The translations under genes were made by a program, and so were the position numbers. The notes below the pieces were generated by a model. It searched no databases, was not told the origin of the DNA, and saw only the letters and a program-made list of their open reading frames with translations. Positions 1-33,375 of a DNA stretch of 33,375 nt are shown here, in pieces; position 1 is the first letter of the stretch; each line of letters starts with the position of its first letter. Origin of the DNA: Acidimicrobiia bacterium (GTDB lineage: Bacteria > Actinomycetota > Acidimicrobiia > Acidimicrobiales > CAIXPF01); NCBI GenBank assembly GCA_009377505.1, contig WHTX01000017.1, forward strand, positions 1 to 33,375. Direction: 5' to 3'.

Positions 1-207
1 CACGCCGGTCAGCCCGCCGACGTCGACCACCACCCCGTCGGTGGCGCCGAGGGGCGAGAACGAGTGCCCGGCGCCGACGGGGCGAACCCCATGGCCGGCC
101 CGGGCGGCGATGGCCACGATGGAGGCCACCTCTTCCTCGGAGGAGGGCCGCACAACTCGGTCGGGAGCACAGCGCACGCCGCCCGACCAGTTCGACCAGG
201 TGGCCAT
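1..207 (-). CDS. FAD-linked oxidase (gulonolactone/arabinono-lactone oxidase-like), N-terminal part, truncated by window edge
   Basis: Reverse-strand translation MATWSNWSGGVRCAPDRVVRPSSEEEVASIVAIAARAGHGVRPVGAGHSFSPLGATDGVVVDVGGLTGV; the GAGHSFSP motif is typical of FAD-binding PCMH-type sugar-lactone oxidases. Confidence 0.8.
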   Translation of the reverse strand, partial: MATWSNWSGGVRCAPDRVVRPSSEEEVASIVAIAARAGHGVRPVGAGHSFSPLGATDGVVVDVGGLTGV

Positions 208-217
208 CGTGAGGGCC

Positions 218-667
218 TCAGCGCCGGGTCGCCGCCGGGCGGCCGGAGCGGCCCGCGCCGCGCTTGCGGCGGCTCTCGCGCCACACCAGGAGCCCGATGA
301 GGAGCAGCGCCCCGCAGATCACGAAGAACAACGCCGCCTGCATCCAGCCTCCACGGTCGCCGCTGTCGCGCGGAGCGTGGCCCGAGTTGGGCTCGGGGAT
401 GATTCCGGGACCAGCGTCGCCCGGGGACACCGTGGTCGTGGCTGGCTGGGCGAGGCCAGCGGCGGCGAGGCCTGTCGCCGCCGCCCCGTTGGCCTGGACG
501 GGCCCAGCCGACGCGGCACGTGGGGCGACCACGCCGAGGGCGACGACACTGGCCACCAGCAGGGCGGCGGCGCACACCCGGTGCCGCCAGCGTGCCTGTT
601 GCCGCCAGCGTGCCTGGTGCCGGGGGCGTGGGGCGGGGCGGCGGGTCACGGCCCAATGCTGCCGCAC
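218..667 (-). CDS. Small predicted secreted/membrane protein with C-terminal TM helix and basic tail
   Basis: ORF of 149 aa; hydrophobic N-terminal segment, and C-terminal AALFFVICGALLLIGLLVW followed by an Arg-rich tail; start codon uncertain. Confidence 0.5.
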   Translation of the reverse strand: MRQHWAVTRRPAPRPRHQARWRQQARWRHRVCAAALLVASVVALGVVAPRAASAGPVQANGAAATGLAAAGLAQPATTTVSPGDAGPGIIPEPNSGHAPRDSGDRGGWMQAALFFVICGALLLIGLLVWRESRRKRGAGRSGRPAATRR

Positions 668-697
668 GGGCCCAGCCTCGGACCAGGCGCGGCCCCC

Positions 698-1885
698 TCA
701 GGCCAGCGCCTCGGCCATGCGCCCGAGGACCTGGTCGAGCACCCGTCGTGAGGTGCCGAAGTTGAGCCGGACGAAGCCGGTGCCCTGCGCCCCGAAGGCC
801 CGCCCGTCGTTGAGGGCCACCCTGGCCCTCTCGAGGAAGAAGGCGGCCGGGTCCTCGCACCGGCCCGACGCCACCAGCTCGCGGCAGTCGAGCCAGGCCA
901 GGTACGTGGCCTCGGGGGCACGGTGGCTCACGCCTGGCAGGTGCTCGGCCACGAACGCCTCCACGTGGCGACGGTTCCCGTCGAGGTAGCGGACCAGGGC
1001 GTCCACCCACTCGTCCCCCCGCTCCCACGCGGCCACGGACGCCATGGTGCCGGGGGTCGCGGGGCGGCCGAGCAGGTAGGGCGGGATGGTCTCGTAGCGG
1101 GCCTTGAGCTCGGGGGAGCCGAAGACGGCGAGCGCCGCGCGCAGGCCGGCGAAGGAGAAAGTCTTCGAGGCCGACGTGAGCGTCACCGTGCGGGCGGCGA
1201 CGTCGGCGCCGAGGCTGGCGAAGGGGATGTGGCGGTGCCCGTCGTAGACGAGGTCGGCGTGGATCTCGTCGGCGACCACGACGAGGTCGTGCTCGAGCGC
1301 GGCCCGGGCCAGGGCGTCGAGCTCGTCGCGGCGCAGCACCCGCCCCGACGGATTGTGCGGGTTGCACAGCAGGAGCACCCTCGCCCCGCCGCCCACCAGG
1401 CGAGGGAGCGCCTCGACGTCGAGCGGGTAGCCCTCGGCGGCGGGGCCGAGTGGGTGGTCGACCAGGCGGCGGCCGGTCATCTCGAGCGCCTGGAGGAACG
1501 GCGGGTAGATGGGCGTCTGGACGACCACGCCCTCGCCAGGAGCGGCGTGCAGGTCGACTAGGGCCTGGAGGGGCTGGAGCACGTCGGTCGTCAGCACCAC
1601 CGAGGCCGGGTCAACCGCCCAGCCGTGCCGCCGCTCGGCCCAGCGGGCGAAGGCGACGGCCACGGCGTTCGGCTCGCCCAGCCACCCGTAGCCCAGGTCG
1701 CCGGCTTCGACCATGTCGGCCAGCACCTCGCGCACGGGCGGGGCGGGCGGGAAGTCCATGTCGGCCACCCAGGCGGCGAGGGTGTCAGGGCCGTACTTCG
1801 CCCACTTCACGCCCCGGCGTCGGCGCAGGTCAGGGACGTCGACGCTGTCGAACCAAAGGGCCGGGGAGGTTTCGGCTGCGCGCAT
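698..1885 (-). CDS. patB: PLP-dependent aminotransferase, MalY/PatB family (cystathionine beta-lyase-like)
   Basis: MRAAETSPALWFDSVDVPDLRRRRGVKWAKYGPDTLAAWVADMDFPPAPPV..; PLP-lysine motif SASKTFSFAGLR; internal ATG at 1885 preferred over the longer ORF start. Confidence 0.85.
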   Translation of the reverse strand: MRAAETSPALWFDSVDVPDLRRRRGVKWAKYGPDTLAAWVADMDFPPAPPVREVLADMVEAGDLGYGWLGEPNAVAVAFARWAERRHGWAVDPASVVLTTDVLQPLQALVDLHAAPGEGVVVQTPIYPPFLQALEMTGRRLVDHPLGPAAEGYPLDVEALPRLVGGGARVLLLCNPHNPSGRVLRRDELDALARAALEHDLVVVADEIHADLVYDGHRHIPFASLGADVAARTVTLTSASKTFSFAGLRAALAVFGSPELKARYETIPPYLLGRPATPGTMASVAAWERGDEWVDALVRYLDGNRRHVEAFVAEHLPGVSHRAPEATYLAWLDCRELVASGRCEDPAAFFLERARVALNDGRAFGAQGTGFVRLNFGTSRRVLDQVLGRMAEALA

Positions 1886-2037
1886 GGCCCGCCAGTATGT
1901 CCCCTCGGCCCCTGGCGAGCCGCGCTCGCGTGTCGGCGCAGGTGGGGCCGGCCTGTACCCTGCGAGTGGCCCACGATCTCCCGCGGGGGCGCCGGGCGGA
2001 CCGGCGTTGTGGGCATCACGTGGCGAACGGAGCGGAC

Positions 2038-2424
2038 ATGGCGGGTTCAACGCGGCGCGCTGGCAGGGCGACGGTCGCCCTCGGCGCAGCGCTCGCATCC
2101 CTCGTCGGATGCGGCAGCGGGGGCGACGGTGACGTGGCGTCCTTCAACGTGGATTTCAGCAAGGCGGCGGACGCGCAGGCCGTCTTCAACGACTCGCTGT
2201 TGAAGGCGGCTGACCTGTGCGGCGCGGCAGACCCGCCGCTGCGGGTCCAGTGGAAGTTCTCGGGCAGCGACGAGGAGAACCCCATCGCGCAGGAGTACAT
2301 CCGCGGCGGCTACCCGTCCTACATCGACTGCTCGACGATCCAGGGCGGCACGCCGGGCAGCCAGCTGCCAGGCGCGGGCGCCCAGACGAGCGTGACCGGG
2401 GGGCAGGCCCAGGACGGGGGCTGA
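2038..2424 (+). CDS. Putative lipoprotein
   Basis: MAGSTRRAGRATVALGAALASLVGCGSGGDGD..: signal peptide with lipobox (LVGC); divergent from patB-like gene. Confidence 0.65.
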   Translation: MAGSTRRAGRATVALGAALASLVGCGSGGDGDVASFNVDFSKAADAQAVFNDSLLKAADLCGAADPPLRVQWKFSGSDEENPIAQEYIRGGYPSYIDCSTIQGGTPGSQLPGAGAQTSVTGGQAQDGG

Positions 2425-2483
2425 GCCCCGGGGCGGCCGGGAACGGGCAGGTGCGGTGGGCCCAGGCACCTAGTCTGCCGGCC

Positions 2484-3224
2484 ATGGACCTGTCGGCCGA
2501 GGAGGTGCGGGTGCTGGGCTGCCTGGTCGAGAAGGAGCGGACCACGCCCGACCAGTACCCGCTGACGACGAACGCGCTGCGCAGCGCCTGCAACCAGAAG
2601 ACGAACCGCGACCCCGTCGTCGACTACCTCGAGCGCACGGTCGACGCAGCCATGCTGTCGCTGCGTGACCGGCACCTGGCCCGTACCGTGGTCGGGGGAG
2701 GGCGGGCGGCCAAGCACCGCCACGTGCTCGGCGAGGCATGGGGCCTCGACGACGGCGAGGTCGCCGTGCTGGCCGTGCTGGCCCTGCGAGGGCCCCAGAC
2801 CCCGGGCGAGCTGCGGGGCCGGAGCGAGCGGATGACCCCGTTCGCCACCCCCGAGGACGTGGTCGCCGTGCTCGACGCCCTCGCCGCCCGGGACGAGCCC
2901 CTCGTCGTCCAGCTCGGGCGCCGGGCCGGCCAGAAGGAGACCCGCTGGGCGCACCTGCTGTCGGGCGAGACCGAGGAGCCCGAGCCCGGCGCCTGGTCGC
3001 CCGTCGAGACAGGGTCGCGCCACGAGGTCGAGGCAGGGTCGCGCCGCGAGAGCGTCGAGAACGGCGAGAGCGCGGCGGCTTGGCGTGGCCCGGGGGAGGG
3101 TGGCGGCGCGGAGGGCCGCGTCGAGGAGCTCGAGTCGGAGGTCGCCGCCCTGCGGGACGAGCTCGAGGCGCTGCGCGACCGTGTCGATCGCCTGGTCGAC
3201 CTCCTCGGCGCCGACGAGGTGTAG
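2484..3224 (+). CDS. YceH/DUF480 family protein
   Basis: MDLSAEEVRVLGCLVEKERTTPDQYPLTTNALRSACNQKTNRDPVV.. is characteristic of the DUF480 family; C-terminal coiled coil. Confidence 0.88.
   Translation: MDLSAEEVRVLGCLVEKERTTPDQYPLTTNALRSACNQKTNRDPVVDYLERTVDAAMLSLRDRHLARTVVGGGRAAKHRHVLGEAWGLDDGEVAVLAVLALRGPQTPGELRGRSERMTPFATPEDVVAVLDALAARDEPLVVQLGRRAGQKETRWAHLLSGETEEPEPGAWSPVETGSRHEVEAGSRRESVENGESAAAWRGPGEGGGAEGRVEELESEVAALRDELEALRDRVDRLVDLLGADEV
3003..3050 (+). repeat. Two-copy 24-bp in-frame tandem repeat in the YceH linker
   Basis: gtcgagacagggtcgcgccacgag followed by gtcgaggcagggtcgcgccgcgag. Confidence 0.8.
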
Positions 3225-3334
3225 CAGTGGTGTAGCAGGGCGCTAGCCCGCCCGGGGCAACTACGGTCGCCGGGGTACGGAGCACGACGTCCGGGCCGGC
3301 GCGAGCGGGCCTCACGAGAGCCGAGGAGCAGCCG

Positions 3335-4768
3335 ATGGCCGTCCGCAGCTACGACCACATCTACGTCGGGGGCGCGTGGGTGCCCTCCTCCGGCAGCGAG
3401 TCGATCGAGGTGATCGACTCCACCAACGAAGAAGTGATGGCCCGGGTGCCCTCGGGGACGGCGGGCGACGTCGACCGTGCCGTCGCCGCCGCCCGGGACG
3501 CCCTCCCCACGTGGTCCTCGACCTCGGCCGAGGACCGGGCCAAGGCCCTCGGCGCCATCGGCGACGGGCTCGCCGCCCGCATGGACGAGGTCGCCGAGGT
3601 CATCAGCCGCGAGGCGGGCATGACCAAGTCGCTCGCCAAGGTCATCCAGGTCGGCCTGCCCGTCAACAGCTTCAAGGCCGCCGCCGAGCAGGCCCGCACG
3701 TTCGCCTTCGAGGAGCGTGTCGGCAACTCGCTCGTCGTGCGCGAGCCGATCGGCGTGGTCGGCGCCATCACGCCCTGGAACTACCCCCTCCACCAGATCG
3801 CCGCCAAGGTGGCCTACTCCATGGCCGCCGGCTGCACCGTGGTGCTCAAGCCCTCCGAGGTCGCCCCCGTCGACGCCTTCATCCTCGCCGAGATCATCGA
3901 CGGGGTGGGCCTACCGGCCGGGGTGTTCAACCTGGTCAGCGGTTACGGCACGACGGTCGGTGAAGCGATCGCCAGCCACCCCGGCATCGACATGGTGTCC
4001 TTCACGGGGTCGACCCGGGCGGGCAAGCGCGTCGCCGCCGTAGCCGCCGAGAACGTGAAGAAGGTGGCGCTGGAGCTGGGCGGCAAGTCGGCCAACGTGC
4101 TCCTCGACGACCTCGACGGCGACGCGTTCGCCAAGGCTGTGGCCGACGGCGTCGGCAAGTGCTTCCTCAACTCGGGCCAGACCTGCTCGGCCCTGACCCG
4201 CATGCTCGTCCCCCGTGACCGACTGGCCGAGGCCGAGGACGTCGCCGTGCGCACCGCCGAGGGCTTCACGGTGGGCGACCCCTTCCAGAAGGCCACCAAG
4301 CTCGGCCCCCTGGCCTCCGCCGCCCAGGTCGACCGGGTGCGGGGCTACATCCAGAAGGGCGTCGACGAAGGCGCCAAGCTCCTCACCGGAGGCACCGAGC
4401 GTCCCGACGGCGTGGAGCGGGGCTACTACGTGCGCCCGACGGTCTTCTCCGAGGTCACCCCGGAGATGACGATCCACCGTGAGGAGATCTTCGGCCCCGT
4501 GCTCGCCATCGAGCCCTACGAGGACGAAGAGGACGCCGTCCGCATCGCCAACGACACCGACTACGGGCTCGCTGGCGGGGTCTGGGCTGCGGACCAGGAC
4601 CGGGCGCTGCGCGTCGCCCGACGCCTGCGCACCGGCCAGGTCGAGGTGAACGGCGGGGCGTTCAACCCCAACGCCCCCTTCGGTGGCTACAAGCAGTCGG
4701 GCCTGGGGCGCGAGTACGGCCACCACGGCTTCGGGGAGTTCCTCGAGGTCAAGGCCCTCCAGCTGTAA
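3335..4768 (+). CDS. Aldehyde dehydrogenase family protein
   Basis: 477 aa; [30 protein letters not shown] and NSGQTCSA motifs. Confidence 0.93.
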
Positions 4769-4811
4769 GCGCGCCCTAGCAGCGCGGGATCGGTTCCGCC
4801 CGCCATGGCCA

Positions 4812-4865
4812 TTGCTCCGGTGATGAAACGCGGTCGACGCGACGGTCGATTCATCACCGGAGCAA
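4812..4865. repeat. 54-bp palindromic element with perfect 16-bp arms
   Basis: TTGCTCCGGTGATGAA (4812-4827), 22-nt centre, TTCATCACCGGAGCAA (4850-4865); same termini as the element at 9404-9687. Confidence 0.85.
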
Positions 4866-4919
4866 CACAGAGGGCAGGCATCGACCGATTGTGTGGCGGG
4901 CTCCTCGCCACTAGTCGCT

Positions 4920-4936
4920 TCTACCGTTCTGGTAGA
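4920..4936. promoter_or_regulatory. Probable toxin-antitoxin autoregulatory operator
   Basis: Inverted repeat TCTACC-GTTCT-GGTAGA immediately upstream of the antitoxin start. Confidence 0.55.
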
Positions 4937-4945
4937 GTGTCAGGC

Positions 4946-5164
4946 ATGGATCTGAACATCAAGGACCTGGACGATGCCGTAGGGCAACGGCTCCGGGAAC
5001 AGGCAGGCGCGGCTGGGCTGTCGGTTCAGCAGTATTTGCGCAACGAGCTGACGCGCATCGCGGCGCGTCGATCGCCGGCGGAGCTCACCGCCGGGCGGGT
5101 GCCGATGAGCAGGACGGAGTTCGAGGCGATCCGTCAGCGCCTCCGCGACATCGACGCCGCGTGA
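4946..5164 (+). CDS. Antitoxin, VapB/FitA-like (ribbon-helix-helix type)
   Basis: 72 aa, MDLNIKDLDDAVGQRLREQAGAAGLSVQQYLRNELTRIAAR..; immediately followed by a PIN-like ORF. Confidence 0.8.
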   Translation: MDLNIKDLDDAVGQRLREQAGAAGLSVQQYLRNELTRIAARRSPAELTAGRVPMSRTEFEAIRQRLRDIDAA

Positions 5165-5167
5165 CCG

Positions 5168-5542
5168 GTGCCGCGTAGCATCGTCTGCGACGCCGGCGGG
5201 CTGCTCGTCGCCGCCGGAGCCCTCGAGGGGGCGGCGCCGCGGGACGCAGAGGTCCTGGCACTGGACTGGACGGCTATGACGGTCGGGCGCTTCCTCACCG
5301 CTCGCCACGAGGGCAACGCGTCCCGTTCCCGTTTCGAGCTGGGCGTCACCCTCGAGGCGGTGCACGAGTGGTTCCCGGTTCGAACCCTCGTCGCCGACAC
5401 GTTGGAGCGCGCCGGGCTCGGGGCGGTCGACGCGCTGGACTCCTGGTCAGCGCTCCTGCTCGCCGAGCAGCTCGATCTCCCGCTCCTCACCGCTTCCGAC
5501 GAGGTCACCAGCACCCGCGTCGAGGTCCACCATCCTTGGTAG
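5168..5542 (+). CDS. PIN-domain-like toxin (VapC-like), GTG start
   Basis: N-terminal SIVCDAGGLLVAA and C-terminal DALDSWSALLLAEQLDLPLLTASDEV resemble PIN motifs; 3-bp gap from the antitoxin stop. Confidence 0.7.
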   Translation: MPRSIVCDAGGLLVAAGALEGAAPRDAEVLALDWTAMTVGRFLTARHEGNASRSRFELGVTLEAVHEWFPVRTLVADTLERAGLGAVDALDSWSALLLAEQLDLPLLTASDEVTSTRVEVHHPW

Positions 5543-5569
5543 CGAGTCCCGCGCCAACCTTCGAGAACA

Positions 5570-6718
5570 CTAGAAGCCCATCGAGCGGCCGATGATCTCC
5601 TTCATGATCTCGGTCGTCCCGCCGTAGATGGTGGTCACGCGCGCATCGGCGTAGGCCCGGGCGATCGGGTACTCGAGCATGAAGCCATAGCCGCCGTGCA
5701 GCTGGACGCCGTCGTCCACGCAGCGGTTCTGCAGCTCGGTGCACCACCACTTGGCCATGGCCGCGTCCTCGGCGGAGAGCGTGCCGGCGTTGAGGGCGAG
5801 CACGCACTGGTCGACGTACTGGGTGGCCACCTCGATCGCCGTGCGCATCTCGGCCAGCTTGAACTTGGAGTTCTGGAAGCTGCCGATGGGCTGGCCGAAC
5901 GCCTGGCGCTCCTTGCAGTAGGCCAGCGTCCAGTTCAGCGCGGCCTGTGCCCCGCCCACCCCGGCCACGGCGATGGAGAGCCGCTCCTGGGGCAGGTTCG
6001 TCACCAGGTTCACGAACCCTCGGCCCTCGCCGCCGAGCACGTTCTCGGCCGGCACCTCCACATCGGTGAAGAACAGCTCCGCCGTGTCCTGGGAGTGCAC
6101 GCCGATCTTCTCGAGGTTGCGGCCCCGCTCGAAGCCGGCCATGCCCCGCTCGAGCACCAGCAGGCTCATGCCCTTGTGCTTCTGGCTCGGGTCGGTCTTG
6201 GCCGCAACGATGACGAGGTCGGAGTTGATGCCGTTGGTGATGAAGGTCTTGGAGCCGTTGACGATGTAACGGTCGCCGTCGCGGATGGCGGTGGTCGACA
6301 TGCCGGCGAGGTCGGACCCGATGCCCGGCTCGGTCATGGCGATGGCGGTGATCAGCTCGCCCGAGCAGATGCCGGGCAGCCAGCGCGTCTTCTGCTCGTC
6401 GTCGGCCAGGTTCAAGAAGTACGGCAGGCAGATGTCGTTGTGCAGCGTGATGCCGAGCCCGGAGCCGTTCACGCCGGCGTAGTGGATCTCCTCGCAGAGG
6501 ACCTGGTTGTAGCGGAAGTCCTTCACTCCGCCCCCGCCGTAGGCCTCGGGCGCTTCCATGGCGAGGAAGCCGGCCGTGCCCGCCCTGCGGAAGAGGTCCC
6601 GGTCGACGATGCCCGCCTTCTCCCATTCGAGGAAGTTGGGGGTGATCTCCTTCTCGACGAACGTCCGCACCGCCTCACGGAACAGCTCGTGCTCGGTCTC
6701 GAAGATCGTCCGCTGCAT
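5570..6718 (-). CDS. Acyl-CoA dehydrogenase
   Basis: 382 aa; AMTEPGIGSDLAGMSTTA, GSKTFITNG, C-terminal YGGTTEIMKEIIGRSMGF. Confidence 0.92.
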   Translation of the reverse strand: MQRTIFETEHELFREAVRTFVEKEITPNFLEWEKAGIVDRDLFRRAGTAGFLAMEAPEAYGGGGVKDFRYNQVLCEEIHYAGVNGSGLGITLHNDICLPYFLNLADDEQKTRWLPGICSGELITAIAMTEPGIGSDLAGMSTTAIRDGDRYIVNGSKTFITNGINSDLVIVAAKTDPSQKHKGMSLLVLERGMAGFERGRNLEKIGVHSQDTAELFFTDVEVPAENVLGGEGRGFVNLVTNLPQERLSIAVAGVGGAQAALNWTLAYCKERQAFGQPIGSFQNSKFKLAEMRTAIEVATQYVDQCVLALNAGTLSAEDAAMAKWWCTELQNRCVDDGVQLHGGYGFMLEYPIARAYADARVTTIYGGTTEIMKEIIGRSMGF

Positions 6719-6768
6719 GCCGCGATGCTATGGAGGGCCGCCAGGCCCGTCGACTCGGCCCGCGGCGG

Positions 6769-7977
6769 TCACGCCCAGGGCGCGGCTCCCGGGTCGCGCA
6801 GGAGACGGCGGGCGACGACCATGCGGTGCACCTCGTCGGGGCCGTCGTAGAGCCGGGCGTAGCGGGCTTCGCGGTACATGCGGTCGAGGGGCGTGTCGCT
6901 CGTGACCCCGAGGGCCCCGTGCACCTGGATGGCCCGGTCGACGACGTTGTGCAGCATCGTGGCGCCCCAGAACTTGATGAGGCTGATCTCCACCCGGGCC
7001 TCGTCGCCGCGGTCCATGGCCATGGCGGCGTCGAGGGTCATGAGCCTGGCCGCCTGGATCTCGGCCGCGGACTCGGCCACGTAGCGCTGGATCTCGCCCT
7101 TGTCGGCCAGGAACGAGCCGTGCGCCCAGCGGGTGTTGGCCCGCTCGACCATGAGCTCGAAGGCCCGCTGGGCCTGGCCGAGCCAGCGCATGCAATGGAA
7201 GATCCGCCCCGGCCCGAGCCGTTTCTGGGCGATCGTGAAGCCCTCGCCCCGTGCCCCCAACAGGTTGGACTTCGGCACCCGCACGTTGTCGTAGACGACC
7301 TCGCAGTGCTGGCCACCGGTGTGGCCCATGGTCGGCACGGCTCGCACGATCTGGTAGCCGGGGGTGTCGGTGGGCACGATGATCGAGGAGAACTTGCGGT
7401 GGCCGTCGGCCTCGGGCTCGGTGATGGCGAAGCAGGTGGTGAAGGCGGCCCGGCTGGCGCCCGAGGTGAACCACTTGTGCCCGTTGATGACCCACTCGTC
7501 GCCGTCGAGGGTGGCCGTCGTGCGCATCTGGGTCGGGTCCGAGCCCGCCACCTCGGGCTCGGTGAGCCCGACGGAAGGATAGATGTCGCCGTTGACCAGC
7601 GGCATCAGGTAGCGCTCACGCTGGGTGGGATTGGCGTACAGGTAGAGCATGATCGAGTCCTGCATGCTCACCGACCCGACCGCCCACTGGGCGTACTCCG
7701 AGCGGCCGATGATCTCGTTGAGGAACACGAAGGACATGAAGGGCAACCCGCCGCCGCCGATGTCGGCCGGGTGGCCGAGCGCCCACAGCCCGCGTCGCTT
7801 GGCCTCGGCCTTGAGGTCGCCCATGAGGGATTGCGCCTCGGCGTAGGCGGGGGCGTCCATCGGGCCGTCGAGGCCGTGGTGGAGCGCCGGTTCGGCCTTG
7901 AAGACCTCGTTGTCCACGAAGTCCTTCATCCGCGCCCGCAGCTCGCGGATCTCCTCGGTCAGACCGTACGAGCCCAT
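6769..7977 (-). CDS. Acyl-CoA dehydrogenase family protein
   Basis: Start at MGSYGLTEEIRELRARMKDFVDNEVF; GLTEPEVAGSDPTQMRTTA, NGHKWFTSGA, C-terminal YDGPDEVHRMVVARRLLRD. Confidence 0.9.
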   Translation of the reverse strand: MGSYGLTEEIRELRARMKDFVDNEVFKAEPALHHGLDGPMDAPAYAEAQSLMGDLKAEAKRRGLWALGHPADIGGGGLPFMSFVFLNEIIGRSEYAQWAVGSVSMQDSIMLYLYANPTQRERYLMPLVNGDIYPSVGLTEPEVAGSDPTQMRTTATLDGDEWVINGHKWFTSGASRAAFTTCFAITEPEADGHRKFSSIIVPTDTPGYQIVRAVPTMGHTGGQHCEVVYDNVRVPKSNLLGARGEGFTIAQKRLGPGRIFHCMRWLGQAQRAFELMVERANTRWAHGSFLADKGEIQRYVAESAAEIQAARLMTLDAAMAMDRGDEARVEISLIKFWGATMLHNVVDRAIQVHGALGVTSDTPLDRMYREARYARLYDGPDEVHRMVVARRLLRDPGAAPWA

Positions 7978-8061
7978 GGCGTTCCCCCTCGGCAGCCCAG
8001 AAGCCGCGACGCTACCCGCAAGGCCTCTGGGGGGCGGGGCCGATCGGCCAGACTGGCGCCC

Positions 8062-8556
8062 GTGGGAGGCCCGAACGAGCCTGGCGGTGGTGGGGCGCGC
8101 CAGGAGTGGCGCGTCTCGGACGACTTCGAGCACCGGTTGGGGTGCGGGCTCATCGCCGCCGTGGGGGTGCCGGCCTGGTTCGGCCTCATGGCGCTCGCGC
8201 TCGGGCGGGAGGCCTCCGGCTTGGCCGTGGTCGTCGCCTTCGTGCTCTTCGCCGTCGCCGCCACGGTCGGCCTGCCCGCTCTGCGCCGGCTCCGCCGCAT
8301 GCCGACGTGCGTCGTGCTCGAGGACGGGTGGTTGCAGCTCAGCGGGCGAGGCCCCTCGCTGGCGCTACCCGTCTCGGCGATCCAGTCCGTCGAGGTAGGA
8401 GCGAACGCCGGCCTCGAGTCGGTGCGGCTCTACACGGAGCAGGGGCGCACGGTGCGCCTGCCCGGCGACCTCGAGGACCTCGATGGCCTCATCGCCGCGC
8501 TCCGGGCCGCCAACCCGTCGCTGGCGCTCACCGACCATCGGGGCGGGCTGGCGTGA
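8062..8556 (+). CDS. Predicted two-TM membrane protein with a PH-like C-terminal region, GTG start
   Basis: Two hydrophobic segments then CVVLEDGWLQLSGRGPSLALPVSAIQSVEVG..; start inferred. Confidence 0.55.
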   Translation: MGGPNEPGGGGARQEWRVSDDFEHRLGCGLIAAVGVPAWFGLMALALGREASGLAVVVAFVLFAVAATVGLPALRRLRRMPTCVVLEDGWLQLSGRGPSLALPVSAIQSVEVGANAGLESVRLYTEQGRTVRLPGDLEDLDGLIAALRAANPSLALTDHRGGLA

Positions 8557-8578
8557 GCGCGAACGCGGCTGGCGGCGC

Positions 8579-9232
8579 ATGAGCGTTGCCCGTGTGCTCG
8601 TCTTCGCCGGTGGGGACCCCAACCCCCCCGAGGCGCTGGCCGGCCTGCCCCCGGGCACGCTGGTGGTGGCGGCGGACTCGGGCGCGGCGCACGCGCTGGC
8701 CGCGGGCCGCCGGGTCGACGTGCTCGTGGGCGACCTCGACTCCCTCGACGAGGCCACGCTGGCCGAGGTCGTGGCCGCGGGGGCCGAGGTCCGCCGCCAC
8801 CCTGCGGCCAAGGACGCCACCGACCTGGCTCTCGCCCTCGACGTCGCCCTCGAGCTCGGTGCCGAGGCGGTGACGATGGTGGGCGGGCACGGCGGCCGGC
8901 TCGACCACCTGCTGGCCAACGTGGCCCTGCTCGCCGCCGACGCTTACGCCGGGGTGGAGGTGGACGCACGCCTGGGCCCGGCCCGGCTCAGCGTGGTCCG
9001 CGGCCGCCGCTCGCTCGTCGGCCGACCGGGTGAGCTGCTCAGCCTGCTGCCCGTCGGCGGGCCGGCCGGTGGCGTGACGACCGAGGGGCTGTTGTTCCCG
9101 CTCCGCGACGCCACCCTGCGCCCCGGGACGACTTGGGGGGTCAGCAACCAGTTCACTGACGAGCCCGCGGCGGTGCAGGTCGCCGAGGGCGTGCTCGTCG
9201 CTGTCGCCCCCGGCGAGCGGGGCTCGTTGTAG
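8579..9232 (+). CDS. thiN: Thiamine pyrophosphokinase
   Basis: VVAADSGAAHAL, DVLVGDLDSLDEA, KDATDLALALDVALELGAEAVTMVGGHGGRLDHLLANVALL. Confidence 0.88.
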   Translation: MSVARVLVFAGGDPNPPEALAGLPPGTLVVAADSGAAHALAAGRRVDVLVGDLDSLDEATLAEVVAAGAEVRRHPAAKDATDLALALDVALELGAEAVTMVGGHGGRLDHLLANVALLAADAYAGVEVDARLGPARLSVVRGRRSLVGRPGELLSLLPVGGPAGGVTTEGLLFPLRDATLRPGTTWGVSNQFTDEPAAVQVAEGVLVAVAPGERGSL

Positions 9233-9247
9233 GAGCGGACCGAGGTC

Positions 9248-9264
9248 GTCGCCTTGGCGGCGAC
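9248..9264 (+). terminator. Possible stem-loop terminator downstream of thiN-like gene
   Basis: GTCGCC-TTGGC-GGCGAC; no clear U-tract. Confidence 0.3.
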
Positions 9265-9300
9265 GTCGGGAGGACCAACTACATCGCCCGAGCCAGCGAG

Positions 9301-9722
9301 TGGTCCTGCCTGGAACTACAGCGGTGCAAGTTGAGTGGTGTCTTTTGCCTCGACGGCCGGCCGCCTCGCACAGGACCCCGGGACCTCGCGCTGTCCCTGG
9401 GCGTTGCTCCGGTGACGAAATGCCTGGCGGGCGCCCGGGCAGGCGGTGCCCCCGGGCCGGGCTCGCCGGGGGCAGGTCCCGCCCGAGCCGCCTACGCCGC
9501 CTCTGGCGGGGGGCGGGGGCGGCCGAGGAGGCGGTGGCCTGTGTTCTCCGCTGCCACCTGCGACGCGGGCTGACACGGGCCAGCCCGGAGCGCGCTGGAC
9601 CGCGGCGTGCGCTGGGACCGGCCCGTCCCAGGCCGCGCCCCCGCCAGGCACGCCGTCCCCGCAGCGGGCGTTTCATCACCGGAACAATGCCCAAGACCGG
9701 GAACCCGAGCACCCGGCCCACT
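9301..9722 (+). repeat. Dispersed repeat copy A, interrupted by the 284-bp TIR element
   Basis: 9301-9408 and about 9688-9722 match, in inverted orientation, a contiguous stretch at 25921-26066. Confidence 0.8.
9404..9687. mobile_element. MITE-like non-autonomous element with 17-bp terminal inverted repeats
   Basis: TTGCTCCGGTGACGAAA (9404-9420) versus TTTCATCACCGGAACAA (9671-9687), two mismatches; no credible internal gene; interrupts repeat copy A. Confidence 0.65.
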
Positions 9723-9834
9723 TCGGCGGGCGCTCCACCGCCACCGCGACACCACATCGACGCTCACGTCAAGGCGCTCGCCCAGGCCGAGTGCCCCCAC
9801 CCAGATCACACCGCCGCAATTCCAGCCGGGACCA

Positions 9835-10101
9835 CTAGTCGAGCTGGCGGGCCCAGGTCCGGTCGCCGTCCTCGAAGACACAGGCCCACGCCGGCGGGAA
9901 CCATCGCCAGCTCACGGACACGAAGCTCATCTTGTCGTCCGGGAACTGCGTCTGGCACTCGACCGGGCGGTCCTCGCGGAGCGGCGGGAGGAATGCCACG
10001 GCTGCGGCGGCGACGTACAGGCCTGCGGGGATCGACAGGAGTCCTACCGTCACGGCGACGGCGCGGCGAGCGCGCCCACCGTCCTCGAGCCTCGCCGTCA
10101 C
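9835..10101 (-). CDS. Small hypothetical membrane protein
   Basis: 88 aa with one clear TM segment (AVAVTVGLLSIPAGLYVAAAAVAFLP). Confidence 0.5.
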   Translation of the reverse strand: MTARLEDGGRARRAVAVTVGLLSIPAGLYVAAAAVAFLPPLREDRPVECQTQFPDDKMSFVSVSWRWFPPAWACVFEDGDRTWARQLD

Positions 10102-10153
10102 GGTCCGAGCCTACGAGCGGCGCACGAATGGCCTGCCCGATCACCGTCAACGG

Positions 10154-10226
10154 ATGTTGCCAACCTCGGGGGCCGAAGGCCCTCCACGCTCCAGCTGGAA
10201 CGCGAGGCGCCTGAGGTTGGCAACAT
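10154..10226. repeat. 73-bp inverted-repeat structure with 14-bp perfect outer arms
   Basis: ATGTTGCCAACCTC (10154-10167) and GAGGTTGGCAACAT (10213-10226); imperfect inward extension. Confidence 0.8.
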
Positions 10227-10232
10227 GGTCAC

Positions 10233-10678
10233 GTGCACGTCCGCGCCCTGCTCGACGCCCCGGTCCCCGCCGAGGCCCTGTTCGCCTGGGTCGGCGACCT
10301 CGCTCGCTACCCCTCCTGGCTCGACATCGTGCGCTCGGCCGACCCGCTCCCCGTCGCCGGCACCGTGGACGACCTCCCCGCCTGGGACGTCGTGCTCCAG
10401 GCCCGGGTCGGGCCGTTCCGGCGCTCCAAGGCGCTCCGCATGGTGCGCTCGGGCGTCGAGGAGGACCGCTGGGCCCGCTTCGAGCGGCGCGAGGCCGACG
10501 GCCGCCACCACGCCCGCTGGTCCCTCGAAGCCCACCTCGAGCCCGAAGGGGACGGCACGCGCCTGGTCATGGACCTGCGCTACGACGGCGCGCTGTGGTC
10601 CCCGCCGCTCGAGTACCTACTCCACCACCAGATCGAGCGGGGCAAGCCCCGACTCGCCTCCCTCGCCGGGGGGCGCCC

Positions 10679-10682
<4 letters not shown>
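10233..10682 (+). CDS. SRPBCC / polyketide cyclase-like START-fold protein, GTG start
   Basis: VHVRALLDAPVPAEALFAWVGDLARYPSWLDIV.. typical of the SRPBCC superfamily. Confidence 0.75.
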
Positions 10683-12775
<2,093 letters not shown>

Positions 12776-12820
12776 CCCGAGCCGGCCGTCTCGCAGCGGT
12801 CGGGGCGGCTCGTCGGTCGC

Positions 12821-13639
12821 TCAGGCGTGCTGCTGCGCCCGGCTCCACGCCTGCCAGCGCCCGCCCTGGCGGGCCACCTCGAGGTCGAGGCCGAAGCACC
12901 GCGACAGCGTCGTCGCGTCGAGCACCTCGTCGATCGGCCCTCGGGCCACCGCTCGGCCCTCGCGCAGCAGCAGGGCGTGGGTGAAGCGGCTGGGGATCTC
13001 CTCGAGGTGGTGGGTGACGAGCACGACCGGGGGCGCGGCCGGGTCCCGCGAGAGCGCGTCGAGGGTGGCGACGAGCTCTTCGCGCCCACCGAGGTCGAGC
13101 CCCGCCGCCGGCTCGTCGAGCAGCAACAGGCCGGGGCCGGCCATGAGCGTGCGGGCGAGCAGGACCCGTTGGCGCTCCCCCGAGGAGAGCGTGCCGAAGG
13201 GGTGATCGGCGAGGGCCTCGCAGCCGACCCGGGCGAGCTGGTCCCGAGCGCGGCGACGGTCGTCGTCCCCGTACGTGTGCCACCAGGGCTCGAGGGCGGC
13301 GTGCAGGGCGCACACCACCACGTCCAGGGCGGTGATGGTGGGCCGGAGCTGGTCGGCGAGGGCTGCGGAGGTGAGCCCGATGCGCTCGCGGTGGCGGCGC
13401 ACGTCGACTCGGCCGAGGCGCTCGCCGAGCACCTCCACCTCGCCCTCGGTGGGGTGCAGGTACAGCGAGGCGATGCGGAGCAGCGTGGTCTTGCCCGAGC
13501 CGTTCGGGCCGAGCAGCGCCCAGCTCTGGCCGGGGTGGACCTCCCAGTCGATCCCGTCGAGGATGGCTCGGCCGTCCCGGACCAGGCGCACCCCGCTGGC
13601 GCGCAACGCCGGCGCCCCGAGCGGCCCGGGCGGCGTCAC
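12821..13639 (-). CDS. ABC transporter ATP-binding protein (stand-alone)
   Basis: Walker A LLGPNGSGKTT, signature LSSGERQR, Walker B LLLLDEPAAGLD; GTG start overlaps upstream stop by 4 bp. Confidence 0.9.
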   Translation of the reverse strand: MTPPGPLGAPALRASGVRLVRDGRAILDGIDWEVHPGQSWALLGPNGSGKTTLLRIASLYLHPTEGEVEVLGERLGRVDVRRHRERIGLTSAALADQLRPTITALDVVVCALHAALEPWWHTYGDDDRRRARDQLARVGCEALADHPFGTLSSGERQRVLLARTLMAGPGLLLLDEPAAGLDLGGREELVATLDALSRDPAAPPVVLVTHHLEEIPSRFTHALLLREGRAVARGPIDEVLDATTLSRCFGLDLEVARQGGRWQAWSRAQQHA

Positions 13640-15291
13640 GGCGCAGCGACAGGGATCTCGAGCAGGTGGGGCCGCCCGGACTCGAAAGCCGCCCGGGCCG
13701 CCTCGCCGATGTCGCTGGCCCGCTCGACGAGCGTGCCGTCCACCCCGAGGGACCGGGCGAGCCCCACGTAGTCGACGGCGGGTGAGTCGAGGTCCATGGC
13801 CACGAAGTTGCCCTTGGCCACGGAGCGCCCGTCCATGCCCCGCAGGTTGTTCTTGAGGATCAGGTACTGGCGGTTGTTGAAGACGGCGAAGACGACGGGC
13901 AGGTTGCGGTGGGCCGCCGTCCAGAGGGCCTGGCAGGAGTACATGGCGGCGCCGTCCCCGACGGCGGCGAGGGTCTGCTCGCCCCCGAGGCCGAGGGACA
14001 CCCCGAGCGCGAAGGGCATGCCCCAGCCGAGCCCGCCGCCCTTGCAGAAGAAGTAGCGGTCCGGGCTCGAGCCGTGGTGGAAGCGGCGCACGTAGAAGCC
14101 GGTGGTGATGGCCTCGTCGACGACCGGGGCCCGGGCCGGCGAGGCCCGCAGGAGGGCGTGGGCGGCGGCCATGGGGTCGGTGGGCGAGGCGTCGTAGCGG
14201 CTCTCGGCGAGGCGCTCCGCCTGGGCCATGGCGGCCTCCCGGGCCCGGCCGCGCTCCTCGATGGCCCGGCCCACGGCATCGCGGTCGGTGCGCGCCGCCA
14301 CGAGGGGCACCAGCGCCCCGAGCGTGGCCTTGGGGTCCCCCAACAGGGCCAGGCGGGGCGCCCCGTATCGGCCGAGGGCGGTGGGGTCGGGGGTGAGCTG
14401 CAGCAACTCGACGTGGGCGGGCACGGGGGGACCGGGCTGGTAGGGGTAGACGACGAAGCCGTGGCTGCCGATGAGGAAGACCCGGTCGTAGCCGGCGAGG
14501 GCCTTGGCGATGGCCGGCGCCGCCGGCGCGAACGTGTCGGCGTAGAGCGGGTGGGCCTGGGGGAAGACGCCCGTGGCGTGGAGGGACTGGCCGTGCACGG
14601 GCGCGCCGAGCGCCTCGGCGAGCGCGACCGCCTCGCCCACGGCGCCGCTCGCCGACACCTCGTCTCCGATGACCAGCCCGAGCTTGCCGATGGGCGTGCT
14701 GGCCAACAGCTCGGCGAGCTCCTCGAGCCGCCCGGCCACCACCCGCCGCTCCACCACCGTGGCAGGAGGCGCCGGCGACGATGCGCGCTGGTCGAGCAGG
14801 TCCATGGGCAGGGAGAAGAACACCGGGCCGGTGGGGGGCGAGGCGGCGTCCTGGAAGGCGCGGCGTGTGATCGGGCCGATGTCGTCGACCGTGCGCACCT
14901 CGGTGGCCCACTTGGAGACGGCCGTGGCGATGCCGACCAGGTTGCCCGACAGCAGGGGGTCCTCCACGATGTGGCGGTAGTCCTGCTGGCCGGCTGTCAC
15001 CACGAGCGGGGTCCGGTTGGCCTGGGCGTTGGTCAGGTTGCCGATGGCGTTGCCGAGCCCGGCCGAGGTGTGCAGGTTGAGGAAGGCCGGCCGCCCCGTC
15101 ACCCGGGCGTAGCCCTCGGCCGCGGCCACCGCCGTGGCCTCCTGCAGGGCGAGCACGTAGTCGAAGTCCCCCGTGTCGGCGAGGGCGTCCATGAGGGGCA
15201 GCTCGGTGCTCCCCGGGTTCCCGAAGAGGTGCGTCACGCCCTCGCTGCGCAGCACGTCGAGCAGTACGTCCACCCCGGTCGGCTCAGCCAT
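13636..15291 (-). CDS. mdlC: Thiamine-diphosphate-dependent enzyme, benzoylformate decarboxylase-like
   Basis: 551 aa; LFGNPGSTELPLMDAL, LQEATAVAAAEGYAR, LHTSAGLGNAIGNL, C-terminal ThDP motif GDGAAMYSCQALWTAAHRNLPVVFAVFNN. Confidence 0.85.
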   Translation of the reverse strand: MAEPTGVDVLLDVLRSEGVTHLFGNPGSTELPLMDALADTGDFDYVLALQEATAVAAAEGYARVTGRPAFLNLHTSAGLGNAIGNLTNAQANRTPLVVTAGQQDYRHIVEDPLLSGNLVGIATAVSKWATEVRTVDDIGPITRRAFQDAASPPTGPVFFSLPMDLLDQRASSPAPPATVVERRVVAGRLEELAELLASTPIGKLGLVIGDEVSASGAVGEAVALAEALGAPVHGQSLHATGVFPQAHPLYADTFAPAAPAIAKALAGYDRVFLIGSHGFVVYPYQPGPPVPAHVELLQLTPDPTALGRYGAPRLALLGDPKATLGALVPLVAARTDRDAVGRAIEERGRAREAAMAQAERLAESRYDASPTDPMAAAHALLRASPARAPVVDEAITTGFYVRRFHHGSSPDRYFFCKGGGLGWGMPFALGVSLGLGGEQTLAAVGDGAAMYSCQALWTAAHRNLPVVFAVFNNRQYLILKNNLRGMDGRSVAKGNFVAMDLDSPAVDYVGLARSLGVDGTLVERASDIGEAARAAFESGRPHLLEIPVAAP

Positions 15292-15392
15292 GGCCGAACA
15301 GTAGTGCCCGGTCCGCCAGCGGGCCCTCTCCCCGAGGGCGGCACCTCCGAAGGCCCGTGGTACCGTTGCGATCCCGTGACGACTCTCTGCTC

Positions 15393-16469
15393 ATGATGGG
15401 TCGCCGGCGTCGGACCTCGATGCTGCAGGCCGCGCTCGCCATCACGTTCGCCGCCGCACTGGTGGTGGCCGCCATCCCCAGCGCGCCCGGGGCGCAGGGC
15501 CAACTCGACCAGGCCCGAGCCGAGGCCCAGGCCGTGGCCGAGCAGTTCGGCGCCGCGGAGACCGAGATCGGCCGGCTCGAGCGCGAGATCGCCGACGTCC
15601 AGGTGGCACTGGAGTCGGCCCGCGTCGCCTACGAGGCAGCGGCCGCGGAGATGAGCGAGGCCGCCGTCGAGCGCTACGTGCAGGCCGGCGAGGACCTCGA
15701 CCTCTTCGCCAGGGAAGAGGTCGACCGCCAGGCCCAGGTCGCCGCCCTGTCCCGCATCTTCTCCCAGCGGCGCAGCGACGACGCCGACCGGTTCCGGGCG
15801 CTGCGCCAGGATCTCGACATCCGCCAGGACCAGCTCGATCAGCTCCTGGCCAACCAGGAGGACGCGGTGGCCGAGCTCGACGCCCGTCGGGCCGAGCTGC
15901 TCGCCCTCGTCGACCACCTCGAGGAGCTGGCCCGCCAGCAGGCCGAGGAGGAGCGGCTGCGCCAGGAGGCGGCGGCCCAGGAGTCAGCCCAGGCCATGAC
16001 GGACGACGGCGCGGCGGACGACGGCGCGGCGGACGAGTCCGGCGGCGGCTCCGGCCGCGAACCGGCCTACATCCGCAGCGGTGCCGGAGGCACCTGCCCC
16101 GTGGCCGGGGGCAGCGCGTTCTCCAACACGTGGGGTGACGACCGCTCGGGAGGCCGCCGGCACGCCGGGGTGGACATGTTCTCCAACTACGGGGTCCCCG
16201 TCGTCGCCGTGGAGAGCGGCCACGCCGAGGAGAACACCGGGGGCGCGGGCGGCATCGGCGTCTACCTCACCGGCAGTTCGGGCCAGAGCTACTACTACGC
16301 CCACCTGCAGGAGGTCGGCACCACGGGCAGCGTCTCGGAGGGCACCGTCGTCGGCTACGTGGGCGACACGGGCAACGCCCGCGGGACGCCGCACCTGCAC
16401 TTCGAGGTGCACCCCGGCGGTTGGGGCACGGCGGTGAACCCTTATCCCTACGTCGCCTCCCGCTGCTGA
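15393..16469 (+). CDS. M23 family peptidase with N-terminal signal and coiled coil
   Basis: HAGVDMFSNYGVPVVAVESG and GTPHLHFEVHPGG (intact HxxxD and HxH metal motifs); long coiled coil. Confidence 0.88.
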   Translation: MMGRRRRTSMLQAALAITFAAALVVAAIPSAPGAQGQLDQARAEAQAVAEQFGAAETEIGRLEREIADVQVALESARVAYEAAAAEMSEAAVERYVQAGEDLDLFAREEVDRQAQVAALSRIFSQRRSDDADRFRALRQDLDIRQDQLDQLLANQEDAVAELDARRAELLALVDHLEELARQQAEEERLRQEAAAQESAQAMTDDGAADDGAADESGGGSGREPAYIRSGAGGTCPVAGGSAFSNTWGDDRSGGRRHAGVDMFSNYGVPVVAVESGHAEENTGGAGGIGVYLTGSSGQSYYYAHLQEVGTTGSVSEGTVVGYVGDTGNARGTPHLHFEVHPGGWGTAVNPYPYVASRC

Positions 16470-16504
16470 TCAGGCGCTGCCGAGCTGGCCCGCGCCGTAT
16501 GGCA

Positions 16505-17272
16505 TCAGGCGCCGATGGCGTGATAGCCACCGTCCACGTGGACGATCTCGCCCGTCGTGGCGGGGAACCAGTCCGAGAGCAGCGCCACGCAGGCCCGGGC
16601 GGTGGGCTCGGGGTCCCGGACGTCCCAGCCAAGGGGGGCACGGCCGCTCCAGGCGTCCTCGAAGGCGGCGAAGCCCGGGATCGAGCGGGCGGCCATCGTC
16701 TTCGTCGGGCCGGCGGCGACGAGGTTGACCCGGATGCCGTCCCGGCCGAGTTCGCGTGCCAGGTAGCGCGCCGTCGACTCGAGCGCCGCCTTCGCCACCC
16801 CCATCCAGTCGTAGGCGGGCCAGGCCACGGTGGCGTCGAAGTCGAGCCCGACGATCGAGCCGCCCCGGCCCATGAGGGGCGTCACCACTTCGGCCAGGGT
16901 CTTGAGGGAGTAGGCGCTGACCTGCAGGGCGATCGACACGTCGTCCCAGGTGGCGGCCATGAAGTCGCCGCCGAGGCAGGCGGGCGGGGCGAAGCCGATC
17001 GCGTGCAGGGCGCCGTCGACCGCTCCCCAGCGGTCGCCCAGGTCGGCGCGCACCGCCTCCACGTGCTCGGGCTGGGTCACGTCGAGCTCGAGTACCGGCG
17101 GGGGCGTGGGCAGCTTGCGGGCCACCCGCTCGGTGAGGGACAGGCCACGACCAGCGCCGGTGAGGACGATCTCGGCTCCCTGTTCCTGGGCGACGCGGGC
17201 CACGCTGAATCCCAGCGACGCGTCGGTCAGCACTCCGGTCACGAGGATGCGCTTGCCTTCTAGCAGTCCCAT
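16505..17272 (-). CDS. fabI: Enoyl-[acyl-carrier-protein] reductase (FabI/InhA type)
   Basis: MGLLEGKRILVTGVLTDASLGFSVARVAQEQGAEIVLTG; YDWMGVAKAALESTARYLARELG; IRVNLVAAGPTKTMAARSIPGF. Confidence 0.92.
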   Translation of the reverse strand: MGLLEGKRILVTGVLTDASLGFSVARVAQEQGAEIVLTGAGRGLSLTERVARKLPTPPPVLELDVTQPEHVEAVRADLGDRWGAVDGALHAIGFAPPACLGGDFMAATWDDVSIALQVSAYSLKTLAEVVTPLMGRGGSIVGLDFDATVAWPAYDWMGVAKAALESTARYLARELGRDGIRVNLVAAGPTKTMAARSIPGFAAFEDAWSGRAPLGWDVRDPEPTARACVALLSDWFPATTGEIVHVDGGYHAIGA

Positions 17273-17394
17273 GCTCCTCCGATCCCGACGTGGGGCCCAG
17301 ACGTTACGCGACGGCTCGTGGCCGGGGTGCGGTCGGGCCGGGCCGCAATGGGCGGTCGCGGCCGCGGAGCCACCGTCGGGTAACGTCGGCCGCC

Positions 17395-18051
17395 GTGAGA
17401 ATCGGCGTCCTGGGATCTACGGGCCCGGCGGGGAGTGGCCTCGCCGTACGGCTCGCATCGGTGGGGTACGAGGTGGTCATGGGCTCGCGCTCCCGCTACC
17501 GCGCGCTCGAGGTGCGCGACCACCTGGTCGAGCGATGGGAGGGGCGAGAGCTGGCCATCGACGCCGCCGACAATGCCGGTGCCGCCGCGGCCGACGTCGT
17601 CGTGCTGGCCACGCCGTGGGACGCGGCGTCGGCCACGGCGATGAGCGTGGCCGACAAGCTCAAGGGCAAGGTCGTGCTCTGCATGTGCAACGCCCTGGCC
17701 AAGGTGGGCCACGAGTTCCAACCGCTCGTGCCGCCCCGGGGCTCGGTGGCGGCGTCGGTGCAGGCGGCGGTGCCCCGCTCCCTCGTCGCCGCGGCCATGC
17801 ACCACGTGCCGGCCAAGGAGCTCGGCACGATCTCGGAGCCGGTGGAGAGCGACGTGCTCGTCTGCTCCGACCACCCCAAGGCCACCGAGGTGGTGTGCGA
17901 CATCGTCACCAAGATGCCGAACCTGCGGGCCCTCGACGCCGGCGAGCTGTCCAACGCCGCCCCCATCGAGGCCTTCGCCGCCGTGCTGTTGCAGCTGAAC
18001 GTCCGTTATCGCACCCGTGCCGCGGTGAAGTTCACCGGGATCGACCCGTGA
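17395..18051 (+). CDS. npdG: NADPH-dependent F420 reductase
   Basis: VRIGVLGSTGPAGSGLAVRLASVGYEVVMGSRSRYRA.. plus LSNAAPIEAFAAVLLQLNVRYRTRAAVKFTGI. Confidence 0.85.
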   Translation: MRIGVLGSTGPAGSGLAVRLASVGYEVVMGSRSRYRALEVRDHLVERWEGRELAIDAADNAGAAAADVVVLATPWDAASATAMSVADKLKGKVVLCMCNALAKVGHEFQPLVPPRGSVAASVQAAVPRSLVAAAMHHVPAKELGTISEPVESDVLVCSDHPKATEVVCDIVTKMPNLRALDAGELSNAAPIEAFAAVLLQLNVRYRTRAAVKFTGIDP

Positions 18052-18106
18052 AGGGCGCTCGCCCGCCCTCGCCGCGTGCCGCGTCGCCGGCCTGGGGACG
18101 GGGGGC

Positions 18107-19252
18107 ATGAGCGGCCCCCGCGGCGTCGGCGAGCCCCTCCGGATCTACGACACGCCGCGGCGGGAGGTCGTCCCCTTCGAGGGCGGCGAGCTCGTCACCC
18201 TCTACACCTGTGGGATCACGCCCTACGACGCCACCCACCTGGGCCATGCGGCCACGTTCGTGACCTACGACGTGCTCCAGCGCCGCCTGCGGGACCGGGG
18301 CCACGACACGCGCTGCGTGCGCAACATCACCGACGTGGACGACCCGTTGCTGGTCAAGGCGAATGAGCTCAGCATCCACTACCTCGACCTCGCCGCCGCC
18401 GAGGTGGCCCGCTTCGACGACGACATGAAGGCGCTGGGACAGCTGCCGGTCTACGCCGAGCCCCGCGCCACGTCAGCCATCGCCGAGATCCGCAAGGTGG
18501 TCGCCGAGCTGATCGACACCAGCTTCGCCTACGCGGTGGACGGCTGGGTCTACTTCGACGTATCGAGCTACCCCGCCTACGGCAGCCTGTCCCACTACGA
18601 CCACGAGACGATGCTGCGCCTCTCGGCCGAGCGGGGTGGCGACCCGGGCGACACCCGGAAGCGCAACCCGCTCGACTTCGTGCTGTGGCGGCCATCAGAG
18701 GACGGCGAGCCGGCCTGGGAATCGTTGTGGGGCCCGGGGCGGCCGGGTTGGCACATCGAGTGCACGGCGCTGGCGAGGCGGGAGCTCGAGACGGACACGG
18801 TCGACATCCACGGAGGCGGCGGCGACCTGATCTTCCCCCACCACGAGTCCTCGGCCGCCCAGTCGGCGTGCCTGACGGGCAAGCCGCTCGCTCGCTATTG
18901 GATGCACCAGGCCATGGTCCGCATGGACGGCCACAAGATGTCCAAGTCGCTCGGGAACATGGTGTTCGTGTCCGACCTGCGCGACGAGTGGGACCCCATG
19001 GCCATCCGGCTGACGCTCCTCGCCGAGCACTACCGCACGCCGTGGGAGTGGCACGACAAGCGCATGGCCGAGGCCACGGCGCGCCTCGAGCGCTGGTCGG
19101 AGGCGGGCGACGGCGACGGCGGGCTCGACGCGGTGCGACGGGCGCTCGACGACGACCTCGACACCCCCGCCGCCGTGGCCGCCGTCGACGCCGCCGCGAC
19201 CGAGGGCAACGGCGTGTCCCGAGCCGCCGCGCTGCTCGGCGTGCGCACGTAG
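18107..19252 (+). CDS. mshC: Cysteine:1D-myo-inosityl glucosaminide ligase (mycothiol biosynthesis)
   Basis: CysS-like with MshC-typical YTCGITPYDATHLGHAATF, HIECTAL and GHKMSKSLGN; short (381 aa). Confidence 0.85.
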   Translation: MSGPRGVGEPLRIYDTPRREVVPFEGGELVTLYTCGITPYDATHLGHAATFVTYDVLQRRLRDRGHDTRCVRNITDVDDPLLVKANELSIHYLDLAAAEVARFDDDMKALGQLPVYAEPRATSAIAEIRKVVAELIDTSFAYAVDGWVYFDVSSYPAYGSLSHYDHETMLRLSAERGGDPGDTRKRNPLDFVLWRPSEDGEPAWESLWGPGRPGWHIECTALARRELETDTVDIHGGGGDLIFPHHESSAAQSACLTGKPLARYWMHQAMVRMDGHKMSKSLGNMVFVSDLRDEWDPMAIRLTLLAEHYRTPWEWHDKRMAEATARLERWSEAGDGDGGLDAVRRALDDDLDTPAAVAAVDAAATEGNGVSRAAALLGVRT

Positions 19253-19372
19253 CTCGCCGGGCATCGCTCCTCGAATCGGCAGGACTGGCCCGGTCGTCCG
19301 GCACGGTCGGTGCGCCCGGTCGCCTGGCAGCGGGGACGCGTGGCCGCCTCGGCGCGGCTACGGTCCGCGTTC

Positions 19373-20233
19373 GTGCAGCTCGGCGTGACGTTTCCCCAGA
19401 TCGAGATCGGCAGCGACATCGGCGTCGTGCGCGAGTACGCGCAGGCCGCCGAGGAGCTCGGCTTCGACTACCTGTTGGCCTACGACCACGTGCTCGGCGC
19501 AGGCCGCGGCACCCGGCCCGACTGGACCGGCCCCTACGACTCCTCGAGCCTCTTCCACGAGCCCTTCACCCTGTTCTCGTGGCTGGCGGCAGTGGCGCCC
19601 GGCCTGTCCCTCGTGACCGGCGTGATCATCCTGCCCCAGCGCCAGACGGCCCTAGTCGCCAAGCAGGCCGCCCAGGTCGACCTGCTCTGCGGGGGCCGGT
19701 TCCGCCTCGGTGTCGGGCTCGGCTGGAACGACGTCGAGTACGAGGCGCTGGGCGAGCCGTTCACGAACCGCGGCCGCCGGGCTGACGAGCAGATCGCGCT
19801 CCTGCGCCAGCTGTGGACCACGGAGCACGTCACCTTCGAGGGCCGCTACCACAAGGTCACCGACGCCGGCATAAACCCCCTCCCGCCCCAGCGCCCCATT
19901 CCTATCTGGGTCGGCGGCCTCTCCGACGCCGCCATCGAGCGGGTGGGCCGCCTCGGTGACGGCTGGTTCCCCATGGGCAAGCCGAGCGAGCGCAACGGGG
20001 CCCGCATCGAGCGGTTCCGCCAGGTGGCCGAGTCCGAGGGCCGCGACCCCGCCGCCATCGGCATCGACGCCCGGGTCGAGTTCGGGACCGGGGGCGAAGC
20101 GGACTGGCAGGCCACGGCGGAGGCCTGGCGCCAGCTGGGCGCCACCCACGTCGGGGTGAACACGATGAACGCCGGGCTGAAGGGCGCCGAGCACATCGAC
20201 GCCATCCGTCGCTTCCGCGAGGCGATGGCCTGA
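19373..20233 (+). CDS. LLM class F420-dependent oxidoreductase, GTG start
   Basis: VQLGVTFPQIEIGSDIGVVREYAQAAEELGFDYLLAYDHVLG..RFRLGVGLGWNDVEYEALG. Confidence 0.9.
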   Translation: MQLGVTFPQIEIGSDIGVVREYAQAAEELGFDYLLAYDHVLGAGRGTRPDWTGPYDSSSLFHEPFTLFSWLAAVAPGLSLVTGVIILPQRQTALVAKQAAQVDLLCGGRFRLGVGLGWNDVEYEALGEPFTNRGRRADEQIALLRQLWTTEHVTFEGRYHKVTDAGINPLPPQRPIPIWVGGLSDAAIERVGRLGDGWFPMGKPSERNGARIERFRQVAESEGRDPAAIGIDARVEFGTGGEADWQATAEAWRQLGATHVGVNTMNAGLKGAEHIDAIRRFREAMA

Positions 20234-20243
20234 CTCTGCTCGT

Positions 20244-20262
20244 CGCCGCCCCCGAGGCGGCG
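20244..20262 (+). terminator. Possible GC-rich stem-loop terminator
   Basis: CGCCGCC-CCCGA-GGCGGCG just after the LLM oxidoreductase stop. Confidence 0.35.
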
Positions 20263-20359
20263 CAGACGACCAGGCCTTTCCTCCGACGGGGCGACGACGG
20301 GCCAACCGAGGTCGAACACCTTCGGGCCGGAGTCAGGGCCGGGGGTAGGCTCCGGGCCG

Positions 20360-22369
20360 ATGGCCGAGATCACGATCACCCTCCCCGACGGTTCCGCCCG
20401 CACACTGCACGCCGGCGCCACCGGGACTGATCTCGCCATGGCGATCGGCTCCCGCCTGGCCAAGGCGGCGGTCATCGTGGAGGTCGACGGCACCGAGGCC
20501 GACCTGGCCCTGCCCCTGCACGACGGGGCCACGGTCAAGGTGGTCACGGCCGACAGCGAGCGGGGGCTCTACACCATCCGCCACTCCACGGCGCACGTCA
20601 TGGCCCAGGCCGTGCTCGACCTGTGGCCCGGTGCCGCCTTCGCCATCGGCCCCCCCGTCGAGAACGGCTTCTACTACGACTTCGAGTTGCCGGGCGGCGG
20701 CACGTTCTCGGCCGAGGACCTGCCCCGCATCGAGGCACGCATGCGCGAGATCATCGCCGAGGGGCAGCCCTTCGTACGCCGTGAGGTATCTGTCGCCGAA
20801 GGCCTCGAGATCTTCGCCGACCAGCCCTACAAGTCCGAGATCATCGCGGGCACGGTCGAGGACCCGACCTCGGTGACGGAGAAGGGGGTGGTCCGCCTCT
20901 ACGCCAACCCCCCGAAGGAGCGAAGCGAGTCGCCCGAGCGGCGGAGAGCGGGCAAGCGACCGTTCACCGATCTGTGCCGGGGCCCCCACGTGCCCGCCAC
21001 CGACCGCTTCCTCGGGCACTTCAGGCTCATGCGGGTGGCCGGCGCCTACTGGCGGGGCGATGTCGACCAGCCCATGCTGCAGCGCGTCTACGGCACGGCG
21101 TGGGCGACCAAGAAGGAGCTCGACGCCCACCTCCACCAGCTCGAGGAGGCAGAGAAGCGCGACCACCGCCGCCTGGCTGTCGAGCTCGACCTGGTGTCCT
21201 GGCCGCCGGAGCTGGGCCCGGGCCTGGCCGTGTGGCACCCCAAGGGGGCCACGGTGCGCCGGGTCATGGAGGACTACTCGCGCGCCCGGCACGCGACGGG
21301 CGGCTACGAGTTCGCATACTCGCCCAACATCGCCCGCTCGACGTTGTGGGAGACGTCTGGCCACCTCGACTTCTACGCCGACTCCATGTACCCGCCCATG
21401 GAGCTCGACGGGGGGACGAGGTACTACCCCAAGCCCATGAACTGCCCGTTCCACATGCTCATCTTCCGCTCCCAGCAGCGCTCCTACCGCGAACTGCCGC
21501 TGCGGCTGTTCGAGCTGGGCATGGTGTACCGCTACGAGCTCTCGGGCGTCATCCACGGGCTGCTGCGCTCCCGGGGCTTCACCCAGGACGATGCCCACAT
21601 CTTCTGCACGAACGACCAGATCGTGGACGAGGTCGCATCGCTGCTGAACTTCGTGATCGACATCTTGCGCAAGTTCGGTTTCGAGGAGTTCGAGGCCAAC
21701 CTGTCGACCCGTCCGGAGGAGAAGTCCATCGGTACGGACGACGACTGGGCGTCGGCCACCGAGGCCCTGCGCCTGGCGCTCGTGCGCGAGCACGTGCCCT
21801 ACGCGGTGGACGAGGGCGGTGGCGCGTTCTACGGCCCGAAGATCGACGTCAAGGTCAAGGACGCCATCGGCCGGGCCTGGCAGCTGTCGACCATCCAGTG
21901 CGACTTCCAGAACTCCCGTCTCTTCGGGCTCGAGTACGTGGGCCCCGACGGGCGCCGCCATCAGCCCGCCGTCATCCACCGGGCGCTGTTCGGTTCCGTC
22001 GAGCGCTTCTTCGGCGTGCTGCTCGAGCACTATGCCGGAGCCTTCCCGACCTGGCTCGCCCCGGTGCAGGCTCGCGTCCTGCCCGTGCAGGACCTCCAGG
22101 ACGGCTACGCCGCCGACGTCGTCGCCCAGCTGCGGCAGGCCGGGGTGAGGTCGGATTTGGTGCACGCGGACGAGCCCCTCGGCGGGCGCATCCGCCGGGC
22201 CAAACTCGAGAAGCTGCCCTACGTGCTCGTGGTCGGCCCCGACGACGTCGCTGCGGGCACCGTCGGCGTGAACCCCCGGGGGGGCGAGGTCGAACGAGGG
22301 GTGCCCGTCGAGACCTTCGTCGCCCGCCTCGGCGCCGAGGTCGCGCCCTACATGGTCAGCGGAGCATGA
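20360..22369 (+). CDS. thrS: Threonyl-tRNA synthetase
   Basis: 669 aa with TGS domain, STAHVMAQAV, FTDLCRGPHVP, PMNCPFHMLIF and C-terminal anticodon-binding domain. Confidence 0.96.
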   Translation: MAEITITLPDGSARTLHAGATGTDLAMAIGSRLAKAAVIVEVDGTEADLALPLHDGATVKVVTADSERGLYTIRHSTAHVMAQAVLDLWPGAAFAIGPPVENGFYYDFELPGGGTFSAEDLPRIEARMREIIAEGQPFVRREVSVAEGLEIFADQPYKSEIIAGTVEDPTSVTEKGVVRLYANPPKERSESPERRRAGKRPFTDLCRGPHVPATDRFLGHFRLMRVAGAYWRGDVDQPMLQRVYGTAWATKKELDAHLHQLEEAEKRDHRRLAVELDLVSWPPELGPGLAVWHPKGATVRRVMEDYSRARHATGGYEFAYSPNIARSTLWETSGHLDFYADSMYPPMELDGGTRYYPKPMNCPFHMLIFRSQQRSYRELPLRLFELGMVYRYELSGVIHGLLRSRGFTQDDAHIFCTNDQIVDEVASLLNFVIDILRKFGFEEFEANLSTRPEEKSIGTDDDWASATEALRLALVREHVPYAVDEGGGAFYGPKIDVKVKDAIGRAWQLSTIQCDFQNSRLFGLEYVGPDGRRHQPAVIHRALFGSVERFFGVLLEHYAGAFPTWLAPVQARVLPVQDLQDGYAADVVAQLRQAGVRSDLVHADEPLGGRIRRAKLEKLPYVLVVGPDDVAAGTVGVNPRGGEVERGVPVETFVARLGAEVAPYMVSGA

Positions 22370-22391
22370 CGGGCGTCGAGGTCGCCGGGGC

Positions 22392-22904
22392 GTGAGCGGG
22401 GGCGCGATGGAGCGCCTCTGGGCCGGCTGGCGCTCGGCCTACGTCGGCGGGCTGGACGGCCGGCCGCCGACGGGGGAGGGGTCCCTCTTCGAGCGGATCC
22501 TGCGCTCGGGCCTGCCCGACGACGAGACCTACGTGGTGTGGCGAGGCGAGCAGTGCTCGGCCCTGCTCAACGCCTATCCGTACACCTCGGGTCACCTCAT
22601 GGTGCTGCCGAACCGAGCCATTGCCGAGCTCGACGACTTGAGCGAGGCCGAGGCGGACGAGCTGTGGGCGGCCACCCGCCGTGCCGTGCGCGCCGTGCGC
22701 GCCGCCTACCGCCCTGAAGGGGTGAACGTCGGGCTGAACCTCGGCCTCGCCGCCGGTGCCGGGGTCCCCGACCACCTCCACGTCCACGTGCTGCCCCGGT
22801 GGAGCGGCGACACGAACTTCACCACTGCCGTGGCCGAGGCGCGGGTGCTGCCCGAGCCCCTCGGGGTGAGCTGGGAGCGCCTCGTCGCAGCCTGGCCCGG
22901 CTAG
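22392..22904 (+). CDS. HIT family hydrolase/phosphorylase (Ap4A-like)
   Basis: NAYPYTSGHLMVLPNRAIAELDDLS and HIT motif DHLHVHVLPRW. Confidence 0.9.
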   Translation: MSGGAMERLWAGWRSAYVGGLDGRPPTGEGSLFERILRSGLPDDETYVVWRGEQCSALLNAYPYTSGHLMVLPNRAIAELDDLSEAEADELWAATRRAVRAVRAAYRPEGVNVGLNLGLAAGAGVPDHLHVHVLPRWSGDTNFTTAVAEARVLPEPLGVSWERLVAAWPG

Positions 22905-22917
22905 CTACCGTTGCCGC

Positions 22918-23631
22918 GTGCCGGACGAGCCGACCCCTCGCCACGACGACGCCGCAGACGCCGACGTCCGTGACGAGCTCCCCGAGGACCTCGACCCGAC
23001 GGCGTTCGTCGGGCCTTATGTCTTCCCCAACAACAGCCGCCGGCGTGTCCCCGGGGTGCTCTACCTGCTCATCGCCGCCGGGCTGGTCGCCGTCTACGTG
23101 CTGGCCGGCGACTCGCCCCTCGTCAACGGTGGCTTCCTGCTCGCCGCGTTGCTGTTGGGCGTCGTGGGGGCGTACGCCCTGGTCTCCGGCTGGGACCTCA
23201 AGGTCGACGAGCGCGACGCCCTGGTGGCGGCCACCGCCGAGGCCGGGTTCAGCGTCGGCCACGCCTCCGCCCAGATGGGCTGGCGGGGGCTGCTCTCCCG
23301 GCCCACGTGGCGCATCCTGCTGTACTCGGCCGAGAACCCCCCCGCGCGCCGGGGCCTGGTGCTCGTGGACGGGGTCGACGCCCGCATCGTCGACCGCATC
23401 ATCGAGGACAACCCCGAGGACTGGTCCGACCTGGACGGAGACCTGCGGGTCGGTGACATGGTCTCGGGCGTCGCGGCTAAGGACGACGCTGCGCTCGGTG
23501 ACGGCGCCACCAGCGACGACCCTGCGCCTGGCGACGGCGCTGCGCTCGGCGACGGCGCTGCGCCCGGGAACGACGCCGCCGTCAACGGGGCCGCGAGCCA
23601 CCTCGAGGCCGACGAGCCGGACGGGCGCTGA
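22918..23631 (+). CDS. Hypothetical membrane protein with repetitive acidic C-terminus, GTG start
   Basis: Two TM segments (GVLYLLIAAGLVAVYVLAG, GGFLLAALLLGVVGAYALVSG); Ala/Gly/Asp repeat tail. Confidence 0.65.
   Translation: MPDEPTPRHDDAADADVRDELPEDLDPTAFVGPYVFPNNSRRRVPGVLYLLIAAGLVAVYVLAGDSPLVNGGFLLAALLLGVVGAYALVSGWDLKVDERDALVAATAEAGFSVGHASAQMGWRGLLSRPTWRILLYSAENPPARRGLVLVDGVDARIVDRIIEDNPEDWSDLDGDLRVGDMVSGVAAKDDAALGDGATSDDPAPGDGAALGDGAAPGNDAAVNGAASHLEADEPDGR
23488..23580 (+). repeat. Imperfect 18-bp repeats (gctgcgctcggcgacggc) at the 3' end of the membrane-protein gene
   Basis: AALGDGA..APGDGAALGDGAAPGNDAA. Confidence 0.6.
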
Positions 23632-23643
23632 CCCCTCGGCCCC

Positions 23644-24159
23644 TCAGGTCTCCCGGCGGAGCGACTCGAGGGTGGGCCCGAGCCGGTCGAGGTAGGTGCG
23701 CGCCGAGGCCAGTGCCTCCTTGAGCAGCTCCAGCGCGTCCACCCGCTGGCCGCCCACGGTCGCCGGGCGTGCCCAGTCCTTGAGCGGGGCCCGGTCGAGG
23801 TCGGCGGCGAGGGCCTCGACCGAGCCCTCGAGGGCGGCGAGCGCCCCCCCGATGCTGCCGCTGGCCTCTGACAGCCGATCGCGTGCCTCGCGGTCGAACA
23901 CCGTCCCGTCGAGGGCAGGGGAGTCGCTGGCCAGGGTGCGGTCGATGGCCCGGCGCATCCCGTCGAGCGCCCGGCTCGCTCCCAGCACGAGACCAAGGGG
24001 GGACGGCCCGCCGCTGCGGGGCACGGCCGCGGGGTCCAGCGCCGCCGGCTCACCTGCCAGTTCCGGGGCGCGGAAGCTCTCACGGAACCGGCGGGGGAGG
24101 GACCGTAGGGCGACGGCGGCATCGCCCGGCGCCAGCGAGGTGAGTGCGGAGCGCTCCAT
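23644..24159 (-). CDS. Hypothetical protein
   Basis: 171 aa, helical; ATG at 24159; fills the gap between neighbours. Confidence 0.5.
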   Translation of the reverse strand: MERSALTSLAPGDAAVALRSLPRRFRESFRAPELAGEPAALDPAAVPRSGGPSPLGLVLGASRALDGMRRAIDRTLASDSPALDGTVFDREARDRLSEASGSIGGALAALEGSVEALAADLDRAPLKDWARPATVGGQRVDALELLKEALASARTYLDRLGPTLESLRRET

Positions 24160-24298
24160 GGTGGCGACCGTAGTGTGCTTCCCGTTCCTGCCGCCCCGCC
24201 GCTCGGGGCTGCTCGGAGCGGGCCACGGGTCACAGACGGCGCAGGCCTGACGACTAGAGTGGGCGCGTTGCGCCACGGGCGCAGAGGAGCGTACGCAG

Positions 24299-24985
24299 AT
24301 GTTCGACGGTCATTGGCGCAAGCCCGTAGACCAAGCGATGGTGCCCATCGGAGCGGCCATTCGTAGGGCGGGGGTCTCCGCCGACGCCATCACCATCACG
24401 GGCATCGCCATGTCGGCCCTGTGCGCGGTGGCCATCGGTGCCGGCCAGTTCCGGGTCGCCCTCGTGCTGCTCATCCTCACCGGCGTGCCCGACGCCCTCG
24501 ACGGCGCTGTGGCCCGGGCCGGTGGTGGGGGCTCCAAGCGGGGCGCCTTCTTCGACTCGGTGTCCGACCGCTTCACCGACGCCATCATGTTCGGCGGCCT
24601 GGCCTGGTACTTCGCCGGTGAGGGCGGCCGGGTGGTCATGCTGCCCTTCGCCCTGTTCGCCGCCGCCTCGTTGATCTCCTACCAGCGGGCCAAGGCCGAG
24701 TCCCTGGGCTTCGACGCCAAGGGCGGGATCATGGAGCGCGCCGAGCGCTTCATCGTGCTCGGGGTCGGGCTGTTGTTCTCCGAGCTGCTCGTGGGCGTGC
24801 TCTGGGTGATGCTCGTGCTCAGCGTGCTCACCGTGGTGCAGCGCTTCGTCAAGGTGTGGCGCCAGGCCGACCGCCCCGTCACCCCGCGCTCGAGGTACCG
24901 CCGGACCCGCCGGCGCACCAGCCGCCCCGTCGCCGAGCGATGGCGGACGCAGCTGGCTGCCCGTCGCGACCAGCGGCCCCGCTGA
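24299..24985 (+). CDS. pgsA: CDP-alcohol phosphatidyltransferase (probable phosphatidylinositol-phosphate synthase)
   Basis: CDP-AP motif [30 protein letters not shown]; followed by acyltransferase and PimA-like genes. Confidence 0.85.
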   Translation: MFDGHWRKPVDQAMVPIGAAIRRAGVSADAITITGIAMSALCAVAIGAGQFRVALVLLILTGVPDALDGAVARAGGGGSKRGAFFDSVSDRFTDAIMFGGLAWYFAGEGGRVVMLPFALFAAASLISYQRAKAESLGFDAKGGIMERAERFIVLGVGLLFSELLVGVLWVMLVLSVLTVVQRFVKVWRQADRPVTPRSRYRRTRRRTSRPVAERWRTQLAARRDQRPR

Positions 24986-25026
24986 GGGCCTGAGCCGCCC
25001 GGGCCCCGAGGCCGACGGAGGGTCAC

Positions 25027-25920
25027 ATCCACTTCGGTCTCCCCGCCTACCGTTTCGCCGCGTTCCTGGCCCGCACGCTGCCCGCCCCGGCGCGCTCCCT
25101 CATCTGCGAGGTCGGGGGGCGGTTCGTGGCGTGGCGCACCCCCGACCAACGCGACCAGGTGCTGCGCACCCTGCGCCGGGTGTACGGCCCGTGCGTCGAC
25201 GATCGTCGGCTGGCCCGGTCGATGCGCAAGCTCTTCGTCTCCTATGGCCGCTACTGGGCGCTGTCGCTGCGGCTCCCCTCGCTGTCGCCCGAGGAGATCG
25301 AGCGCGGCCACGACGTCGTCGGCTACGAGTACGTGGAGGCGGCGCGGGCCGGGGGGCGCGGGGTGATCCTCGCCCTGCCCCACCTCGGCGGCTGGGAGTG
25401 GTCGGCCTTCTGGCTCACCCGGATCAAGGGGGTGCCGGTCACCGCCGTGGTCGAGGCGCTCGAGCCCCCGGAGCTCTTCGAGTGGTTCACGAACTTCCGC
25501 CGCAGCCTGGGCATGAGCATCGTGCCCGTCGGCCCCGATGCCGCCCGGCAGGTACTGGCGGCGCTGAAGCGCAACGAGGTGGTCTGCCTGCTGGCCGACC
25601 GCGACCTCGGTGGCAGCGGCGTCGAGGTCGAGCTCTTCGGGGAAAAGACCCGTCTGCCCGCCGGCCCTGCGGCGCTGTCGTTGCGGTCACGGGCGCCGTT
25701 GCTGCCCACGGCGGTGTACTTCGCCGACGGGGGCGTGCTCGGCGTCGTGCAGCCCCCGCTCGACACGGCCAGGCGCGCAACCCTGCGCGACGACCTGGCA
25801 CGCGTGACCGCTGAGCTGGCCCGGGCCTTCGAGGACCTCATCCGCACGGCCCCCGAGCAGTGGCACCTGGTCCAACCCAACTGGCCGAGCGACCCCGGTT
25901 ACGGCGGGCTCGACGGCTAG
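25027..25920 (+). CDS. Phosphatidylinositol mannoside acyltransferase-like protein (LpxL/HtrB superfamily); start codon unclear
   Basis: ILALPHLGGWEWSAFW, CLLADRDLGGSGVEVELFGEKTRLPAGPAALSLRSRAPLLPTAVYF; homologous-looking sequence extends upstream of the first GTG at 25126. Confidence 0.8.
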   Translation: MHFGLPAYRFAAFLARTLPAPARSLICEVGGRFVAWRTPDQRDQVLRTLRRVYGPCVDDRRLARSMRKLFVSYGRYWALSLRLPSLSPEEIERGHDVVGYEYVEAARAGGRGVILALPHLGGWEWSAFWLTRIKGVPVTAVVEALEPPELFEWFTNFRRSLGMSIVPVGPDAARQVLAALKRNEVVCLLADRDLGGSGVEVELFGEKTRLPAGPAALSLRSRAPLLPTAVYFADGGVLGVVQPPLDTARRATLRDDLARVTAELARAFEDLIRTAPEQWHLVQPNWPSDPGYGGLDG

Positions 25921-26066
25921 TGGGCCCAGGGGTGGGTGCTCGGGTGCCTGGTCCTGGGCAGCAACGTCCAAGGACAGCGCGAGGTCACGCGTCTGGTGCG
26001 AGGCGGCGGGCCGTCGAGGCAGGGACACCGCTCAACTTGCACCGCTGTAGTTCCGGGCAAGGACCA
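25921..26066 (-). repeat. Dispersed repeat copy B, uninterrupted
   Basis: Reverse complement matches 9301-9408 joined to about 9688-9722; includes an identical 24-mer GGAACTACAGCGGTGCAAGTTGAG. Confidence 0.8.
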
Positions 26067-26135
26067 CCAGGGCCCACGCTCCCCGGCGGAGGCCGGGTAC
26101 CACGTTGGGCCACGAACGGCGTCTAACGTGGGCCG

Positions 26136-27281
26136 GTGCGCATCGGCCTGGTCTGTGCTTACAGCCTGACCACCCCAGGTGGCGTGCAGGGACAGGTCCT
26201 CGGCCTCTCCCGGGCGCTTCGAGCGGCGGGACACGACGTCCGCCTGCTCGGCCCCTGCGACGGCGCGCCGCCCGACCCGGCGGTGATCCCGCTGGGCAAC
26301 AGCGTGCCCGTGGAGGCCAACGGCTCGATCGCCTCGCTCGCCCCCGACCCCGCCGCCCAGCTGCGGACCATCCGCGCCCTGTGGGACGAGGCCTTCGACG
26401 TGGTCAACCTGCACGAGCCGCTCGCCCCCGGGCCCACCCTCACCACGCTCTTCGTCGAGGACGCCCCCCTCGTCGGCACGTTCCACGCCGCGGGCACGAG
26501 CTCCAGCTACCGGCTCTTCGGCTCGAGCCTGCGCCTCGTCGCCGACCGCCTCGCCGTGCGCTGCGCCGTGTCCCGCGACGCCCGCGACCTCGCCGGGGCC
26601 GTGCTCGGGGGCACGTGGGAATTGCTCTTCAACGGCGTGGAGGTGGAGCGCTACGCCAAGGCGACCCCGTGGCCCACCGACCGCCCGACCATCTTCTTCG
26701 TGGGCCGGCACGAACCCCGCAAGGGACTCCACCAGCTCCTCCAGGCCGTGACCCTGTTGGAGGACGACGTCTCGGTGTGGGTGGCGGGGACGGGGCCCCA
26801 GACCGAGGAGCTGCAGCGCCAGGTCGGCGGGGACCCGAGGATCGAGTGGCTCGGGCGCATCGCCGACGAGGAGAAGTTCTCGCGCATGGCCGGTGCGGAC
26901 GTGTTCTGCGCCCCGTCCCTGGGTGGGGAGTCCTTCGGGGTCGTGCTGCTCGAGGCCATGGCCGCCGGCACCGCTGTCGTCGCCTCCGACCTGCCCGGCT
27001 ACCGCAACGCCGCCCGGCCGGGGACCGATGCCCTGCTGTCGACCCCGGGCGACGTCGAGGCGCTGGCCCGGGGCCTGCGGCGGGCGCTGCGCGAGCCCGG
27101 GCTGGCCGAAGACCTCGTCGGGGCGGGGGAGCAGCGGGCGGAGTCCTTCGCCATGGACCGCCTGGCCGAGCGCTACCTCGACATCTTCGAGCGCTGCCAG
27201 GCGCAGCGGCGGCCCCGCCCCCGGCGGGGGTTCGGCGCGCTCCGGGCGCGCCTGACACGCCAGCCCTTTCCCGCCGCGTAG
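26136..27281 (+). CDS. pimA: GT4 glycosyltransferase, PimA-like phosphatidylinositol mannosyltransferase, GTG start
   Basis: MRIGLVCAYSLTTPGGVQGQVLGLSRALRAAGHDV..; FVGRHEPRKGLHQLL; CAPSLGGESFGVVLLEAMAAGTAVVASDLPGY. Confidence 0.88.
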   Translation: MRIGLVCAYSLTTPGGVQGQVLGLSRALRAAGHDVRLLGPCDGAPPDPAVIPLGNSVPVEANGSIASLAPDPAAQLRTIRALWDEAFDVVNLHEPLAPGPTLTTLFVEDAPLVGTFHAAGTSSSYRLFGSSLRLVADRLAVRCAVSRDARDLAGAVLGGTWELLFNGVEVERYAKATPWPTDRPTIFFVGRHEPRKGLHQLLQAVTLLEDDVSVWVAGTGPQTEELQRQVGGDPRIEWLGRIADEEKFSRMAGADVFCAPSLGGESFGVVLLEAMAAGTAVVASDLPGYRNAARPGTDALLSTPGDVEALARGLRRALREPGLAEDLVGAGEQRAESFAMDRLAERYLDIFERCQAQRRPRPRRGFGALRARLTRQPFPAA

Positions 27282-27290
27282 ACTCCGGCC

Positions 27291-27848
27291 GTGGCCATCG
27301 TGGTTCTGCTCATCATCGTCGTCCTCCTGGTGGTGCTGGTCGTCTTCGCCGTCGCCACCTACAACGGGCTCATCAAGCTCAAGAACCGCATCGAGGCGGC
27401 CTGGGCGCAGATCGACGTGCAGCTCAAGCGGCGCCACGATCTGATCCCCAACCTGGTGGAGACGGTGAAGGGCTACGCCGCGCACGAGCGCGAGACGCTC
27501 GACGCCGTGATCACCGCCCGCAACCAGGCCATGTCGGCGAGCACGCCGCACCAGGCGGCCGAGGGCGAGAACCAGATCACCGGGGCGCTGAGCCGCCTCT
27601 TCGCCCTCTCCGAGGCCTACCCCGACCTCAAGGCGAACCAGAACTTCCAGCAGCTCCAGGAGGAGCTCACGGCCACCGAGGACAAGATCGCCTACGCACG
27701 GCAGTTCTACAACGACAGCGTGATGCGCTACAACGCCAAGATCCAGTCGTTCCCCGCGGTGATCTTCGCCAACATGCTGGGCTTCAAGCCACGCGAGTAC
27801 TTCGAGGCCGAAGGCGACTCGCGAGGCCCCGTCCAGGTCAAGTTCTGA
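27291..27848 (+). CDS. lemA: LemA family protein
   Basis: YNGLIKLKNRIEAAWAQIDVQLKRRHDLIPNLVETVKGYAAHERETL. Confidence 0.93.
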   Translation: MAIVVLLIIVVLLVVLVVFAVATYNGLIKLKNRIEAAWAQIDVQLKRRHDLIPNLVETVKGYAAHERETLDAVITARNQAMSASTPHQAAEGENQITGALSRLFALSEAYPDLKANQNFQQLQEELTATEDKIAYARQFYNDSVMRYNAKIQSFPAVIFANMLGFKPREYFEAEGDSRGPVQVKF

Positions 27849-27878
27849 GCCGAGCGCGGCACCTCCTCCACGCCGGAG

Positions 27879-28784
27879 ATGTACGACCAGGTCGCGCAGA
27901 ACAAGCGCCGCTCCATCCTCCTCATCGCGGCGTTCGCCCTGTTCACCGCCCTGGTGCTCGTGGCCGTCGCCTACGGTTTCGGCCTCGGGAGCTGGGGCAT
28001 CGCCATTGCCGTGCTCGGCGCCGCGGCCTTGAGCTTCGGGGCCTACTGGCGCTCGGACGCCGTCGCCCTGCGGGTGAGCAGGGCCGTGCCGGCCGACCCC
28101 GAGGCCCACGCCCGCTACCACAACCTGGTCGAGGGGCTGTGCATCGCCTCGGGGCTGCCCAAGCCACGGCTCTACATCATCGACGACCCCGCCCCGAACG
28201 CCTTCGCCACCGGGCGCAGCCCCGACCACGCGGCGATCGCCGTGACCTCGGGGCTGCTCGACAAGATGAACCGGGTCGAGCTCGAGGGCGTGCTCGCCCA
28301 CGAGCTGTCCCACATCAAGAACTACGACATCCTGGTCTCGACCCTGGCCATCATCATGGTCGGCGCCATCACCCTCATCGCCGACCTGTCCTGGCGCTTC
28401 CACTGGCGGTCGGGCCATCGTCGCCGGGACTCGAACGGCGGTGGAGGGCCCCAGGCGATCATGGCCGTCGTCGGGGTCCTGCTGATCATCGTGGGGCCGA
28501 TCGCCGCCCGCCTCATGCACCTGGCCATCAGCAGGCGGCGTGAGACCCTGGCCGACTTCTCCGCCGTGGAGATGACCCGCTACCCGCCGGGCCTGGTCGC
28601 CGCGCTGCACAAGCTGCAGCACGACTCCACCGTCGTGCGCTCGGGCTCGCGGGCCACGGCGCACCTGTGGATCGAGGACCCGATGGCGCAGCGGCAGAGC
28701 GAGGGCAACTGGTCCAAGCTCAACCGCCTCTTCAACACGCACCCCCCTCTCGAGGAGCGGATCGCCGCCCTCGAGGAGCTGTAG
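27879..28784 (+). CDS. htpX: M48 family metalloprotease (HtpX-like)
   Basis: [21 protein letters not shown] (HExxH); [18 protein letters not shown]. Confidence 0.92.
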
Positions 28785-28842
28785 CCCGAGCTGGTGGGAT
28801 TCGTGTCGGGCGGGCGGGGCGCAGGTCCTAGACTCGGGTGCC

Positions 28843-29739
28843 ATGACGGACACGGGCTCCACTCGCCAGACCGGCACGTTCAAGGTCAAGCGCGGCCTGG
28901 CCGAGATGCTCAAGGGCGGGGTGATCATGGACGTGGTCACGCCCGACCAGGCCCGGATCGCCGAGGACGCCGGCGCGTCGCGGTCAATGGCGCTCGAACG
29001 GGTGCCCGCCGACATCCGCACCCAGGGCGGCGTGGCCCGCATGTCCGACCCCGAGATGATCGAGGGCATCAAGGCCGCCGTCACCGTGCCGGTGATGGCC
29101 AAGGCCCGCATCGGCCACTTCGTGGAGGCCCAGGTCCTCGAGGCCCTCGGTGTCGACTACGTGGACGAGTCCGAGGTGCTCACCCCCGCCGACGAGGCCC
29201 ACCACATCGACAAGTGGGCCTTCACCGTGCCCTTCGTGTGCGGCGCCACCAACCTCGGCGAGGCCCTGCGCCGCATCTCCGAGGGGGCGTGCCTGATCCG
29301 CTCCAAGGGCGAGGCGGGCACCGGCGACGTCATCGAGGCCGTGCGCCACCTCCGCTCGATCATCGGCGACATCCGCAAGATCACCCAGGCCGACCCGGCC
29401 GAGCTGTTCGACTGGGCCAAGCGCCTCCAGGCCCCGTTGCCCCTCGTGCAGGAGATCGCCGAGGTGGGCTGGCTCCCCGTCCCCCTGTTCTGCGCCGGCG
29501 GGCTGGCCACCCCGGCCGACGCCGCCCTGGTCATGCAGCTCGGCGCCGAGGCCGTCTTCGTCGGCTCGGGCATCTTCAAGAGCGGCAACCCCGCCCTGCG
29601 GGCCAAGGCCATCGTCGAGGCGACGACGAACTTCCGCGACGCCGGCATCCTGGCCAAGGTCAGCCGAGGCCTGGGCGAACCGATGGTGGGCATCGGGCTC
29701 GACCAGCTCGACGTCCGCCTCGCCGACCGGGGCTGGTGA
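28843..29739 (+). CDS. pdxS: Pyridoxal 5'-phosphate synthase subunit PdxS
   Basis: [85 protein letters not shown]. Confidence 0.95.
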
Positions 29740-29778
29740 GCCGCCCCGTGGCCACGCGCCGGGCAGAGGTGCCCCCAG

Positions 29779-30432
29779 GTGGACGTCCCCGCCGCGCTCG
29801 GCTCCCACGCCCGTCCGTCCGCTGACCAGCCGGGCGCCGGCCAGCGGGTCGGGGTCCTCGCCGTCCAGGGGGCCTTCGACGCCCACCGCCGCGTGCTGGG
29901 CCGGCTCGGCGCCGAGGTGGTCGAGGTCCGCCGGCCCGAGGACGTCGACCACCTCGACGCCCTGGTGCTCCCCGGCGGGGAGTCGACCACGATCTCCAAG
30001 ATGCTCGAGTTCAACGGCTTGTTCGAGCCGTTGGGCGCGGCCCTGCGGGGCGGGCTCCGGGCCCTCGGCACCTGCGCGGGGATGATCGTGCTGGCGGGGG
30101 CGATCCTCGACGGGCGCGCCGACCAGCGTTGCCTCGGGGCGCTCGACATCGACGTGCGGCGCAACGCCTTCGGCCGCCAGCGGGACTCCTTCGAGACCGA
30201 CCTCGACATCGCCGGCATCGGGCCCGAGCCCTTCCCCGCCGTGTTCATCCGGGCGCCCGTCGTGGCCCGGGTCGGCCCCGGGGTCGAGGTCCTCGCCCGC
30301 CTGCCCGATGACCACGGCGCCGGTGCCGGCGAGCCCGTGCTCTGCCGGGCGGGCCACGTGCTCGTGGCCGCCTTCCACCCCGAGCTGTCCGAGGACGACC
30401 GGCTCCATCGGCTGCTCCTGGCCGAGATCTGA
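29779..30432 (+). CDS. pdxT: Pyridoxal 5'-phosphate synthase glutaminase subunit PdxT, GTG start
   Basis: VGVLAVQGAFDAHRRVL, LPGGESTTISKML, LGTCAGMIVLA, AFHPELSEDDRLH. Confidence 0.94.
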   Translation: MDVPAALGSHARPSADQPGAGQRVGVLAVQGAFDAHRRVLGRLGAEVVEVRRPEDVDHLDALVLPGGESTTISKMLEFNGLFEPLGAALRGGLRALGTCAGMIVLAGAILDGRADQRCLGALDIDVRRNAFGRQRDSFETDLDIAGIGPEPFPAVFIRAPVVARVGPGVEVLARLPDDHGAGAGEPVLCRAGHVLVAAFHPELSEDDRLHRLLLAEI

Positions 30433-30449
30433 AAGCGAGGCCCCACGCC

Positions 30450-31199
30450 ATGTCCGGGCATTCCAAGTGGGCGACGATCAAGCACAAGAAGGCGGCGGTC
30501 GACAAGGCGCGGGCCAAGAACTTCGCCAAGCTGATCCGCCAACTCGAGGTGGCGGCCCGCTCCGGCGGGAGCGACCTCAACTCCAATGCCACGCTCCGCA
30601 CCATGTACGACAAGGCCCGCGCCGCCTCGGTGCCCACCGACACGATCGACCGGGCCATCAAGCGGGGGGCGGGCGAGCTCGAGGGGGTGAGCTACGAGGC
30701 GGTGACCTACGAGGGGTACGCCTCCGAGGGGGTGGCCGTGCTCGTCGACGCCCTCACCGACAACCGCAACCGCACGAGCGCCGACATCCGCCACCTGTTC
30801 TCCAAGAACGGCGGGGCCATGGCCGAGCCCGGCGCCGTGGCCTGGCAGTTCGAGCGCAAAGGGGTCGTCCTCGTGGCACGCTCCGCCGACGAGGACGAGC
30901 TCACCCTCGTCGCCGCCGACGCCGGGGCCGAGGACGTGGTGGACGAGGGCGAGCACTGGCGGGTCACCTGCGAGCCGACCGACCTCAACCCCGTGCGGGA
31001 GGCCATCGAGGCCGCGGGGATGGGCCCCGTCGAGGCCGACCTCACCAAGCTGGCGAAGGCGACGGTCTCCCTCGACGCCGTCGACGCCGCCAAACGGGTC
31101 CTGCGCCTGGTCGACGCCCTCGACGAGCACGACGACGTCCAGGACGTGTGGGTCAACTTCGACATACCCGACAAGGTGCTCGAGGCGGTCGGGGACTGA
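30450..31199 (+). CDS. YebC/PmpR family protein
   Basis: MSGHSKWATIKHKKAAVDKARAKNFAKLIRQLEVAAR. Confidence 0.95.
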   Translation: MSGHSKWATIKHKKAAVDKARAKNFAKLIRQLEVAARSGGSDLNSNATLRTMYDKARAASVPTDTIDRAIKRGAGELEGVSYEAVTYEGYASEGVAVLVDALTDNRNRTSADIRHLFSKNGGAMAEPGAVAWQFERKGVVLVARSADEDELTLVAADAGAEDVVDEGEHWRVTCEPTDLNPVREAIEAAGMGPVEADLTKLAKATVSLDAVDAAKRVLRLVDALDEHDDVQDVWVNFDIPDKVLEAVGD

Positions 31200-31202
31200 G
31201 CC

Positions 31203-31679
31203 ATGGCCGGGGTCGCACGGGGGGAGCTCGCCCCTGACTTCGAGCTCGAGGGGACCGAACCGACAGGCGGCGGTCGGCGCCGCTACCGGCTGGCCGACTA
31301 CCGGGGCCGGCCGGTCGTGCTCGTGTTCTACCCGGGGGACGACACGCCGGTGTGCACGGTGCAGCTCAACCGGTACACCGAGGAGTTCCCCGCCCTCGAC
31401 GGCACCGGTGCCCAGGTGCTGGCGCTCAGCCCGCAGTCCGTCGAAAGCCACGAGCGCTTCTCGGCCCGCCAGGGCGGCTTCGCCTTCCCGCTCCTGGCCG
31501 ACCTCGACAAGGTCGTCGGCCGGTCCTATGGCATCGTCGGCCCGCTCGGCTTCTACCGGCGCTCGGCCTTCGTGGTCGACCGTGAGGGCGTCGTGCGCTG
31601 GTCGAGCCGGTCCATCACCGGGCTCTCCTACCCGTCCCCCGTCGACCTCGCCGAAGCGGTGAAGGAGGCCGAGGACTGA
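31203..31679 (+). CDS. bcp: Peroxiredoxin, Bcp/AhpC-TSA type
   Basis: VVLVFYPGDDTPVCTVQLNRYTEEF; ADLDKVVGRSYGI. Confidence 0.88.
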   Translation: MAGVARGELAPDFELEGTEPTGGGRRRYRLADYRGRPVVLVFYPGDDTPVCTVQLNRYTEEFPALDGTGAQVLALSPQSVESHERFSARQGGFAFPLLADLDKVVGRSYGIVGPLGFYRRSAFVVDREGVVRWSSRSITGLSYPSPVDLAEAVKEAED

Positions 31680-31697
31680 GCCTGAATGCACGTGCGT

Positions 31698-31793
31698 CCA
31701 GGAGCTGGGAAGACCCCAGGGTTTCCGGTAGTAAGGCCCCCAGGAACACTTCCCAAGTCCCTGGCTCCGACACCAATCGCATATCTGTCGGAG
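31698..31793. other. Lower-GC noncoding segment with two inverted repeats
   Basis: CCAGGAGCTGGGAAG / CTTCCCAAGTCCCTGG (imperfect) and CTCCGACA-N13-TGTCGGAG (perfect, 31765-31793). Confidence 0.55.
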
Positions 31794-31841
31794 GCTTGTT
31801 CGATGTCATTAGTTGACTCCTAGCTAGAGCGGAAGAAGGGA

Positions 31842-32045
31842 CTCTCCATCGGCACCACCGTCACCGGCACCACCCCCGCCCCCGACTACACCCTGGGCGA
31901 CACCACCATCGCCCCTCCGCGACACCGACGGCATCACCTGGCTCGCCGGCAACCACCAAGGCTCCCTCGCTCTCACCGCCCCCAACGGCGCCACCACCGC
32001 GAGCACCCGCCGCTACACCCCCGAGGACCCCAACCCCAAACCCGC
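31842..32045 (+). pseudogene. RHS-repeat core remnant, frameshifted and truncated at both ends
   Basis: TVTGTTPAPDYTLGDTTIA (frame of 31851), then +1 C frameshift near 31911-31918, then RDTDGITWLAGNHQGSLALTAPNGATTASTRRYTPEDPNPKP (frame of 31921); matches the RHS core pattern G.T..WL..DHQGT..L......T..RRYTP. Confidence 0.65.
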
Positions 32046-32050
32046 ACTGT

Positions 32051-32710
32051 TCAGAAGGCGAAGGCGAGGATGGTGCCGTTGTAGGCGGCGTGCAGCAGGA
32101 TGCTGCCGCCGAGGCCGAGGCGCACCCGGGCCGCGCCCAGCACGAGGCCGAGGCCGGTCTGGGGCAGGACGAGGAGCGGGACGAGCGCCACGGCCCGCCA
32201 GCCCAACCCGTCGAGCTCCCAGTTGAACGTGTGGAGCAGCCCGAACAGCACGGCCGACGTCCAGAACACGATGGGGAAGCGCCGCTCCCACAGCGTGGCC
32301 GTGCCCTGGCGCAACCTGGGCACGGCGGCCACGGCCACGGCCAGGCCGAACAGCACCACGCCGTAGGGCGGCACCAGGAAGGCGACGGCCGCACCGGCGA
32401 TGGCCAGCCAGAGCGGCCGGAAGGGGGCGAGCGGCAGCCGGAACGCCGTCTCCTCGAGCAGGGGGGCTACGACGAGGGCGAGCACGACGAGCACGCCGCT
32501 GGGCACGTCCTCGATGCGGTTCCCCGCGCCGGAGACCTCCGAGCCGAGGATGGCTACAGGCGCGGTGAGCAGGACCGTCGCCAGGCAGGCGAGCCAGAGG
32601 CGGACGAAGGCCCGCGCCCTGCCGCGCGGCATCGGCTCCAGCGCGGGCACCGGCGAGCGCACGAACGCCAGCAGTTCGAAGCGCCCGGTCGAGCCGGTGT
32701 CGAGGGACAT
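32051..32710 (-). CDS. CPBP family intramembrane metalloprotease
   Basis: APLLEETAFRLPLAPF (EExxxR-type motif), FGLLHTFNW, LLHAAYNGT; multiple TM helices. Confidence 0.8.
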   Translation of the reverse strand: MSLDTGSTGRFELLAFVRSPVPALEPMPRGRARAFVRLWLACLATVLLTAPVAILGSEVSGAGNRIEDVPSGVLVVLALVVAPLLEETAFRLPLAPFRPLWLAIAGAAVAFLVPPYGVVLFGLAVAVAAVPRLRQGTATLWERRFPIVFWTSAVLFGLLHTFNWELDGLGWRAVALVPLLVLPQTGLGLVLGAARVRLGLGGSILLHAAYNGTILAFAF

Positions 32711-32767
32711 CGGCTGGTCAGGATAGGTCCACCCGACGGCCTCGCCGCGCGGCTACAGTCCGTACGC

Positions 32768-33259
32768 GTGTTCGTGTTGGGAATCGACCCCGGGGTGGCC
32801 CGTTGCGGCTACGGCGTGGTCGAACAGGTCGGCCGCCAGGCACGGGGCGTCGACATCGGCGTGCTCCGCACTCCCGCGGGGATGGCCCAGCCTGAGCGTC
32901 TGCTCAGTCTCCAGGACGGGATCCGCGCCTTGTTCGACCGCTACGAGCCCGAGGTCCTCGTGCTCGAACGGGTGCTCCTCCACGTCGACTCGCGCACCGC
33001 GCTCTCCGTCGGCCAGGCGTCGGGCGTGGCCATGGTCGAGGGGGCCCGGCGGGGCGTCGAGGTCGCCGAGTACTCCCCGAACGAGGTCAAGGGCGCCGTC
33101 GTCGGCTACGGATCGGCCACCAAAGCGCAGGTCCAGCTCATGGTGAAGACGCTCCTCGGGCTCGACGCCCCTCCCAAGCCGGCCGACGCCGCCGACGCCG
33201 CCGCCATCGCGCTGTGCCACCTGGCGCGCATCCCGACGCCCCGCCGGGCCCGCACATGA
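32768..33259 (+). CDS. ruvC: Crossover junction endodeoxyribonuclease RuvC, GTG start
   Basis: VFVLGIDPGVARCGYGVVE, LVLERVLLHVDSRTALSVGQASG, KPADAADAAAIALCHL. Confidence 0.94.
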   Translation: MFVLGIDPGVARCGYGVVEQVGRQARGVDIGVLRTPAGMAQPERLLSLQDGIRALFDRYEPEVLVLERVLLHVDSRTALSVGQASGVAMVEGARRGVEVAEYSPNEVKGAVVGYGSATKAQVQLMVKTLLGLDAPPKPADAADAAAIALCHLARIPTPRRART

Positions 33260-33291
33260 GACACCGTTTGTCAACCCTGAACGTATGTTCG

Positions 33292-33375
33292 TCAGGCTGC
33301 GGTCTGGTTGAGGTAGCGGTTGCGGTTGGCGGCGTGGACGGTTTCGTCGTAGTGGATGCCTTTGGTGAGGCAGTG
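33292..33375 (-). mobile_element. 3' end of a probable transposase gene, truncated by window edge
   Basis: Reverse-strand translation HCLTKGIHYDETVHAANRNRYLNQTAA*; transposase-like C-terminus directly after ruvC; family not resolvable. Confidence 0.45.

Follow-up and report, generated by a model that had tools for sequence, protein, structure and literature searches.

The window, by which we mean the whole stretch of 33,375 nucleotides that was analysed, comes from one contig of a 494-contig, 5.35-Mb Acidimicrobiales draft genome (92% complete, with assembly breaks that fall at repeats). Between a thiamin pyrophosphokinase gene on one side and an isoamylase-type gene on the other lies a repeat element of 542 bp (9297–9838, plus strand), which has no coding-like frame of its own and whose centre is a GC-rich palindromic unit of 284 bp (9404–9687, plus strand). 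A 54-bp copy of the palindromic unit is found at 4812–4865, with CTAG at 4776 and 4911; of the two genes beside it, one encodes an aldehyde dehydrogenase and the other a FitA-like antitoxin. A third, older copy at 25917–26070 (minus strand) is devoid of the hairpin and ends at 25917 in a CTAG that forms the stop codon of an acyltransferase gene (25126–25920).

The central palindrome and its copies

The termini of the central unit, TTGCTCCGGTGACGAAA at 9404–9420 and TTGTTCCGGTGATGAAA as the reverse complement of 9671–9687, are near-perfect inverted repeats exactly as the earlier note had claimed. The repeat does not stop at 9404 and 9687 as that note had it: the inverted repeat runs on for about 8 bp per side (9396–9403 and 9688–9695, CCTGGGCG and TGCCCAAG), and conserved arms reach 9297 and 9838. 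The left arm of the palindrome, CCTGGGCGTTGCTCCGGTGACGAAA, lies at 9396–9420 (plus strand) and the right arm at 9671–9695 (minus strand). DNA folding of the central unit yielded −105.6 kcal/mol (z −3.4). The terminus TTGCTCCGGTGAYGAAA, allowing up to three mismatches, matches four times in the window versus 0.06 expected, and two of these matches make up the further pair at 4812–4865 (fold z −7.4), which the first reading had overlooked.

BLAST searches of the own genome with the 284-bp unit resulted in 53 matches on 40 contigs, with identities from 97% down to about 70%, and the 13-mer core CTCCGGTGAYGAA occurs 68 times genome-wide versus 0 for the reversed control, bearing out the proposal of a multi-copy, non-coding inverted-repeat element of the MITE type. 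The genome holds about 40–50 element copies, in which the palindromic unit ranges from 54 to 441 bp; 34 of the 40 paired copies have common outer arms and six are armless. The window copy belongs to a young subfamily of about ten near-identical copies, which forms a group with support of 100/99 and short branches in a tree of the arms (branch support is low outside this group); the C263 copy is 94% identical to the window element over 540 bp. The family is missing from almost all relatives searched. Neither did the inner repeat match viral contigs nor the outer element phages or plasmids, and in the literature searched no text combines 'miniature inverted-repeat' with 'Acidimicrobi'.

Outer ends of the element at CTAG

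Copies at unrelated loci begin to resemble each other at CTAGTGGTCCTGCC; the resemblance ceases at GGGACCACTAG if they are young and at GCAGACCCACTAG if they are old, and therefore the window element was delimited as 9297–9838, including the terminal CTAG, with outer terminal repeats of 21 bp. Per-column pairwise identity is mostly 0.5–0.9 inside the element and about 0.3 outside, dropping at CTAG; the flanks of the copies are unrelated and the ends sharp. The left arm (9297–9403, plus strand, about 107 bp) is common to about 40 places, and the right arm, delimited by copy comparison at 9688–9838 (plus strand), varies from about 50 to 150 bp among the 34 arm-bearing copies. The outer left repeat CGAGTGGTCCTGCCTGGAACT (9297–9317, plus strand) has one mismatch to CTAGTGGTCCTGCCTGGAACT, and the outer right repeat CTAGTGGTCCCGGCTGGAATT (9818–9838, minus-strand reading) matches the left-end pattern with three mismatches, so that both lie within three mismatches of the consensus; with the same tolerance CTAGTGGTCCTGCCTGGAACT has 17 sites in the genome versus 0 for the control. 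These terminal repeats are weaker in old copies, in which, because the right end differs (GCAGACCCACTAG), no more than about 13 bp of outer repeat are present. Short tandem CTAGTGG-like motifs were observed at the ends of the copies C27, C11 and C389, as if insertion into one CTAG had been repeated.

CTAG is under-represented in this DNA, with 15 occurrences in the window versus 43 expected. It is located exactly at the end in 7/21 left ends and 6/14 right ends; the left-end CTAG of the window element has decayed to CGAG. The CTAGs at 9835 and 25917 each coincide with a TAG that closes a coding-like frame, and ends at such stops were also found at L179, L182, L185 and L087. To end exactly at rare CTAG sites, often the stop codons of genes, is unusual for such an element. 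Several copies have CTAG on both sides, which might be part of the repeat, and no duplication of greater length was seen; the CTAG at both ends could thus either belong to the terminal repeat or be a target duplication (TA or CTAG). The CTAG stop codons suggest a safe-harbour insertion strategy, which is testable in related isolates.

A second CTAG-bounded repeat family was noticed at L186, L220, L223, L225, L227, L230, L235 and others. Its copies are about 130–165 bp long (CTAGATCTGCTCGGTCCC ... GGGGGCGCAGCCCCCGAGCTAG) and contain several hairpins with no obvious terminal inverted repeats; some begin at TAG stop codons, and some adjoin the first family with one CTAG in common (C215, C36 and C216). 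We raise only tentatively the idea that CTAG, often a TAG stop, serves as a common landing site for unrelated families, namely the element described here, the second hairpin family and an IS4-type IS flanked by GGGCTAGCCC, which would be moved by at least one CTAG-specific enzyme and be harmless since the stop codon is rebuilt.

Armless and uninterrupted copies

The palindromic unit also exists without arms outside this genome. Among the matching contigs of the named collection were those of Acidimicrobiales bacterium SJ307, the remaining exact matches being scattered singles in unrelated organisms. This MAG, a relative of the same family, carries about 14 loci with the palindrome, all without arms; their flanks look coding in places (IEFLR-stop), with no consistent gene found. 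In three SJ307 units (L147, L151 and L155) the left repeat stands in tandem, two to four times, with a spacing of 37–43 bp. No target duplication was detected around the inner units in either the own genome or SJ307. In the window, the armless hairpin is situated just upstream of the FitA-like (VapB-type) antitoxin gene, which a small ORF follows (4812–5542 in all); gene and ORF are a possible toxin-antitoxin pair.

The earlier note had further stated that the flanks of the 284 bp are contiguous in the reverse complement of 25921–26066; the match is real, with about 87% identity, and had been taken to represent a filled versus an empty site. We count five uninterrupted copies (25.9 kb, C484, C40, C369 and C120), no two of which have the same junction: GGACGTTGC^TGCCC, GGACGTTG^GGCCC, GGAC^CGGGG and two others. 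On the arm tree they are scattered among old filled copies, and their five rows need five label changes, which is not fewer than with shuffled labels; the old filled copies (70–80% identity) keep a full-length interior. The 25.9-kb junction (GTTGC^TGCCC at 25959/25960) retains the TTGC of the left terminus, as expected of a deletion, and fits a removal that starts at TTGC|TCCGG and takes in the palindrome's right arm to its last base.

Because the junctions differ, the tree scatters the uninterrupted copies and old copies hold full interiors, independent deletions of an unstable palindrome explain the uninterrupted copies better than a pre-insertion state, and the 25.9-kb copy is most likely an older copy that lost its hairpin. 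We consider it unlikely that a small TIR transposon was inserted once into the outer repeat, leaving 25.9 kb as the pre-insertion state: the two arms are directly joined there, the palindrome stands armless in both genomes, and the tree is compatible with one ancient insertion after which the composite was amplified, but the uninterrupted copies neither share a junction nor cluster, the TTGC remnant persists at 25.9 kb and the inner units are without target duplication. Thus the inner unit does occur separately from the outer repeat, as had been supposed, whereas its insertion into an empty site of the 25.9-kb type was not supported, and the filled/empty-site reading is corrected to one of the whole element.

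We think it probable that a non-autonomous 542-bp MITE integrating at CTAG has the 284 bp as its hairpin core, and that the 25.9-kb copy arose by deletion. Such a MITE would be bounded by inverted repeats of about 21 bp (CTAGTGGTCC... / ...GGACCACTAG) and would integrate at CTAG, a tetranucleotide that is rare here and often holds a TAG stop codon. A transposase acting in trans would move the whole 542-bp unit, duplicating TA or CTAG, and CTAG would be rebuilt at both ends so that the gene stays intact. The central palindrome, which is also found by itself, would be a hairpin repeat of older date, and its shortening or loss by deletion would have generated the 25.9-kb copy.

Gene context, known systems and candidate transposases

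Neighbour orientation was read by codon composition, without a gene caller, and by this rough measure the genes flanking the copies are convergent in 11, tandem in 15 and divergent in 2 cases with both neighbours readable, an orientation usual for tolerated intergenic repeats. The convergent excess and the strong folds (z −3.4 and −7.4) would also agree with a structured RNA or a terminator of transcription that selection maintains at the ends of genes, instead of a mobile element, as would one variable arm position that matches its partner in 28/39 cases versus 19.3/39 shuffled, although this is one of 18 positions, with relatedness ignored. We regard this explanation as highly improbable, given the highly variable copy length, the recent burst of near-identical copies and the absence from almost all relatives; Rfam and tRNA scans of the window produced no match.

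Like bacterial MITEs, which are non-autonomous IS derivatives, the family is short and non-coding, with terminal inverted repeats, many dispersed sharp-ended copies and subfamily bursts; unlike them, it has a large hypervariable central palindrome, and a parental transposase was not found among the families covered. IS630, IS5-group and IS701 elements target TA in CTAG or YTAR. The family resembles them in ending at CTAG, but DDE_3 (IS630), DDE_5 (IS701) and DDE_Tnp_4 transposases are absent from the genome, and an IS630-derived MITE was rejected for want of DDE_3. REPINs are REP doublets forming hairpins (PMC3116915), and the family is similar to REPINs and BIMEs (PMC3116915, PMC3733652) in that inverted doublets around a spacer form a hairpin, found for the most part 3′ of genes and where two genes converge. 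It differs from them in its spacer of about 20 to 400 bp, its usual embedding in a larger TIR element, the lack of a RAYT gene and arms that are not individually palindromic beyond chance; the GTAG or CGTC tag of REP repeats is absent from the conserved ends.

It is quite doubtful that a single-strand mechanism spread the central unit as a REPIN-like hairpin repeat, with the outer arms as hitch-hiking flanks. The inverted doublets, variable spacer, intergenic 3′ location, missing target duplication and extra tandem left repeats in SJ307 would suit it, but Y1/RAYT (PF01797) was detected in 0/9 genomes (the own genome and eight relatives including SJ307) while five control genomes were positive, single arms fold no better than shuffles (z −0.14, −1.18 and +0.52), and the outer arms are common to the copies and sharply ended. 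The best reading is a REPIN-like hairpin core within a non-autonomous MITE. The family is new but its kind is familiar, and with it a poorly studied order gains a lineage-restricted MITE family.

An enzyme acting in trans most likely mobilises the family. The unlinked transposase, or full-length IS with the same termini, that the earlier note had proposed was not recovered from the assembly among the families covered (DDE_3, DDE_5, DDE_Tnp_4, DDE_Tnp_1 and Y1). The outer-end pattern occurs in the genome only in pieces of this family, and no long autonomous copy was seen on contigs with an unpaired inner repeat. Two DDE_Tnp_1 genes were found and rejected as mobilisers: the IS1634-family gene on C117 is cut by the contig end, and its plasmid homologues end in CCGGGGTTCCGCAGCT, the nearby CTAGTGTCCTGGCAGG lying outside it; the IS4-family IS on C56 has intact ends CAATACCGTTCAGTTAGG, unlike those of the family. 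The latter IS (L214:4018–5463) is itself intact, encoding a 402-aa transposase and bearing an apparent GGGCTAGCCC target duplication, and it adjoins a 126-bp CTAG-bounded piece (3879–4004) with the same kind of ends.
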